This document shows, in pieces, positions 1 to 64,000 of a stretch of DNA of 64,000 nucleotides; position 1 is the first letter of the stretch, and the number at the start of each line of letters is the position of its first letter. The DNA is taken from contig JAAZNC010000049.1 in NCBI GenBank assembly GCA_012798455.1, forward strand, positions 1-64,000, in the 5' to 3' direction. Both the position numbers and the translations under genes were made by a program. A model generated the notes under the pieces. The model was not told where the DNA came from. It did no database searches and was given only the letters and a program-made list of their open reading frames with translations. Origin of the DNA: Chloroflexota bacterium. GTDB taxonomy: Bacteria; Chloroflexota; Anaerolineae; Anaerolineales; Anaerolineaceae.

Positions 1-17
1 AGCCGGCATGGCTCTTC

Positions 18-2019
<2,002 letters not shown>

Positions 2020-2110
2020 TCTATAAGTCCTTTTTTGTTTTCATCAATACTAGTCATTTTACAATGATCTGGCTCGGACCAATTGAGATATTTTACTAGA
2101 TTTCATTTTA

Positions 2111-2150
2111 TTGAAAAAAAAAGGAGTTGGGAAAAACCAACTCCTTTTCA
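2111..2150 (-). terminator. Intrinsic terminator of the EF-G-like gene
   Basis: A perfect 12-bp hairpin (arms 2119-2130 and 2137-2148, six-base loop) lies just after the EF-G-like stop codon. On the minus strand the second arm runs into a stretch of T, giving a textbook rho-independent terminator that separates this gene from the LOG-proS pair. Confidence 0.92.
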
Positions 2151-2167
2151 GCATCGCTACAACATGA

Positions 2168-4240
2168 TCAACTTTCTTTTGCTGCGTCTTCTTTGGCTTT
2201 CTTCTCAATGATCTCATTGGTGATGTGGGATGGGACTGTTTCATAATGGGAGAATTCCATGTTGAAAATGCCACGCCCACCCGTGATGGAACGAAGATCG
2301 GTCGTATAGCGCTGCATTTCAGACAGCGGAACATTTGCGGTTACGGTGGATTGACCTTTTTCGGTGTCCATACCCTGAACACGGGCACGGCGGGTATTCA
2401 TGTCACCCAGAATATCGCCCATGTTTTCTTCAGGAACGATCACTTTAACCTGCATGATGGGTTCCAATAGCACCGGGGTTGCATCTTTAAAGGCAAGTTT
2501 GAAGGCTTCGCGACCTGCAATTTCAAAAGCGATCGGTTTTGAATCAACCGGATGTTCTTTCCCATCGAAAACTTCGACTTTGATACCGGTAACGGTATAT
2601 CCAGCAATGATACCTTCTTTCATCACGTTGCGGATTCCTTTTTCGATGGCGGGCATATAGCTGGATGAAATGGAGCCACCGAAGATGGCGTTGACAAATT
2701 CAAAAGCATCGCCTTCCAGCGGTTCTACCCGTAAATGGACCTCACCGAATTGACCGGCACCACCGGATTGTTTCTTATGGCGATGCATGGCGCTGGCTTT
2801 CTTGGTGATGGTTTCCTTGTATGGCACTTTAGGAATGGTGATATCCAAACCAACCTGAAATTTGGATTCTGCCCGGCGGATAGCAACATCGATGTGCTGG
2901 TCACCCATACCCTGCAGAATGGTCTGGTTGGTGGAAGGTTCTTGATGCCAGGATAAGGTCATATCTTCTTCGCACAGGCGGGTCAGAGCAGGGCTGATCT
3001 TGGTAGAATCTGCCTGGGTCTTGGGGAAGATGGCGACCTGAAATAATGAAGTAGGATATTCAGGAATGTGGACCTTTACAGGATGTCCTTTATCGCACAG
3101 GGTATTGCCGGTGGCAGTAACGGTTAGTTTGGGACAGACACCAATATCACCACTATGGATCAGTTTTACCTGAATATTCTCTTTACCACGAGGAATATAG
3201 ACATTCCCAATACGTTCTTCAGTATCTTTGCTGGAGTTCCAGATACGACTATCGGCGCTGATCATCCCTGAAAAAACGCGGAAATAAGTTTGTTTTCCGA
3301 CGAAGGGATCCGCAGTGGTTTTCCATACATAAGCGGCTAGAGGACCGCCATCATTGGCAGAAAGAATTTCCTCACCTGCTACTCCATCGACTTTGACCTC
3401 TCCAGCCACCAGATCGGGGGAGGGGAACATATCGATGATTGTATTAAGTAAAGGAAGAACGCCGATTTCTTTTTCTCCGGCACTGACAAGAACGGGGATG
3501 AATTCCCCTTTTCTTACTACTGCGGTTAACCCTTTTACGATTTCTTCAGCAGAAAGTTCACCTGATTCAAGATATTTTTCCAGTAAGGAATCATCCCCTT
3601 CAGCAGCAGCTTCCACCAATTCCATATGGGCTTCTTCTGCAGCACTTTGCAGATCGGCAGGAATGACTTCGGGAGTTTTGCCATCGCCTTTGTATGCTTT
3701 CATGGAAAGCAGGTCAATGACCCCTTGGAAATCCTGTTTTTCTCCCCAGGGGAGCTGAATCTTGATGAGGCGGGTGGAAGAACGTTCCTCAACGCTAGCG
3801 AGTGCTTTATTGAAATCGGCATTCTCGCGATCCATTTTATTGATGAGCACAAAACGAGGTAGACTGAACTTGTCACAATAATTCCACGCAATTTCAGTGC
3901 CGACCTCGTATCCGGAGACGGCATCCACAACTACCACAGCGCCTTCCACCACGCTCAAGGCGGAGATCATCTCACCGACGAAATCGGTATACCCCGGGGT
4001 ATCGAGGAAATTGATCTTGGTGTCTTTGTGTTCGATGGGAATAACGGAGGAATAGAGTGAAATGCTGCGACGAACTTCTTCTTCGTCAAAATCGCTGGCA
4101 GTGGTACCTTCGTTGATGTTGCCCATGCGGGTGGTTGCGCCAGTGATATGTAAAAATGCTTCGGTAAGAATGGTTTTGCCTGCACTGCTATGTGAAACTA
4201 AAGCGATATTTCTTATGTTGCCAGTACTGTATTCTTTCAT
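2168..4240 (-). CDS. Elongation factor G-family GTPase (EF-G2-like paralogue)
   Basis: A 690-residue translational GTPase. The G domain shows a P-loop SHSSAGKT (residues about 16-23), switch I with INEGTTASDFDEEE, G3 DTPGYTDF and G4 NKMD. Domains II-V follow, with domain IV around PKVPYKETI and the C-terminal GRGIFNMEFSHYE. Canonical EF-G has AHIDAGKTTTTE in the P-loop; the SHSSAGKT form is that of the second EF-G family (EF-G2/EF-G-like), so this is probably a paralogue and not the main translocase. It may work in translocation, recycling or stress; the sequence does not decide. It is monocistronic, with a sigma70 promoter at 4281-4309 and a terminator at 2111-2150. The ATG follows AAAGGGTAATATTA. 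Confidence 0.88.
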   Translation of the reverse strand: MKEYSTGNIRNIALVSHSSAGKTILTEAFLHITGATTRMGNINEGTTASDFDEEEVRRSISLYSSVIPIEHKDTKINFLDTPGYTDFVGEMISALSVVEGAVVVVDAVSGYEVGTEIAWNYCDKFSLPRFVLINKMDRENADFNKALASVEERSSTRLIKIQLPWGEKQDFQGVIDLLSMKAYKGDGKTPEVIPADLQSAAEEAHMELVEAAAEGDDSLLEKYLESGELSAEEIVKGLTAVVRKGEFIPVLVSAGEKEIGVLPLLNTIIDMFPSPDLVAGEVKVDGVAGEEILSANDGGPLAAYVWKTTADPFVGKQTYFRVFSGMISADSRIWNSSKDTEERIGNVYIPRGKENIQVKLIHSGDIGVCPKLTVTATGNTLCDKGHPVKVHIPEYPTSLFQVAIFPKTQADSTKISPALTRLCEEDMTLSWHQEPSTNQTILQGMGDQHIDVAIRRAESKFQVGLDITIPKVPYKETITKKASAMHRHKKQSGGAGQFGEVHLRVEPLEGDAFEFVNAIFGGSISSSYMPAIEKGIRNVMKEGIIAGYTVTGIKVEVFDGKEHPVDSKPIAFEIAGREAFKLAFKDATPVLLEPIMQVKVIVPEENMGDILGDMNTRRARVQGMDTEKGQSTVTANVPLSEMQRYTTDLRSITGGRGIFNMEFSHYETVPSHITNEIIEKKAKEDAAKES

Positions 4241-4280
4241 TAATATTACCCTTTATGAGAGATATGATAACAACTTGCTT

Positions 4281-4309
4281 ATTTTAAGATGAATCGCTTC
4301 AAATGTCAA
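4281..4309 (-). promoter_or_regulatory. Sigma70-type promoter of the EF-G-like gene
   Basis: On the minus strand a consensus -35 TTGACA (4304-4309) stands exactly 17 bases from a -10 TAAAAT (4281-4286). The start codon is 41 bases downstream of the -10. The MITE-like element begins only 12 bases upstream of the -35. Confidence 0.8.
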
Positions 4310-4320
4310 AGCATGCATAT

Positions 4321-4440
4321 TGAGGGTGTTGAAAAACATGTTAAAAATTGTAAAACCACTCGGTTTTTAGCCAAATATGGTGGTTTACAGAAGAAAAACT
4401 ACCGGAAAATCCGAAAAATATGACTTTTTCCACACCCTCG
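4321..4440. mobile_element. MITE-like element with terminal inverted repeats
   Basis: About 119 bp bounded by near-perfect 15-base inverted repeats: GAGGGTGTTGAAAAA at 4322-4336 and, on the other strand, GAGGGTGTGGAAAAA at 4425-4439 (one mismatch). The flanks carry the same GCATAT at 4315-4320 and 4440-4445, as expected of a target duplication. There is no coding potential. The interior is itself folded, with GTAAAACCAC (4350-4359) facing GTGGTTTAC, so the whole element can form a long hairpin. This fits a non-autonomous transposon relic; no transposase is present in the window. It fills most of the 288-base gap between nrdG and the EF-G-like gene. Confidence 0.7.
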
Positions 4441-4528
4441 CATATCTTTCACTGTTATTATGAATTCTTTAAATTTCTGAATGAGAACCATGAAAGATTA
4501 TTGATTTGCGGTTGCTTAGTTAAATCAT

Positions 4529-5215
4529 TCATCGAATAACACAGGTTTGTACATATTTTGATAATTCTTCTGCAATTTCTGGTAATTCCGCATTTTTCTG
4601 TTCTAAATCCGTCGTAATAACACGTTGAGAGAAATTTTGATTTAATTTCTGCAAGAACAATCTCTTTGCCCCTTTAACCATTATTGCAATAGAGAGCAAA
4701 TCCGCTTTATTTAATAGGTCCCAATCAATTGTGGTTCGAAATTCGTAATCAACTTTTGAGTTAATGACCAGATGAACACTTCTTTGAATTAGTTTAATGG
4801 AAACTGTTTGTCCTACAACAAAGTCATATTTGTTTATTGGTGCTTTGATATCCATTGCTATATAATCAATCCATTTATTCAGAATGAGCTTTTCCAGAAT
4901 ATCGGGATTGCTTCCATTGGTGTCTAATTTTATACAATAACCCAGTGCTTTAATGTCAGTTATTAAATCGATGATGTCTGGGTGTATGGTCGGTTCACCT
5001 CCGCTGATAGTGACAGCATCTAAGAGTTTTTGTCTTTTTCTCAAGAAATTAATAACGATGGAAGATGGAATTCGTTCTGAAAATCTTTCGGGTTGTACTA
5101 ATTCAGGATTGTGACAATATGGGCAGCGAAAATTGCATCCCTGAAGAAAAACAACAGCGCATATCTTTCCGGGATAATCAACTAGAGAAACCTTTTGAAA
5201 ACCACCAATTTTCAT
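4529..5215 (-). CDS. nrdG: Anaerobic ribonucleotide reductase activating protein
   Basis: Radical SAM activase that installs the glycyl radical on NrdD. The iron-sulfur motif CNFRCPYC (CxxxCxxC) follows the family start KIGGFQKVSLVDYPGK, and SGGEPTIHPD is the SAM-binding GGE region; this is the longer NrdG2/TIGR02495 type. I place the start at the ATG at 5215, giving 228 residues: it overlaps the nrdD stop as ATGA and is the first residue of the conserved N-terminus. A longer frame back to 5320 would only read through the end of nrdD. The four-base overlap implies translational coupling with nrdD. Confidence 0.93.
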   Translation of the reverse strand: MKIGGFQKVSLVDYPGKICAVVFLQGCNFRCPYCHNPELVQPERFSERIPSSIVINFLRKRQKLLDAVTISGGEPTIHPDIIDLITDIKALGYCIKLDTNGSNPDILEKLILNKWIDYIAMDIKAPINKYDFVVGQTVSIKLIQRSVHLVINSKVDYEFRTTIDWDLLNKADLLSIAIMVKGAKRLFLQKLNQNFSQRVITTDLEQKNAELPEIAEELSKYVQTCVIR

Positions 5216-7302
5216 GATTGAACTTTGAATTTCCTTCTCATCTTGAATTCTGCTTTTTTCCCATTGTTCCATTGTTTGACCGGTCGTAAATAGCCGACCA
5301 CACGTGAATAAACTTCGCAAAATTCACCACATTCACTACATACGGTTACTTCCCCAGGCAAGTAACCGTGATTGGGACAAATACTGAAGCTGGGTGTGAT
5401 CGTAAAATAGGGTAGGTGATATGTTTCACATATCTTTTTAACCAAGATTTTTACAATGGCAGGGTCTGATATTTTCTCTCCGAGATAGAAATGCAAAACA
5501 GTACCGCCTGTATATTTCGATTGAAGGGCATCTTGTAATTCCAGTACCTCAAAAATGTCATCACTAAAATTGACAGGTAATTGTGTCGAATTTGTGTAGA
5601 ATGGTTCTTTTACATCCTTCCCAATCCCATTGGCAAAATTACAACCATCAAAGATTTTTTTATCAAGAAGAGCAAGTCGATAGGAGGTACTTTCAGCAGG
5701 AGTCGCTTCAAGATTGTAATTATTTCCGGTTTCCTCCTGAAATCGAAGCAACTGCTCACGCATATAATCAAGAATTCTTTCCGCTAATTTTTCGCCTTCA
5801 GGAGATGAAATATCCTGACCGAGTAGATTGAGCAATGCTTCATTCATACCTACAACACCAATGGTAGAAAAATGATTTTTCCAGTAGAAGCCAGTTTGAG
5901 ATTTAATCGCCCGCAGGTAATATTTAGAATATGGATATAAGTTCCCATCCGTATATTTTTCCAGGACTTTTCTTTTAATTTCAAGGCTATCTTTGGCTAA
6001 CTTCATAAGCTCATGAAGTTTTTTTAAAAAACCATTTTCGTTTTTCTGGGTGAAACCAATACGGGCTAGATTTATAGTTACCACACCAATTGAACCGGTT
6101 AATGGATTTGAACCAAACAGGCCACCACCACGTCTCTTTAACATGCGATTGTCGATTCTCAATCGGCAGCACATGGAGCGTGCATCTTCAGGATTCATAT
6201 CAGAATTGATGAAATTTGAAAAGTACGGTAACCCATATTTTGCAGTGACTTCCCACAATTGATGGATCGAATTTCTATCCCAATCAAAATCTTTTGTAAT
6301 GCAATAGGTGGGAATGGGGAAAGTAAATACTCGACCTTTGGCATCTCCTTCAACCATGACTTCCAACAATGCTTTATTCAGGATATCCATCTCCTGCTGG
6401 AAACTACTATATGGTTTATTCATCAGGTTTCCCCCGATCACTGCTGCTTGGTTGGCATAATAAGATGGAACTGTTAGATCCAGCGTAATATTTGTGAATG
6501 GAGTTTGGAAACCCACCCTGGTAGGAATGTTGATATTGTAAATAAATTCTTGTAAAGATTGTTTTACTTCTTGATAGGATAAATGGTCGTAGTATATAAA
6601 TGGTGCAAGCAAGGTGTCAAAATTACTGAATGCTTGTGCTCCGGCAGCTTCGCCCTGCAAAGTATAGAAGAAGTTCACAATTTGCCCTAATGCAGTTCTT
6701 AAATGTTTAGGTGCTCTACTGGAGATTTTTCCTTCGACTCCTGTGAATCCAACGGTAATCAGATCATATAGATCCCATCCTACACAATAAGCAGATAAGA
6801 GGTTAAGGTCATGAATATGAAAATCTCCATTCATATGTGCTAAACATATTTTCTCCGGATAAATAACATTAAGCCAATAATTTTTTGTTACCTCGGATGA
6901 AACATAATAGTTTAATCCTTGAAGAGAAAAAGCCATATTGCTGTTTTCTTTTACCAGCCAATCGGATCTTTGAAGATAATTGTCAACCAATCCGTTATTG
7001 ATCTTGTTCGCAATCTCTCTTATTTTTTTGTGCTGGTCGCGATAAATAATATATGCTTTGGCTGTTTTTTTATAGCGTGAATCTATTAGAACATTTTCCA
7101 CAATGTCTTGGATCAATTCGACATTGGGAATGGACGCGATTTTTTTTTGAGAAGCCAATCTGATTACTTTTTTCCCTAATCTTTCTGATTCTTTCTCCCC
7201 AAATTCTCCAGTCACTGATCCGGCTTTACAAATGGCATTGATGATTTTCTGCTGGTCAAATGGTACGATGCTTCCGTTGCGTTTGATGATGGTAGTGAAC
7301 AT
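5212..7302 (-). CDS. nrdD: Anaerobic (class III) ribonucleoside-triphosphate reductase
   Basis: Oxygen-sensitive glycyl radical enzyme that reduces NTPs to dNTPs. The N-terminal ATP cone (RNGSIVPFDQQKIINAICKA, first 95 residues) is the allosteric domain. The C-terminus has the zinc site (CPNHG and CSECGEFC) followed by the glycyl radical motif RVVGYLRPV, about 30 residues from the end. The start is the ATG at 7302, with AGGAGG five bases upstream; a TTG at 7320 would lie inside that Shine-Dalgarno region. The protein is 696 residues, normal for the family. It heads an nrdD-nrdG operon behind a cobalamin riboswitch, so expression should fall when B12 is plentiful. It contains no cobalamin-binding feature. 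Confidence 0.96.
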   Translation of the reverse strand: MFTTIIKRNGSIVPFDQQKIINAICKAGSVTGEFGEKESERLGKKVIRLASQKKIASIPNVELIQDIVENVLIDSRYKKTAKAYIIYRDQHKKIREIANKINNGLVDNYLQRSDWLVKENSNMAFSLQGLNYYVSSEVTKNYWLNVIYPEKICLAHMNGDFHIHDLNLLSAYCVGWDLYDLITVGFTGVEGKISSRAPKHLRTALGQIVNFFYTLQGEAAGAQAFSNFDTLLAPFIYYDHLSYQEVKQSLQEFIYNINIPTRVGFQTPFTNITLDLTVPSYYANQAAVIGGNLMNKPYSSFQQEMDILNKALLEVMVEGDAKGRVFTFPIPTYCITKDFDWDRNSIHQLWEVTAKYGLPYFSNFINSDMNPEDARSMCCRLRIDNRMLKRRGGGLFGSNPLTGSIGVVTINLARIGFTQKNENGFLKKLHELMKLAKDSLEIKRKVLEKYTDGNLYPYSKYYLRAIKSQTGFYWKNHFSTIGVVGMNEALLNLLGQDISSPEGEKLAERILDYMREQLLRFQEETGNNYNLEATPAESTSYRLALLDKKIFDGCNFANGIGKDVKEPFYTNSTQLPVNFSDDIFEVLELQDALQSKYTGGTVLHFYLGEKISDPAIVKILVKKICETYHLPYFTITPSFSICPNHGYLPGEVTVCSECGEFCEVYSRVVGYLRPVKQWNNGKKAEFKMRRKFKVQS

Positions 7303-7320
7303 ACTTCCTCCTACTAACAA

Positions 7321-7349
7321 ATAAAAACACCTGGCGTCAATGCCAAGTG
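7321..7349 (-). terminator. Riboswitch expression-platform terminator
   Basis: An 8-bp hairpin (minus-strand arms 7349-7342 and 7335-7328, one G-U pair, loop 7341-7336) is followed directly by TTTTTAT and then, within 12 bases, by the nrdD Shine-Dalgarno. Bases 7334-7340, which cover the loop and the first two bases of the 3' arm, are exactly complementary to 7365-7371 in the aptamer tail, a 7-bp candidate for an antiterminator or a loop-loop contact. Confidence 0.8.
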
Positions 7350-7447
7350 CTAATTTAAGTCGGCTTGACGCGAGCCAATAAAATTGAATGGGATCGGACT
7401 ATACCGTTGCGCGACAGTACCGGATTTTCACCGGATTTCACCATTTT
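7328..7447 (-). promoter_or_regulatory. Cobalamin riboswitch upstream of nrdDG
   Basis: On the minus strand the leader reads GGTGAAATCC, then GGTGAAAATCCGG, then ACTGTCGCGCAACGGTA. This is the conserved J3/4-P4-P5-P6 core of cobalamin riboswitches (GGUGaaAauCCgg, aCUG, CGCAAC). A degenerate B12-box-like AAGCCGAC (7367-7360) follows near the 3' end. The element is short, about 120 nt, with no room for a full peripheral P1-P2 at the 5' side, so it resembles the compact variants. A terminator closes it. The expected behaviour is termination when cobalamin is bound. Confidence 0.8.
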
Positions 7448-7462
7448 TATTTTGTTGGGATA

Positions 7463-7471
7463 ATACTAGCA
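7463..7471 (-). promoter_or_regulatory. Candidate extended -10 of nrdDG
   Basis: Minus-strand TGCTAGTAT (an extended -10, TGn plus TAGTAT) lies just upstream of the riboswitch and would start the transcript near 7456. No good -35 is visible. The nrdR-nrdJ promoter uses the very similar TGCTAGAAT. Confidence 0.4.
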
Positions 7472-7565
7472 TAGTAACCCAAGAAAATAACTGCCGAAAC
7501 TTAAAGTTTTCATATTTTTAATAATAGAATTGGAATAAGACAATGTCTTTGGAAAATGGTAGAAG

Positions 7566-8132
7566 ATGAAATCAATAAAAAGGAAATATCATTTTTTTCG
7601 CAGTTATCATGCAGATCCTCCCTGGGATACCAATGTATCGCCTCCTGAACTGATTAATTTTCTAACTTATCGCCTCCCAGGCAGAGCATTGGACATTGGT
7701 TGCGGGACCGGCACAAATTTAATATGTTTGGCGGAACATGGCTGGCAAGCGGAAGGGATCGACTATATCCGTGAAGCAGTTCGAAAAGCCAGACGAAAAT
7801 TACAGGATAAAAAACTTGTACTATCTGTATATTACGGTGATTTCTTGACCTCGACCAGGTTGCAGGGTTACTATGATTTGATTCTGGACATTGGTTGTTA
7901 TCACAGCCTTCCGGATGAAGATAAACGTAGTTATGAAAAAAAGATCACGAATTTGCTGGCGCGGCAGGGCTATTTGCTGATGCATGGATATCTAAAATCC
8001 GATTCACCACGGCGAGGGATCACACAGAAAGATATCGAATTGCTATCAACACGATTTCGTATGGATTTTGCAGAGAGGGGAACCGGGTTGCACGAACGCC
8101 CTTCTATCTGGATGTTATTCAGACGGGAGTAG
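7566..8132 (+). CDS. Class I SAM-dependent methyltransferase
   Basis: A 188-residue protein with the class I methyltransferase fold. Motif I is ALDIGCGTGTN (about residues 39-49), followed by the acidic strand end EGIDYI and motif IV LILDIGCYH. It belongs to the general small-molecule or thiopurine-like methyltransferase group; the substrate cannot be read from sequence. It is alone on the plus strand, divergent from nrdDG, and its last 18 bases overlap tail-to-tail with the convergent CCA-adding fusion gene. Confidence 0.75.
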   Translation: MKSIKRKYHFFRSYHADPPWDTNVSPPELINFLTYRLPGRALDIGCGTGTNLICLAEHGWQAEGIDYIREAVRKARRKLQDKKLVLSVYYGDFLTSTRLQGYYDLILDIGCYHSLPDEDKRSYEKKITNLLARQGYLLMHGYLKSDSPRRGITQKDIELLSTRFRMDFAERGTGLHERPSIWMLFRRE

Positions 8133-10772
8133 CCCCTGTTTGTGCAGGTTTCCCAAGATAGTTTGCAGCAATTGCTGTTCTTCATCACGTGAGATTACGT
8201 TATTGTCGATCCAGGCTGCTTGGAGTAATTGGTTGATGAGTTTGTATACTGGTCCGGGCAAAATTCCCATTTTTTTTAAATCATTACCACTAGTGTATGG
8301 TTTTAGTTTGATCCATTCATCTTGGAAGAGGTCTAATAGGCTCACGATTTTATCGTTATCGTAGAAAAGAGTTTGAAGTGCAACCAGAGTATAAGTGGGG
8401 ATGCCTTTGAGCAGGAAATAAATATCACTGTTTTTTTTATCCATTATCTGAGGTAATTCTTGCAACAAATGCTGTGTTTGATTGACACTTTTCTGAATGA
8501 CTCGGGGCAGCTTTAAGCGTTTCATGATATGTTGAACGCCTTCTCTAGCCTGCATGCTTAGAAGAATGGTATAACGGATGATCATTTCAACAGGAGTGTT
8601 TCCCACTTTTTGGGGTAAATGCCATTTTTCACCAGCTTCTTTTCTTAAAGCAGATTGCAGCAGTATGGCAATCTTTTTCGAAAAAGAGAAACCAGGGTCG
8701 ATGGCTTCAAGCAACCCAAGCTGCTGTAAGCGTCTGAAAATATCCACTGCAAGTCTTTCCTGCAGAATTTGGTCGAACTCATGGCGCAAGCGATCGCCAG
8801 AAACCTGTTTCAGCAGTGGTTTGGCTTCTTGCAGCAATTGCAGGGTGCGTTCTTCGATAGTGAAACCAAAGCGCTGTTCGAACCGTACGGCACGCAGTAT
8901 GCGAGTTGGATCATCTACAAATGATAGAGAATGAAGAACACGAATGATGCCATTTTGCAGATCATCCAATCCACCCCAGTAATTGTAGAGTTCCCCATAA
9001 TGTCTTCCATCCAAGCGTAGTGCCAGTGTATTGATGGAAAAATCACGGCGCAACAAGTCGAGCTTGATGCTGCTCAATTTAATAATTGGCAGAGCACTGG
9101 GATTCTTATAGAATTCAGTGCGGGCGCTGATCAGATCAACGGACCTGGGAAGATCGCCTTTAGAAGAGGTACCCAGTTTGGTATTAAGCTTTTCCCCATC
9201 AATAAACCATTTGGCAGTACCAAATTGACGGTGGAAAGTAATTCTCCCTCCGAGGGTTTGGGTGAGATGCTGCGAGAGGTCAATGGCATTCCCTTCAACG
9301 ACCAGATCAAGATCAAGAATAGGAGATTTCAGGAGAATATCCCTGACCACGCCCCCAACCAGATAGACATGCATGTGCATAGCATGAGCTATCTCAGCGA
9401 TCGATTTCAGCAGTTTCAACTGGTTGGAACTGAGGTGCTCCTCCAATTGAAGGGAAAGATTCATTTTTTCAATGTTCGTTGAAGGTGTGCCGGAATATGC
9501 CTTGAGCAAGTCGGTGCGCGTGACGATACCGATGATCTTCTCACTCTGGCTATCTACTACCGGAATCTGTCCCCAATTCGATTTAGCCATGATCTGATGC
9601 AGTTCGTCAAGAGAGGTTTCAGGGTGAACGGAATAATTACCAGCTTCCATCAAACTGCCAGCAGGCAGATCCATTTTGTGTGCCAAAGCTCGATCGACCG
9701 CACGGCGGGTTAATAAACCAAGCACTTTATCATGATCGACAACCGGAAATCCTTCATAACCAAAGCGTTGCATTAATTGCATGGCTTCCTGCGATTTGGT
9801 GACTGGATTGAGCAGCAGGGGGTTCTTGGACATGATCTGTTTTACCGTAATTGAGGGGTAGATGTATTCATCAAGCGATGCGACGAAGTCCTTTTCGAGT
9901 TCAGGGAGGTCTTTTTTATGGGAACCATTTTTGCGAATCAAGGCGGCTGCAGCTCGCGGATGTCCTCCGCCACCGAATTTCTCTGCAATGGCTGCTACGT
10001 TGATCTGATCACTCACCGAGCGAGCGACAAAACGGATACCTTCTTTGGTTTTTACAAAGATAAATAACCCGTCGGGATCATAAAGATCACATAATTTATG
10101 CGCGATACTGGAAACCTCATCTTCCAGGAACTCCGCATCAACGCTGGATACCATGATGCGTTGTTTCTTCAGTTCTAGCACCTGGTTGTTCTTGATCAGC
10201 ATATCCAGGACTTTCTGTTGGTTGGCAGAAAGAGAAGGATTAAGAAAATTGGCTGCGATTTTCAAACTGGCACCCTGGGCCAATAAAAATGCGACAGCCT
10301 GAGCATCACGTGCGGTGGTACTGGTATAGGTAAGCGAGCCAGTATCCTCATAAATTCCCAACAATAACAGCGTAGCCTGGATCATGCTTAGATTGCTGTT
10401 ATGCTCCATCAAGTGTTCCACAAAGTAAGTGGTACAGGCACCGGTCTGTATGGCGTTGAATTCCCAATTGGGATCAAGATCGTCTCTGATCTTGTGGTGA
10501 TCAAATATGCAGATATGGGTATCTTTTCCTGTACCTTTTATGGTAACCAGTGACTGTGTATCCACCAAGGTGATGGTTTGAATATTTTGTTTAGGGAGCG
10601 CTTGGGGAAGAATGAAAGGCAGTTCAAAGCGGTAACTATTATAGAATTGTTGGACATTACGGTTCAATGTATTGGGTAAAATGGGATAGGCACGGTCTTC
10701 TAGCAGGTAAGCCCCTAATATGGAAGCAAACCCATCGAAATCTGCCTGTTCATGGGTCATAATGATATCCAT
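8115..10772 (-). CDS. DHH/DHHA1-CBS-CBS-tRNA nucleotidyltransferase fusion
   Basis: An 885-residue fusion. Residues 1-150 are a DHH phosphoesterase (THEQADFDG, DTQS, DHHK); about 220-290 is DHHA1 with FGGGGHPRAAAA; about 305-430 holds two CBS domains; from about 470 on is a class II tRNA nucleotidyltransferase/poly(A) polymerase with VYLVGGVVRDILL, the catalytic DLDLV and RRDFSINTLALR. Proteins of this order are known as CCA-adding or A-adding enzymes in several phyla. The DHH part would hydrolyse small (oligo/cyclic) nucleotides or 3' ends, and CBS domains usually bind adenine nucleotides. All key residues of both catalytic parts are present. The role in tRNA 3'-end synthesis is inferred; whether it adds CCA or only A is open. 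Confidence 0.9.
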   Translation of the reverse strand: MDIIMTHEQADFDGFASILGAYLLEDRAYPILPNTLNRNVQQFYNSYRFELPFILPQALPKQNIQTITLVDTQSLVTIKGTGKDTHICIFDHHKIRDDLDPNWEFNAIQTGACTTYFVEHLMEHNSNLSMIQATLLLLGIYEDTGSLTYTSTTARDAQAVAFLLAQGASLKIAANFLNPSLSANQQKVLDMLIKNNQVLELKKQRIMVSSVDAEFLEDEVSSIAHKLCDLYDPDGLFIFVKTKEGIRFVARSVSDQINVAAIAEKFGGGGHPRAAAALIRKNGSHKKDLPELEKDFVASLDEYIYPSITVKQIMSKNPLLLNPVTKSQEAMQLMQRFGYEGFPVVDHDKVLGLLTRRAVDRALAHKMDLPAGSLMEAGNYSVHPETSLDELHQIMAKSNWGQIPVVDSQSEKIIGIVTRTDLLKAYSGTPSTNIEKMNLSLQLEEHLSSNQLKLLKSIAEIAHAMHMHVYLVGGVVRDILLKSPILDLDLVVEGNAIDLSQHLTQTLGGRITFHRQFGTAKWFIDGEKLNTKLGTSSKGDLPRSVDLISARTEFYKNPSALPIIKLSSIKLDLLRRDFSINTLALRLDGRHYGELYNYWGGLDDLQNGIIRVLHSLSFVDDPTRILRAVRFEQRFGFTIEERTLQLLQEAKPLLKQVSGDRLRHEFDQILQERLAVDIFRRLQQLGLLEAIDPGFSFSKKIAILLQSALRKEAGEKWHLPQKVGNTPVEMIIRYTILLSMQAREGVQHIMKRLKLPRVIQKSVNQTQHLLQELPQIMDKKNSDIYFLLKGIPTYTLVALQTLFYDNDKIVSLLDLFQDEWIKLKPYTSGNDLKKMGILPGPVYKLINQLLQAAWIDNNVISRDEEQQLLQTILGNLHKQGLLPSE

Positions 10773-10818
10773 ATGTCTATTCTAATCCTTTTCTTAGAAA
10801 TTAAGAGGCTTGTACCTG

Positions 10819-10824
10819 TATAAT
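10819..10824 (+). promoter_or_regulatory. Candidate -10 box of the ThiF/MoeB gene
   Basis: A consensus TATAAT 30 bases ahead of the start codon, in the 81-base gap between two divergent genes. No convincing -35 at 16-18 bases. Confidence 0.35.
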
Positions 10825-10853
10825 GCACGCAATACAATATTTCAGAGGAAAAA

Positions 10854-11609
10854 ATGCGAAGTTTGAATCCTGAAGAAATAAAACGATATCAGCGCCATTT
10901 ATGCATCCCTGAATTTGGTGAGATGGGACAGCAGAAACTGAAGAAAGCAGCAGTTCTGGTGGTAGGAGCAGGAGGGCTTGGATCGGCGGTGTTGTATTAT
11001 CTAGCAGCAGCCGGAGTAGGACGTTTGGGAATCATGGATGCGGATGTGATCGAGCTTTCAAACTTACAACGGCAGATCCTACATGATAGTGAACATTTGG
11101 GAATGAAGAAAACTGATTCGGCTTTTATACGTCTGCGTGCATTGAACCCGGATATCAAAATAAACCTCTATCCCATGCGTTTCAACAAGGATAACGGGGA
11201 TGAATTAATCCAGGACTATACGATCGTGATGGATGGCACGGATAATTTTGAGACGCGTTTTGTGATCAATGATGCTTGTGTCCGGAATAGGAAGATCTAT
11301 ATTTACGGTGCGATCAACCAGTTCCACGGGCAGGTGAGCGTTTTTGATGCACGGAAAGGACCTTGTTTTCGTTGTCTATATCCAGAGATGCCGCCTGATG
11401 AGATGATCGTATTGAGTAGCGGGGTAGGGGTGGTCGGTGCCGTTCCAGGTATTATAGGTTCGATCGAAGCACTGGAGTGTATCAAGATATTGAGCGGTAT
11501 TGGAAATCCTCTATATGGGCGTATGATCTTGCTGGATGGTGTAGCCATGGATTTCCGCGAAATACAAATTCGCAAGCGGGCAGATTGCCCTATTTGCAGC
11601 AAACAATGA
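10854..11609 (+). CDS. moeB: ThiF/MoeB-family E1-like adenylyltransferase
   Basis: Activates the C-terminal glycine of a ubiquitin-like sulfur carrier (MoaD or ThiS) by adenylation. It shows the nucleotide-binding loop GAGGLGSAVLYYL (about residues 38-50), the MDADVIELSNLQRQILH region, DGTDNFETRF, and two zinc pairs, CFRC near residue 185 and CPIC near the C-terminus. Length (251) matches MoeB/ThiF without the rhodanese extension. No MoaD/ThiS gene lies next to it, so molybdopterin versus thiamine cannot be settled. The PIG-L gene begins 9 bases downstream and looks cotranscribed. Confidence 0.85.
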   Translation: MRSLNPEEIKRYQRHLCIPEFGEMGQQKLKKAAVLVVGAGGLGSAVLYYLAAAGVGRLGIMDADVIELSNLQRQILHDSEHLGMKKTDSAFIRLRALNPDIKINLYPMRFNKDNGDELIQDYTIVMDGTDNFETRFVINDACVRNRKIYIYGAINQFHGQVSVFDARKGPCFRCLYPEMPPDEMIVLSSGVGVVGAVPGIIGSIEALECIKILSGIGNPLYGRMILLDGVAMDFREIQIRKRADCPICSKQ

Positions 11610-11617
11610 GGTAAAGA

Positions 11618-12484
11618 TTGGACAGACAAAAGCGAATTCTGGTAGTCACCGCTCATCCAGACGATGAGACCTTCGGAATGGGTGGTACGATTGCCAAATA
11701 TATTGCGGAAGGCAATCAAGTGACGGTGATATGTGCCACCAAAGGAGAAGTAGGTGAAGCGGATGCGGAACTGTTGGCACAATATCCCTCCATGGCGGCA
11801 TTAAGGGAAGCTGAAATGGATTGTGCCATGCAAGTATTAGGTGTGACCGATGTGCATTTTCTAGGATATCGTGATTCTGGTATGCCCGGAAGTAAAGATA
11901 ATAAACATGTTCAAGCTTTCATTCAGGCACCATTGGAAAAAACTGGTGAGGAAGTAGCTTACTTTCTACGCAAGTTGAAGCCAGAAGTGGTGCTCACTTT
12001 TGATCCAATGGGTGGCTATGGACACCCCGATCATATCCATGCCTATAGAACAGTCGAAAAAGCGCTGGAAATATCTGCAGACCCTACGGTGGAAATAGAA
12101 GGACTCGAACCGTTCATACCTCAAAGAGTATATTTGCATACTTTTCCACGCAAATTCATGCGCCTGATGGTCAAACTGATGCCCTTATTCGGAAAAGATC
12201 CCACCCAATTTGGCAAGAACGGTGATATCAACTTTGTGGAGATCATGAGAGTTGATTTTCCCATTCATTTAAGCATTCGATATACAAAATATGCAGGACA
12301 GCGAGAAAAAGCTTCTGCCTGTTACAAGAGCCAGGGTGGAGATCATCAAAGTGGATATATCATTAGCTGGTTGCAGCGGCTATTTACCTCCAGCGAGGAA
12401 TACATGCAGTATTATCCGGTGCCGCAATCCAAGAAAAAACACCATGATCTATTCTATGATCTGGATTCAATTGATGGTTTCTAA
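11618..12484 (+). CDS. PIG-L family (LmbE-like) deacetylase
   Basis: Zinc-dependent N-acetylglucosaminyl deacetylase superfamily, 288 residues. It has the family motif AHPDDETFGMGG (about residues 13-24) and the third metal ligand in GHPDHIHAY (about 144-152). Relatives deacetylate GlcNAc-inositol or GlcNAc-malate (mycothiol and bacillithiol synthesis) or other amide substrates. The start is a TTG at 11618 preceded by GAGGT, which overlaps the stop codon of the upstream gene. Its last four bases overlap the end of the convergent Ppx/GppA remnant. Confidence 0.82.
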   Translation: MDRQKRILVVTAHPDDETFGMGGTIAKYIAEGNQVTVICATKGEVGEADAELLAQYPSMAALREAEMDCAMQVLGVTDVHFLGYRDSGMPGSKDNKHVQAFIQAPLEKTGEEVAYFLRKLKPEVVLTFDPMGGYGHPDHIHAYRTVEKALEISADPTVEIEGLEPFIPQRVYLHTFPRKFMRLMVKLMPLFGKDPTQFGKNGDINFVEIMRVDFPIHLSIRYTKYAGQREKASACYKSQGGDHQSGYIISWLQRLFTSSEEYMQYYPVPQSKKKHHDLFYDLDSIDGF

Positions 12485-13074
12485 GAAATTTGAATGGAAC
12501 GATCAAGTACGGTTGTTAGGAATTCCGATTTTTCTATTGCCGATGCGATCTCAAGTTTATTCTTTTTGTGGTATCCATCACATTTAAGAGCGATGGCACA
12601 ACCATCGATGACAAGCTTGATCTGTCCCGCTCTGTTAGCGTGGTGGTAATCCAGTCCCTCTGCAATATGCAGGATGCCTGACAGAATACTTACCACATGC
12701 TGCTCACGTATATTCAAAGCCCGATGATGGCTGTGTTGTTCAGAGGGTAATGCTTTGCGATGATAGTGTGCGATATTGACGATGATCAAGCGCTCTTTCG
12801 AACTGAAATGAAGCAGGAGTGTTGAAAGGATGATATGTTGGGCGGTCCTGAGATGTCCTTTTTTGTTCTCAGTACTGCCCCGACATCATACAAAAAAGCA
12901 ACATAAAGCAGAAAGAAATTTTTATTCAGTCTGAAACTGGTTAAATCTCTGAGTGATCAAAAATCTGCAGTGCCAATCCGGTGACTTGGTGAGTATGCTC
13001 TTGTTCATAGACGTAGATTTGTGCCAGATCGAGAATTTCGTTGAAATGATCATATAGGAATTCGGTTAATTATG
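12481..13074 (-). pseudogene. Decayed Ppx/GppA C-terminal HD domain
   Basis: Three frames together spell one Ppx/GppA-type HD domain. The first (from about 13070 to the TAA at 12941) reads EQEHTHQVTGLALQIFD; the second reads FFLLYVAFLYDVGAVLR; the third (to 12481) reads GHLRTAQHIILSTLLLHF, then NIAHYHRKALP and ILHIAEGLD. The frame breaks are near 12941-12950 and at a six-T run, 12859-12864. The N-terminal ASKHA (exopolyphosphatase) half is absent: the upstream frame is closed by a stop near 13075 and the metallophosphoesterase ends at 13095. The 102-residue open stretch at 12481-12789 is only the last part. It is most likely a dying gene; sequencing error in homopolymers could explain one break but not the missing half. 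Confidence 0.8.
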
Positions 13075-13094
13075 ATGCTTTGTTCGATTTATCA

Positions 13095-13871
13095 TCAATG
13101 ATCCTGTGAAAGCTCCTCTAATGCCTGCTCTAAATTTACTCCATTTTTAAACATATAGATAAATTGTGCGGGTAGATTATATGCTTGGAGCTTGTTGATG
13201 AGCGGTGGAAGATCATACGCGATACGAAAATGATTAATCTGGATAAACTTACCGATCGAAAGAATGGCATAGGAAGCACGCGGATCTCCATCGTCTTGGC
13301 GTCCCACACTGCCAGGGTTAATGAAGTTGGAATTCTCAATCTTTTCTTTCCAAAAACGATGAGAGTTGCCAGTAATAATGAAATCAGTGCCAGCTTCGCG
13401 CTGGTTATCTAGCCATTCCTGCCGGGTAGTTAAAGAACCAAGATGTGTCTTTATATTCAACGGGGCGCCATGAGTGAGGTAGAGGGTTTTTCCTGCGAAA
13501 TCCACTTCTCGGAAAAGGGGCAACTGCTGTAAATACTGTAAATTTTCTTCTGATAACCTGTCATGTGCCCATTGAAACGATAGGACGCGCAATGCGTTTT
13601 TCTGCATTTTAAACTTATCTTCTTTTTCTGGGTAATGGAGCACTTTCAGATCATAGTCCCCGATGACCGAAATAATATGATGGGAACGTAGAAAATTGAG
13701 ACACTCATTGGGAAACGGACCGTAACCAAGTGTGTCACCAGCGTTAAGAAAGATGATTACCCCAAATTGAATGGCATGGTGATAAACCGCCTCTAGAGCG
13801 GGTAGATTACCATGAATATCACTTATCAGAGCAATTCGTTGAAAAGAAGGAAATCTGTCAGAATCAGTCAT
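13095..13871 (-). CDS. Calcineurin-like metallophosphoesterase
   Basis: A 258-residue metal-dependent phosphoesterase of the YfcE/phosphodiesterase type. Metal ligands are visible in LISDIHGNLPALEA (D, H), NAGDTLGYGPFPNECL (GD), THGAPLN and ITGNSHRFW (GNSH in place of the usual GHTH), with the closing INPGSVGR. Substrates in this family range from phosphodiesters to nucleotides, so none is assigned. It follows the CHAD gene by 8 bases in the phosphate-linked cluster, which makes a role in phosphate or polyphosphate turnover plausible but unproven. Confidence 0.82.
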   Translation of the reverse strand: MTDSDRFPSFQRIALISDIHGNLPALEAVYHHAIQFGVIIFLNAGDTLGYGPFPNECLNFLRSHHIISVIGDYDLKVLHYPEKEDKFKMQKNALRVLSFQWAHDRLSEENLQYLQQLPLFREVDFAGKTLYLTHGAPLNIKTHLGSLTTRQEWLDNQREAGTDFIITGNSHRFWKEKIENSNFINPGSVGRQDDGDPRASYAILSIGKFIQINHFRIAYDLPPLINKLQAYNLPAQFIYMFKNGVNLEQALEELSQDH

Positions 13872-13879
13872 GGAGTTAA

Positions 13880-14893
13880 TCAGGTATTCGTATTTGATGT
13901 GGTGGGATCAGGAGAAGAATTTGTTCGTTCATTCTCGTCCCGCAGGGTAGCTTGAAAAATCAAATCGCGCAGGTGTGGCCAGATGTCCTGAGAACGCCAG
14001 GTGCGCCATTGTTGTATGAAATGATAATATTTGGATTGCCTTTCCGCATGGCGATTTTCATAGAGGTATTTAATCCCCGGGTTTAGGCGACGCATAACAG
14101 CTGTATTACCATAGTAACGGGCAGTGCGTTGTTTTTCCTTTTCCAGAAAAGCGGGGATGAAAGATAACCACACATCGCAATCACGGATCTCGCCAAGCTG
14201 TTGTTGAACTGACCTCATCACATCAAGGAAAATATCCATCTTCCCTTCATATAGTGGGAGAAAGATCTCCAGAGTGTAACGCAGCTTTTTGGCGGCAATG
14301 CGCATCAAATGCAGTTCATGCACCTTCTCTGGATACTGAATGAAAATTTCATAGTAAAGGAACTGGTCCAGAGTGGTGAGGATGGTGTTGAAAGCCAGTT
14401 GAAATAACTCTTGAGGAAAACAGCTCTGTTCATCTTCGATCACAGCTTTTTGCATGGAGGTACACAAATCATCAAACGCTTTGTCCTTTAGAATATCTGC
14501 TGTGTGTTTTCCAAGTGAGCTTTCAATAGCATTCCGTTTTTGAATCAGGCGTAAATAGATGCGACGGATACCAGCCAGATGATGTCTGTCTTGAATGGTA
14601 TCCAGAAAATGTTCAAGGAAATCGATCTGGACATCCAAATCACGGCTTTTACCGAACTGGCGGGTGATGGTACGCATTCCATCCTGCCATGTTTTGGTTT
14701 TCTTTTTTGAAAAAAGGGTGGAGAAGATATCCAATGCCGTTCGGATGCGACGTGTTGCCACACGCAAATCATGAATATCTTCAATATCATCGTGTGTAAT
14801 AATACCTTTCACAGATTTTTGCAGGCTCTCAAGATTATTAAGGATAATTTTTGCCGCATAGCATTGAATGCGGGTATCTTTATCCTCTTTCAT
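13880..14893 (-). CDS. CHAD-domain protein
   Basis: A 337-residue all-helical CHAD protein. It carries the two family repeats with conserved basic faces: IHDLRVATRRIRTALDIF (about residues 40-57) and LHLMRIAAKKLRYTLEIF (about 194-211). CHAD domains have been shown to bind inorganic polyphosphate through these conserved His, Arg and Lys residues, and are often found near phosphate-regulated genes. There is no CYTH domain attached. The ATG follows GTGAGGATAATCC. It sits between the second TMK-like gene (9 bases away) and the phosphoesterase (8 bases), so it is probably part of one transcript with them. Confidence 0.9.
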   Translation of the reverse strand: MKEDKDTRIQCYAAKIILNNLESLQKSVKGIITHDDIEDIHDLRVATRRIRTALDIFSTLFSKKKTKTWQDGMRTITRQFGKSRDLDVQIDFLEHFLDTIQDRHHLAGIRRIYLRLIQKRNAIESSLGKHTADILKDKAFDDLCTSMQKAVIEDEQSCFPQELFQLAFNTILTTLDQFLYYEIFIQYPEKVHELHLMRIAAKKLRYTLEIFLPLYEGKMDIFLDVMRSVQQQLGEIRDCDVWLSFIPAFLEKEKQRTARYYGNTAVMRRLNPGIKYLYENRHAERQSKYYHFIQQWRTWRSQDIWPHLRDLIFQATLRDENERTNSSPDPTTSNTNT

Positions 14894-14902
14894 GGATTAT
14901 CC

Positions 14903-15613
14903 TCACTTTGGTTCAGCGGGTTTATTGGATGAATTGATTAGCTCTTCAACCAAGGTACGAACATCCTCAAATACCACTTTGGTCGAACGATTCGCATCCA
15001 CAACCTTGAATTTGTACTCGGCTGCCATGGCATCGAATTGTTCAATCATGCAAGTTTGGTATTGTAAGAAACTATCATATAAGTTCTGTTCCTTGATGAG
15101 ATCCATCCCGGATTCCCAGTAGTTGAATCCCCGTCCGTGCACAATTCGGGTGATCAGGGTGGGAATATCTGCTTTCAGATAAATGACCAAATCTGGGATC
15201 AGGGCAAAACCATACACTGCACGTGCCCATTGAGGATCAAGCCCGCGTACCATATCGCGGGCGATGATGGAATAGAAATAACGATCAGAAAGAACATAGA
15301 AACCAGCACGTAATGCTGGAATGATCTGGTTTTCGAGCCGGTCGGCAAAATCAGTCGCATAAAAAAGGCTTAGGGTTGTGGCTGTCAAGGTGTTGCCTTC
15401 TTTGGCTTTATCCAGACCGGGTTGGGTGAGCGGAGAGCGGCGCAACCCGGTATTGGAAACCGCAAAGCTGTTCTTTTCCAGCCATTTTTTCAACATGGTA
15501 ACCTGAGTCGAACGACCAACTCCATCGGTTCCTTCCAGAACGATCAATTTGCCCTTGGATTGTTCCTTCCCCATATAGGGGAAACCATTGCCATAAAATT
15601 TCATTTTAGTCAT
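14903..15613 (-). CDS. Thymidylate-kinase-like P-loop protein, second copy
   Basis: A TMK-fold protein of 236 residues. The P-loop is EGTDGVGRSTQ, with Arg where the Walker A Lys normally stands. Other landmarks are ATDFADRLENQIIPAL, SDRYFYSIIARD and the LID-like region VHGRGFNYWESG. The EPGGT-type dTMP-binding loop of canonical thymidylate kinases is replaced by NTGLRRSPLTQP. I choose the ATG at 15613, with AGGAG five bases ahead; a GTG at 15619 is less likely. The start region overlaps the stop of the first copy, so the two are translationally coupled. Kinase activity is doubtful given the Walker A change; the substrate is unknown. Confidence 0.72.
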   Translation of the reverse strand: MTKMKFYGNGFPYMGKEQSKGKLIVLEGTDGVGRSTQVTMLKKWLEKNSFAVSNTGLRRSPLTQPGLDKAKEGNTLTATTLSLFYATDFADRLENQIIPALRAGFYVLSDRYFYSIIARDMVRGLDPQWARAVYGFALIPDLVIYLKADIPTLITRIVHGRGFNYWESGMDLIKEQNLYDSFLQYQTCMIEQFDAMAAEYKFKVVDANRSTKVVFEDVRTLVEELINSSNKPAEPK

Positions 15614-15615
15614 GA

Positions 15616-16347
15616 TCACTCCTGGCTACTTCCATTCAAGCGTTGCTTCTTTTCATAATTACGGGCGGAAAGAACAGGATTTGGTAATCCTTCCCAACCA
15701 CGCAGCATGGCATTTACCTGACCACGGATCTCTTTTTGCTGTTTTTCAACGGGCAGCTTGGCATCAATGATCTTGAAATTGAATTCCCCTGCCATTTTTT
15801 CATACTCTTCCAATACTCGACCCTGAAAGAGGCGAAAACTGGTGATCTTTTTATCGGATAAACCCAGATCCATGCCAGCTTCGTAAAATTTTATCCTGGA
15901 TCGGGATGCCAGAATACGCTCAACAGCAGTATCGATATCCACCTGAAAGTAAAGTGCAAGGTCGGGTTGGAAAGCAAAGGAATACAGGTTGCGCACCCAT
16001 TTTCGATCAACGCCACGGGCAACGTCACGCGCGAATCCGGTAAATGCATAACGATCAGCAATGACAATCACACCAGCTTCCAGCATGGGTAGCAGGTGAT
16101 TTTCCCAGCGATCGGCAAAATCGGTTGCCTGGATCAGGCTGAAGGTGGTAGGGGTGAAAAGGCGCTGTTTTTTTCCGAGTTTGGTCGTACTTTTTACCAG
16201 AGGGGATGAATTCCATTCGCTGAAATAAACGGATTTCCCCTTATCTTGCAACCATTTGTGTATGAGGTCAATCTGAGTTGATTTACCGCTCCCATCGATA
16301 CCCTCAACAATTATCAACTTTCCTTTAGTGGGGTTTGGTTTTAACAT
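15616..16347 (-). CDS. Thymidylate-kinase-like P-loop protein, first copy
   Basis: A 243-residue TMK-fold protein with an intact Walker A (EGIDGSGKSTQ, about residues 15-25), QATDFADRWENHLLPML, and the DRY motif IADRYAFTGFARD. The dTMP-binding EPGGT loop is replaced by EWNSSPLVKSTTK, so it may not be a true thymidylate kinase. The partner downstream shares the same architecture at clear but moderate identity. It follows the phoU terminator and opens a four-gene group (TMK-like, TMK-like, CHAD, phosphoesterase). It could be a nucleotide kinase, or a phosphotransferase using another donor or acceptor; context hints at phosphate metabolism. Confidence 0.75.
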   Translation of the reverse strand: MLKPNPTKGKLIIVEGIDGSGKSTQIDLIHKWLQDKGKSVYFSEWNSSPLVKSTTKLGKKQRLFTPTTFSLIQATDFADRWENHLLPMLEAGVIVIADRYAFTGFARDVARGVDRKWVRNLYSFAFQPDLALYFQVDIDTAVERILASRSRIKFYEAGMDLGLSDKKITSFRLFQGRVLEEYEKMAGEFNFKIIDAKLPVEKQQKEIRGQVNAMLRGWEGLPNPVLSARNYEKKQRLNGSSQE

Positions 16348-16397
16348 GATCCGATCCGTTCTTCTAGTTTGATTTTATTGTATTGTATATGTTATTT

Positions 16398-16428
16398 AAA
16401 AGAAATTCCATGCTTGAAAGCATGGAAT
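16398..16428 (-). terminator. Terminator after phoU
   Basis: A perfect 9-bp hairpin (arms 16405-16413 and 16420-16428, six-base loop) in the 117-base gap after phoU. On the minus strand it runs into TTTCTTTT, so it is probably an intrinsic terminator of the pst operon, leaving the TMK-like genes with read-through or their own promoter. Confidence 0.75.
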
Positions 16429-16464
16429 AATTGTCTGATTGAGATGGGTGGTTCGTTTGGATTT

Positions 16465-17151
16465 TTAATCACCACCTGCGTCGTTTTCATCGTCACTGCT
16501 GTCCATTTCCATTAGCTCACCAGTAGTAATAAAGAGGGTACGCTCACAAATATTAGTGACGCGGTCGGCAAAACGTTCCAGGTTGTGCCCGATCCATAGA
16601 ATGTTGTTTGCCTGATCGATATTTTCCAGATGTGCAACGGCATCTTCGATGGCTGTGCGGTAGACCTTATTGTAAAGCTGGTCAACGATATCATCTTCCT
16701 GAGGGATAGCAGCAGCCAGATTGGGATTTTGCTCGATAAAGGCACCCAAACCACGGTGCAGCATGCTGACTCCTTGTTCAGCCATCTGCTGAAAATCCCT
16801 GACCGGGATAGCTATATCTGCTTTGCCAATCTTGATATTGATCTTGGCGATCCCTTTGGCGTAATCTGCCATTCTTTCCAGTTCGTTCACCACCAGCAAC
16901 ATGGCTGCCAGCAACCGCAGGTCACGGGCAAAAGGCTGCTGTGTGGCAAGCAGGATGATAATTGCGTTTTCAAGCGCATAGCGTTTTTCATTGATGATGT
17001 TATCTTCGTCATAAATACGCTTGGCTTCTTTCAAATCACGTGTGCGTAGCGTATCCACTGAATCCAGGACTGCTTGCTCCACCATGCTGCCCAAGAGGTA
17101 GATCTCATTTTTTATTTGTGCAAGTTTCGAATCAAGTGTTTCACGCGGCAT
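16465..17151 (-). CDS. phoU: Phosphate transport regulator PhoU
   Basis: A 228-residue protein made of two PhoU helical-bundle repeats. It has the family start (ETLDSKLAQIKNEIYLLGSMVEQAV) and the metal-binding acidic stretches NELERMADYAKGIAK and HNLERFADRVTNICERTLF, one in each repeat. PhoU links PstSCAB to the PhoR kinase and represses the Pho response when phosphate is ample. The gene lies 18 bases behind pstB, the usual arrangement. The C-terminal tail is strongly acidic (DSSDDENDAGGD). Confidence 0.95.
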   Translation of the reverse strand: MPRETLDSKLAQIKNEIYLLGSMVEQAVLDSVDTLRTRDLKEAKRIYDEDNIINEKRYALENAIIILLATQQPFARDLRLLAAMLLVVNELERMADYAKGIAKINIKIGKADIAIPVRDFQQMAEQGVSMLHRGLGAFIEQNPNLAAAIPQEDDIVDQLYNKVYRTAIEDAVAHLENIDQANNILWIGHNLERFADRVTNICERTLFITTGELMEMDSSDDENDAGGD

Positions 17152-17169
17152 TCTTCACCTCTATGTAGT

Positions 17170-17955
17170 CTATCCGAATCGACCGGAAATGTAATCTTCG
17201 GTGATCTTTTCATGTGGATTTGTGAAAATCTGACTGGTACTTCCATATTCAACGATGTAACCAGAGCGGTCGGGATTCATATTGAACACCATCGTATAGT
17301 CAGATGCACGAGCAGCCTGCTGCATATTATGTGTCACTATCACTATTGTATAATCTTTTTTCAGATTTTGGATCAATTCCTCGATTTTGAGAGTTGCAAT
17401 CGGATCCAGAGCGGAGGCAGGCTCATCCATCAGGATAACTTCCGGTTCCACCGCCAGCGCGCGCGCTATGCAAAGGCGTTGTTGCTGCCCACCGGATAAA
17501 GCCAATCCCGATTTATGCAAATCATCTTTTACCTCATCCCATAATGCTGCATCGGTGAGGCTTTTTTCAACAATCTCTTCCAGAATGGCTTTGTTCTTCA
17601 AGCCATGGGCACGCGGACCATAAGCAACGTTGTCAAAAATGGATTTAGGAAAAGGGTTGGGGCGCTGAAATACCATCCCAACGTGTTTACGAAGTTCAAC
17701 CACGTCTTGCTTGTAAATATCTTTATCGTCCATTTTGATCTGACCAGTGGTCTTTACACTGGGAATCAATTCGTTCATGCGGTTAATGGAACGTAAGAAA
17801 GTACTCTTTCCACAGCCAGACGGTCCAATGATGGACGTGATGGCATTTTCGGGGATATCGACGTTTATCTCTTTTAGTGCTTGGAAATCGCCATAAAAGA
17901 GATTGAAATTATGGGCAATGATCTTTGGATTTTCGTCAAATTGTGATGGTTGCAT
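17170..17955 (-). CDS. pstB: Phosphate ABC transporter ATP-binding protein
   Basis: ATPase of the high-affinity phosphate importer. Motifs are Walker [10 protein letters not shown] (about residues 44-52), signature [16 protein letters not shown], Walker [14 protein letters not shown] and the switch His in VTHNM. Length 261 is typical. The [18 protein letters not shown] start is characteristic of PstB. It lies 9 bases after pstA and 18 bases before phoU. Confidence 0.97.
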
Positions 17956-17964
17956 TTTTCCTTC

Positions 17965-18900
17965 CTACTTTCCACTCAAACGTTTCTGAAAGTATTTTGA
18001 TGAAAGATTGATCGCTAAATTCAACAGCATGATGATTATGATCAAAATTGCAGCGGTACCAAGAGCTTTGTCAAAAGCTCTCGTTTCCGTGGCGAGCATG
18101 TAAACGTGCAGTGCTAGCGTTCTTCCTGATGATAATAAATTTTGGGGAAGGCGGTAGCTGCCACCAAGTGTAACCCAAAAAATGGCTGTCTCAGATATGA
18201 TTCTACCAACACTCAACACTATTCCGGTGACAATTCCCGGAATTGCGGCTGGCAGCACCACGCCGGTGATCGTCTGCCATTTGGTTGCTCCCAACCCCAG
18301 AGAGCCTTCGCGCAAGGAATCAGGGACAGCCAGGAGCGCTTCTTCTGTGGTGCGGATGATGACCGGTAGTACCATACAGGCTCCACTTAACCCGGCAGAC
18401 AACAAAGAGAATTTGAATTTAAGAAAAGATACGAACACCGCAAAACCAAACAGTCCAAAAATAATGGAAGGAACACCAGCCAAGATCTCTACTCCGGTGC
18501 GAGCCGTTCTGACCAGCCAACGGACGAACTTGCTACGATTCTGGGCTTCGTTGGCATATTCCACAAAATAGATAGCAGCACCAATGCCAAGAGGAGCAGC
18601 AATGGCGATGGTTAATACGACCAGGTAGAGTGTGGTTACGATAGTAGTAGAAATGCCCCCTTCACCTTCAAATCCACCTGCTGGACGGGTTGTGAGGAAC
18701 TCCATATTGATAGTGGGAAAACCTCTGGCAAGCACATACCCGACAATCCAAATCAATGCTCCAATGGAAATGAACCCCATCAGCCACATCAAGGTAAAAG
18801 CAATACTTTGAGATATTTTGCGTCGTTTGAGATTGGGTTTGCGAGCTGCTTTTTCTCTGGCGAGCATCATTTTCTCTTGATTGGTAAGTGTGTGATTCAT
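17965..18900 (-). CDS. pstA: Phosphate ABC transporter permease PstA
   Basis: Inner-membrane permease half of the phosphate importer, 311 residues, about six membrane spans. The BPD-transport EAA loop is visible as EALLAVPDSLREGSLGLGATKWQTI, followed by VVLPAAIPGIVTG. The first basic stretch (KPNLKRRKISQS) precedes transmembrane segment 1. Its ATG overlaps the pstC stop by four bases, implying coupled translation. Confidence 0.96.
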   Translation of the reverse strand: MNHTLTNQEKMMLAREKAARKPNLKRRKISQSIAFTLMWLMGFISIGALIWIVGYVLARGFPTINMEFLTTRPAGGFEGEGGISTTIVTTLYLVVLTIAIAAPLGIGAAIYFVEYANEAQNRSKFVRWLVRTARTGVEILAGVPSIIFGLFGFAVFVSFLKFKFSLLSAGLSGACMVLPVIIRTTEEALLAVPDSLREGSLGLGATKWQTITGVVLPAAIPGIVTGIVLSVGRIISETAIFWVTLGGSYRLPQNLLSSGRTLALHVYMLATETRAFDKALGTAAILIIIIMLLNLAINLSSKYFQKRLSGK

Positions 18901-20264
18901 ATTTTTTTGGTTCCCTTCATGATGCGATTTGCCAGGCGGTTGATGATCAATAGGAATAAGAATAACAACACGCCGGTGAAGAACAGAGCAGAGCGATGCG
19001 CGCCGGCAGCATAGTTGATCTCAACTGCAATGTTGCCGGTGAGGGTACGAGCAGTGGAAAAAATGATCGAGAGCGGATTGTCATTGACGGGGGTGGGAAT
19101 GGCGATGGAGTTCCCAATGACCATGATCAGTGCCATGGTCTCGCCAAGTGCTCTGCTGATTCCCAGGATGACAGCAGCAATGATACCGGAGTTGGCAGCC
19201 GGGATAACCACATCTTTGATGGTTTGCCAGTGGGTGGCACCCAGGGCATAAGAAGCTTCGCGGTAACTGGCAGGCACGGCACGAATGGCATCTTCGGTGA
19301 TATTGGTAATGGTGGGCAAGATCATAATGGAAAGGATAATGGAAGCATTCAAAATTCCGAAACCAGTGGTGTTCCCTTCGGCGGGGATCTGCCGGATGAG
19401 GGGTGCGATCACCACCATGCCAAATAACCCATAAACCACGGAAGGAATGCCTGAAAGCAGTTCAATGGCAGTTCGGAATATAGTGCGGAGGAAATCTGGG
19501 GCGATCTCTGCCAGTAAGATAGCAGTGCCGAATGATAGAGGAATGCCAATCAGGATAGCGCCGATGGTGCTGTAGATTGAACCGACAATCATGGGAACCA
19601 ACCCAAACTGGGCGATATCGTTGCTGATGATCGAACCGGGACGCCAGATAGTGCCGGTCAGTAGTTCTTCTAATCCTATGTCTTTTATGGCAAGTTGTGA
19701 TTCTTGTAGAGTGAATGCAAAAATAAAAATAACGATAAGGATGGAACTTAGTGCCGTAGACAGAAGAAAGTTTTTAATAGTGCGATCAAATAAATGCCGT
19801 TGTTGGGGAGTCTCGGAAAAATCTTCTTCCGCTTTGTATAGAAAATAGAGGAGGGCACTCGGAATAACACCAGAAAGAATTAGTTTGAATAAGAATTGCC
19901 CCAGATACTTGAGAATCTCAAAGATGGAGAGAACCTGTTTCCCAGCAAAAACCGCTGATGAGAACTTAAAAGTTTCATTTACTAGAATGATCAATAGAAT
20001 CAGAATCAATATGGAAATAAAACTGGTGCGTGCCCAATTTTGCAGTGTGTAAAACCCCCTGGAGAGCAGCAAGAATAAAAAACACAAGCCCCCCCCAGTT
20101 ATTAGTGAGGTTGATCCGTTGATTGGGAATTCGATCACCGCGAAGTAAGCTAATACTCCAGTAATCAAAGAAGATACTGCAATAACTGTAGATAAAAAAA
20201 TAAAGAAAAGAACCTTAAATGGTTTTTTTGAGACGGTACTGAAAGTATTTTTGAGCATGTCCAT
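18897..20264 (-). CDS. pstC: Phosphate ABC transporter permease PstC
   Basis: Second permease half of the phosphate importer. The EAA loop reads DAIRAVPASYREASYALGATHWQTI, followed by VVIPAANSGIIAA. At 455 residues it is longer than a typical PstC (about 300): the N-terminus adds several extra predicted membrane segments before the transport domain. I start it at the ATG at 20264, because the earlier ATGs (20318 and 20309) lie inside the hairpin at 20276-20319. A Shine-Dalgarno is weak at either site. Confidence 0.9.
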   Translation of the reverse strand: MDMLKNTFSTVSKKPFKVLFFIFLSTVIAVSSLITGVLAYFAVIEFPINGSTSLITGGGLCFLFLLLSRGFYTLQNWARTSFISILILILLIILVNETFKFSSAVFAGKQVLSIFEILKYLGQFLFKLILSGVIPSALLYFLYKAEEDFSETPQQRHLFDRTIKNFLLSTALSSILIVIFIFAFTLQESQLAIKDIGLEELLTGTIWRPGSIISNDIAQFGLVPMIVGSIYSTIGAILIGIPLSFGTAILLAEIAPDFLRTIFRTAIELLSGIPSVVYGLFGMVVIAPLIRQIPAEGNTTGFGILNASIILSIMILPTITNITEDAIRAVPASYREASYALGATHWQTIKDVVIPAANSGIIAAVILGISRALGETMALIMVIGNSIAIPTPVNDNPLSIIFSTARTLTGNIAVEINYAAGAHRSALFFTGVLLFLFLLIINRLANRIMKGTKKI

Positions 20265-20275
20265 AGTCTTTATCA

Positions 20276-20319
20276 CGCAAAAAAGAATGAAAATGGGGCG
20301 CACTTTCATGCACCCCATT
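20276..20319 (-). terminator. Attenuator hairpin between pstS and pstC
   Basis: An 11-bp hairpin (arms 20292-20302 and 20309-20319, six-base loop, one G-U pair) followed on the minus strand by TTCATTCTTTTTT. It looks like a partial terminator that would leave pstS mRNA in excess over the membrane components, as is common for binding-protein transporters. Confidence 0.7.
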
Positions 20320-20339
20320 ATTTTGGGTGATGCCGATAT

Positions 20340-21251
20340 TTACTTTACAGTAATGTAATCTTCGGCAACGAATTCCTGTCCAGCATCGGAGAGAATGTAG
20401 TCAATGAATGCCTTGGCTAAGCCATCGGCAGGACCATTGGTGAGTAGGTTCAGGGGGCGGAAAATACCATAGGAACCATTCTTCACGTTCTCAACGGTGG
20501 GAGCAACGTTGTCAATGGCGACACCTTTGACTGCATCACTCAGATAACCGAATGAGAGGTAGGCTATGGTGTTGGGAGTGGTGGAAACCACGGTGGAAAC
20601 CTGTCCATTGGATTGCTGCAAAATGGCACTTTCAGTAATTGGATCGGTGACGGATTCGCCATTGGCATCTTTGTAAGTCATGACCAGTTCTTCGAAAGCC
20701 GCACGGGTGCCGGAACCCTCTTCACGGGAGACAACCACGATAGCTGCATCAGGACCGCTAACTTCGGAGAAATTGGTGATGGTGCCAGAGAAAATTCCAC
20801 GGACCTGCTCGAGAGAAAGAGTGGGGATATCAAGTTCGGGATTGATAATGATAGCGATGCCGTCATAAGCAATTGTGTAGATATTCAAATTGGGGAAGGT
20901 CTCCATTTCACTGGATTTGATCTCGCGGGAGGCTGCACCAATATTTACAGTTCCTTCTCCGGCAGAGGTGACACCAACGCTTGAGCCACCACCCTGAATC
21001 TCGATGATGACATCAGGATTGCCTTCCATAAAAGCCTCAGCCAATGTTTCGGCAAGCGGCTGTACGGTTGTGGAACCGGCGATCTGCAATTGACCGGAAA
21101 GGGCTTCTGCTTCCGGGGCGATTACCTCTTCGGCGGGAGCGGCTACTGCTGCAGTAGGGGCAGCTGGTTCAGCTGCTGCGGTGCTGCAAGCACCTAAAAG
21201 CAGGGCACTTACGAGCATGACACTTAACAAACCAAAATACTTACGAGACAT
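20340..21251 (-). CDS. pstS: Phosphate-binding lipoprotein PstS
   Basis: Extracytoplasmic phosphate-binding component of the Pst importer, 303 residues. The signal peptide ends in the lipobox LLLGACS (Cys near 21), followed by an Ala/Pro/Glu-rich linker. Phosphate-binding loops are visible: AGSTTVQPLAE, GGGSSVGVTSAGEGTVNIG and EEGSGTRAAFEE. The strong Shine-Dalgarno AAGGAG precedes the ATG. It heads the pst operon behind a candidate Pho box. Confidence 0.96.
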   Translation of the reverse strand: MSRKYFGLLSVMLVSALLLGACSTAAAEPAAPTAAVAAPAEEVIAPEAEALSGQLQIAGSTTVQPLAETLAEAFMEGNPDVIIEIQGGGSSVGVTSAGEGTVNIGAASREIKSSEMETFPNLNIYTIAYDGIAIIINPELDIPTLSLEQVRGIFSGTITNFSEVSGPDAAIVVVSREEGSGTRAAFEELVMTYKDANGESVTDPITESAILQQSNGQVSTVVSTTPNTIAYLSFGYLSDAVKGVAIDNVAPTVENVKNGSYGIFRPLNLLTNGPADGLAKAFIDYILSDAGQEFVAEDYITVK

Positions 21252-21285
21252 TCTTTCTTTTCTCCTTGTTTAGTTGATGCCTTGA

Positions 21286-21341
21286 ATCATACATGGCAGC
21301 TTTTAACACCGAATGAGAGAAAGGTTAAGATTTGATTAAGG
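21286..21341 (-). promoter_or_regulatory. pstS promoter with candidate Pho box
   Basis: On the minus strand CTTAATCAAAT is followed by CTTAACCTTTC, two related units on an 11-base repeat (21330-21340 and 21319-21329), as expected for a PhoB-family dimer site. A -10 like TATGAT lies at 21286-21291, with no good -35, typical of activator-dependent promoters. The inner 15-mer TCTTAACCTTTCTCT recurs ahead of the flavodoxin gene. Confidence 0.55.
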
Positions 21342-21363
21342 ATTTTGTGAAAAGAATTTCTAT

Positions 21364-22743
21364 TTAGTGGGAAATGGGGATAGAGAAATAGAAAGTGCTA
21401 CCCTGATTGACCACGCTCTCTACCCATATCTTCCCTTGATGCGCCTGAACCAGATGTCGTGCAATGGAAAGCCCCAACCCCGTGCCACTTTTGGAACGGG
21501 AACGATCGGTCTTGTAGAAGCGTTCGAAGATGCGATCTATATCTTTTTGAGGAATGCCGATACCGGTATCCTGTACTGCGAAGACGATCGTACCGGCTTG
21601 TTGCACCGCTGACACATGGATATTGCCACCGGGGAGTGTGAATTTGATGGCATTGTGAATCAGGTTGATGAGCACCTGCTCCAAGCGAGCTTCATCGATC
21701 ATGATTGAAGGCAGTTTTTCAGAGCAATCCCAGGAAAAATGTAAACCGGCCCGTTCAGCCTGTACCTGCATGCGATTAGCAGCACTTTCCAGTAATGTAC
21801 ATGGATCGATAATTTTTTTCTGCAAAGGTACCAACCCAGATTCGATGCGTGACAGCTCGAGTAGTTCTTGTACCAACTGGGTCAGGTTATCGATCTCCTT
21901 CTCCATTTGTGCTAGAAAGCGCTGTTGGGCGGGTGGATCGTCCATGGCACCATCGCTCAATGTTTCTGTGATGAGTTTTAGAGAGGTGAGGGGAGTGCGC
22001 AGTTCATGCGATACATTGCTGACAAAGTCGCGCCGTACGACCTCGAGCTGGTGCAGGCGGGTGATATCCTGAAAAAGGAAAAGGATATTCCCTTCACTAT
22101 ATGGCTCGAGTGGGGTGGCAATACACTGTAAATAATTACGATTCATACTGGTCTCAAGTTGCATGATGAGCTGGATCTTTTTTTGCTGGCATTCCTGCCA
22201 TAATTCCTGCACCTTATAGTGGCGGATGGTCTCGACCAGGGTCTGCCCGCTGACTGCTCTTTCTGGAATGTTGAACATGCGTTTGGTAGCCTGATTTACG
22301 ATGCGTACAACGCCATGGCGATCGACGATGCAGATGCCGTCATTCAGATTCTCGAGAATGCTGGCAAGGTAGCGCTGTTGCGAGATCAGGTCGGCAATGA
22401 TTTCATCCGCTTGAGTTGCATTTTTTTTAGCAGTCGCAGCCAGAGCACCGATTTCATCTGGACGAAGTGCATATTTTTCAATCTTGAGCGAAGCTGAATC
22501 CTTTCCTGTCAAAAAGTGTCTGATATAACTGAGTGGTTTTTGTACCAACGCTTGAAAGACAAAGGCTAAAACACCTTCAAGAAAGAGAAGAATCAATAAA
22601 TGGGGATAATAGGTTAACATCACATCGGGCAGAGAGATATCTATCACCCCCAGCAGTGGCATGGAAAATAAAATGAGGATGGTTATAAGAAAAAATACTA
22701 AATAAAATTGCCAAAATAGGGAAAGCATGAACAACCTATCCAT
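21364..22743 (-). CDS. phoR: Phosphate sensor histidine kinase PhoR
   Basis: A 459-residue membrane sensor kinase. Two transmembrane segments occupy the first 70 residues with almost no extracytoplasmic loop, so it probably senses through PstSCAB-PhoU and not by binding a ligand outside. A HAMP-like linker, a PAS domain ([20 protein letters not shown]), the phosphoacceptor helix [16 protein letters not shown] and a HATPase domain ([24 protein letters not shown]) follow. It overlaps the phoB stop by eight bases and is read just before pstS. Confidence 0.93.
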
Positions 22744-23437
22744 CGAAACGGTAACCCGCGCTACGCACCGTTACAATGCGGGTTGGTTCGGCAGGATTTT
22801 GTTCGATCTTCTCGCGCAGCCAGCGTACATGCACATCTACTGTGCGACTGTCTCCGAAGTAATCCCAGCCCCATACTTTTTCAAGAATCTGCTCACGACT
22901 GAGGACGCGTCCTTTATTCTCTGCAAAATAGATCAGCAACTCATATTCCTTGGGTTTGATTTCCACAATACTTTCATTGACTAGTACCTCCCGCCTTACC
23001 TGGTCGATAGTAAGATTGCCCAACATGAATCTTTTCTTCTGGTCATTGGGAGTTTCTTGGTTTTCTTGAATGATGCGGGCACGGCGCAGCAACGCCTTAA
23101 CACGGGCGATCAGTTCACGCATGCTGAAGGGTTTGGTGAGATAATCATCAGCTCCCACTTCGAGTCCAACCACCCGGTCGATCTCATCATCACGGGCAGT
23201 GAGCATCAAAATCGGAGTGGTCATATCTTTGCGGATGATGCGGCAGACCTCAAAACCATCTATCCCGGGCAACATGATATCCAACAGGATCAGGTCAGGT
23301 GGGTTGTTACGTGCGATCTCCACCGCGCTGTTGCCATCTGAAGCGGTTTCAACGCTGTAGCCCTGGTGTGTCAGGTTGTAAACCAGGGTTTCCTGGAGGG
23401 TGAGGTCATCTTCTACGATCAGAATCTTTTCTGCCAT
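22736..23437 (-). CDS. phoB: Phosphate response regulator PhoB/PhoP
   Basis: OmpR-type response regulator, 233 residues. The receiver domain has the acidic pocket (VEDD), the phosphoacceptor Asp in [14 protein letters not shown] and the KPF lysine; the C-terminal winged helix ends [13 protein letters not shown] ... [12 protein letters not shown]. It should bind the Pho boxes of the pst operon. Its ATG lies 32 bases inside the end of the glycosyltransferase gene, so at least part of its transcription comes from the polysaccharide operon. Confidence 0.93.
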
Positions 23438-24638
23438 ATTTTTTCACTTTCTGAAAGACATCCATAAGCTGACGAGCAGTTTCCTGCCGATTGAAATGGC
23501 TTTCCACATATACTCTACCATTAAGTCCCATTGTATTACACTGGACAGGATCGTGGTAAAGAGTTCGGATGGCATCGGCAACCGCAGTCGGATCACCGGG
23601 TTGTGCAAAGATGCCGCATTGCGCCTGTTCCACCACCCGGCGGATGACCCCATCAATGACCAGGACAATAGCTTTGGCAGCTGCCATGTAATCAAATACC
23701 TTGTTGGGATAAGTGGTCTTGTACATTTCCACCGGTTTTAAAATTGCCACGCAACAATTGGCTGCCTGCATGACTTTTCCCATCTCTTTTTTTTCAACTG
23801 GTGGGAGGAAGGAAATATTGTGCAGCCCTTTTTGCTGTGCCAGTTGTATGAGCGCTGTTTTTTCCTTGCCGTCCCCAATGAAGATGAAATGGATGGCTTC
23901 GATGGATTGTAAAATTTGAGCGCTTTCGATCAAGAGCGGCAGATCGTTGGACATGCCATGTGCGCCGGTGTAAAAGACCAGGAATTTTCCTTCCAGATGA
24001 TGGGTGGAGCGGAACGCATCCCCATTACCTTCCAGCGGGAACATGCTGACATCTACCCCATTTGGTACCAGTACCACCTGTCGGGCACCGCGTTGACGGA
24101 CATGTTCGACATAGCCGGGGGAATTGACCACTACTGCATCTGCATGTCGATACAGGAACTTTTCAAGCCAGTGCGATAGGCGGATGATGACCCGGTTGTT
24201 CAACACACCCACTGCGATCGCGAAAGCCGGCCACAGGTCACGAACCTCAAAAACAAAGGGAACCCGTTTCAAGCGAGCTACCAGCCAGGCAGTCACGCCC
24301 TGAAAGATGGGAGGGGATGTGCCCCATACCACATCTACCCTGTGTACCTGTACTGCTCGAAAAAAGGAAGAAGCCATGAAAGAGAAAAAACTGATCAAGC
24401 GGTGGAAAAAACTGCGGTGCAGTGCCGAATACGTATACGTGCGGTAAATGGTGATCCCATTTTCATGCATGGTCTTTTTCTGTTCGCTAGTAGCTTTGCC
24501 GGTCAGGTAACTGATGGGGCTGGCGATGATGGTAACCTGGTGTCCCTGCTGTACCAACGCGCGCGCCAATTCATGATGACGGGTGCCGCCTGGTTCATCA
24601 ATGGCTGCGAAAGCCTGGTGAATGAGCAGAATATGCAT
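23406..24638 (-). CDS. Glycosyltransferase family 4 protein
   Basis: A 410-residue GT-B glycosyltransferase, GT4 (WbuB-like) type. The N-terminal domain begins [10 protein letters not shown], with the [19 protein letters not shown] loop; the C-terminal nucleotide-sugar domain includes [18 protein letters not shown] and [16 protein letters not shown]. It would act on the inner face of the membrane in building a cell-surface polysaccharide. It follows the heparinase-like gene by nine bases and overlaps phoB. Sugar specificity is not readable. Confidence 0.88.
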
Positions 24639-24647
24639 ATCCCGATT

Positions 24648-26582
24648 TTACTCTGAACTTTCCGATAAGGATGTAAACTGCCATGAAGTGTGGATGGTGA
24701 GCGGCAATTTGGTCTCCATCACATATAGGATCGATAAAGCTGGTTGTTTCACTGCATAAGTGGAGGAGAACCATCCGTAATGGGTGACATCCAGATCGAT
24801 CTGACCTGCCAACCAGGTACCGGCACGAATGATACTACACTGAGCATCCCCTTTCATACTATTGCTAAACTTCAACCTGAAGGCAGGATCCTCAAAGCGG
24901 ATGCTATCGTCTGTGAGCGTGAAAGACAGATCGGGCAACAACCAGTGCAGGTAAATGCGGTGTGGTTGGGAAGTTTCGGATTGTAAGAGATCATTGATTT
25001 CCCAGTTAGCAGGCGGAATGCGCCGCAGAGTACGCTGGTGAATGATTCCCAGTTTACGGTATCCGTCATGATGAGCCGTGATGGAGAATGCATCGCTTGA
25101 AAGGATCTGCGCATTCGCCCAATCCAGCCACATGAAACGACTGGTGGGCAGCATTTGATCCAAGCCATCCACAGTGATGGTGTTATGCACGCGCGTGCTG
25201 CGCAAGGCGTTACACCAGGGCTCAGGAGCATTGTAAAGATAGGTTCCGGCATCCAACGCCAGATTTCGACCGGCATGCCAGATCTCCACATGCAGTTGAT
25301 CCGCGTGAGCGGGGCGGGAATGATACGATACTGCCCGCATGCTCGCCCAATCATGATCATCTCCCAATCTCAATGGACCACCAGAGCTTTGAGCGCCAGC
25401 AGGTTGCGGATGAATACCCAACCAGCATGATTTTTCATCCCACGCACCGGCAGGGAAGAGATCTTGCTGCAGGAATAATCTACCGGCAGCCTGCAAGGTG
25501 GAGCGATAGTCCAGGTGGTCAGCCTCGGTCAGCGGCAATACATTGGAGCCATCTTGATGCCCCAGGTTGGGGGAATGCCCTGAAATGAGGTCAAGCTGGT
25601 TATACAGGAAAGTGGTAGATGCTGCCAATTTTTTCTGAAGTGGACGGGAGAGTTCTTCACCCGCATTTCTGGCAAGCACTGTCAGCCATATAGCTTCATC
25701 CAGCATCAACCGCTGGTAATTGGCGCTGTGCTGGATATAGGTGCCATCTGCTTCGATCTGATCTTTGATAGCCTGACTGAAAGTCTTCCAGCCCAAACGT
25801 TTCCATTTGAGAGCGGATGGATGTCCTTTGAGCAGCAATCCGGCGCTGTATAGTCCCACCGCTTCGGAGATGAGATGGTTATTACGCTGAGAGTGTGCAT
25901 AGCATAGGGTGGGAAGGATGCGAGCAGCATTGAGCGCTACTGCCAGGCGGATGTTTTGCAGCAATTCTGCAGAAGACTCATGACCCTGCGAAAACATCTG
26001 ATGAGCAAAACACAGGGCAATGATACGCAGAGCCGCTTCTTGCCCGGAGGTCCAGTTGATACCCAGATAAGGAGGGTTCAACCGATCGAACTCAGCCAGA
26101 TAGTGCTGGAGGGTGATCTGGTAGCGCGGATTGTTGGTGATGTAATAGGCTCTGGCGAGGGTGAATGCCCAGGAAAAACGGGCGGGTTCCCACACCAATT
26201 TGATATCCTCGGGTGGATAGGCTTTAGCGCGCTCCAGGTCACTCCAATGCAGTAGAGGTGTATGGGGGGAAAGATCCAGTTGGGTAGGGTATCCGTCGAA
26301 CAGGGTAATATGACCTGCCAGCAGGGCATTTGCTGAATCTAAAAGTGCAGGTAGTGTTTTGGATGAGGAGAATTCCATTTCCTGTGTAGAAGGGAGCGGG
26401 AAGAGTGATTGACCCTGCATGGAAAGGCGCTGCTGCAAGTTTTCCAAATGCGGCGCACTGGTACGGGTTCTGAAAAAACCGGTGCGTAGCCCAAGCTGAT
26501 AAATAGCATACTGGCTGACGGCTTTGCAACCCAGGTGAGAGGTGGTGCTTAGTAATCTATGCAGCCGGGAGATTTTGCTCAT
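24648..26582 (-). CDS. Heparinase II/III family protein
   Basis: A 644-residue protein with an N-terminal (alpha/alpha) toroid and a C-terminal heparinase II/III beta-sandwich domain. Visible features are the toroid helices around RNNHLISEAVGLYSAGLLL, the catalytic His region HADQLHVEIWHAGRNLALDAGTYLYN and RSTRVHNTITVDG. There is no signal peptide, which matches the family members encoded inside polysaccharide biosynthesis loci and not the secreted lyases. It may trim or modify a uronic-acid-containing polymer. It is in one operon with the bi-domain dehydrogenase (nine bases upstream) and the glycosyltransferase. Confidence 0.87.
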   Translation of the reverse strand: MSKISRLHRLLSTTSHLGCKAVSQYAIYQLGLRTGFFRTRTSAPHLENLQQRLSMQGQSLFPLPSTQEMEFSSSKTLPALLDSANALLAGHITLFDGYPTQLDLSPHTPLLHWSDLERAKAYPPEDIKLVWEPARFSWAFTLARAYYITNNPRYQITLQHYLAEFDRLNPPYLGINWTSGQEAALRIIALCFAHQMFSQGHESSAELLQNIRLAVALNAARILPTLCYAHSQRNNHLISEAVGLYSAGLLLKGHPSALKWKRLGWKTFSQAIKDQIEADGTYIQHSANYQRLMLDEAIWLTVLARNAGEELSRPLQKKLAASTTFLYNQLDLISGHSPNLGHQDGSNVLPLTEADHLDYRSTLQAAGRLFLQQDLFPAGAWDEKSCWLGIHPQPAGAQSSGGPLRLGDDHDWASMRAVSYHSRPAHADQLHVEIWHAGRNLALDAGTYLYNAPEPWCNALRSTRVHNTITVDGLDQMLPTSRFMWLDWANAQILSSDAFSITAHHDGYRKLGIIHQRTLRRIPPANWEINDLLQSETSQPHRIYLHWLLPDLSFTLTDDSIRFEDPAFRLKFSNSMKGDAQCSIIRAGTWLAGQIDLDVTHYGWFSSTYAVKQPALSILYVMETKLPLTIHTSWQFTSLSESSE

Positions 26583-26591
26583 ATGCTTAGG

Positions 26592-28733
26592 TTAATTCAA
26601 TACGTTTTTTTGTGTTGCGGCTTGACCAGCCAGGATGGCAATACGGCTGACTGCCAGTATTTGATCGTAAGGAATAGGAGCTTTTCCTGTCGAGCGGATC
26701 GCATCCACGAAAGCAGCCCACGAGGCAACATGTCCCTTATCCTGACGGAATGGTGAATGGATTTTCTTTTTGTTGCCATTGGTGGTCATTGACAGGCTAC
26801 GGAAATCATCCAGCACTGCCACTTTGCCACCACAGAAAACCTCCACACGTTCCTTGGGGAAAGTTTTATCGCCGTTGGCAAGATAAGCGATGGACCCGAT
26901 GGACCCATCCGGAAATTCCAGGGTGAGTTGCATGTTATCCTGATGGTATTTCCCCTGATCCGGCAGAGCAAGAGCCTGTATGGTGCAGGGAGCTTGCCCA
27001 ACCAAAAAGGTCAGGTAATCGATAAAATGGCAGGCTTCCCCGATGATCCTGCCACCGCCCTGTGCCAGGTCGTGCAGCCAGTGGTTGGCGGGCAGGAAAC
27101 CGGCATTGACGGTGTAGTGAGCATACAATGCCTCGGAGTGATTGGAAAGAAAATCTTTCAAATGGACCGATAATGGCGCAAAACGGCGATTAAAACCGAC
27201 CATCAGCAGAGGTGTCTTAGGTTTGGAAAGCAAGGTTTCGATATCTGCCAGTTCTTGCACGGTGAGTGCCAGCGGTTTCTCACAATAAACATGCTTCCCA
27301 CTCTGTAAAGCTTGTAGGGTTAAAGCAGCATGGTCATCGTGGCGGGTCATAATCATGATACTATTGATCGATCTATCTTTGAGGAGCTCCTGTGCCGAAG
27401 AGGTGGCATAGCTAAAAGTGAATTTAGAAGCGGCATGCTGTGCATTGACACCATTGATCGAGGCAATCCCTATCAGGTTGGTAGCGGGATTCTTGCGCAT
27501 AGCCGGTAAAAATGTGGCTTTGGCATAATTACCAGCGCCGATCACACCTACATTTACTTTCTCTGCCAGCGCTATTGTGGGATTGACTGAGACGCGTAGT
27601 GTGGTTTTCTGTCTGGTTTGTGGATAGGTCAGCACCACTCCCAAATAGGGCTCAGCGGTCTTGCCAGTGATAAGTTCATAGGCTTGGGCAGCTTCCTTGA
27701 TTGAGAAACGGTGAGTGATCAAATCGTTCACCTGAAATTTTTCACTTTGCAGTAATGTGATGAATGCTTGCAGATTCCTGCCCTCCGTCCAACGTACATA
27801 ACCAAGCGGGTAATCGTACCCTTCTTCCTCATAAAGCGGATCATAACGACCGGGTCCGGAGGAGCGAGATACCTGAAAATGTAGCTCTTTTTCATAGTAG
27901 GGTTTGCGGGGAATGTTGAGTCCTACCACACCCAAAGAGATAATAAAGCCGCGGTCACGCGCAATCTCACCTGCTAGATGAACGGTATCATCACTACTGG
28001 TAGCAGCACAGATGAGGACCGCATCAAAACCGAAACCACTGGTGAGAGCAGAAGTTTTTTCCACGATCTGATCGCGAGCATAGGCTGCGATACCTGCTTT
28101 TTTTGCGAATTTCACGCGTTGAGGATTGTTATCGATGCCGGTGATCAGACAGCCATTGGCTGCCACCAAGCGGGCGGTCAATAACCCTAACAGACCCAAC
28201 CCTATTACTGCAACGCGCTCTCCTAACTGCAGGTGTGCCAGGCGAATGCCGTTCAAGGCAATGGCTCCTAAAGTAGCAAAGCAAGCAGATTCAAAAGAGA
28301 TATCATCAGGCAGATGTGCTAGTAGGTTTTGCGGGACGACTGCGTATTCCGCATGAACAGCATGATTACCACCAGCGCAAACCACGCGGTCACCCACTTT
28401 GAAATCCTGCAATCCTTCGCCCACTTCCACAATAGTGCCAGCAGAAGAATAACCAAGTGCCATGGGCTGGTCGAGGCGGTTGAAAGTAGCATCGAGGGTA
28501 GTGAGCACACCTTCTCGTTTTGCCTTGTCGAGTACCTGCTTAACCAGATCAGGGCGCGAAGATGCTTTTTGAACCAGATTCTTCTCAGCAAATTCCACCA
28601 AAGAGCGCTCGGTACCAGCCGAAACCAGGGATGTGACGGTTCTGACCAAAGCGGTTTTTGCCTTTACCTGGGGAGTAGGTACCTCTACCACCTTCGTTTC
28701 GCCACTGTTCATAAACTGTAAAACCTGTTTCAT
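26592..28733 (-). CDS. Bi-domain oxidoreductase (zinc-type alcohol dehydrogenase + Gfo/Idh/MocA)
   Basis: A 713-residue fusion. Residues 1-370 form an MDR/threonine-dehydrogenase-like module (SAGTERSLVEFAEKNLVQKA, VCAGGNHAVHAEYAVVP, and the NAD(P) loop VIGLGLLGLLTARL). From about 390 on is a Gfo/Idh/MocA oxidoreductase with VGVIGAGNYAKATFLPAM, CEKPLALT and GEACHFIDYL. This fusion is typical of loci making surface polysaccharides, next to heparinase-like and GT4 genes, as here. It is thought to oxidise or epimerise a sugar intermediate; the reaction is not established. ATG follows GAGGACCCC. Confidence 0.9.
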   Translation of the reverse strand: MKQVLQFMNSGETKVVEVPTPQVKAKTALVRTVTSLVSAGTERSLVEFAEKNLVQKASSRPDLVKQVLDKAKREGVLTTLDATFNRLDQPMALGYSSAGTIVEVGEGLQDFKVGDRVVCAGGNHAVHAEYAVVPQNLLAHLPDDISFESACFATLGAIALNGIRLAHLQLGERVAVIGLGLLGLLTARLVAANGCLITGIDNNPQRVKFAKKAGIAAYARDQIVEKTSALTSGFGFDAVLICAATSSDDTVHLAGEIARDRGFIISLGVVGLNIPRKPYYEKELHFQVSRSSGPGRYDPLYEEEGYDYPLGYVRWTEGRNLQAFITLLQSEKFQVNDLITHRFSIKEAAQAYELITGKTAEPYLGVVLTYPQTRQKTTLRVSVNPTIALAEKVNVGVIGAGNYAKATFLPAMRKNPATNLIGIASINGVNAQHAASKFTFSYATSSAQELLKDRSINSIMIMTRHDDHAALTLQALQSGKHVYCEKPLALTVQELADIETLLSKPKTPLLMVGFNRRFAPLSVHLKDFLSNHSEALYAHYTVNAGFLPANHWLHDLAQGGGRIIGEACHFIDYLTFLVGQAPCTIQALALPDQGKYHQDNMQLTLEFPDGSIGSIAYLANGDKTFPKERVEVFCGGKVAVLDDFRSLSMTTNGNKKKIHSPFRQDKGHVASWAAFVDAIRSTGKAPIPYDQILAVSRIAILAGQAATQKNVLN

Positions 28734-28764
28734 GGGGTCCTCTTCAACATTTATGGTTTAAGAA

Positions 28765-28770
28765 ATTATA
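28765..28770 (-). promoter_or_regulatory. Candidate -10 box of the polysaccharide operon
   Basis: Minus-strand TATAAT 31 bases ahead of the bi-domain oxidoreductase start; the upstream sequence is AT-rich with no clear -35. Confidence 0.35.
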
Positions 28771-28782
28771 ACTACTTCTAGC

Positions 28783-28831
28783 GAATAATAAAAAATAATA
28801 AAAAAGGAGCTGATTAGGAAAACAGCTCCTT
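28783..28831 (-). terminator. Terminator of the ECF sigma operon
   Basis: A 9-bp GC-containing hairpin (arms 28804-28812 and 28823-28831) followed on the minus strand by TTTTTTATTATTTTTTATT, just past the bactofilin-like gene. Confidence 0.92.
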
Positions 28832-28847
28832 CAAATTATCGCTTTCT

Positions 28848-29819
28848 TTATCCAACCGGTGGCGCAGGTGGTTTGATATCCGTTTTCTTTCTTTTTTTGT
28901 TGCCCTCATCCAAGATCTTACCAAAACGACTGATGACAACCCCACCCACCCCATAACATCCGACTGTGTTGGTGATAAACAATCCTAAACAGGGAATGAG
29001 TGTGATCAGGCTGACCAACAATGAAACAAGCAATGAACCGATCAACACCTGCAAAATAAACGGTATGTGCAGATACAACCATTGATTTACTTTTTCTCCC
29101 AACAAGGCTGCCAGCGCGATCCAACCCAGCAAGGTTGCCAGCAAATAGATGACCAATAAGATCAGTGCCAGGGGAGAAAGACAAATGGTGATGAGAAACA
29201 CCAGCCCTACCAGAGGAACTGCAAACAAGATCAGCAGCCCGATACCCCAACTAACTGCCGGTTGTGCCTGGATAGTTCCCATCAATTTGTGGGTGGGTTG
29301 GGGAAGCAGGAATGCGATCAGGCAAGCTAGAAAACAGAAAACTGCAGTCAGGATCAAGCGTGTAGTGACGATGCGTTCGGCATTTGAAAAGTATGGAAAG
29401 AGATAGCTCAAGCCGGACCAAGCAGGTTTAAAAGCGCCCGGATTGGTATAAGTATTGATGGCGCCGGTGATGGTTGCCTGTGGATCAACGGTCAATTGGT
29501 GGAAGATCTGGTTGAAATCTCCGTTGATCAATGCATTGGCTGTTAGGGTGGAAGAACCACCAAAAGCAAAGGTGTTGCCATTGACAGTACCGGCGATGGT
29601 AGCGGTGCTGCCGATCAAACTTACATCGCCATTGATAGTGGCTCCCTCTTCAATGGTGATGCTCGATCCAATCACTGCCAGATCACTGTTGATGGTCTTG
29701 CCGCTTGCCAGGGTATAGACCTCCCCAACAACCAATGAACCGTCGTTGTTGGAAATCTGGGTGCAGCCTACCAACAACAGAGGCAATAATAAAAGTACCA
29801 GAATCCTAGTCTTCGGCAT
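28848..29819 (-). CDS. Bactofilin-like lipoprotein with C-terminal membrane domain
   Basis: A 323-residue protein in three parts. It has a lipoprotein signal (ILVLLLLPLLLVGCTQ, Cys 19); then a polymer-forming (bactofilin/right-handed beta-helix) domain of short repeats such as GKTINSDLAVIGSSITIEEGATINGDV; and from about residue 140 a block of four or five hydrophobic segments. I start it at the ATG at 29819, directly ahead of the signal peptide, inside the last 14 bases of the anti-sigma gene. A cell-envelope scaffolding or stress role is inferred from the repeats and from its place in an ECF sigma operon. Bactofilins are usually cytoplasmic, so the lipobox is odd. Confidence 0.78.
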   Translation of the reverse strand: MPKTRILVLLLLPLLLVGCTQISNNDGSLVVGEVYTLASGKTINSDLAVIGSSITIEEGATINGDVSLIGSTATIAGTVNGNTFAFGGSSTLTANALINGDFNQIFHQLTVDPQATITGAINTYTNPGAFKPAWSGLSYLFPYFSNAERIVTTRLILTAVFCFLACLIAFLLPQPTHKLMGTIQAQPAVSWGIGLLILFAVPLVGLVFLITICLSPLALILLVIYLLATLLGWIALAALLGEKVNQWLYLHIPFILQVLIGSLLVSLLVSLITLIPCLGLFITNTVGCYGVGGVVISRFGKILDEGNKKRKKTDIKPPAPPVG

Positions 29820-30357
29820 AGATCTCAGCTCTCCGCCATTCTTTTTGATTTTGTTTAGCTTTCCATAGAATGAAGCCAAGCAGAATCACGAACATGTTGG
29901 CGATTCCTACCATGAAGACACCCAACGACCAGCGTAATAAGGCGGGAATCTCATCGATGAGTGTGGTGATGGTGGAAATGCCCCTGGTCATAACGAGTAA
30001 GGCTTGTGTACTGAAAGTGATGACGTTTGCCAGAAATTCGTTCAAGGAGCCGGAAAGAAGCACGTAGGCAAAGAGTGAAATAAGCACCAGAAATATGCTG
30101 CTCATAACAATTACTCGCATACGCACAATCCGCTTACTGCGCTGTTCTTGTTGTAATTTAATCTGCCAGCGTGCCGTAAAACCAGTGGCAGGCTGGATCG
30201 TTTGAGCGGAATGCATCCATTGCAAGCTGTTCTCCCAGCCGTTTTTCAGCTTGCGGCATTGCTCACAGGATTCAAGATGGGCAACCAGAACTTTTCTTTC
30301 ACCTTCACTCAAGGGTGAATCATCCAGAATCCACTTTTCAAATTGCTTGTGGTTCAT
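29806..30357 (-). CDS. Zinc-finger anti-sigma factor
   Basis: A 183-residue membrane anti-sigma factor. The N-terminal anti-sigma zinc-binding motif is HLESCEQC (HxxxCxxC, about residues 27-34). Two hydrophobic segments follow, near residue 90 (VIVMSSIFLVLISLFAYVLL) and near 150, with a short cytoplasmic tail. The start is the ATG at 30357 with GGGAGG just ahead; it overlaps the sigma gene by 20 bases. It should hold the cognate ECF sigma factor inactive at the membrane until an envelope signal releases it. Confidence 0.85.
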   Translation of the reverse strand: MNHKQFEKWILDDSPLSEGERKVLVAHLESCEQCRKLKNGWENSLQWMHSAQTIQPATGFTARWQIKLQQEQRSKRIVRMRVIVMSSIFLVLISLFAYVLLSGSLNEFLANVITFSTQALLVMTRGISTITTLIDEIPALLRWSLGVFMVGIANMFVILLGFILWKAKQNQKEWRRAEIYAED

Positions 30358-30964
30358 GCTGCCTCCCTTCTTTGGGGGAAATTGAAATATTGTCTGAATT
30401 CCACTGTTCAGCCATATGTTGTCTGGCGCGGTGAAGCCTGCTTTTGACGGCACTTTTCGAAATATCAAGAGCTTCACTGATCTCTTCTTCCGAAAAATCA
30501 TACCAGTATCGCAGGATTAACGCCATCCTATCCTTCATTGGCAATTGTGCAAGGTGTTTTTGTACCAATTCGGACTGTTCATTGATAGCTACCGCACTTT
30601 CAGGGTCCGGAGCATCGTCGGTGATCCCAAATTCCATGATCTCATCCAGGTCAATGGCAATCAGACGCCGTTTGCGCTGCTGATCAATGCAATAATGTGC
30701 GGCAATGGATAACAGCCAGGTGGCAAAAGGGCGACTTTGGTCATAACGACGGATGTATTGGTAAGCGCGGATAAAAGATTCTTGCGCGGCGTCCTCTGCC
30801 TCCTGAGGGGTTCCCAGCATACGGTAGCAAAGATTAAATACATGATTCTGGTAATGATCCACGATGTCCGTAAAGGCATCCTCATTGCCATCCAGAACCT
30901 GCTGAATGCAATCTGCTTCCACGAAGCTGGTTTCCAAGGGTTGCTCCAGATTTTCTTTTTTCAT
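30338..30964 (-). CDS. ECF RNA polymerase sigma factor
   Basis: A 208-residue sigma-70 family factor of the ECF group (SigW-like). Region 2 is YQNHVFNLCYRMLGTPQEAEDAAQESFIRAYQYI in outline (key part EAEDAAQESFIRAY) and region 4 ends in the helix-turn-helix EEEISEALDISKSAVKSRLHRARQHM. It is the first gene of a three-gene operon with its anti-sigma factor and a bactofilin-like lipoprotein. An ECF-type promoter (30972-30997) lies so close that the start codon may be the first transcribed codon. Confidence 0.93.
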   Translation of the reverse strand: MKKENLEQPLETSFVEADCIQQVLDGNEDAFTDIVDHYQNHVFNLCYRMLGTPQEAEDAAQESFIRAYQYIRRYDQSRPFATWLLSIAAHYCIDQQRKRRLIAIDLDEIMEFGITDDAPDPESAVAINEQSELVQKHLAQLPMKDRMALILRYWYDFSEEEISEALDISKSAVKSRLHRARQHMAEQWNSDNISISPKEGRQHEPQAI

Positions 30965-30971
30965 AAGAATA

Positions 30972-30997
30972 TACGATTTCCCGTGAGAAAGGTTGCA
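30972..30997 (-). promoter_or_regulatory. ECF-type autoregulatory promoter
   Basis: Minus-strand TGCAAC (30992-30997) and CGTA (30972-30975) are separated by exactly 16 bases, matching the AAC/CGT form used by SigW-type ECF factors. The ATG of the sigma gene begins seven bases after CGTA. Confidence 0.65.
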
Positions 30998-31053
30998 CGC
31001 AAATTCTAAATTGCCTATTGTCCTTGTAAATAATCCATGTGGATGGTAACGCG

Positions 31054-31082
31054 TTGAAATTTAGTCAGTACTATTGTACTAT
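31054..31082 (+). promoter_or_regulatory. Sigma70-type promoter of the toroid protein gene
   Basis: TTGAAA (31054-31059), a 17-base spacer and TACTAT (31077-31082), followed 32 bases later by the start codon. Confidence 0.65.
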
Positions 31083-31114
31083 TCAAAAAGAAAAGTTTCT
31101 TTAAGGACGGATGA

Positions 31115-32077
31115 ATGTGGAAAAGATTTTTACGAAATGACCCACTACCTGCTTTATTGAGTGCTGAGGATGTTGGTTTGCGATTTCATGTCGAAAATGA
31201 TCTGCTGGGAGAGAGAATACAAACCTTAACGGATATCTGGGGCAGCCGGGCGGTTACCAAGATCATTGAAAAGCAATCAGAAAAAGGATACTGGCTCTAT
31301 ACAGGGAGACGACCAGGAGAAGAATTCGGAGAGAACTATGAACTGGTGGAAACCTGGAAGATGCTGCGCATTTTGATCGGAAAATATGGGTTTCATCGCG
31401 AGCATCCTGCCATGCAACGGGCGGTAGATTTCTTGTTTTCCTGTCAGAGTGAGGAGGGGGATATACGAGGGATATTGAGCAACCAGTACACCCCCTATTA
31501 CAATGGCATGCTGCTGGAGCTATTGATCAAGGCGGGATATGAGGATGACAGGCGGTTAAAACGTGCTATGGATTGGTTACTTTCCATGCGGCAATCTGAT
31601 GGAGGGTGGATCATCCCACTTAATATGTTCAAACAAAGTGAGTATTACAATCTGGCAATGGGCAAACCAATTAACCCTGACCGAAATCTACCTTCATCGC
31701 ATATGGCAACCGGCATGGCGATACGACCCTTTTGTATTCACCCAACTTACCGTCCCCTACCGGAAGTAAAAAGAGCTGGTGCTCTGCTGGCAGAGCGCCT
31801 GTTCCAAAAGGACCAACACAGCTTTCGCCAGGCTACTGACTACTGGTTCAAATTACAGTACCCGTTCTGGTGGACCAACCTGCTGTCGGTTCTGGATTGC
31901 CTGGCGGTGTTGGGTTTTTCCACTGATCACAAGAAAGTAAAAGAGGGTTTGAAATGGTTCAGAGATAACCAACGCCCTGATGGTACCTGGCGCTCGAGTT
32001 ATGAAGGGAAAACAGGGGATGCAGATCTGTTGGTGAGCTATGCGGTTTGTCGCATGTTAAAATCTTTTTTAGGGTAA
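31115..32077 (+). CDS. Terpenoid cyclase/prenyltransferase-like alpha-toroid protein
   Basis: A 320-residue soluble protein built of (alpha/alpha) toroid repeats of the terpene cyclase / prenyltransferase / squalene-oxidase-repeat type. Repeats show the QxxxGxW-like pattern: EKQSEKGYWLY, MRQSDGGWIIP and DNQRPDGTWRSSYEG near residue 300. It lacks the DXDD of squalene-hopene cyclases, so an isoprenoid reaction is not supported; members of this group are usually annotated only by fold. It has its own promoter, stands alone on the plus strand, and is convergent with an ICMT-like methyltransferase. Confidence 0.65.
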   Translation: MWKRFLRNDPLPALLSAEDVGLRFHVENDLLGERIQTLTDIWGSRAVTKIIEKQSEKGYWLYTGRRPGEEFGENYELVETWKMLRILIGKYGFHREHPAMQRAVDFLFSCQSEEGDIRGILSNQYTPYYNGMLLELLIKAGYEDDRRLKRAMDWLLSMRQSDGGWIIPLNMFKQSEYYNLAMGKPINPDRNLPSSHMATGMAIRPFCIHPTYRPLPEVKRAGALLAERLFQKDQHSFRQATDYWFKLQYPFWWTNLLSVLDCLAVLGFSTDHKKVKEGLKWFRDNQRPDGTWRSSYEGKTGDADLLVSYAVCRMLKSFLG

Positions 32078-32084
32078 CGAACAA

Positions 32085-32798
32085 TCACCAGATTCCCGGA
32101 AATAAGCGAAAGCGTACTTTTTTGGCATAATTCTGATAACCATCCAACTCATTTTGAAGGGTTCTATCTTCCAGGCTAGTGCGAACGATGACCAATAGGA
32201 TAGTCAACAGAGTGGGGAGCAATACCCAGCGGGAATCAAGCAAACAGAAAGATGCAAGATAGTATAAAATACCGCCGGTATAACCTGGGTGGCGGATGAT
32301 AGCATAGGGGCCGCACTGCACAACCTGTTGCCCGCGTTCGGGTTGAATGCGCACGGTAGAAGAAAAGAAGGGATTGGCGCGCATGGTTGCAATGACCAAG
32401 AACTCCATGAAGATCATTAGTATAATGCCGAGCAGCAACCAAACCGGTGAAAGATCACTCCAGCCGAAACGTTCATCCAGAGCTGCCATGACCAAAACCA
32501 AGTAACCACCTAAAGCATACAGTGGGAGGATGACATTATCCCAGGATTTGGTATCACTGTGACGGGTACCCCGTTCATTGTAAAGCTGGGGATCCTTCCT
32601 GACCACTATGAGATGTATCAAGACAATGGATATCAAGGCAAAGAAGAGATAAAGCCAGGCATTCCCCCACCTCCAATTCCCTGAAATGAGGAAGAGGATC
32701 AAAGCCATAACGATACGCGAAATATATTCCCGCACGATCATCAAACGTCCTTGTTTATTGAGCGCCTGCCAAGCTTGCCGGATGGAATTGTTCTGCAT
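32085..32798 (-). CDS. Isoprenylcysteine carboxyl methyltransferase-like membrane protein
   Basis: A 237-residue membrane protein with about five hydrophobic segments. The C-terminal ICMT/PEMT-type motif is GPYAIIRHPGYTGGILYYLAS, followed by RTSLEDRTLQNELDGYQNYAKKVRFRLFPGIW in outline (Glu-Asp-Arg and the closing Tyr region bind SAM in the family). It is a lipid or small-molecule methyltransferase; bacterial substrates are unknown. It is the last gene of the probable nrdR-nrdJ operon, 31 bases after the GNAT gene. Confidence 0.8.
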   Translation of the reverse strand: MQNNSIRQAWQALNKQGRLMIVREYISRIVMALILFLISGNWRWGNAWLYLFFALISIVLIHLIVVRKDPQLYNERGTRHSDTKSWDNVILPLYALGGYLVLVMAALDERFGWSDLSPVWLLLGIILMIFMEFLVIATMRANPFFSSTVRIQPERGQQVVQCGPYAIIRHPGYTGGILYYLASFCLLDSRWVLLPTLLTILLVIVRTSLEDRTLQNELDGYQNYAKKVRFRLFPGIW

Positions 32799-32829
32799 GT
32801 TCTCCTCCTATAATTGACACTTTGTTTGC

Positions 32830-33366
32830 TTATGCCAACTTTATCCAATAACGCTGCAACAATTTACCGCTTTCGTTGTCTATAATCTCATTTTCGAGCA
32901 CACCGCCGTTATTTAAAATAGTTCTGGCGGAAGCGATGTTCTCCTTGAAACAGCCCAACAGCACCTCCTGCAACCCCATTGTGCGACATTTCTGCAGGGT
33001 CATCTTCAAGATTAAAGTGGCATAGCCTTTATGTCGCTCATCCGGGTGCACCCCATACCCGATGTGCCCCCATCCTTGGGCAAGAAAATCATTCAAGTAA
33101 TGGCGGATATTTACCCCACCAACCAGCCGGTCTCTGCCAGGCAAATAAGCCCAATAAGTGGTGCAGGGAACGAATTCAGTTGGGACATTGACCCCTCGGG
33201 AGAGATCATTGAGCTTGCATACCAGGGCTGCAAAATCCGAATAATCCTGTTCAAAGATCCAGGGAGCAGGTTGTTCCTCACTGGCTTCCCAAGTGTGCAG
33301 CATTTCAAGATACTGCGTTTGAAAACGCAGATGTGGTTTGACCAGACGGAACGCTGTATCTTCCAT
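32830..33366 (-). CDS. GNAT-family N-acetyltransferase
   Basis: A 178-residue acetyltransferase. The acetyl-CoA loop appears as GYGVHPDERHKGYATLILKM (about residues 103-122), and the late GNAT strand region NIASARTILNNGGVLENE is typical of the RimJ/RimL-like group. The acceptor is unknown. It follows the deoxynucleoside kinase by 24 bases and probably shares its transcript. Confidence 0.82.
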   Translation of the reverse strand: MEDTAFRLVKPHLRFQTQYLEMLHTWEASEEQPAPWIFEQDYSDFAALVCKLNDLSRGVNVPTEFVPCTTYWAYLPGRDRLVGGVNIRHYLNDFLAQGWGHIGYGVHPDERHKGYATLILKMTLQKCRTMGLQEVLLGCFKENIASARTILNNGGVLENEIIDNESGKLLQRYWIKLA

Positions 33367-33390
33367 AAGGATTTTTATTAATACAGTATA

Positions 33391-34026
33391 TCAAAAGATC
33401 ATTTCTTCCTTGCCCGCCAGTTTATCCTGAATGCGGGCGATGACGGTATCAAGATGTTTTTTCTTGTGCACAAAATCGAGGTCATTGGTGTGGATGGTAA
33501 GCACTGGACATAAATCGAAGGACTGCATCCACTCAGTATAAAAAGATTCCAGCAGGGCAAGATAGTCAGCAGTGATACTGCTTTCCATATCGCGACCGCG
33601 TTGATGAATGCGCTCCATTAATACCGTGCCAGGGCAATGCAAATAGATGAGCAGGTCCGGCACCGGTAAGGTATCAACCACCAGGTCGAAAAGCTGCAGG
33701 TAGGTCTGGTAGTCGAGCTCGGTCAGATTCCCCATGCGGTTGAGAGCACGGCAGAAGATATAAGCATCTTCGTAGATACTACGATCGATGATAGCAGAAC
33801 GAGGATCATCTGCCATCTCCTGATGCTGCTTGGCACGGTGCCCTAAGAAATAAACCTGCAGATGAAAGGACCAGGTGCGCATATCCTTGTAGAAATTGGG
33901 CAGGTAGGGATTATTGACGACCGATTCATAAGCAGTGCGCCAGCCCAATTGCTGCCCAATACGTTCGGTGAGAGAGGTCTTGCCCGAACCGATGTTGCCT
34001 GCCACCAGGATCAATTTCTTTGCCAT
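33391..34026 (-). CDS. Deoxynucleoside kinase (dGK/dAK family)
   Basis: A 211-residue deoxynucleoside kinase that phosphorylates deoxynucleosides in the salvage pathway. Motifs: P-loop GNIGSGKTSL (about residues 10-19), YESVVNNPYLPNFYKD for substrate binding, DRSIYEDAYIF (the DRS motif) and the LID RIHQRGRDMESSI. It resembles the bacterial deoxyadenosine/deoxyguanosine kinases. The gene follows nrdJ by 38 bases, joining de novo and salvage dNTP supply in one operon under the NrdR box. Confidence 0.9.
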   Translation of the reverse strand: MAKKLILVAGNIGSGKTSLTERIGQQLGWRTAYESVVNNPYLPNFYKDMRTWSFHLQVYFLGHRAKQHQEMADDPRSAIIDRSIYEDAYIFCRALNRMGNLTELDYQTYLQLFDLVVDTLPVPDLLIYLHCPGTVLMERIHQRGRDMESSITADYLALLESFYTEWMQSFDLCPVLTIHTNDLDFVHKKKHLDTVIARIQDKLAGKEEMIF

Positions 34027-34064
34027 AGAATAACTCCGAAAAATTGGATTTTAAAACATATGTA

Positions 34065-36710
34065 TCAGCATTCACTATATCCACAGGCATAGCATTTCCG
34101 GCAGCCCTCCTCATTCACCAGGGCAGCCTGCCCGCATTCGGGGCACAGATCGCCGATCTTGAGTGCGAACTGGTCTTCGTGGGACTTTTCACTATTCTCT
34201 GTCGTTTTCTTACCAGGTGTTTTGGTATTACGTAGCAAATCATCCAGACGCATGGGTTCTTCCAGTGCGTTGCGTTCGGTGCGCTGCTCCATATATTCAG
34301 CCAACACCTGGGCGACCCCATCTGGCAAGGAGCGCACACGATTAGGACCAAAACCGAGCGGGCGACCGCCGCCCAATCCGGATAATTGGCGCCAGATCTC
34401 TTGCAGGCGCTGATTGGGTTCAATGGGAGATGAAAGGCGCAGCACATACGAGATGAGACGTGCCATAGCTTCCGAATCAGCCGCTACGTCTGATCCAGCC
34501 TTGGCAGTGTTGATGAAGACTTCAAATGGCTGATTGTAGCCATTCTCATTAATGGTGACAAAGGTCTTGCCGACTGGAGTTTTAATGCCGTATGTCATAC
34601 CAGAAAGGTAGCGTGGACGTGGTTTTTTGGGCTCACTCCACAGGTTAGGTTGATCATAATCATTTTCGGAGAGCCAGATGGGTGTGAAGGGGTCACTGGT
34701 GGGTTCCACCATTTCGCGCACATCCGCTTGCTTCTGACTGCGGGTAGCAGCGGTCTCAAGCACTACCCGTTCACGCGAACCGGTGACATAGACTGTCATC
34801 CCTTTGCAGCCCAGCTCCCAAGCCAGCGCAAAGGCAGCGGCAATTTCATCCTCCCGTGCGCTACTGGGAAAATTAATGGTCTTGGAAATACTATTATCCA
34901 CAAATGCCTGCAGGGCAGCTTGCATGCGCACATGCTCCTCACCACTGATATCCTGCGAGACCACGAACACATTGCGGATAGGTTCAGGCAATAGGGAAAT
35001 ATGCTGGCAGGTCCCTTCTGCAAGGATCTGGTCAACGACCTGTTGACGTTCTTGTTTGCTCAAATCGCTTTCTTCAAGTGCTTTCTGCATAAAGGGACTG
35101 AGATAGGTGAGTTCCAGATCGTTGCCACCATCATCCACATGACGGATATATGCCAGGGCGAAGACCGGTTCACAGCCATATCCTTCACAACCCGCTACGG
35201 TAGAGATGGTACCAGTGGGGGCAATGGTGGTGAGTGCTGCATTGCGGATGCCATGGGTGCGAATGCCGGAAAGGACATTTTCCCAATCCAGCGTTGGACG
35301 TCCCCAATCATGAGCATATTCCACCAGCGATTGGGGTGGTTCCCAGGTTACATTCTTGGGGTCATAAATACTGCCTTTGATAGCAGGGAAGGGGGAGAAT
35401 TCAGCAGCCAGTTCAATGCTAGTAAGCATGGCATGGTAACGAATGAACTCCATGATCTGAGAGGCAAATTCTTGCCCTTCTTCGGAACCATAGCGGATAC
35501 CACAATGATACATGAGGTCCGCCAACCCCATAAAGCCCAACCCAAGACGGCGAGCACGTAGAGCATTCTCGCGTAGTTGAGGCACAGCGGGAACGTACTT
35601 GTTGGCATCCACCACATCATCCAGAAAACGAATTGCCAGCACCACACTCTGGCGGATACCCTCCCAATCCACCGTACCGTCCGGTCCGAGATGGCGGGAG
35701 AGGTTGATGGAACCCAGGCAGCAGTTTTCGTATGGTCCCAACCATTGTTCCCCACAAGGGTTAGTGGCTTGCAAACTGTAGAGATGTGGAACGGGATTGG
35801 TACGGTTGGCAGCATCCAGAAACAGCATACCCGGTTCACCGTTGTGATGAGCCTGGTGTACGATCAAATCAAATAATGAGCGAGCGCGTACTACTTTGTG
35901 GGTGATGATCGGAATGCCGGCTGCTTCCGCTTCTTCCAGGGTACCATCAAAATCATGATAGAGCGGGTGATGGACATCCGGGAACCGCAGTTCCCATGCT
36001 TCATCATTTTCGACTGCATGCATGAACTTATCGGTGATACCGACTGAAATATTGAAATTAGTGATGGCGTTTTCACGGATCTTACAAGTAACAAAACTCT
36101 CCACATCAGGATGATCCACCCGTAGAACTGCCATGTTGGCTCCGCGTCGAGTACCTCCCTGGGCTACCTCGCCAAAAGCATGATCAAAAACGCGCATGAA
36201 CCCGATCGGTCCGGTAGCTTTTCCGGCAGAAGAATTCACCAGGGCACCAGAGGGGCGCAAGGTTGAGAAAGAAAAGCCATTGCCACCCCCAGTCTGCTGG
36301 ATAAGGGCGGCATCGCGCAGGGTTTGGAAGATACCACTGGATTTTTTACCCATGTCGTCGCTAATGGGGAGAACAAAGCAGGCGGCTAGTTGCCCCAAGG
36401 GTGTGCCCGCGCCGGTGAAAGTGGGAGAATTGGGCAGAAATTTCAGGCTGACCAGCATTTTGTAAAACTTGATAGCAGTTTCACGGATGGACTGTGCATC
36501 TTTCTCTTCAACGGAAGCGATGCTGTATGCCACCCGCCAAAAGGTCTCTTCGGGAGTTTCAATCAATTGACCATCTTCTCCCTTGCGCACATAACGTTTA
36601 CTGAAAACTTGATAACTATTATCACTTAATTCCACTTTTGGCAGCCCGAGTGGCATTTCAACAGCAGGCTGGAATTCATGAGGCGGCTGATTGGTGGAAG
36701 AGGTGGACAT
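34065..36710 (-). CDS. nrdJ: Adenosylcobalamin-dependent (class II) ribonucleotide reductase
   Basis: Reduces ribonucleotides using a cobalamin-generated thiyl radical; works with or without oxygen. It is 881 residues. The fold is marked by [24 protein letters not shown] (first redox Cys), [20 protein letters not shown] (active-site Cys loop) and the C-terminal zinc/redox tail [22 protein letters not shown]. No ATP cone is seen at the N-terminus. It begins two bases after the nrdR stop and should be repressed by NrdR. It is the natural partner of the cobalamin-riboswitch-controlled nrdDG in the same window. Confidence 0.95.
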
Positions 36711-36712
36711 CT

Positions 36713-37171
36713 TTATTCTCCTTTTTTTTCTAATAAACGATCGATCTCATCACGCAAAGCATTCAAATTTCCTAATGGAAGGTAAACGCTGGCAAAACGA
36801 ATATAGGCGACATCATCTAGGTCTCGCAAACCATTGATGACCATATCGCCAATGACCTTGGAAGGGATTTCAAGTTTGGTAATGTGTTGCAACTCGGCTT
36901 CGATCTCGCCAGCCAAACGATCAATCTCTTCGGCGGGTACGGGACGTTTGGTGCATGCTAGGCGAATACCCTCGATCAGTTTTTCTTTGTCGAACTCTTC
37001 ACGGGTGTTATCGCGTTTGATGATCAGGGGTGTGGAAAGGACGGGGCGTTCATAAGTGCTAAAGCGTTGGTTGCAATCTTCACAAACTCTTCTTCTACGG
37101 ATGCCCCCCTTAGCGTCGTGGGTTGTGTCAATAACTCTTGTGTTTTCACTCTCGCAATGAGGACAACGCAT
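36713..37171 (-). CDS. nrdR: Transcriptional repressor NrdR
   Basis: A 152-residue nucleotide-sensing repressor of ribonucleotide reductase genes. It has the N-terminal zinc ribbon ([16 protein letters not shown] and [14 protein letters not shown]) and an ATP cone from about residue 48 ([19 protein letters not shown]). It reads ATP/dATP levels and binds paired NrdR boxes. One strong box lies 71 bases upstream of the start, inside its own leader, so it is probably autoregulated along with nrdJ. Confidence 0.96.
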
Positions 37172-37241
37172 AGGCTGCTCCTTCTGTTAATAAATAAGAC
37201 CCCTATGTTCACTACGGCGGATGAGAACTTCAATGAAGAAT

Positions 37242-37257
37242 CCCCTATATGTAGGGG
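37242..37257. promoter_or_regulatory. NrdR box
   Basis: CCCCTATATGTAGGGG is a 16-base inverted repeat whose core CTATATGTAG matches 9 of 10 positions of the NrdR core CwATATaTwG. A weak second copy (5 of 10) is at 37276-37285, 31 bases away, the spacing expected for paired NrdR boxes. The 308-base gap 37172-37480 otherwise holds the nrdR promoter and a hairpin behind ftsZ. Confidence 0.75.
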
Positions 37258-37289
37258 ATCATTGAAGGGGAATGGTTATCAGTGGGGTC

Positions 37290-37318
37290 ATTCTAGCATA
37301 AAAAAAAAAGAGAAACAA
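37290..37318 (-). promoter_or_regulatory. Promoter of the nrdR-nrdJ operon
   Basis: Minus-strand TTGTTT (37313-37318), a 17-base spacer and an extended -10 TGC-TAGAAT (37290-37295). The start site would fall near 37283, at the weak NrdR box, with the strong box inside the early transcript. Confidence 0.65.
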
Positions 37319-37414
37319 GTAAGCTGTATCCAAGAAATCTTAAAGAATGAAGATTTTTAACTTTGAGAGAATCCAAACGGAACCCAGGCAGGAGTACAGA
37401 AAGATTTTGAGAGT

Positions 37415-37445
37415 GGGGTATGGACCGGGTGAAAGCCCATACCCC
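37415..37445. repeat. Hairpin behind ftsZ
   Basis: A 9-bp inverted repeat (37415-37423 and 37437-37445) 36 bases past the ftsZ stop, without a T tract on either strand. It may protect the 3' end of the dcw transcript; it does not qualify as an intrinsic terminator. Confidence 0.5.
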
Positions 37446-37480
37446 TTACAAAGGAGAAAAAGGATTCCCGTTAGTGCGGG

Positions 37481-38626
37481 TTAATCGTTGTTGCGGTTCC
37501 TGATAAAGGCAGGAACATCTATTTCATCGGTGTTATAGACACGTGGTTGAAAATCGTAGTTATGCTGTGGGGGTTCGGGATTTTCTCTAACCGAACGTTC
37601 CTCATAGACATTGTGGTTAAACTTTTTCTCTGGGGTGGTATGAATAGGGCGCATGCGTGAGCGCATACCCGCCTGATCGAAACCAGTGGCAATAACGGTG
37701 ATACGAATTTCATCGCCCATATTCGGGTCGATAACAGCGCCGAAGATCAGGTTCACATCGGGATGGGCGGTCTCACGAATGATAGCAGCCGCTTCATTGA
37801 CCTCAAAGAGAGTCAAATCCGAACCACCAGTGACATTAAAGAGGATACCGCGAGCACCGTCAATGGTGATATCGAGCAGGTTGCTGGAAATGGCTTTTTC
37901 AGCCGCCTCCCGCGCGCGGTTTTCACCACTGCCGCGTCCGACTGCCATCAAAGCGGCGCCACCTTCTGACATGATGGTGCGCACATCCGCGAAATCGAGA
38001 TTGATCAGCCCAGGTACTGTGATGAGTTCTGAAATACCTTGAATACCCTGGCGTAAGACATCATCTGCTGCAGAAAAAGCATCCTGCAAGGAAGCGCGCT
38101 TGTCGACGATCTGCAACAGACGGTCGTTGGGGATGACGATCAGCGTATCAGCTTGTTCCTTGAGTTTGGAAATACCCATCTCAGCCGACTGCATACGGTG
38201 AGCGCCCTCAAAGGTAAATGGTTTGGTGACCACACCAATGGTCAGTGCGCCGACCTCTTTGGCGATCTGGGCAATGATAGGTGCTGCACCAGTACCCGTA
38301 CCACCGCCCATGCCGGCAGTCACGAAGACCATGTCACTGCCCTTAAGCACTTGATAGAGATCTTCAGATGACTCTTCAGCTGCCTTGCGACCCATTTCGG
38401 GAACGCCACCGGCTCCTCTGCCGCGGGTGACCTTTTCACCAATGCGTACACGGGTAGCAGCTTGGGAATAGACCAATGCCTGTCCATCGGTATTGACTGC
38501 AATGAATTCGATCCCCTGCATTCCTTCGGTGATCATGCGGTTCACAGCGTTGCAACCACCGCCACCTACTCCTATTACTTTGATGCGAGCAAATGATTCT
38601 CCCTGTGGATATGAATTTGCTTCCAT
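37481..38626 (-). CDS. ftsZ: Cell division GTPase FtsZ
   Basis: Tubulin-like GTPase that forms the division ring. It carries the G1 region [12 protein letters not shown], the tubulin signature [12 protein letters not shown], the T7-loop [11 protein letters not shown], a variable linker, and the conserved C-terminal peptide [12 protein letters not shown] that binds FtsA. I start it at the ATG at 38626 (381 residues), which has GGAGGA six bases upstream; the ATG at 38647 would place that site inside the gene. It closes the dcw cluster. Confidence 0.97.
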
Positions 38627-38669
38627 TTTTTCTCCTCCGATCTGCATCTTTTCTCCTTGCTTTATATTC

Positions 38670-39902
38670 CTATTGCTGTAAGAACCGCTTCACAAATTCT
38701 TTCACGCGCTCCCATATTCCAAGGGGTGGCAAGCCACGCGTGCGGGTTGATTTTTTGGTGCTGTGTGTGAGGATGCCTGCCCATTCGAGCAGCCCCACAC
38801 TGGTGGAATAAGCCGGTGAGTACAACTGATCCACCAATCCTTCCAGATCATCAGGTTGTGCTACCCGAACTGGTAAACCCAGAACATCGCTTGCCAGTTC
38901 ACGAATACCGGGTAATAAACTAGAACCACCGGTGAGCACCACACCGGCAGGTAACAGCCCATCATATCCTGAGCGCTTGATCTCCTGCAGCACGAACTGG
39001 AAGATCTCTTCTGCACGAGCCTCGACAATATAAGCCAGATCTGCTCTTCTGAATTCCGTAGGCACTTCTTCGCCGAAAGAGCGGATACTAAAGGTCTCCT
39101 GCGCGCTGACCTCCGATTCTTTGGCATGCCCATAGTTGATCTTGATCTTTTCCGCATCCGGCAGGGAAAGACGCAGTCCATGCGCAACATCGGAGGTGAT
39201 CAGATCTCCACCCACTGAAATGACGGTGGTATGCCAGACGTTGTTGTTGATATAGACCGCCAAATCGGTGGTACCTCCACCGATATCGCAAACCATCACC
39301 CCCAATTGTCTTTCCGTTTCGGTCAGCACTACTTCAGCTGAAGCGAGCGGATTGAGCACAAAAGCTTTGACCTTAACCCCGGCAGTTTCGGCACATTTGC
39401 GAATGTTTTCTACGGACGCCGCAGAAGCGGTGATGATGTGGGTTTCAACTTCCAGGCGATATCCGTGCATGCCGATAGGTTGACTGATGCCGTCCTGACC
39501 ATCCACAGTGAAACCGCGCTGAATGACATGCAGCACCTCACGGTTGTGCGGGATGGCGACTACCTGGGCTGCTTCCAACGCACGATTGATATCTACCTGA
39601 GAAACCACTCCATTGGTGATACCGACTGCCCCACGACTGTTGATGGATGAAACATGCGATCCGGCAATGCTGACCAGAGCGGACGTGATCTCATATCCTG
39701 AGGAGCGCTGGGCTTTCTCAATAGATTTCGCGATGGCATTGATGGTTTTTTGGAGATCGTTGATCATACCCTTACGCATGCCCTGATTAGGTTCAATACC
39801 CACGCCCAGAATACGAAAGGTCCCATCTTGCTCCATATGAGCGATGAGGGTGCAGATCTTGGTTGTGCCGATATCGATACCTACAATAATTTCTTCATCC
39901 AT
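38670..39902 (-). CDS. ftsA: Cell division protein FtsA
   Basis: Actin-like membrane tether of FtsZ. The ATPase fold shows [14 protein letters not shown] (phosphate 1), [14 protein letters not shown] (phosphate 2) and [12 protein letters not shown]. The C-terminal amphipathic helix ([17 protein letters not shown]) is the membrane anchor. I start it at the ATG at 39902 (410 residues), directly before the ATPase domain and three bases after the ftsQ stop; the ATG at 39944 would add residues inside ftsQ. Confidence 0.95.
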
Positions 39903-39906
39903 AGTG

Positions 39907-40926
39907 TTAATCCTGCCGGTAATAAGGTGCATTGATGTGTTCAATGCTGATCAGGGTAGGGATGATTTGCTCATGGATCATCGTTTTCACGATCTCATCT
40001 AGCATTTTCATCTTGGCGGCGATATCTTTTAGATCGGATCCCACAAAGACCTGGAATCCGCGCGGATCATTCCAGCCCAATCCCCTGCGGGTATCATAAA
40101 GGATGACACCCTGTTCTGGAAGCAGTTGATTGAGCTCATGAATAGCCTGGTAAGTAACCGGATCAATACGCTGGTAAACCTTGAATAAAGCTAATGTATC
40201 GTTCTCTCCTTTCATTACGACGGTTTTACGCAGTCTTTTTTCACCCTGCAAGATGATACGATCTTCAGGGATATAAAATGGGGGTTGATCATCTGCATCA
40301 ATCTGCACCGATATCTGTGCTTCACCACGCATGGGTAACAGATATCCCTGCGGGTCAACCCATAACTGCTTACCCTGATAATTCCAGACCAGGGAAGGCT
40401 CTCTTTCCCGCACCTGGATGATCATTTTGGCTGGAATGGCGAGCGAAATCTGAACCTGATACAGCTCCGGGAAATTATTACTGATGGCTTGCTCGAATTC
40501 CTGAGGTGAAAGCAAGAAGATGCATCGCTGGTTGAGATCTAGCACCTGTGCTACTTCTTCTTTGGTGACACGTTGAATACCCTCAATCTCGAAATCAGAC
40601 ACGTGGTAATCGGGTGAACGCCAAGCACTGAAAAGGAAGATGCCACTCAGGATTGCTACAACTGCACTCAGATAGCGCCAGCTCAGCCGTATTTTTGGAG
40701 CAGTGTAATCTTTCTGGTCATAAGCGATATGTGCCAGGGGATTTTGTTCGCTGGCAGGAGTATGAAAATCGCGCTGGTTTTGAACAAAGCTCTCAGCAGC
40801 TGAATGCGTAGCCATATGTTCGGCACGTTCATCCACCGAATGGAGCCACTCACTCTGTTTTTCGAGGCGTTGGCGACGGATCTGATCTGACCGTCTACCT
40901 TGTCCGGCGCGGTTGTACTTTTTCAT
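39907..40926 (-). CDS. ftsQ: Cell division protein FtsQ/DivIB
   Basis: A 339-residue bitopic division protein. A long basic/hydrophilic cytoplasmic segment (about 85 residues) is followed by one membrane span (YLSAVVAILSGIFLFSAW), then a POTRA domain (VSDFEIEGIQRVTKEEVAQVL) and the beta domain. It would recruit FtsL/FtsB and FtsW/FtsI to the septum. Its ATG shares a base with the ddl stop codon (TAATG), indicating coupled translation. Confidence 0.9.
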   Translation of the reverse strand: MKKYNRAGQGRRSDQIRRQRLEKQSEWLHSVDERAEHMATHSAAESFVQNQRDFHTPASEQNPLAHIAYDQKDYTAPKIRLSWRYLSAVVAILSGIFLFSAWRSPDYHVSDFEIEGIQRVTKEEVAQVLDLNQRCIFLLSPQEFEQAISNNFPELYQVQISLAIPAKMIIQVREREPSLVWNYQGKQLWVDPQGYLLPMRGEAQISVQIDADDQPPFYIPEDRIILQGEKRLRKTVVMKGENDTLALFKVYQRIDPVTYQAIHELNQLLPEQGVILYDTRRGLGWNDPRGFQVFVGSDLKDIAAKMKMLDEIVKTMIHEQIIPTLISIEHINAPYYRQD

Positions 40927-42029
40927 TATCCTTTTGAAAATTTCCTTTCACTACGATCCCGTTCGGCTTTGCGTTCAAAAGCCAAGTTGATCAATTTATC
41001 TACCAAATCGGCATATTTCAGTCCGCTGGCTTCCCATAATTTGGGATACATGCTGATCTTGGTAAAACCGGGAATGGTATTTACTTCGTTCATGAATATC
41101 TGGTTGGTCTTGCCATCTACCAAGAAATCAACACGAGCCATACCAGCACAATCGATGGCTTTGTAAGTACGAATGGCGATCTCCTGCATCTCTATGATTG
41201 TCTCCTGTGGCAGTAGAGCAGGGATGATCAGCTCAGAGCGATCGTCAAAGTATTTGGCATTGTAGCTGTAGAACTCATCTGCAGGTCTGATCTCACCAGG
41301 AATGGAAGCGCGTGGGAATTCATTGCCCAACACACTGATCTCGATCTCACGGGCATTTTCCACACCGCGCTCGATGAGAACACGGCGGTCATAACGGCAA
41401 GCTTCCAAAATACCTTCCATCAGATCAGAGCGGTTCTTACATTTGGTGATACCTACGGATGAACCCAAATTGGCGGGTTTAATGAAAAATGGATAAGTGC
41501 CTAATTTTTCCGCATCCTCAATCAGACTTTCCAGATCTTGTTCTGCATGCTGGCGACTGGTGATGATCCAATCGACCACCGGAATGCCGTTGGCGCGCAT
41601 GACATCTTTGAAAAGAGCTTTATCCATACCCACCGATGAGCCGAGCACTCCGGCACCCACATAAGCGATATCTGCCATTTCCAAGAAACCCTGCAAGGTA
41701 CCATCTTCTCCAAATGTGCCATGAAGAACAGGGAAGATTACATCTAATTCAGTAAGGGCTTTGATCTTTTCGTCTTGGTGCATATAAAGAATATTTTGAC
41801 CGGGTTCAGGCACCAACAAAACGCGATAGAGATCATTCAGCGTACCGTCCTGGAATTTTTGCCAGGTATGCTCACCACTCCACCATTGCCCTTCATGGGT
41901 AATGCCGATCTCAGTGATTTGGTATTTGTTTGGATCGAGCACGGATAGTACCGATTTGGAGGACATGAGCGAAACCTCATGTTCCCCAGAGCGTCCCCCA
42001 AACAATATACCGATGCGAATTTTGTTCAT
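40926..42029 (-). CDS. ddl: D-alanine--D-alanine ligase
   Basis: ATP-grasp ligase that makes the D-Ala-D-Ala dipeptide for MurF. Features are IGILFGGRSGEHEVSLMS at the N-terminus, FIKPANLGSSVGITK in the ATP-binding region, VDFLVDGKTNQIFMNEVNTIPGFT with the magnesium ligands. I start it at the ATG at 42029 (367 residues): it overlaps the murB stop as ATGA and has GGAGAA ahead. Confidence 0.96.
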   Translation of the reverse strand: MNKIRIGILFGGRSGEHEVSLMSSKSVLSVLDPNKYQITEIGITHEGQWWSGEHTWQKFQDGTLNDLYRVLLVPEPGQNILYMHQDEKIKALTELDVIFPVLHGTFGEDGTLQGFLEMADIAYVGAGVLGSSVGMDKALFKDVMRANGIPVVDWIITSRQHAEQDLESLIEDAEKLGTYPFFIKPANLGSSVGITKCKNRSDLMEGILEACRYDRRVLIERGVENAREIEISVLGNEFPRASIPGEIRPADEFYSYNAKYFDDRSELIIPALLPQETIIEMQEIAIRTYKAIDCAGMARVDFLVDGKTNQIFMNEVNTIPGFTKISMYPKLWEASGLKYADLVDKLINLAFERKAERDRSERKFSKG

Positions 42030-42997
42030 GCGTTCTCCTGTATTGTTTGGTATTGTGCAAATTTCTGCATGGTCTGTGCATCCCAATCTCCGATGAGCTC
42101 AATTTCTGGATGCAGGAAAATACCGTATTTCTGATGGATTTTATCCTCAATGACCTGAATCAGATACCAGATATCCTGGGCGCTGCCGTTGGAAGAATTA
42201 ATGATGAAATTGCCATGTTGAGAACTGATTTCAGCCCCGCCATGAGTAGCACCCTTCAACCCAACAGCTTCGATCAATCTACCAGCCTTTTCTTCTGGAG
42301 GATTGCGGAAAATGGAACCCATGCTGGGACCAGGTGGCTGATTCTTCAATCTGCGCTGCCGGTATGTTTCTACTTTTGTTTCGCTTTCCTCGCGATCACC
42401 AGGGCAAACTGAGAAATCAGCAGTAAGGACAACGCATCGTTCTTCTGTGCGTTTCAGGATGCTGGAGCGATATTCGAATACCATATCTTGATTCGTATAT
42501 TTATTTTTTCCTTTGTAACGGTGCAAGATCTCTGCCTGGATGAAATTGTGAGAAGTCTCTTTCCCGAAGCAACCGGCGTTACCAAAGACTGCCCCACCTA
42601 CGGTACCGGGTAGAGTGGCTGCCCATTCCAGTCCAGCTAGATGACGGTTGATGGCTAAGCGAGCAACCTTGCTCATCAGTGCTCCAGCTTCGGCATGCAC
42701 ATGGTAAGCATCATCCCTCCTGTGGATACTGATATTGTGAGCATGGTTGATAATGACAACCCCGCGCACTCCTTGATCACTGACCAGAATATTGGAACCA
42801 CTGCCCAATACAAGGGTAGGGATGTCCAATTCCCAGACAATGCTGGTGAATCTTTCCAATTCATCAGCATCATAAACAATAAGCAGGGCATCAGCAATCC
42901 CACCGGCTCGAATGGTGGTGTAATTCTTCAACTGCACGTTCTCTTGCAGACGAGTAGTGAATTTTTCTCGCAGCACTTTCAACTGAAAATCAAGCAT
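42026..42997 (-). CDS. murB: UDP-N-acetylenolpyruvoylglucosamine reductase
   Basis: FAD-dependent second step of UDP-MurNAc formation. The FAD-binding PCMH domain shows TIRAGGIADALLIV and VLGSGSNILVSDQGVRGVVI; the substrate region has EWAATLPGTVGGAVFGNAGCFG, the catalytic Ser in GSIFRNPPEEKAGRLIE, and the final Glu in FLHPEIELIGDW. 323 residues. It overlaps murC by eight bases. Confidence 0.96.
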   Translation of the reverse strand: MLDFQLKVLREKFTTRLQENVQLKNYTTIRAGGIADALLIVYDADELERFTSIVWELDIPTLVLGSGSNILVSDQGVRGVVIINHAHNISIHRRDDAYHVHAEAGALMSKVARLAINRHLAGLEWAATLPGTVGGAVFGNAGCFGKETSHNFIQAEILHRYKGKNKYTNQDMVFEYRSSILKRTEERCVVLTADFSVCPGDREESETKVETYRQRRLKNQPPGPSMGSIFRNPPEEKAGRLIEAVGLKGATHGGAEISSQHGNFIINSSNGSAQDIWYLIQVIEDKIHQKYGIFLHPEIELIGDWDAQTMQKFAQYQTIQENA

Positions 42998-44378
42998 TCT
43001 TCCTCCTTGGTTGGGGAGAACTTGACAATGCTGCCGCTAAATCCTGATTGATCTGATTGGCATCCCCTGCTGATAATATCAAAACCACATCCCCGCTTTT
43101 CAATTCCCCAAGCAGATAAGCAGTGACCTCAGATAAAGAAGCGATAAAGTGCACGTCAGGATGATGAATGTGAGAAGCGATCAGTTTTGAGGAATAATCC
43201 TGTTGTTTTTCCCTTGAGGCATAGATCTCAGTGACAATGACCATGTCGCTCTCTGTAAAAATATCCAGATAATCATTGAATAATTGACGGGTACGGCTGT
43301 AGGTGTGGGGCTGCCATATGGTGATTAGCCGGTGATGTGGAAAACGAGCACGCGCAGCCTGGACTGTGGAGTGAATTTCCGTGGGATGATGTCCATAATC
43401 ATCGATCAATGTGATCCCCTGGAAAGCTCCCATAATATCAAAGCGGCGACCAGTTCCGGAAAAGTGCATCAAAGCTTGTGAAGCTAGTTTAAGGGATAAG
43501 CTCATGTTCGACAGGAGAGCCAAAACCGCACCTGCATTCAATGCATTGTGATTGCCAGGAATGCTCAACTTTTCATAGATGGCTGAGCCGTTTGGAAAAT
43601 ACATATCGAAGCAAACCCCACTATAAGGTTCATGGTGGACATTGGCTATTTGATATTGGGCATTGGGATTGGTGCCGTAATATTTCACTGTCACATATCT
43701 CTCCGCCCAGTTTCCTATGGCGTAAGCGGATGGATTATCGGCACAAACCAGCAAGAATCCATCAACGGGCATACGTCGAACTAATTTTCGAAATGTTTCT
43801 TGATACTCTTCTCGCGTAGGATAACAATCAGGATGGTCATGCTCCACGTTCGTGATTATCAGATAGTTAGGTGTGAGTCCTAGGAACATATAATCATATT
43901 CATCAGCTTCAATAACAAAATACTTTCCGCGCCCGGCATGTGCATTGCTGTGAAGATCCTTGGAAGTACCACCGATAATGTACGAAGGATCCAGTCCTAA
44001 TTGATCGAGAACCCAGGCGGTCATTGCTGTTGTAGTGGTCTTGCCATGGGTGCCGGCAACAGCGATCAACTGAAACCCGGATGTGAGCTGCTGCAGGAAA
44101 TCGATGCGTTTAAAGACCGGAATGCCCTGAGCCCGGGCTTCGATAACTTCGACATTATCATCCCCGATCGCGGAAGAACGGATCACTATATTGGCGCCAG
44201 CAACCTGTTCGGCATGATGCCCTTCATAAACCACAGCACCCAATTGCTGGATTTCCATGGCAAGCGAGGAGAGGACTATGTCAGAACCACTGACGGTATT
44301 ACCCTGTTCCAGCAATACCCGCGCAATGGCTGAAAGCCCTGTACCGCCAATACCGATAAAGTGATAATGTCTTTTCAT
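42990..44378 (-). CDS. murC: UDP-N-acetylmuramate--L-alanine ligase
   Basis: First amino-acid ligase of the peptidoglycan stem, 462 residues. It has the N-terminal Rossmann motif HYHFIGIGGTGLSAIARVLLEQG, the P-loop VAGTHGKTTTTAM (about residues 109-121), EADEYDYMFLGL and the C-terminal DDYGHHPTEIHSTV. All family motifs are intact. It overlaps the CvpA-like gene upstream by four bases. Confidence 0.97.
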   Translation of the reverse strand: MKRHYHFIGIGGTGLSAIARVLLEQGNTVSGSDIVLSSLAMEIQQLGAVVYEGHHAEQVAGANIVIRSSAIGDDNVEVIEARAQGIPVFKRIDFLQQLTSGFQLIAVAGTHGKTTTTAMTAWVLDQLGLDPSYIIGGTSKDLHSNAHAGRGKYFVIEADEYDYMFLGLTPNYLIITNVEHDHPDCYPTREEYQETFRKLVRRMPVDGFLLVCADNPSAYAIGNWAERYVTVKYYGTNPNAQYQIANVHHEPYSGVCFDMYFPNGSAIYEKLSIPGNHNALNAGAVLALLSNMSLSLKLASQALMHFSGTGRRFDIMGAFQGITLIDDYGHHPTEIHSTVQAARARFPHHRLITIWQPHTYSRTRQLFNDYLDIFTESDMVIVTEIYASREKQQDYSSKLIASHIHHPDVHFIASLSEVTAYLLGELKSGDVVLILSAGDANQINQDLAAALSSSPQPRRKNA

Positions 44379-44914
44379 ATAAATAACACCAGTACAAATA
44401 CAAATGCAATTGCCACTGCGTAATAGATGGTAGGAGATACTAACCAGGTGGGTGGCAGGTAGGGGATCAAACTGATGGCGGCGTCTCCGGCAGGTGTACC
44501 TGCGATAGGTGGAATGAGGATGGCAAAAGGATAATTGCCATCTGCCAGGAAATACCAGATGCTGCCGTAGATCAAATAACCGTTTATGCCGCCGATGATC
44601 AATCCTAAGAGAATATCTTGCAAGCGACCGCGCGCGAAACGCTCATCACCCGAAAAACGGGGAATATTGGGAGTTTGATAACCAAAAAAGATCAAAATAA
44701 TGAAAATGATGATACGCATCCAAATCTGTGAAGTGACCGGATTGGCAGCCAGGTAGCTTTGGACGAATGGAACATACTCCTCTAGTACCGTTATGGCAAA
44801 GATGCCCATCACCGCGCTGAAGGTAACCAGGATCTCCTTGGTCCAGCCCCGAATGGCGCCGATCAAGGCAAACAGGATGATAAATACCCAGAAAAGAACG
44901 CCGAGACTAATCAT
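44375..44914 (-). CDS. CvpA-like membrane protein
   Basis: A 179-residue integral membrane protein with four or five hydrophobic segments and the CvpA-like layout: VFIILFALIGAIRGWTKEIL at the N-terminus, a conserved Gly/Arg loop, and GRLQDILLGLIIGGINGYLIYG. It is not a known dcw gene, yet it is inserted between murG and murC with overlaps on both sides, so it is cotranslated with them. The start is the ATG at 44914, eight bases after AAAGGAGC. Function unknown; a link to lipid-II or envelope stress is a guess. Confidence 0.62.
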   Translation of the reverse strand: MISLGVLFWVFIILFALIGAIRGWTKEILVTFSAVMGIFAITVLEEYVPFVQSYLAANPVTSQIWMRIIIFIILIFFGYQTPNIPRFSGDERFARGRLQDILLGLIIGGINGYLIYGSIWYFLADGNYPFAILIPPIAGTPAGDAAISLIPYLPPTWLVSPTIYYAVAIAFVFVLVLFI

Positions 44915-46022
44915 GAATTTGTGCTCCTTTCTGCTGCATGATCTCATGTAAATTACGAATGATATTGGCAATGATTTGTGCTGCATCGGGAGCAGCCTGC
45001 GCTCGCATGGCTGCGCTCATCTTCTCAAGTCGTTCAGGATGTTCGAGCAGGTTGGAGATGGTCTCGCATAGCATGCTAGGCAGATCTTCATCGCGTAACA
45101 TCAGGGCACCGCCTGCTTTAACCAGGTATTCTGCGTTGGTCTTCTGGTAACGCCAGGCATATGGATAGGGCACCAGGATGGCAGGTAAATTGAAATAGGG
45201 CAGTTCTCCCAGAGTGGAAGCTCCTGCACGACAAACTACCAGATCAGCCGCTGCCAATGCAGCACCCATGTTCTCGTGCAGATAAGGGAAGGGATGATAG
45301 CGCTTACCAAGCGAACTATCCAGTCTATGGGCAAAAGTGCTGGTTCCTTCCCAATTATCTGTTCCACTGATGTGCACGACCTGTGCTTTTTGCAGCAGAG
45401 CGGGCAGAGAGGGGAAGAGCGCCTGGTTGATAGAACGGGCACCTTTGCTGCCTCCAAATACCAGTAAGACGGGCAGATCAGTAGATAAATTGAATTCTTT
45501 CTGCGCCGCTTTTCTTGTCCAGCGGGTTATTTCTTCGCGTAAAGGATACCCGGTCACAATAATATTTTTGTGAGAAGGTATGAATTTCTCTGATTCTGTG
45601 GTGCTGGTGAGCACCTGATCAGCAGCACGAATCAGCACTTTCAATGCTAAACCCGGTTCGATGTCAGGGATGAAGACGATCTGCGGTACCCGTCTGGCTG
45701 CCAGTGCAACCGGAACGGAAAGGTAGCCACCGGTTGAAAAGAAGATATCCGGTTGGAAATCTGCAATGATCTGGCGTGCCTGTCGGTATCCAGCCCATAA
45801 CCGGCGTAAATTACCCGGCAGGCGAACAAATCCAATACCATGTAGCCCGGCAGCAGGGATGGCTTTAAAGGGAATATCGAGGCGGGTGATCAATTCATTT
45901 TCCATGCCGCCTTCACTTCCGATCCACAGGATTTCCAGCGAGTCTTTTTTAAGTGTCTGAAGAACGGCGAGTGCGGGGTAAATTCCGCCGCCCGTCATCC
46001 CTGCGCAAATCAACAACTTCAT
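44907..46022 (-). CDS. murG: Lipid I N-acetylglucosaminyltransferase MurG
   Basis: GT28 transferase that adds GlcNAc to lipid I on the inner membrane face. N-terminal MKLLICAGMTGGGIYPALAVL and the C-terminal UDP-GlcNAc domain with VFGGSKGARSINQ, CRAGASTLGELPYFNLPAILVPYPYA are clear. In the first loop the usual GGTGGH reads MTGGG, so the conserved His is Gly. I start it at the ATG at 46022 (371 residues), preceded by AAGGGAGA. This makes it overlap the ftsW end by 74 bases in another frame. Confidence 0.92.
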   Translation of the reverse strand: MKLLICAGMTGGGIYPALAVLQTLKKDSLEILWIGSEGGMENELITRLDIPFKAIPAAGLHGIGFVRLPGNLRRLWAGYRQARQIIADFQPDIFFSTGGYLSVPVALAARRVPQIVFIPDIEPGLALKVLIRAADQVLTSTTESEKFIPSHKNIIVTGYPLREEITRWTRKAAQKEFNLSTDLPVLLVFGGSKGARSINQALFPSLPALLQKAQVVHISGTDNWEGTSTFAHRLDSSLGKRYHPFPYLHENMGAALAAADLVVCRAGASTLGELPYFNLPAILVPYPYAWRYQKTNAEYLVKAGGALMLRDEDLPSMLCETISNLLEHPERLEKMSAAMRAQAAPDAAQIIANIIRNLHEIMQQKGAQIHD

Positions 46023-47178
46023 CCAGGGGTCTCCCTTCTTCTGTATTTTTTTGCACTGCCGTTGCCCGGGAAACATTCAGAATAAATCCCACACCAGCCA
46101 GCACGGTGACCATGTTAGAACCACCAGCGCTGATGAACGGCAAAGCATTGCCTGCCATTGGTAAAATATTAGCCATGACACTAATGTTGATGGCTGCTTC
46201 TAAAAAGATCCAGATAGTTATCCCGGCAGCTAACAGTTTCCCCAGTAGATCGGGTGCTTGATTGGCAATGTATAACCCTCTCCACAAGAAGAACAAGAAG
46301 AGCAACACCACTACCGATGAACCAAGAATACCCAATTCTTCCGCAATGACAGCAAAAATGGAGTCGGTGGGAGCTACCGGTAGTCCGGTGAATTTGGTGG
46401 TGGCATGCCCGATTCCTACACCCCAGAAACCACCTTTTACAATAGCTTCAATGGACCGTTGAGTGTGATAGGAGGCGTTTTGCGGGTCTTGTAACCCGCT
46501 TACGAATTCGCTAACGCGCTGGTGACCAGTGGGATAGATGAAAATGAACAACGAACCCAGTACCAGAGCGACCACCATCACGATGATGATCTGACGTATA
46601 TTCCCACCACCGATATAGAACATGATGCCACCCATCAATACCACGGTAAGTACGGCAGAGAAGTCAGGTTGCGCCATAATCAAGCCTGCCACTACCGCGA
46701 GGATCCCAATGAGAGGGAATAGACCGAATTTCAACGAATCCAGCACTTCTTGTTTTGCGTATAGCCAGAAAGACAGATAGATCACGACGGCGAGCTTGGC
46801 AAATTCAGAGGGTTGGATGGAACCTTGGAACAGCGCACGCCGTGCACCCAGGCGGGTCTCCCCGTAAATGAAAGATACCAGCACCAACAAAAAGATCACC
46901 ACCGACATCATGGGAAAGAGCAATTTCTTAAAACGGTGGTAGTCAATTGCATAAATGATCAGTGCCCCAACACAACCGATGATGACGAACTGTACTTGTC
47001 GATTGAAAAGATAATAGGGACTTTCACCCAAGGTGGTAATGGAATATTCCCATCCGGCGGAATAGACCATCAGCAGCCCGATTGCCAGTAACGCTAACAC
47101 GCATGCCAGAAATGGGACGTCAATTTCCAGATGTAATCCGCGTTCTCTCTTTTTATTTCCGGCTGTTGTGCGGTTCAT
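45949..47178 (-). CDS. ftsW: Peptidoglycan polymerase FtsW
   Basis: SEDS-family glycan polymerase of the septum, 409 residues with about ten membrane spans. Signature pieces are VQFVIIGCVGALIIY, ARRALFQGSIQPSEFAKLAVVI (the SEDS QPSE region), MAQPDFSAV, and the C-terminal NILPMAGNALPFISAGGSNM. It works with the FtsI transpeptidase encoded upstream. A hydrophilic basic tail of about 45 residues follows the last span and is encoded over the start of murG. Confidence 0.95.
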   Translation of the reverse strand: MNRTTAGNKKRERGLHLEIDVPFLACVLALLAIGLLMVYSAGWEYSITTLGESPYYLFNRQVQFVIIGCVGALIIYAIDYHRFKKLLFPMMSVVIFLLVLVSFIYGETRLGARRALFQGSIQPSEFAKLAVVIYLSFWLYAKQEVLDSLKFGLFPLIGILAVVAGLIMAQPDFSAVLTVVLMGGIMFYIGGGNIRQIIIVMVVALVLGSLFIFIYPTGHQRVSEFVSGLQDPQNASYHTQRSIEAIVKGGFWGVGIGHATTKFTGLPVAPTDSIFAVIAEELGILGSSVVVLLFLFFLWRGLYIANQAPDLLGKLLAAGITIWIFLEAAINISVMANILPMAGNALPFISAGGSNMVTVLAGVGFILNVSRATAVQKNTEEGRPLDEVVDLRRDDGRRNLPRTRRSSDT

Positions 47179-48557
47179 GCAAATGACTCCACGATTTTCT
47201 TGAACAAATCTCCTCTTTCCTCAAAATCTTTATAGGCATCATAACTGGTACAACCAGGGGAGAGCAGCACCACATCACCTTCTTTCACTATTTTTGCGGT
47301 AGCCCGCACTGCCTCAGACATGGATAGGTGTTTTTCCAGCATATAAGGGAACTGCCCGTGTTCATAATCAATCAGCGTTTTTTCGATCATGTCAGCTGCT
47401 TCACCAAATAAAACAATATGTCGTGCACGTTGATGCATTTCAGCGGCCAATTCCGTCCATGGTAATTTCTTGTCGCGCCCACCTAACAGCAATACCAGAG
47501 GCTGGTCGAACGCATGGATAGCAGCCATGGTGCGTTCAGGTGCAGTTGCAATGGAATCGTTATACCAATCTGCACCATGCCAGCGACGCACGAATTCAAG
47601 ACGGTGGGGAATGCCCTTGACCCGGTCAATGCCTGCCTGGATCGCTTCAGGTGGAAAGCCGGCAGCGAAGGCAATAGCACTGGCAGCCAGCGCATTCATA
47701 ATATTATGAGCACCCGCCAGATGAATGCAATCCATGCTACAGAGTTGCTGGATTTGCCCATGATCATTGATACAAAGATGGTCATCCTGCAGGAATGTCC
47801 CAATGGAGGAGGAACCCAAAGCTTGTATACCGAAGGAAATCAATTTCCCATGCACGGAAGTATGCAGATCCCAGGCGCCCGCATTCTCGCGGTTGAGAAC
47901 CGCAATATTTTCGGCTGTCTGGTAATCCAGAATATGTGCCTTGGCTTGAGCATAAGCTTGCATGCTACCGTGCCGATCGAGATGATTGGGGGTGATGTTG
48001 GTAATAGCAGCAATGGCGGGTGAGATGGTCATTAATTCAAGCTGGAAGCTAGAGAGTTCTAATATCACAATATCGGTGGGTTGAATAGCATCCAGATCAT
48101 TGATCAGGGGGGTGCCTATATTGCCACCCACCCAGGCTTTTTGTCCCGAATGGCAAGTCTGACGGGCGATTTCTCCCACCAAAGTAGTGGCAGTGGTCTT
48201 ACCGGCAGAACCGGTGATGCCGATCGAACGGGCGCGGAGCCTTTCGAAAAAGATCTGAGAGTCATTGGACAGGGGAATAGCGCGTTTCTGTGCTTCCAGG
48301 ATGATAGGAAGGGTAAGCGGTACTCCACCTGAAACACACACCAGATCGCAGTTCTCTAACAAGGAAAGAGGATGTTCTCCAAAACAAGTTTGCACGTGTA
48401 GCTGTGCCATCTGTGTGGCAATTTCAGCCATTTGCTCCAGCGGTTTGCCATCATTGAGCGTGACCGATGCACCTTGAGTGGAAAGGAAATGCACCAGAGC
48501 AATCCCTTGCCGGGCTGCTCCGATCACCAACACTTTCTTTCCTCTGAAATCCTTCAT
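47175..48557 (-). CDS. murD: UDP-N-acetylmuramoylalanine--D-glutamate ligase
   Basis: Second stem-peptide ligase, 460 residues. N-terminal uracil-binding domain (KKVLVIGAARQGIALVHFL), P-loop GITGSAGKTTATTLVG, NITPNHLDRHGSM, and the C-terminal RWHGADWYNDSIATAPERTMAAI with LLLGGRDKKLPW. Complete and typical. It is four bases past the mraY stop and overlaps ftsW by four bases. Confidence 0.97.
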   Translation of the reverse strand: MKDFRGKKVLVIGAARQGIALVHFLSTQGASVTLNDGKPLEQMAEIATQMAQLHVQTCFGEHPLSLLENCDLVCVSGGVPLTLPIILEAQKRAIPLSNDSQIFFERLRARSIGITGSAGKTTATTLVGEIARQTCHSGQKAWVGGNIGTPLINDLDAIQPTDIVILELSSFQLELMTISPAIAAITNITPNHLDRHGSMQAYAQAKAHILDYQTAENIAVLNRENAGAWDLHTSVHGKLISFGIQALGSSSIGTFLQDDHLCINDHGQIQQLCSMDCIHLAGAHNIMNALAASAIAFAAGFPPEAIQAGIDRVKGIPHRLEFVRRWHGADWYNDSIATAPERTMAAIHAFDQPLVLLLGGRDKKLPWTELAAEMHQRARHIVLFGEAADMIEKTLIDYEHGQFPYMLEKHLSMSEAVRATAKIVKEGDVVLLSPGCTSYDAYKDFEERGDLFKKIVESFA

Positions 48558-48561
48558 CCAA

Positions 48562-49557
48562 TTACCTCACGCGACTAATAGCAATACCGATCAAGACGGA
48601 CAGCAAATTTACAATCCAGAAACGCTGCATTACCTGTGTTTCACTCCAACCGGAAAGCTCAAAATGATGGTGCAAGGGCGCCATCTTGAAGAGCCGTTTT
48701 CCACCGGAAAAGCGAAAATAGATGATCTGCAACATGACACTCAATACTTCACTGGTAGGGATGATGGCAATGATGGGCAACAGCAACCATTGCCCGGTCA
48801 TCAATGCAACTACACCCAGGGTGGCACCCAATGCCAGTGACCCGGCATCACCCATGAACAACTGGGCGGGATGCACATTGAACCACAGAAAACCGAATAA
48901 AGCACCCACGATGGTGAAACAAAAATTTGCTAAAAAAATCTGTCCTTGCATCAGAGCGATCACACCAAAGGCAGCGAATGCGGTGATCGAGATCAAACTT
49001 GCCAATCCATCCAAACCGTCTGTGAAATTCACAGCGTTGGAATAACCCACGATGATAATAGTTGCAATGGGAATGAATGCCATACCCAGCGGAATGGAAT
49101 CGGGATAACCTGGCCAGAATAATTCGGGTACATGCAGAGCATATTTCAATAGAAAAGCGGTTACCAGGGCAAAAATGGTTTGCATCAGGAATTTGACGGT
49201 GGCTGACATCCCCAACCCCTTACGAGGACCGCGGATCCCTTCCCAATCGTCGATCGCACCCAAGATACTGTAGATAACCATTACAACCAATGGAACCAAC
49301 ACGGAATAGCCGGAGATATCAAAACCGAGCAAAGTAGCAGCATTCATCAAAATGGTAAGAATGACCACCGGCACGATAATGATGAATCCACCCATGGTGG
49401 GGGTTCCCAGTTTCTCGATATGACTTTCTGGTCCATCTTCGCGTATGATCTTGCCAATCTTGAAATGGCGCATTAGTTTAATCAATGGTCCTCCCCAGAT
49501 AAGGGAGAGGATAAAACTCAACGCTACCATGGTTATCGAAACATTCGTCTCTTTCAT
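48562..49557 (-). CDS. mraY: Phospho-N-acetylmuramoyl-pentapeptide-transferase
   Basis: Integral membrane enzyme that makes lipid I from UDP-MurNAc-pentapeptide and undecaprenyl phosphate. 331 residues, about ten spans. Catalytic and signature motifs: IEKLGTPTMGGFIIIV, GAIDDWEG (the DD pair), AVNFTDGLDGLA, FMGDAGSLALG and the MAPLHHHFELSGWSE loop. It overlaps murF by four bases. Confidence 0.97.
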   Translation of the reverse strand: MKETNVSITMVALSFILSLIWGGPLIKLMRHFKIGKIIREDGPESHIEKLGTPTMGGFIIIVPVVILTILMNAATLLGFDISGYSVLVPLVVMVIYSILGAIDDWEGIRGPRKGLGMSATVKFLMQTIFALVTAFLLKYALHVPELFWPGYPDSIPLGMAFIPIATIIIVGYSNAVNFTDGLDGLASLISITAFAAFGVIALMQGQIFLANFCFTIVGALFGFLWFNVHPAQLFMGDAGSLALGATLGVVALMTGQWLLLPIIAIIPTSEVLSVMLQIIYFRFSGGKRLFKMAPLHHHFELSGWSETQVMQRFWIVNLLSVLIGIAISRVR

Positions 49558-50966
49558 AATGTTTTCTCCAGGGCAGATGCAATGGTATCCATGCGCAAAC
49601 CATGAGAACCTTTGATGAGAACCACATCTTCAGCGTTCAGGTTGTATTTCAATACCTGCACAGCTTGTGTTGAATCTGCTACTGTGGTGATATCTTTTTC
49701 TGCAAGTCCATGTTGATGGGCTGAAGCGGCGATGATCTTACCCAAATTACCTACGGTGATGAGGTGATTGACTACTGCAGCAGCGCGTTCTCCAACCTGC
49801 TGATGCCCAATTTGTTCATACTCGCCAAGTTCCAACATATCGCCCAATACCGCAATCTTGTGTCCTCTTAATTCATCCAGTAGATCCAAAGCAGCGATCA
49901 TGGATTCGGGAGTGGCATTGTAGGTGTCATCGAGGATCAGCGCGCCGGATTCAGCACGAGCGGTCACCAAACGCAGCTGAGAATGTCCTTTTTGCAAACC
50001 GGTGACAATCTCATCCCATTGCATACCGGCTGCCAAACCAGCTGCGGATGCTCGTAAAATTGTTTGCACCGAGTGTTTTCCCAGCATAGGAACCTGCACA
50101 TGGAAAGTATGTTCCTGATGATGAATGTCAAAGGTAATACCATTCAATCCCTTGCCTTGAATGTCATCCGCCCAGAGATGTGCATCAGATGAAAGACCAT
50201 AATAAATCACCGCGGCACGGGTTTCTTGGTTCATGGAGCGTACCAGGGGATCATCGTAATTTAGAATGGCAAAACCATCCTCAGGCAAGGATTGCACCAA
50301 TTCTGCTTTGCCTTTAGCAATCACCTGCTGCGATCCGGCTCGTTCAGCATGCACCGTTCCAATATTGGTGACGATGCCAATGTGTGGTACGGCAATATCG
50401 CACAAGAAACGAATTTCACCGGGATAGTAAAAACCCATCTCCGCCACGATGCAATCATGTCCATAACCAGCATTGATCAGAGTAAGGGGCAGCCCAATTT
50501 CATTGTTGTAGTTGCCCGGATTCTTATGGGTATGAAAATGTTGACCAAGAACCTCTGCCACCAGCTCTTTGGTGGATGATTTTCCTACACTGCCGGTGAT
50601 ACCGATCACGGTAGGGTTGATGATGCGCCGCTGGCGGGCGGCAATGGTCTGCATGGCTTGCAGTGAATCCTTGACCTTGATACAGAAAGGTTGGTCTGGA
50701 ATGTGGATGGGTTCGGAACTATTCTTGTCTAGATCAATGAGGGGATAATTACAGGAGACATCCTGATCAATCACCGCAACCAGTGCACCATTTTCGAAAG
50801 CTTTTGAAATATACGCATGCCCATCTACCCTTTCACCTTTGATAGCGAAAAACAGAGAGCCGGGTAGAACACGACGTGAATCGACGGTAGCTTCGGAAAG
50901 AATCCAATCCGCAGAGGCGCTGAGCGATGTATCGAATGCCGCAAAAAGATCAGTTAGCTTGATCAT
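49554..50966 (-). CDS. murF: UDP-MurNAc-tripeptide--D-Ala-D-Ala ligase
   Basis: Adds the D-Ala-D-Ala dipeptide to the stem. It has the N-terminal SRRVLPGSLFFAIKGERVDGH domain, P-loop GITGSVGKSSTKELV, the NYNNEIGLPLTL substrate region, and LILDDTYNATPESM in the C-terminal part. The start is the ATG at 50966 (470 residues) with AAGGAAG ahead, overlapping the ftsI stop by 17 bases. Because it overlaps ftsI, no murE lies in the position it normally takes. Confidence 0.95.
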   Translation of the reverse strand: MIKLTDLFAAFDTSLSASADWILSEATVDSRRVLPGSLFFAIKGERVDGHAYISKAFENGALVAVIDQDVSCNYPLIDLDKNSSEPIHIPDQPFCIKVKDSLQAMQTIAARQRRIINPTVIGITGSVGKSSTKELVAEVLGQHFHTHKNPGNYNNEIGLPLTLINAGYGHDCIVAEMGFYYPGEIRFLCDIAVPHIGIVTNIGTVHAERAGSQQVIAKGKAELVQSLPEDGFAILNYDDPLVRSMNQETRAAVIYYGLSSDAHLWADDIQGKGLNGITFDIHHQEHTFHVQVPMLGKHSVQTILRASAAGLAAGMQWDEIVTGLQKGHSQLRLVTARAESGALILDDTYNATPESMIAALDLLDELRGHKIAVLGDMLELGEYEQIGHQQVGERAAAVVNHLITVGNLGKIIAASAHQHGLAEKDITTVADSTQAVQVLKYNLNAEDVVLIKGSHGLRMDTIASALEKTL

Positions 50967-52761
50967 TATCACTTCCTTGCGCAAATAGAGTGTGGCGTAC
51001 GGAATCAGGAGGAATATTTAGCATGGTCACCAATTCTTCGGCGATATCATGGAAAACAGGAGCTGCCACATAAGAACCCCAGTAGCCAATTTCCGGATCC
51101 GGTTTTTCGATCCATACATATACCAGGAACTGCGGGTCATCCACCGGACCCCAACCCACGAAGGAGGTATTGGACAAGGCGGAATCATATTTGCCGTCAT
51201 CGGGGACCTCTGCCGTTCCAGTTTTGCCTGCAATGCGGTAATTATCGATGAGTGCCAGAGAGCCTTCTCCACCTGCCAGTGACTGTGCCAGCAATTCATT
51301 GAGCATATCAGCGGTCTTTTCACTGACCGGTACACCCAGCACCTGAGGAGTGGTCTCATAGATCTGCCCATCCTGAATGATAGCTTTTACCACGTGGGGT
51401 TTCATCATCTTTCCCCCATTCGCAATGGAAGCAATCGAAGTTGCCATTTGAATGGGAGTAACGGCTACACCCTGCCCGAAGGAATTGGTAGCCAGATTGA
51501 TGGGCCACCAATCATCATCACCAGGAACGCTCATAGGCCAGATCTCTTCACCACCCAAATCAATATTAGTGCGGCGTCCAATGCCGAAAGCCTGCATATA
51601 AGAATAGAACTTTTCGGATCCCATCTCGGTTGCGATGGTTGCCAGACAAACGTTCAGCGAGTTTTGCATGCAACCCAGTATATCCTGCTCCCCCCAAGCT
51701 TTACGGTTCCAGTTGTAGATATAACTGCCGTAATATTCGAAATAAGTGCCAATGTTGAATTTGGATTTCAGATCTACCTCCCCAGCATCCAGTGCAGCTG
51801 CCATGGTCAGTACCTTGAAAACAGAACCTGGTTCATAAGTTTCCGAAATAGCACGGTTGAAGGGAGTGGTATCTTTTAATTCCTCTTCATAGACCCAGTA
51901 CTGGTTCAAATTAATATGAGGTTGGGTTGCCATGGCAAGGATCTCACCATTGCGGGGGTCCATCACGATGACGGTACCTGATTCGGCTTTGAAATGTTCT
52001 ACCGCCTCATCCAGTTTTTCTTCAACCATCGCCTGTATCTCCCGGTCGATGGTAAGTACCAAACTGGCACCAGATGGAAGTTTGGGCGTCTCTTCGATCA
52101 TGTAAGGATCAAGGGGAATTTCAACAGTTACCGGAGGACCAGAGAGGATATCGTTGTAATATTCTTCCACACCGTAAAATCCTTCCCCGTTTTTTCGATC
52201 ACGGAATTTATAGAACCCCAGGATGTTTGAAGCAAGTGTGTTTTCAGGATAGCTGCGTTGCAGGTGAGGATACCAGACCATACCCCGCAAGCTGGGTTGG
52301 TCTGGATCCTCTCCACCTGGGTTGAGCGTTTCATATTCACTCTTGATCGCGGACAAAGCATCGATCACACCACTGGGAAGAAAATCGGCGATGATGCCAT
52401 AAATGTTCTTACCATTGTCGTAATCCAATGCTGCTGTTTCTAAGGCTTTTTCATAATCTACTTCAGGAATGGCAGATAGTGTTTCGGCGATGGTTTTGGC
52501 ATTCTTTACATATTGCAGTAGTACTCCGACCTCGTAGACCTCTTCGTTGCCCGCTAGTAAATGACCCCAACGATCGTAGATATTTCCTCGTTCAGGGTAG
52601 ACGATCTTCTTTTCATAGGTATATTGTTCATCTGCCCATTCACTGAGTGCCACATATGCGTTGCTGGCTTGAATATGGAACAGTTGGAAAATAATCAGGA
52701 CCGATATAAAGGTACAAATCGCTCCGATCAGGTTGAGACGACCTGTCGATTTGTATCTCAT
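50950..52761 (-). CDS. ftsI: Septal transpeptidase (class B PBP, FtsI/PBP2-like)
   Basis: A 603-residue bitopic penicillin-binding protein that cross-links septal peptidoglycan. One N-terminal membrane span (INLIGAICTFISVLIIFQLF in outline), a dimerisation/pedestal domain from about residue 50, then the transpeptidase with SxxK in EPGSVFKVL (near 310), SxN in MQNSLNVCL and KTG in IAGKTGTAEVP. No PASTA domain is visible. Its partner is FtsW. It overlaps the FtsL-like gene by four bases. Confidence 0.94.
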   Translation of the reverse strand: MRYKSTGRLNLIGAICTFISVLIIFQLFHIQASNAYVALSEWADEQYTYEKKIVYPERGNIYDRWGHLLAGNEEVYEVGVLLQYVKNAKTIAETLSAIPEVDYEKALETAALDYDNGKNIYGIIADFLPSGVIDALSAIKSEYETLNPGGEDPDQPSLRGMVWYPHLQRSYPENTLASNILGFYKFRDRKNGEGFYGVEEYYNDILSGPPVTVEIPLDPYMIEETPKLPSGASLVLTIDREIQAMVEEKLDEAVEHFKAESGTVIVMDPRNGEILAMATQPHINLNQYWVYEEELKDTTPFNRAISETYEPGSVFKVLTMAAALDAGEVDLKSKFNIGTYFEYYGSYIYNWNRKAWGEQDILGCMQNSLNVCLATIATEMGSEKFYSYMQAFGIGRRTNIDLGGEEIWPMSVPGDDDWWPINLATNSFGQGVAVTPIQMATSIASIANGGKMMKPHVVKAIIQDGQIYETTPQVLGVPVSEKTADMLNELLAQSLAGGEGSLALIDNYRIAGKTGTAEVPDDGKYDSALSNTSFVGWGPVDDPQFLVYVWIEKPDPEIGYWGSYVAAPVFHDIAEELVTMLNIPPDSVRHTLFAQGSDNDQAN

Positions 52762-53225
52762 GATTGCACCTCTTCGTCTGGTTCAGAGAAGAGCATTTCT
52801 TGGATAAAATCCCATAATGATTGCTGATACGCAGAGTTCAAGAGAATATCACTCTCAGAATTGTTGCCAGGAGCAGGGGAAGTGAGATCAATACCACGCC
52901 CGGGATAAGAAGGCAGCACCATATATGCAATATTATCGCCAGTGATTTTGATGTAGCCTAGTTTTTCTGCTCTTTTTTCCATGTTTCCATTGGAAACCAG
53001 CCAGGCTAATTGGGTATTCTCATTTGCCACTTGACGTTGCAGTTCTTCACGTTTGTCCATAAAGGAACGTATCTCCAAACCAGCTGCTGCTGCTTGAGCG
53101 CTGAAGACCAGATATAGTGCCAGAACGGTGCCCAGAGCAATCACCGGAAGTACATACAACCCCATTTTCTGAAGTTGTTTGCGACGTGGCGTTGTTTTGT
53201 ATGCCTGGACAAGTTTCTTTTGCAT
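52758..53225 (-). CDS. ftsL: FtsL-like division protein
   Basis: A 155-residue bitopic protein: a short basic cytoplasmic part (KTTPRRKQLQK), one membrane span (MGLYVLPVIALGTVLALYLVF), a heptad-like segment (FMDKREELQRQVANENTQLAWLVS) and a C-terminal tail with a second proline-rich half. Shape and position between rsmH and ftsI identify it as FtsL/FtsB-type; primary sequence similarity in this family is low. I use the ATG at 53225, four bases past the rsmH stop; its ribosome-binding site is weak. The tail of about 70 residues is longer than usual. Confidence 0.78.
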   Translation of the reverse strand: MQKKLVQAYKTTPRRKQLQKMGLYVLPVIALGTVLALYLVFSAQAAAAGLEIRSFMDKREELQRQVANENTQLAWLVSNGNMEKRAEKLGYIKITGDNIAYMVLPSYPGRGIDLTSPAPGNNSESDILLNSAYQQSLWDFIQEMLFSEPDEEVQS

Positions 53226-53229
53226 AATG

Positions 53230-54168
53230 TCAACCGATTTTCTGTGCAACCCGTAACTTTGCACTGCGCGATCGGGGGTTTATTTTAATCTCATCTTCCG
53301 AAGCCAAGACAGGCTTTTTGGTGAGAACTTTCAAAGTTGCTTTATGTCCACAGATGCAGGTAGGCTGCTCAGGGGGGCAGATGCAGTCTCTGGATTCCTG
53401 CCGGAAAAACTCCTTTACTAAGCGATCTTCGAGTGAGTGGAAAGAGATCACTGCGATCCTCCCTTCGTCTTTTAGGCGATTGGCAGCCGAGCGGATGCCA
53501 ATCTTGATGGTATGCAATTCATCATTCACAGCCATGCGCACAGCCTGAAAAGTGCGGGTGGCTGGGTGAATCTTGCCACGTTGACCGTGGTAAACCTGCA
53601 TGACCACATCAGCTAACTGGATGGTGGTATGAAATGGTCGAGCTGCGCAAATGGCTCGGGCAATTGCATACGCTTTGGGTTCTTCACCATAATTTTGCAG
53701 TATGGATATCAGATCTGCTTCTTTCCACTGATTTACTACCTCCTGAGCGGTCAGTGGAGAAGCGATATCGAAACGCATATCCAACGGTCCCTCTTTAAGA
53801 AAAGAAAAACCACGTATAGCTTCGTCTACCTGCATGGATGATACTCCCAGGTCAAAAAGAGCGCCATCCAGTGCATCCCAACCCAATTCGCGCAAGGTCT
53901 GCTCAAGTTGGGTATAGGAACGATGAAAGAAATGGATATGATCAGAAAAAGAATTCAATCGTTCTTTGGCGATGGAGAGTGCCTCTTTATCGAGGTCAAA
54001 ACTGATCAACTCTCCGTCAGGCTGGCAGGCTTTTAAAATTGCTTCGGCATGACCTCCTGCGCCCAGTGTAGCATCAAGGTAGCGTCCCTTGTTTTTCGGG
54101 TTAAGGTACGTCAGGACTTCCCGATTGAGTACTGGAACATGAGGATACAAGAGAGCGGGTTGCATCAA
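53230..54168 (-). CDS. rsmH: 16S rRNA (cytosine1402-N4)-methyltransferase
   Basis: Methylates C1402 of 16S rRNA at N4. 312 residues. It shows the N-terminal HVPVLNREVLTYL, the SAM motif YLDATLGAGGHAEAIL, LFDLGVSSMQVDEAIRGFSF, and the C-terminal SFHSLEDRLVKEFF with a cysteine cluster (CICPPEQPTCICGH). It is the second gene of the dcw cluster and overlaps mraZ by four bases. Confidence 0.97.
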   Translation of the reverse strand: MMQPALLYPHVPVLNREVLTYLNPKNKGRYLDATLGAGGHAEAILKACQPDGELISFDLDKEALSIAKERLNSFSDHIHFFHRSYTQLEQTLRELGWDALDGALFDLGVSSMQVDEAIRGFSFLKEGPLDMRFDIASPLTAQEVVNQWKEADLISILQNYGEEPKAYAIARAICAARPFHTTIQLADVVMQVYHGQRGKIHPATRTFQAVRMAVNDELHTIKIGIRSAANRLKDEGRIAVISFHSLEDRLVKEFFRQESRDCICPPEQPTCICGHKATLKVLTKKPVLASEDEIKINPRSRSAKLRVAQKIG

Positions 54169-54608
54169 GACTCCTCAAAAGTAAGATTCAAGCACTCAAA
54201 TTTTTTGTTCCTAAGATCAGGTTTCCGCATTTCATCTGATTTGTCACGCCATTGCGAAGAAGACCAGATCTCGAAGTAATCTCCTGCTCCGGTGATAACC
54301 ACGTTTGTGTCTAAATTCACCATATCGCGCAGGTTTTGTGGGATTAAGATGCGTCCGGCTTTGTCAGACTCGACTAAAACTCCGAACGAGTAGATTAGAT
54401 GGCGTAGGTCTCGTGTCGATGTATCAATGATGTTATTAGTACGAAGATTGTGAGATAATATATTGAAATTATGTTGGCTCATACACATCAAATTATCGTC
54501 AAATCCGAGGGTGATATAAGTACCTTCTGCGAGTTCATCACGAAAACGGGCAGGGATGGTCAATCTCCCTTTTTCATCTATGGTGTGTTCGTACTGCCCG
54601 AAGAACAT
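54165..54608 (-). CDS. mraZ: Transcriptional regulator MraZ
   Basis: Ring-forming SpoVT/AbrB-type DNA-binding protein that controls the dcw operon. It holds two AbrB-like repeats: MFFGQYEHTIDEKGRLTIPARFR at the N-terminus and VESDKAGRILIPQNLR near residue 85. I start it at the ATG at 54608 (147 residues), at the usual first residues of the family and behind AAGAGGTAG. The MraZ box at 54655-54689 lies upstream, so it probably autoregulates. Confidence 0.95.
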   Translation of the reverse strand: MFFGQYEHTIDEKGRLTIPARFRDELAEGTYITLGFDDNLMCMSQHNFNILSHNLRTNNIIDTSTRDLRHLIYSFGVLVESDKAGRILIPQNLRDMVNLDTNVVITGAGDYFEIWSSSQWRDKSDEMRKPDLRNKKFECLNLTFEES

Positions 54609-54654
54609 GTGTTCTACCTCTTGGAATAGCCAGAACGCCGGCACATTACCGGCG

Positions 54655-54689
54655 CTCCACTTTCACCCATTTTTCTCCACTTGTTCCCA
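54655..54689 (-). promoter_or_regulatory. MraZ box, four repeats
   Basis: Read on the minus strand, TGGGA, TGGAG, TGGGT and TGGAG recur every 10 bases (54685-54689, 54675-54679, 54665-54669, 54655-54659). This is the direct-repeat layout of MraZ operators (TGGGN spaced by one helical turn). The predicted transcription start of mraZ lies within it. Confidence 0.88.
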
Positions 54690-54690
54690 C

Positions 54691-54719
54691 ATTATAACTA
54701 ATTTTGGGGAGCAATACAA
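54691..54719 (-). promoter_or_regulatory. Promoter of the dcw cluster
   Basis: Minus-strand TTGTAT (54714-54719), a 17-base spacer and a consensus TATAAT (54691-54696), directly upstream of the MraZ box. Confidence 0.75.
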
Positions 54720-54776
54720 GCTATGTCAACCAATTTTGGGGTATTAATTTTTCTCTAATAAAGGAGGATTCTAGCG

Positions 54777-55745
54777 ATGTTTTTCGATATGCCATTGGAG
54801 GAATTGGAAAGATATCGTCCCGAACGGGATGAACCGGCTGATTTCTGGGATTTTTGGCAATGCACTTTGGATGAGAATAAGCGATTTCCTATCGCTCTCG
54901 AACTTGAGATAGTTGACTATGGAATTGACCTATTTGAAACATTGGATGTAACATTTGCGGGGTATAAGGGGCAACCAGTAAAAGCCTGGTTCATCAAACC
55001 AAAGAATACCTTGAAAGGTTTGCCCTGTGTGGTCCAATATATCGGTTATGGGGGTGGGCGAGGTTTCCCTATTGACTGGCTGCTTTGGCCGAGTGCTGGC
55101 TTTGCCACTCTGGTGATGGATACTCGTGGGCAGGGAGGTACCTGGCTGCAGGGTGATACTCCCGATCTGTCAGAAGCAGGTTCGAGCCCGCATATCCCCG
55201 GGTCTATGACGGATGGAATACTACAGCATGATCAGTATTACTACCGGCGTGTCTTTAGTGATGCGGTAAGAGCACTGGAAGCTGCCCGTAACTTACCCGG
55301 GGTCGATCCTGAGAAGATGGTAATAAGCGGGAAAAGCCAGGGCGGAGGCATCACCCTGGCAGTGAGTGGTCTGGATGAGCACATACAAGCTGTTATGGCG
55401 GATGTGCCATTTCTATGTCATTTCAAGCGGGCAGTGGCGATCACCGATGCTGCACCTTATAGTGAGATTGGGCGTTACTGTAAAACGCATCGTGATAAGA
55501 CCGAACAAGTATTTAGAACGCTGAGTTATTTTGACGGGATGAATTTCGTGACCAGAGCGAATGCTCCGGCATTATTCAGTGTAGGGCTGATGGATACAAT
55601 CTGCCCACCTTCTACTATCTATGGAGTTTTCAACCATTATCATGGTGAAAAGACCATACACCATTATATGTTTAACGAACATGATGGTGGAGGTTCGCAC
55701 CATGATCTGAAGAAGATCGCATTCATGAATAAATTATTTAAATGA
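54777..55745 (+). CDS. Acetyl xylan esterase / cephalosporin-C deacetylase family
   Basis: A 322-residue alpha/beta hydrolase of the AXE1 (carbohydrate esterase 7) family that removes acetyl groups from sugars. The N-terminal segment PLEELERYRPERDEPADFWDFW is typical of CE7. The nucleophile lies in ISGKSQGGG (usual GGSQGG), the acid in VGLMDTICPPST and the His in EHDGGG-like NEHDGGGSHH. The RGQGG loop (DTRGQGG) is also present. There is no signal peptide, so it would act on imported acetylated oligosaccharides. ATG follows AAAGGAGG. Monocistronic, divergent from mraZ. Confidence 0.93.
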   Translation: MFFDMPLEELERYRPERDEPADFWDFWQCTLDENKRFPIALELEIVDYGIDLFETLDVTFAGYKGQPVKAWFIKPKNTLKGLPCVVQYIGYGGGRGFPIDWLLWPSAGFATLVMDTRGQGGTWLQGDTPDLSEAGSSPHIPGSMTDGILQHDQYYYRRVFSDAVRALEAARNLPGVDPEKMVISGKSQGGGITLAVSGLDEHIQAVMADVPFLCHFKRAVAITDAAPYSEIGRYCKTHRDKTEQVFRTLSYFDGMNFVTRANAPALFSVGLMDTICPPSTIYGVFNHYHGEKTIHHYMFNEHDGGGSHHDLKKIAFMNKLFK

Positions 55746-55788
55746 AAAGAGGCGATTTACATTTTGAAATCGCCCCTTTATTTTTATC
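55746..55788. terminator. Bidirectional terminator between the esterase and the lipoprotein gene
   Basis: An 8-bp hairpin (55751-55758 and 55767-55774) followed on the plus strand by CCTTTATTTTTAT and on the minus strand by TCTTTTCATTT, between two convergent genes. Confidence 0.85.
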
Positions 55789-55803
55789 TATCCAGAAGAA
55801 ATT

Positions 55804-56331
55804 TTATTCAAAGCAGGGAGAGGGTTGGATGCTGCTGGCGCGATTTCCGCAGAAGGCAGAACTGCTGCTGAGCCGTCCGGTGAATTCATCTTCAGTTGAG
55901 TCGATGTACATATAGAAATCGCCCGAAGTGCCGTCAGTGTTCTCCCATGTTCCGATGATGGATCCACCATCTTCCTGGATCATTCCGATGAAGGAAATGG
56001 AATTGTGATTAGTAACAACGGTGGTTCCGCTGATCTTATCTCCCTGTACCAGGAAATTAATGGTATAGGCTTTACTTGAGTTGCCCATCCATATCTTCCA
56101 TTCGCCGTCCCAATCCACATTCTTGGTCACAACTGTGGTCGGTGCGATGGTGGAGGTGCTGACCGCCTTTTCTTCCTCGGCTGCAGCAGCTTCCGTATTG
56201 GTGGCAGCGGGTGGCAGGGTGGGGATCACTATTTCTTCCTGTTGAGTCTGGAAAAAGGGAAAACTGCAAGCCATCGAGATGATCGCCAGGCAGCTGATGC
56301 AAATGATCGCAAGATTGATGGGCTTTCTCAT
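55804..56331 (-). CDS. Putative lipoprotein of unknown function
   Basis: A 175-residue exported protein. The signal peptide ends in a lipobox (CLAIISMAC, Cys 22). A low-complexity Thr/Ala/Glu linker follows up to about residue 70, then a compact domain of alternating beta strands (DGEWKIWMG, INFLVQGDKISGTTVVTNHNS, GGSIIGTWENTDGTSGDFYMYID). The second part resembles small beta-barrel/lipocalin-like domains that report a change in polymer or ligand, but I do not recognise a named family. It has its own promoter. Confidence 0.7.
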   Translation of the reverse strand: MRKPINLAIICISCLAIISMACSFPFFQTQQEEIVIPTLPPAATNTEAAAAEEEKAVSTSTIAPTTVVTKNVDWDGEWKIWMGNSSKAYTINFLVQGDKISGTTVVTNHNSISFIGMIQEDGGSIIGTWENTDGTSGDFYMYIDSTEDEFTGRLSSSSAFCGNRASSIQPSPCFE

Positions 56332-56358
56332 GGTGTTCCTCCTAATATATACATCCTT

Positions 56359-56400
56359 ATTGTATGTTAAACGTCAAAAAATTCAATAAGGTTCCTTATT
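56359..56400 (-). promoter_or_regulatory. Promoter of the lipoprotein gene with inverted repeat
   Basis: Minus-strand TTGAAT (56381-56386), 16 bases, TACAAT (56359-56364). A 7-bp inverted repeat AATAAGG/CCTTATT (56385-56391 and 56394-56400) overlaps the -35, a possible operator. AATAAGG is seen again just downstream in the same promoter. Confidence 0.45.
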
Positions 56401-56480
56401 AACTATACAACATAATTCTAAACCTAAATCAAGCAGAATAAAAATTCTTCATTTACATTTATCCTAGATAATAAATGTGG

Positions 56481-56588
56481 TAGAATCGGTTGCGCGATGG
56501 AGATACCATCACAATAGAGATCTTGCTTGGTTGGAAGTGCCTTGCTGGTTTCAGAAGGCGCTTTTTTTATTGTATATAGGAGAAAATA
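56481..56588 (+). promoter_or_regulatory. Structured leader with attenuator ahead of the DEAD-box helicase
   Basis: An extended -10 (TGG-TAGAAT, 56478-56486) opens a leader of about 95 nt. It contains a small hairpin (GATGG/CCATC, 56496-56500 and 56506-56510) and then an intrinsic terminator hairpin (56536-56543 and 56555-56562) with a run of seven T, ending 26 bases before the start codon. The layout is that of a conditional terminator, not a simple 5' leader. Confidence 0.6.
56536..56570 (+). terminator. Leader terminator (attenuator) of the helicase gene
   Basis: 8-bp stem (56536-56543 with 56555-56562, one G-U pair), 11-base loop, followed by TTTTTTATT. No gene ends upstream on this strand, so it can only act on the helicase transcript itself. 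Confidence 0.75.
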
Positions 56589-58274
56589 ATGGCATTACAT
56601 TTTAAAGATTTTGGTCTGGATGGGCAATATCTCCAGGCTGTCGAGCAACTCGGGTTTAGGGAACCCACACCTATTCAACAATCTGTTATCCCTCTTTTGT
56701 TGGATGGAAATGACGTGATTGGTCAAGCCCAAACCGGTACTGGTAAAACGGCTGCGTTTGTATTGCCGTTGCTTCAGCAAATCCGAACTGGTAGAGGATT
56801 TATCCAGGCGTTGATCCTGGCTCCCACACGCGAATTAACGATTCAAATTGCCAAAGAAATCGAACGGATTGCGAAATTCTCCCCGATAAAAATTGTAACA
56901 GTCTACGGCGGGCAATCTTATGATGTTCAAATTCGTGAGCTAAAAAAGGGGACGGATATTGTTGTAGCAACTACAGGCAGGCTGATCGATCTGATCCACA
57001 AAAAGGTCATCAAATTGGACCAGGTTCAATTTCTTGTACTGGATGAGGCTGATGAAATGCTTGAAATGGGCTTTGTGGAGGATATCGAGGAAATACTCAA
57101 GAATCTACCTAATGTGGAACAGAAAGCATTATTTTCAGCGACCATGCCAAAAACGGTGCGCGCGCTGGCTGACAAATATATGGTACATCCACAAGAGATC
57201 ATGATCAATCCTTCCAATGAAACATTGGATGAGATCGACCAGCGTTGTTATTTTGTGCGCAATGAAAAAAAATATACGACACTTTTAAAAGTGCTTGAAA
57301 TGGATGAAGTCCAAAGTGCTTTGATCTTTGTGCGTACCAAGCAACGTGCTCAAGATCTGGCAGATGATCTGCTGGCCGATGGATATTCTGCCCGTGCGAT
57401 GCACGGCGATTTGAGTCAGAAACAGCGTGAGGTAACGTTGATGAGTTTCAGAAAACATCAGATTACTTTAATGGTAGCCACGGATGTGGCAGCACGCGGG
57501 TTGGATATCAAAAACGTCTCCCATGTTTTTAATTATGATATGCCTGCAGATCCGGAAGATTACATTCATCGAATTGGTAGAACCGGTAGAGCTGGGAGGA
57601 AAGGCTCTGCTGTTACTTTCTTTACAAAAAAAGAAGGAAGAATGCTCAACCAAATTGAATCCTTCAGCCATCAAAAAATTCAAGAATTCGCTGTTCCTTC
57701 GCAGGCAGAGATCCAGGCGAAGAGAGATGCAGCATTTCTGCAAAAATTGACCGATCAGATAAAACACGGTGATATGAAACATGAACAAATACTGGTTGAG
57801 CAATTGATGGAAATGGATCACGAAGCCATGGATATTGCAGCAGCGGCTATTCGTCTGGCGCGCAGCAATGAATCTCCGATCTCGGAAGCCAAGCATCAAA
57901 AAGAGAGTAATGTTGCTACAGATGGTATTTCACGATCTCGTCATTCCGAATCTAAATTTGATGAACCGGTCAAGATGAATTCACGCGCTACCTATAAGAA
58001 TCCATTCAGTGATTACCATATCCATGAACAGGAAAATGGCATGGTGTGTGTGAAGATGAATCTGGGAAAGAAACAGGGTATCCGGCCGGGAGATGTGGTG
58101 GGGACTATTACCGGAGAGACAGGTGTGCCTGGAAAGACCATTGGAAAGATCCATATTTTCAATGATCATACTCTAGTTGATATTTCAGAAAATCATGTAC
58201 AGAAGATTCTTAAAAACAGCAATGGTCAGTACAAACTGCGGGGAGTTCCAGTGCGACTGACCAAAGCCAATTAG
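56589..58274 (+). CDS. deaD: DEAD-box RNA helicase with DbpA-type RNA-binding domain
   Basis: ATP-dependent RNA helicase, 561 residues, of the DeaD/CshA group that remodels ribosomal and other structured RNAs, mainly at low temperature. Motifs in order: Q-motif FREPTPIQQ, I AQTGTGKT, Ia PTRELT, II DEADEM (DEAD), III SATMP, IV ALIFVRTK, V ATDVAARGLDI, VI HRIGRTGRAG. A charged linker of about 100 residues leads to a C-terminal DbpA-like RNA-binding domain (about 485-561). Autoregulation through the leader terminator is inferred. Confidence 0.95.
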   Translation: MALHFKDFGLDGQYLQAVEQLGFREPTPIQQSVIPLLLDGNDVIGQAQTGTGKTAAFVLPLLQQIRTGRGFIQALILAPTRELTIQIAKEIERIAKFSPIKIVTVYGGQSYDVQIRELKKGTDIVVATTGRLIDLIHKKVIKLDQVQFLVLDEADEMLEMGFVEDIEEILKNLPNVEQKALFSATMPKTVRALADKYMVHPQEIMINPSNETLDEIDQRCYFVRNEKKYTTLLKVLEMDEVQSALIFVRTKQRAQDLADDLLADGYSARAMHGDLSQKQREVTLMSFRKHQITLMVATDVAARGLDIKNVSHVFNYDMPADPEDYIHRIGRTGRAGRKGSAVTFFTKKEGRMLNQIESFSHQKIQEFAVPSQAEIQAKRDAAFLQKLTDQIKHGDMKHEQILVEQLMEMDHEAMDIAAAAIRLARSNESPISEAKHQKESNVATDGISRSRHSESKFDEPVKMNSRATYKNPFSDYHIHEQENGMVCVKMNLGKKQGIRPGDVVGTITGETGVPGKTIGKIHIFNDHTLVDISENHVQKILKNSNGQYKLRGVPVRLTKAN

Positions 58275-58295
58275 TTGAACAAAATTATAAAAACA

Positions 58296-58340
58296 AAAGA
58301 GCAGTAGTCTTAAGACAGTTGAGCGTGCTCTTTCTTTTTT
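58296..58340. terminator. Bidirectional terminator between the helicase and C_GCAxxG genes
   Basis: An 8-bp hairpin (58296-58303 and 58326-58333) with a 22-base loop that can itself pair (GTCTTAAGAC); it runs into CTTTTTT on the plus strand and a T-rich stretch on the minus strand. Confidence 0.75.
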
Positions 58341-58903
58341 AACTCTGCTTTCACTTCTTCAGCTGGTTTAAGAGGGATGATTTGCTCATGACAGGGTTCC
58401 TTGGTGCGATCAACACGCCAGTAGTACAAGACTTCCTTGTCAATGGGCGTTGCTTCAAATTCGTGAAGATATTGCAAGAGCAATTGCGCTGATCTTACCA
58501 TGATGTAAGTGCAGCGAGAAATATCAGGATCAATTGCAGGCTGGTCTTTAAGGGAAGTACAGTTGGACGTGCCAAACTCATTCAGGAAGCGCTGCCAAAA
58601 CCCTCTGGCGATGGCGGCATCATAACGGGCATCCCCACGTACCTCTGTACGCCCATATAAGGCACCGATCAACAGCAAACCAATGGTTAAGCCACCGCAG
58701 TGACTGCTCATGGATTCTGCCATGCCGCCATGCAGTGTGGCAGTCATACGCAAAATGGTGGGGGTTAATGCTTTTTGGGGCAAGAGATAAGACCAGAGCC
58801 CCCGCACCAATGTTTCGGAACAGTGGTAACCCTTATTATGAAGTGCAATAATCTCCTCCCTGATCTTTTTCATGGTGATTTCGTCGTTCGCGTAGGTTGA
58901 CAT
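58310..58903 (-). CDS. C_GCAxxG_C_C family protein
   Basis: A 197-residue protein of the Pfam PF09719 family, common in anaerobes and seen fused or next to redox and transport proteins. It keeps the NC-like start (GYHCSETLVRGL), the glycine-rich GGMAESMSSHCGGLTIGLLLIGALYG (family core CGxLxGxxMxxGxxxG) and the third cysteine site FGTSNCTSL. A 50-residue C-terminal extension (EVKAELKKKEHAQ) is not typical. The role is unknown; the conserved cysteines suggest metal or redox chemistry. It is 14 bases past the DHDPS-family gene and shares its operon. Confidence 0.8.
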   Translation of the reverse strand: MSTYANDEITMKKIREEIIALHNKGYHCSETLVRGLWSYLLPQKALTPTILRMTATLHGGMAESMSSHCGGLTIGLLLIGALYGRTEVRGDARYDAAIARGFWQRFLNEFGTSNCTSLKDQPAIDPDISRCTYIMVRSAQLLLQYLHEFEATPIDKEVLYYWRVDRTKEPCHEQIIPLKPAEEVKAELKKKEHAQLS

Positions 58904-58917
58904 GATTTATTCCTTTT

Positions 58918-59799
58918 TTATATGATCTGTTTGCTGATTAATTCCTGCTTGATATGTGCCAGGTCGCTTTCGTTCATGGCACCGAAGGGTGTTCTGGGTA
59001 TTCCACAATTGACTCCACGCATTTGAAGGATGGCATAGCTGGCTTCCATCTTGGAATACTGCCGCATCAACTGGCGGATGAAAAAGATGATCGTTTGGAT
59101 ATGCAAGATCTCCTCCTGAAAATCCGATTCCAGCGCTTTGAAGAGCGCATTGACCAGTTCTGGAAAAACGTTTGATAAACCGGAAATGCACCCGCGAATT
59201 CCGATCTCATGTGCCGGGACGAGAATTGCTTCCGTACCAACCAGGTAATCACAACGAGTTGGTGGGATAGATTGCATGCGTTTCTGCATGGCGTCTAGTT
59301 TACCGCTGGTATCTTTTACACCACACACCCCGAGTTCGATCAATTTCTCGAAGAGTTCCAGGCTGACCTCATGATGGATGTAGGATGGATAGTCATATAG
59401 ATAGACGGGAAGATCAGTACTTTCAAGCAATGATCTAAAATGATAGAGAATCGCATTATTAGTATGCGGATAATAATAAGGAAGCACGGCTGCCAGGGCA
59501 TGAGCGCCATGCTGCTGTGCATGTTGCGCTAAATCGATAGTTGACGCAGTGCTGGTGGTTCCAACGTGCGCGATAACCAGTCTGTGCAATTCTGTATTTT
59601 GAAATGATACCAATTCCAGCATTTGCTTGCGTTGGGGGATCTCCATCATCATACCGGAACCGAAACTGCCACAAACAAAAAAACCATTCACGTGTGGAGT
59701 CAGAAATTTCAAGAATGAGGGGAGAAGGGATTCGGCGATATCCCCATTCGGTAGGAAGGGGGTCAGGACAGGTGTGACAATACCTTTAATATGTTCCAT
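58918..59799 (-). CDS. DHDPS/N-acetylneuraminate lyase family aldolase
   Basis: Class I aldolase of the DapA/NanA superfamily, 293 residues from the ATG at 59799 (CGAGGA just upstream; family start MEHIKGIVTPVLTPF). The Schiff-base Lys is in GVCGVKDTSGKLDAM and the catalytic Tyr in YLYDYPSYIH. The usual pyruvate-binding GTTGE reads GSFGSG, so the keto-acid pocket differs from DapA. It may cleave or form a 2-keto-3-deoxy sugar acid. It is paired with the C_GCAxxG gene, and divergent from a nucleoside hydrolase. Confidence 0.82.
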   Translation of the reverse strand: MEHIKGIVTPVLTPFLPNGDIAESLLPSFLKFLTPHVNGFFVCGSFGSGMMMEIPQRKQMLELVSFQNTELHRLVIAHVGTTSTASTIDLAQHAQQHGAHALAAVLPYYYPHTNNAILYHFRSLLESTDLPVYLYDYPSYIHHEVSLELFEKLIELGVCGVKDTSGKLDAMQKRMQSIPPTRCDYLVGTEAILVPAHEIGIRGCISGLSNVFPELVNALFKALESDFQEEILHIQTIIFFIRQLMRQYSKMEASYAILQMRGVNCGIPRTPFGAMNESDLAHIKQELISKQII

Positions 59800-59938
59800 C
59801 AATTCCTCGATACTAGTAAACAATTCCAAAATTTCATTAATGATACAGCATAAATGATCCAAAGAGGGTTTTTCGGTGAAATGCACATTCTTGCAAAATA
59901 AGACCATGCAGATCAAGCAGTCTATGATATTATCTCAA

Positions 59939-59954
59939 CGGAATGATTGTTCCG
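59939..59954. promoter_or_regulatory. Inverted repeat in the divergent promoter region
   Basis: CGGAA-TGATTG-TTCCG, a perfect 5-bp inverted repeat 53 bases upstream of the nucleoside hydrolase start; a possible operator. The rest of the 207-base gap (59800-60006) shows no other clear site. Confidence 0.35.
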
Positions 59955-60006
59955 CATGAAATACAAAGATCATTTTAAAATTAACAGTATAAACGGAGCG
60001 ATGAAC

Positions 60007-60966
60007 ATGAGAAAAGTGTGGATCGATACAGATCCGGGTATTGATGATACGTATGCCATTGCCATGCTGCTGGCGGATGCAAATATCGATATTGTGGGTG
60101 TTTCCAGCGTTTTCGGAAATGTCACGGTGGAAAAGACTACCTATAATGCCAAGGTATTAATGGAAGCGGCCGGGCTGAATAAGTTACCACTGGCTCGTGG
60201 CGCCAACCTGCCATTGCATGTGCCACTGGATACCTCTCCTTTTGTGCATGGCGCAAATGGGCTGGGGGATATGCCATTGCCAGAAGTGCATATGCCCGAA
60301 TGGGCCGTGCGTGCTCCCCAAGCCATTATCGATATTATCCAGAAATACCCGCATGAGATTACCCTTTTACCGATCGGTCCTTTGACGAATATCGCCATGG
60401 CTTACTTGATCGAACCTTCCATTGTGGACCTGGTAAAAGAGGTGGTGATCATGGGTGGGGCGGTGCACTGCTCTGGCAATATCACTCCTGCGGCAGAGGC
60501 AAATTTCTTCCATGATCCGCATGCCGCTCAACTAGTGATAAGCGCCGGCTGGAATGTGGTGCTAGCAGGATTGGATGTATGTGACAAAGGACGTATTCCC
60601 CAAGCTCTATTAGAACAGATTGGAAATGGAAGGAGCCCGTTGGCACCTTATATGAAGGGAGCGCTGCCATTCTTCAGGCATTTCTTGGAACTTTTTGCCA
60701 TGAAAGACGAAGCCAGTTTGCCGGATACTATGGCAGCAGCGTATTTGTTGAACCCGGAGCTGTTTACTATCGAATCTACCCCGTTGTATATTGAAACTGA
60801 AGGCGCTTGCATGGGGCAGTCGCTGGCAGTGCCACGTGGAAAATGGTATGAAGACCCCGGCAGTCAGGCACGCTATGATGCCGATAACCATCTGGGAATG
60901 GTGGATGTACTGGTGGATGTGGATGTGGTGAAATTTCTGGACCTGATGAGAGACCTGCTAATCTAA
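60007..60966 (+). CDS. Nucleoside hydrolase (IUNH family)
   Basis: Cleaves the N-glycosidic bond of ribonucleosides to base and ribose, for salvage. The calcium site is KVWIDTDPGIDDTYAI (family DTDPGxDD) and the later motifs are GPLTNIAMAY, VIMGGAV and EANFFHDPHAA; the active-site His/Asp region is LGMVDVLVD. I start it at the ATG at 60007 (319 residues), eight bases after GGAG; the ATG at 60001 is too close to that site. Monocistronic. The substrate preference cannot be read. Confidence 0.92.
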   Translation: MRKVWIDTDPGIDDTYAIAMLLADANIDIVGVSSVFGNVTVEKTTYNAKVLMEAAGLNKLPLARGANLPLHVPLDTSPFVHGANGLGDMPLPEVHMPEWAVRAPQAIIDIIQKYPHEITLLPIGPLTNIAMAYLIEPSIVDLVKEVVIMGGAVHCSGNITPAAEANFFHDPHAAQLVISAGWNVVLAGLDVCDKGRIPQALLEQIGNGRSPLAPYMKGALPFFRHFLELFAMKDEASLPDTMAAAYLLNPELFTIESTPLYIETEGACMGQSLAVPRGKWYEDPGSQARYDADNHLGMVDVLVDVDVVKFLDLMRDLLI

Positions 60967-60979
60967 TTTCAGGACGTTC

Positions 60980-61447
60980 TTATTGAAAATGATTCTGGAA
61001 ATACTCTCGCAGTCGCTGATTTAGAGAAGCGATGTCTTTTTCTGATCCACGCGGTGCCAGTGGCCATTCATCTACTTTGCAGCCCCAATATTCTCGTGGA
61101 GCATCGGGATACCTGCCGATAACGTGGACATGCACATGAGGAACACCATCTCCGATCACGAAAGAATAAACATGCACCATTCCCATCACATGCATCAGCG
61201 CTTCAGCACTATATTTGGTGTAGAGCCCAATAGCATGTGCTTCTTGCTCGGTCAAGTCAGATAGTTCCGGGATATGCCGGAGTGTTTCAATGAAAATGTG
61301 TCCCAAATAGTGATCTTTTTCATTCCCAAAGGGAAGAGCGTGAGCGATGAAGATCAGCTCATTCTCAAAAATAGGGCTGCCGGGAGTGATGATCTCTCCG
61401 CGATGCTTTTGACAAACCAGACAATTTTCATCAAAAACCGTGTCCAT
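60980..61447 (-). CDS. HIT-family hydrolase
   Basis: A 155-residue histidine triad protein (Hint/Fhit branch) that hydrolyses nucleotide phosphoramidates, dinucleoside polyphosphates or AMP conjugates. The triad is HVHVHVIGR (about residues 106-114). A zinc-type CLVCQKHRGE sits near the N-terminus, matching the Hint-like proteins with a structural metal. It is convergent with the nucleoside hydrolase and divergent from the flavodoxin gene. Confidence 0.9.
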   Translation of the reverse strand: MDTVFDENCLVCQKHRGEIITPGSPIFENELIFIAHALPFGNEKDHYLGHIFIETLRHIPELSDLTEQEAHAIGLYTKYSAEALMHVMGMVHVYSFVIGDGVPHVHVHVIGRYPDAPREYWGCKVDEWPLAPRGSEKDIASLNQRLREYFQNHFQ

Positions 61448-61476
61448 TTTTTAATTATATAAACTTTTTTTATGAG

Positions 61477-61513
61477 TCTTAACCTTTCTCTATTAAAGAA
61501 GAATATATATAAT
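61477..61513 (+). promoter_or_regulatory. Flavodoxin promoter with Pho-box-like motif
   Basis: TCTTAACCTTTCTCT (61477-61491) is identical to 15 bases of the pstS promoter. A TATAAT at 61508-61513 lies 16 bases downstream; the start codon is 49 bases further. Confidence 0.5.
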
Positions 61514-61562
61514 GAAAATGTAAGTATATTGAAAAGAAATAATCATTTCAGGAGGAAGCATT

Positions 61563-62039
61563 ATGAAAGCATTGGTAATTTATGACTCGGTCTTTGGCAA
61601 CACCGAGAAAGTCGCACAGGCAATCGGAAAAGCATTGGGTACCAAAAGTGTAACAGTAAAAAAGGTTACCGAGGTTGGGGATAGTGATTTGAAAGATGTG
61701 GATTGGATCATCACAGGTTCTCCCACACGTGCATTTCGTCCCAGTGAAGGGATGACTGCTTTCCTGAAGAAACTTGCCATGGGCAGTTTGAAGGGAATTA
61801 GAGCAGTGGTGTTCGATACACGCATTCCGTTAGAAACCATCAAATCCAAAGCTTTTCGCTTTATCGTATCCAAGGGCGGTTACGCTGCTCCAGCTATGGC
61901 GAAGGTATTGCAAACCAAGGGTGCTGAAGTGGTTGGGAAGCCAGAAGGATTCTTTGTGCTCGAATCAGAAGGTCCATTGGCAGAAGGGGAATTGGAACGT
62001 GCCGCAGCCTGGGTAAAATCAATAACCAAGAATCAGTAG
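61563..62039 (+). CDS. Flavodoxin
   Basis: A 158-residue FMN-binding electron carrier. The phosphate loop is YDSVFGNTEKVAQAIG (about residues 8-23), and the second FMN loop contains TGSPTRAFRPSEG. The length is that of a short-chain flavodoxin. There is no fused oxidoreductase. Strong Shine-Dalgarno GGAGGAAG. It may serve radical SAM or glycyl radical activation (such as NrdG) or replace ferredoxin at low iron; a Pho link is suggested only by the shared promoter motif. Confidence 0.85.
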   Translation: MKALVIYDSVFGNTEKVAQAIGKALGTKSVTVKKVTEVGDSDLKDVDWIITGSPTRAFRPSEGMTAFLKKLAMGSLKGIRAVVFDTRIPLETIKSKAFRFIVSKGGYAAPAMAKVLQTKGAEVVGKPEGFFVLESEGPLAEGELERAAAWVKSITKNQ

Positions 62040-62227
62040 CATCGCCCCCGATTCGATCATCTGAAAATGCCTGATTCATGATCGGAATATTTCAGGTCAT
62101 TTGGAATTTAATGATAGATTATATTTTTCCACTGTGAGTTTCTTGATAGAATCATCGATTTACTTCGATAGTTATTGATAGGTTTACTTATGTAGGATTT
62201 GACCTGATCTATTGAGAAGGAGCTACG

Positions 62228-63805
62228 ATGAAACGAATTCTACCGTTTGCAGCACTATGTATTGGATTTGCATTTGACTTCCTATTTTGGAAGAAGCCTT
62301 TAGGCATTTCCTGGGCAATTTTCTTGATTTTTAGCATACTAATTGGTTTTTCATTGCTACGTGCAAAGAAGATCAGTCCGGCGGGAAAGAATTTCTTTCT
62401 TTTTATTTCGATCATTTTCTTTAGTGTTATGTCGTTCTTACGTAAAGAACCACTGACCACTTTTCTGAATATCGGATTATCCATATTCTCTACGATCGTT
62501 TTGGTCATGACCTATAGCAGTGGCTTATGGAGTACATTCAATTTGAGGGATTATGGCGCGAACTTATTCCAATTAGTGGCTAGTATGGTTGTTCATCCAC
62601 AGGATCAATCCATCAGTGCGGGATTTCAACCATCCTCCCCAAAATCCACACAAAAACGCAAAACCTGCCTTTCTGTTTTTCGCGGAATATTACTGGCTTT
62701 GCCAATCTTGTTCATCTTTGCTGTTCTTTTATCTTCTGCAGACCTGGTTTTTGCTCAAAAACTGGATAGTTTTTTTGCAAATTTCCAGTTGGAAAATATC
62801 GGGGAATATCTATTTAGAGGGTCATATATCCTGCTCATTGCTTATTTCTTTGTGGGTCTCATTCGCCATGTAATGCTTCGGAGTCAGCAGGATAAGAGGG
62901 CGAGTTTGGGAGATCCGTTAGTAAAACGATTCCTTGGTTTTACAGAAACTTCCATAGTGTTGGGAAGTGTCATTGCTCTTTTCAGTGTTTTTGTGGTCAT
63001 CCAGTTTCAATACTTGTTCTTTGGACAGAGCAATATCTCCCTTAGCGGATTTACCTATTCCGAATATGCCCGGCGCGGATTTGGCGAATTGGTAGCGGTG
63101 GCTGTTTTCAGTCTGCTGTTACTCCAGAGTTTGAGCGCGATCACGAAACGTGAGACAAAACAGCAAAAGAAGATCTTCTCGGGATTGATCACAGGATTGG
63201 TCATCACCGTATTGGTCATACTGGTGTCTGCCTTCCAACGGCTCCTTTTGTATGAATCAGCCTATGGCTTCTCACAACTGCGCACCTACGCCCACGTATT
63301 TATGCTCTGGTTGGGTATTTTGTTGGCGGCGGTAGTGATATTTGAGATATTGGAGCGCCCACGTTTTGTTACCAATCTGGCACTGGCTGTATTGATCGGA
63401 TTTACGGCAACGCTCAATTGTATGAATGTGGATGCATTTATTGCCCATCAGAATGTCAAACGGGCTGTTCAGGGTGAGGGACTGGATGTTGCATATCTGG
63501 CATCGTTAACAGATGATGCCATACCAGGGTTGGTGCGAATTTACTCTTCTACAGAAACCTCTTCTGCGATCCGAGATGAGGTCGGCGTAGCACTGGTTTG
63601 CCATATTGCACTGAAAGAGATGGATAATTCTCAAATCAAACCATGGCAGTCATTCCATTTATCAACATGGCGTGCTGACCAAGCTGTGGCAAAAATCCAG
63701 AAAAATTTAGCAGGTTATCATATCAGAGAAGAATCTTGGCAAATCTTTGTGACAACACCGAACGGATTGGAGTATTCGTGCCGGGAACCGGCATTGTTTG
63801 ATTGA
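62228..63805 (+). CDS. DUF4173-family membrane protein
   Basis: A 525-residue polytopic protein with about twelve hydrophobic segments, beginning LPFAALCIGFAFDFLFW. The pattern (SISAGFQ-type loop, GLIRHV, RRGFGELVAVAVFSLLLLQSLSAITKR, ESAYGFSQLRTYAHVFMLWLG) is that of DUF4173/DUF4153. The last 120 residues are a soluble tail with paired short helices. Function unknown. The ATG follows GAGAAGGAG. It stands alone on the plus strand; the 188-base gap ahead of it shows no promoter I can defend. Confidence 0.72.
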   Translation: MKRILPFAALCIGFAFDFLFWKKPLGISWAIFLIFSILIGFSLLRAKKISPAGKNFFLFISIIFFSVMSFLRKEPLTTFLNIGLSIFSTIVLVMTYSSGLWSTFNLRDYGANLFQLVASMVVHPQDQSISAGFQPSSPKSTQKRKTCLSVFRGILLALPILFIFAVLLSSADLVFAQKLDSFFANFQLENIGEYLFRGSYILLIAYFFVGLIRHVMLRSQQDKRASLGDPLVKRFLGFTETSIVLGSVIALFSVFVVIQFQYLFFGQSNISLSGFTYSEYARRGFGELVAVAVFSLLLLQSLSAITKRETKQQKKIFSGLITGLVITVLVILVSAFQRLLLYESAYGFSQLRTYAHVFMLWLGILLAAVVIFEILERPRFVTNLALAVLIGFTATLNCMNVDAFIAHQNVKRAVQGEGLDVAYLASLTDDAIPGLVRIYSSTETSSAIRDEVGVALVCHIALKEMDNSQIKPWQSFHLSTWRADQAVAKIQKNLAGYHIREESWQIFVTTPNGLEYSCREPALFD

Positions 63806-63829
63806 AACCTAATCAGCTAGGTCTATTAG

Positions 63830-64000
63830 TCATAAGTATAGCATCTGCGGGCGGTACTGTAGCGCTTCTGCCAGATGAACACTGTCGATTTGTTCTTTGC
63901 TCGCCAGATCAGCGATGGTGCGTGCCAATTTTAGAATGCGGAAGTAAGCACGCGCGGTGAGCTGCATCTGGCGCATGGCGGATTCCATCAATTTACGACT
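63830..64000 (-). CDS. YifB/ComM Mg-chelatase-like ATPase, C-terminal end (partial)
   Basis: The last 56 codons of a gene that begins beyond the window. The sequence [27 protein letters not shown], then HLAEALQYR, is the conserved C-terminus of the YifB/ComM magnesium-chelatase-like AAA+ proteins. Members act in natural transformation branch migration or are of unknown role. Confidence 0.85.

Follow-up and report, generated by a model that had tools for sequence, protein, structure and literature searches.

The DEAD-box RNA helicase gene in the 64,000-nucleotide stretch of DNA analyzed here (the window) is preceded by a hairpin and a terminator, which raises the question of whether its transcription is attenuated in its own leader and, if so, what decides read-through. 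The sequence-only reading had proposed such an attenuator, with a hairpin and an intrinsic terminator between promoter and ATG and with no upstream gene to terminate, and had named the helicase, cold or a ligand as what might decide read-through. The gene (56589-58274, + strand) encodes 561 amino acids, and its Pfam domains (DEAD, Helicase_C, DeaD_dimer and the DbpA RNA-binding domain) confirmed the helicase identity. The window comes from a genome of the family Anaerolineaceae (Chloroflexota), whose nearest named relatives are Chloroflexi and Anaerolineaceae MAGs. We recovered the proposed layout by folding and sequence comparison, the promoter being recognized by its sequence alone. An extended -10 element, TGGTAGAAT (56478-56486, +), is followed by hairpin 1, GATGG-AGATA-CCATC, which folds at the 5′ end of the leader RNA (56496-56510, +); transcription would be expected to start at about 56492-56494. 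Downstream lies a conserved, unpaired linker, GATCTTGCTTGGTT (56519-56532, +), delineated by near-invariant alignment columns and by a covariance-model match at 56515-56567. The intrinsic terminator, GAAGTGCCTT..AAGGCGCTTTTTTT, identified by folding and covariation, has a bulged inner stem and is followed by seven T (56534-56568, +), and the Shine-Dalgarno sequence AGGAG (56578-56582, +) is situated 6 nt upstream of the ATG. Given that the upstream ORF (55804-56331) is divergent and located on the opposite strand, there is no co-directional gene for the terminator to serve, and we ruled out that it terminates the upstream neighbor. The terminator thus lies between the helicase gene's own putative promoter and its start codon, serving no other gene. 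Moreover, a consensus scan of the window detected no promoter-like site between the terminator and the ATG, and the extended -10 element precedes hairpin 1, so that a start site downstream of the hairpin, which would have spoken against attenuation, is not indicated.

The terminator folds at -16.2 kcal/mol, with a z-score of -3.8 against dinucleotide shuffles; it was missing from the list of a simple consensus scan, probably because of its bulged inner stem. Terminator folding was likewise significant against dinucleotide shuffles in 26/26 leaders, and the orthologue terminators usually carry the loop GCCGGTTTCGGC. In an alignment fitted to the model, 7 of the 11 terminator stem pairs had changed on both sides, 85% of stem cells were paired (39-51% with the partner slid), 32 double-changed stem cells were observed against 9.7 in shuffles, and the stem covariation score surpassed that of all 500 shuffles; such counts are inflated by related rows. 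The unfitted alignment displayed double changes in 6 of 9 stem pairs. Stem covariation and the covariance-model search described below indicated that the terminator is conserved, with selection acting on its structure.

Across the class, a terminator-like site was located within 150 nt of the start in 59 of the 131 orthologue leaders, which were chosen as best protein matches, and within 300 nt in 104. Among 62 control genes, drawn from the same loci and having free upstream sequence, a single one had such a site within 150 nt upstream, which rules out a chance terminator. The sole control with a site was a ribonucleotide-reductase-like gene, which constitutes a good positive control: upstream of it lies the AdoCbl-II riboswitch of the window (7381-7453, - strand), an element with its own leader terminator.

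To search for the linker and terminator jointly, we used a covariance model, R1, built from 21 sequences that included the window leader, which itself matched at 58 bits, with a genome-wide E-value of about 3e-9. The search of 147 genomes of the family returned 24 matches of at least 39 bits, one per genome, and all 24 were positioned directly upstream of the helicase gene, itself located independently by protein search. The next matches scored below 34 bits, and the three inspected were terminators without the linker. Because most of the 24 family leaders had entered R1, this result indicates that those genomes carry no further copy of the motif, and it adds no new members. The search of 396 genomes of the class, whose matches were not in the R1 training set, provided an independent test. 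Outside the family, linker-bearing matches were obtained in four genomes of one genus belonging to a distant family, and all four lie ahead of the helicase orthologue; upstream of them we again observed a hairpin, together with TGCTATAAT. A window-like leader was also observed in a MAG labelled Proteobacteria, in which GGTATCGTGGAGTG is followed by a terminator that has GCCGGAACTGGC as its loop. This leader, separated by 27 nt from the helicase match, may reflect transfer or a mislabelled bin.

We considered whether the element could be an independent small RNA gene that lies before the helicase gene by chance, the helicase being expressed via read-through. A 5′ hairpin, an unpaired seed and a terminator are the layout of many small RNAs; nevertheless, the motif was found directly before the helicase gene only, in 24/24 family genomes and in the distant family, and no second promoter was seen between the terminator and the ATG in the window, rendering this explanation quite improbable. 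A leader released by a cis-acting attenuator could also act in trans.

The same order of parts, namely an extended -10 element, a variable hairpin, the linker, the terminator, the Shine-Dalgarno sequence and the ATG, was present in the leaders of same-family orthologues. We matched TGNTANNNT at the place of the extended -10 element, upstream of hairpin 1, in 25/25 parsed leaders, the conservation of its TG being partly imposed by a search pattern that demanded TG. Hairpin 1 of the window is unexceptional on its own (z -1.7, p 0.08), and a hairpin at its place reached p<0.05 against shuffles in 13 of 26 orthologous leaders. In most of these leaders, a hairpin occupies the same place with a different sequence and a structure that is usually kept. 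The covariation anticipated for both hairpins was accordingly found for the terminator, while hairpin 1 is maintained as a structure whose sequence is not conserved.

The linker is close to GATCGTGCTTGGTT / GTGATCGTGCNNGGTT in the family consensus, with two invariant columns and four more that are at least 90% conserved. By eye, AGTGATCGTGC-TTGGTTT resembled the stretch after helix 92 of 23S rRNA. This resemblance was not significant, and none of the linkers compared with 23S helices 89-93 gave a p value below 0.2, which provides no support for rRNA mimicry. On inspection of the sequence, CGTGCTT within the linker bears a resemblance to an ops-like pause element.

We then asked what could control read-through. 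Pairing between the upstream part and the 5′ arm of the terminator did not exceed that of shuffled sequences (median z -0.12); no mutually exclusive helix emerged, and a two-state terminator/antiterminator switch was unsupported. Masking of the start region was also rejected for the window's leader type, in which no complement beyond chance was detected. A leader-peptide attenuator was discarded as well: a six-codon ORF, read by eye, was present in three leaders of the genus and absent from the others. Searches against Rfam returned no family match for the leader or the relatives tested, which places the leader in no known riboswitch class.

These results bear on two further explanations. A riboswitch, in which a small molecule would bind the leader and control termination, is suggested by the riboswitch-like position and terminator and by the AdoCbl-II riboswitch in the same window. 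However, no Rfam match and no antiterminator were found, the sequence of hairpin 1 is unconserved and the conserved unpaired part comprises only about 14 nt, making this explanation extremely improbable. Alternatively, the terminator could be a plain dampener, leaky enough to cut helicase expression by a fixed factor and subject to no regulation. Both the lack of an antiterminator helix and the retention of the terminator despite sequence change would fit, yet this explanation leaves the near-invariant unpaired linker unaccounted for and raises the question of why a weak promoter would not serve instead; we regard it as unlikely.

Collectively, these findings favor, with a probability of roughly 0.7, a reading in which the leader is a cis-acting, conserved and gene-specific transcription attenuator of the helicase gene, with the helicase as the likeliest reader of the linker. 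The sequence-only reading is thus supported in part: its attenuator gains support from layout, conservation and terminator covariation, and the helicase, cold and a ligand are candidates for the control of read-through. That the element is functional, terminating transcription with consequences for the gene, appears highly probable; termination in vivo and its regulation are what we infer from these comparisons. In the proposed mechanism, transcription would begin just before hairpin 1, and the polymerase would transcribe the leader from hairpin 1 through the linker to the terminator. A fraction of the polymerases would stop at about 56562-56568, freeing an RNA of about 75 nt, and helicase mRNA would come only from those that read through. 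A control point after transcription start would thereby probably set the amount of helicase. Since no antiterminator helix was found, the fraction reading through would depend either on incomplete termination or on a trans-acting factor recognizing the unpaired linker next to the terminator. The helicase itself would be the likeliest such factor, because the motif was found before the helicase gene only. Spare helicase, unoccupied by other RNA, would bind the leader and favor termination, thereby establishing negative feedback. Autogenous control of this kind is our leading guess, held at somewhat less than even odds.

DeaD-type helicases are commonly cold-induced, and temperature, or a general factor such as cold-shock proteins or NusA/NusG-dependent pausing, could instead act at the linker and terminator, yielding more helicase when RNA overfolds. 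The position of a conserved unpaired sequence adjoining the terminator is in keeping with this explanation, as is the temperature-controlled autoregulation reported for the helicase CrhR (PMC3485376). A general factor would be expected to act on other genes too, yet all strong R1 matches precede the helicase gene, and we consider such a factor fairly unlikely.

The helicase attenuator differs in its linker between helicase clades. Type B leaders, found in other helicase clades, have the linker TTGTTTTGATNNTTCC followed by a GCCCG..CGGGC terminator, and type C leaders have the linker GATCNNTTGCAATTTCGG followed by the terminator AAGGATTTGCC..GGCAAGTCCTTTT. On a tree built from 77 helicase proteins, 9 changes of leader type were required, compared to 40 with shuffled labels. 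The window's type, type A, fell in one fully supported clade, shared with the Leptolinea group, plus the distant genus. Since the Leptolinea group belongs to the window's helicase clade and has no terminator, the attenuator is dispensable. In four leaders of this group, we observed a long upstream stretch with the conserved pieces GACAGGATGCCCCGGATA and CGCATCTCCC. Furthermore, one genome of the window's own genus encodes a B-clade helicase with a B-type leader, indicating that leader and gene travel together. The tracking of helicase clade by leader type would fit an autogenous loop, and vertical inheritance alone would also give that tracking. Outside the class, the picture was patchy.

Some leaders of other types may additionally mask the start. 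In eight B-type leaders, the element TCATCAAAAC lies between the terminator and the start and has two complementary partners, GTTTTGAT ahead of the terminator and GTTTTGATGA in the Shine-Dalgarno/start region; one of the eight (L117) carries a co-varied version of the element, TATTGAT. A single element fitting both partners was present in 7 of 56 B-like leaders, and complementarity to the first element averaged 5.8 nt in B-like leaders versus 5.0 nt in shuffles. A translational switch is therefore possible in B-type leaders. Five leaders from other families in the class share a conserved stretch downstream of the terminator, CTTACTTGC or a close variant, whose complement is found in the Shine-Dalgarno region (GCAAGTAAGG); this suggests a second, different masking step. 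We tentatively propose, as a possibility that falls well short of even odds, that the DeaD-type helicases of the Anaerolineae have homologous autogenous attenuators with clade-specific linkers read by the helicase, one type adding Shine-Dalgarno/start masking, and that these constitute an undescribed family of self-limiting leaders.

Among known systems, terminator riboswitches such as the window's AdoCbl-II element likewise have an intrinsic terminator downstream of the promoter and ahead of the start codon, whereas the helicase leader lacks both a conserved aptamer and an alternative antiterminator helix. The nearest working analogues are the autogenous ribosomal-protein leaders, of which the L20 leader of Bacillus subtilis is reportedly one: there, too, a structured leader precedes the gene of an RNA-binding protein whose product is the suspected regulator. 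Unlike these, the helicase leader has no detected rRNA mimicry and no antiterminator helix, and binding by its product is only proposed. The nearest biological precedent that we found is CrhR, a DEAD-box helicase of Synechocystis whose expression is reported to depend on its own product through transcriptional and post-transcriptional control (PMC3485376). CrhR resembles the window helicase in being a DEAD-box gene with autoregulation, which is only proposed for the window, and differs in its unrelated lineage and in that the abstract mentions no leader terminator (PMC3485376). In the open-access literature, a scope that makes absence weak evidence, we found no leader attenuator of a DEAD-box helicase, and a conserved attenuator of a helicase gene is apparently undescribed.

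Although attenuation in leaders is a familiar mechanism, none of the Rfam families and none of the open-access papers found describes it for a gene encoding a DEAD-box helicase. Its spread over an understudied class offers many natural variants for testing. If the helicase does read its own leader, one short RNA would let the cell sense spare helicase, and spare helicase would in turn report the demand arising from ribosome assembly and cold-stiffened RNA.
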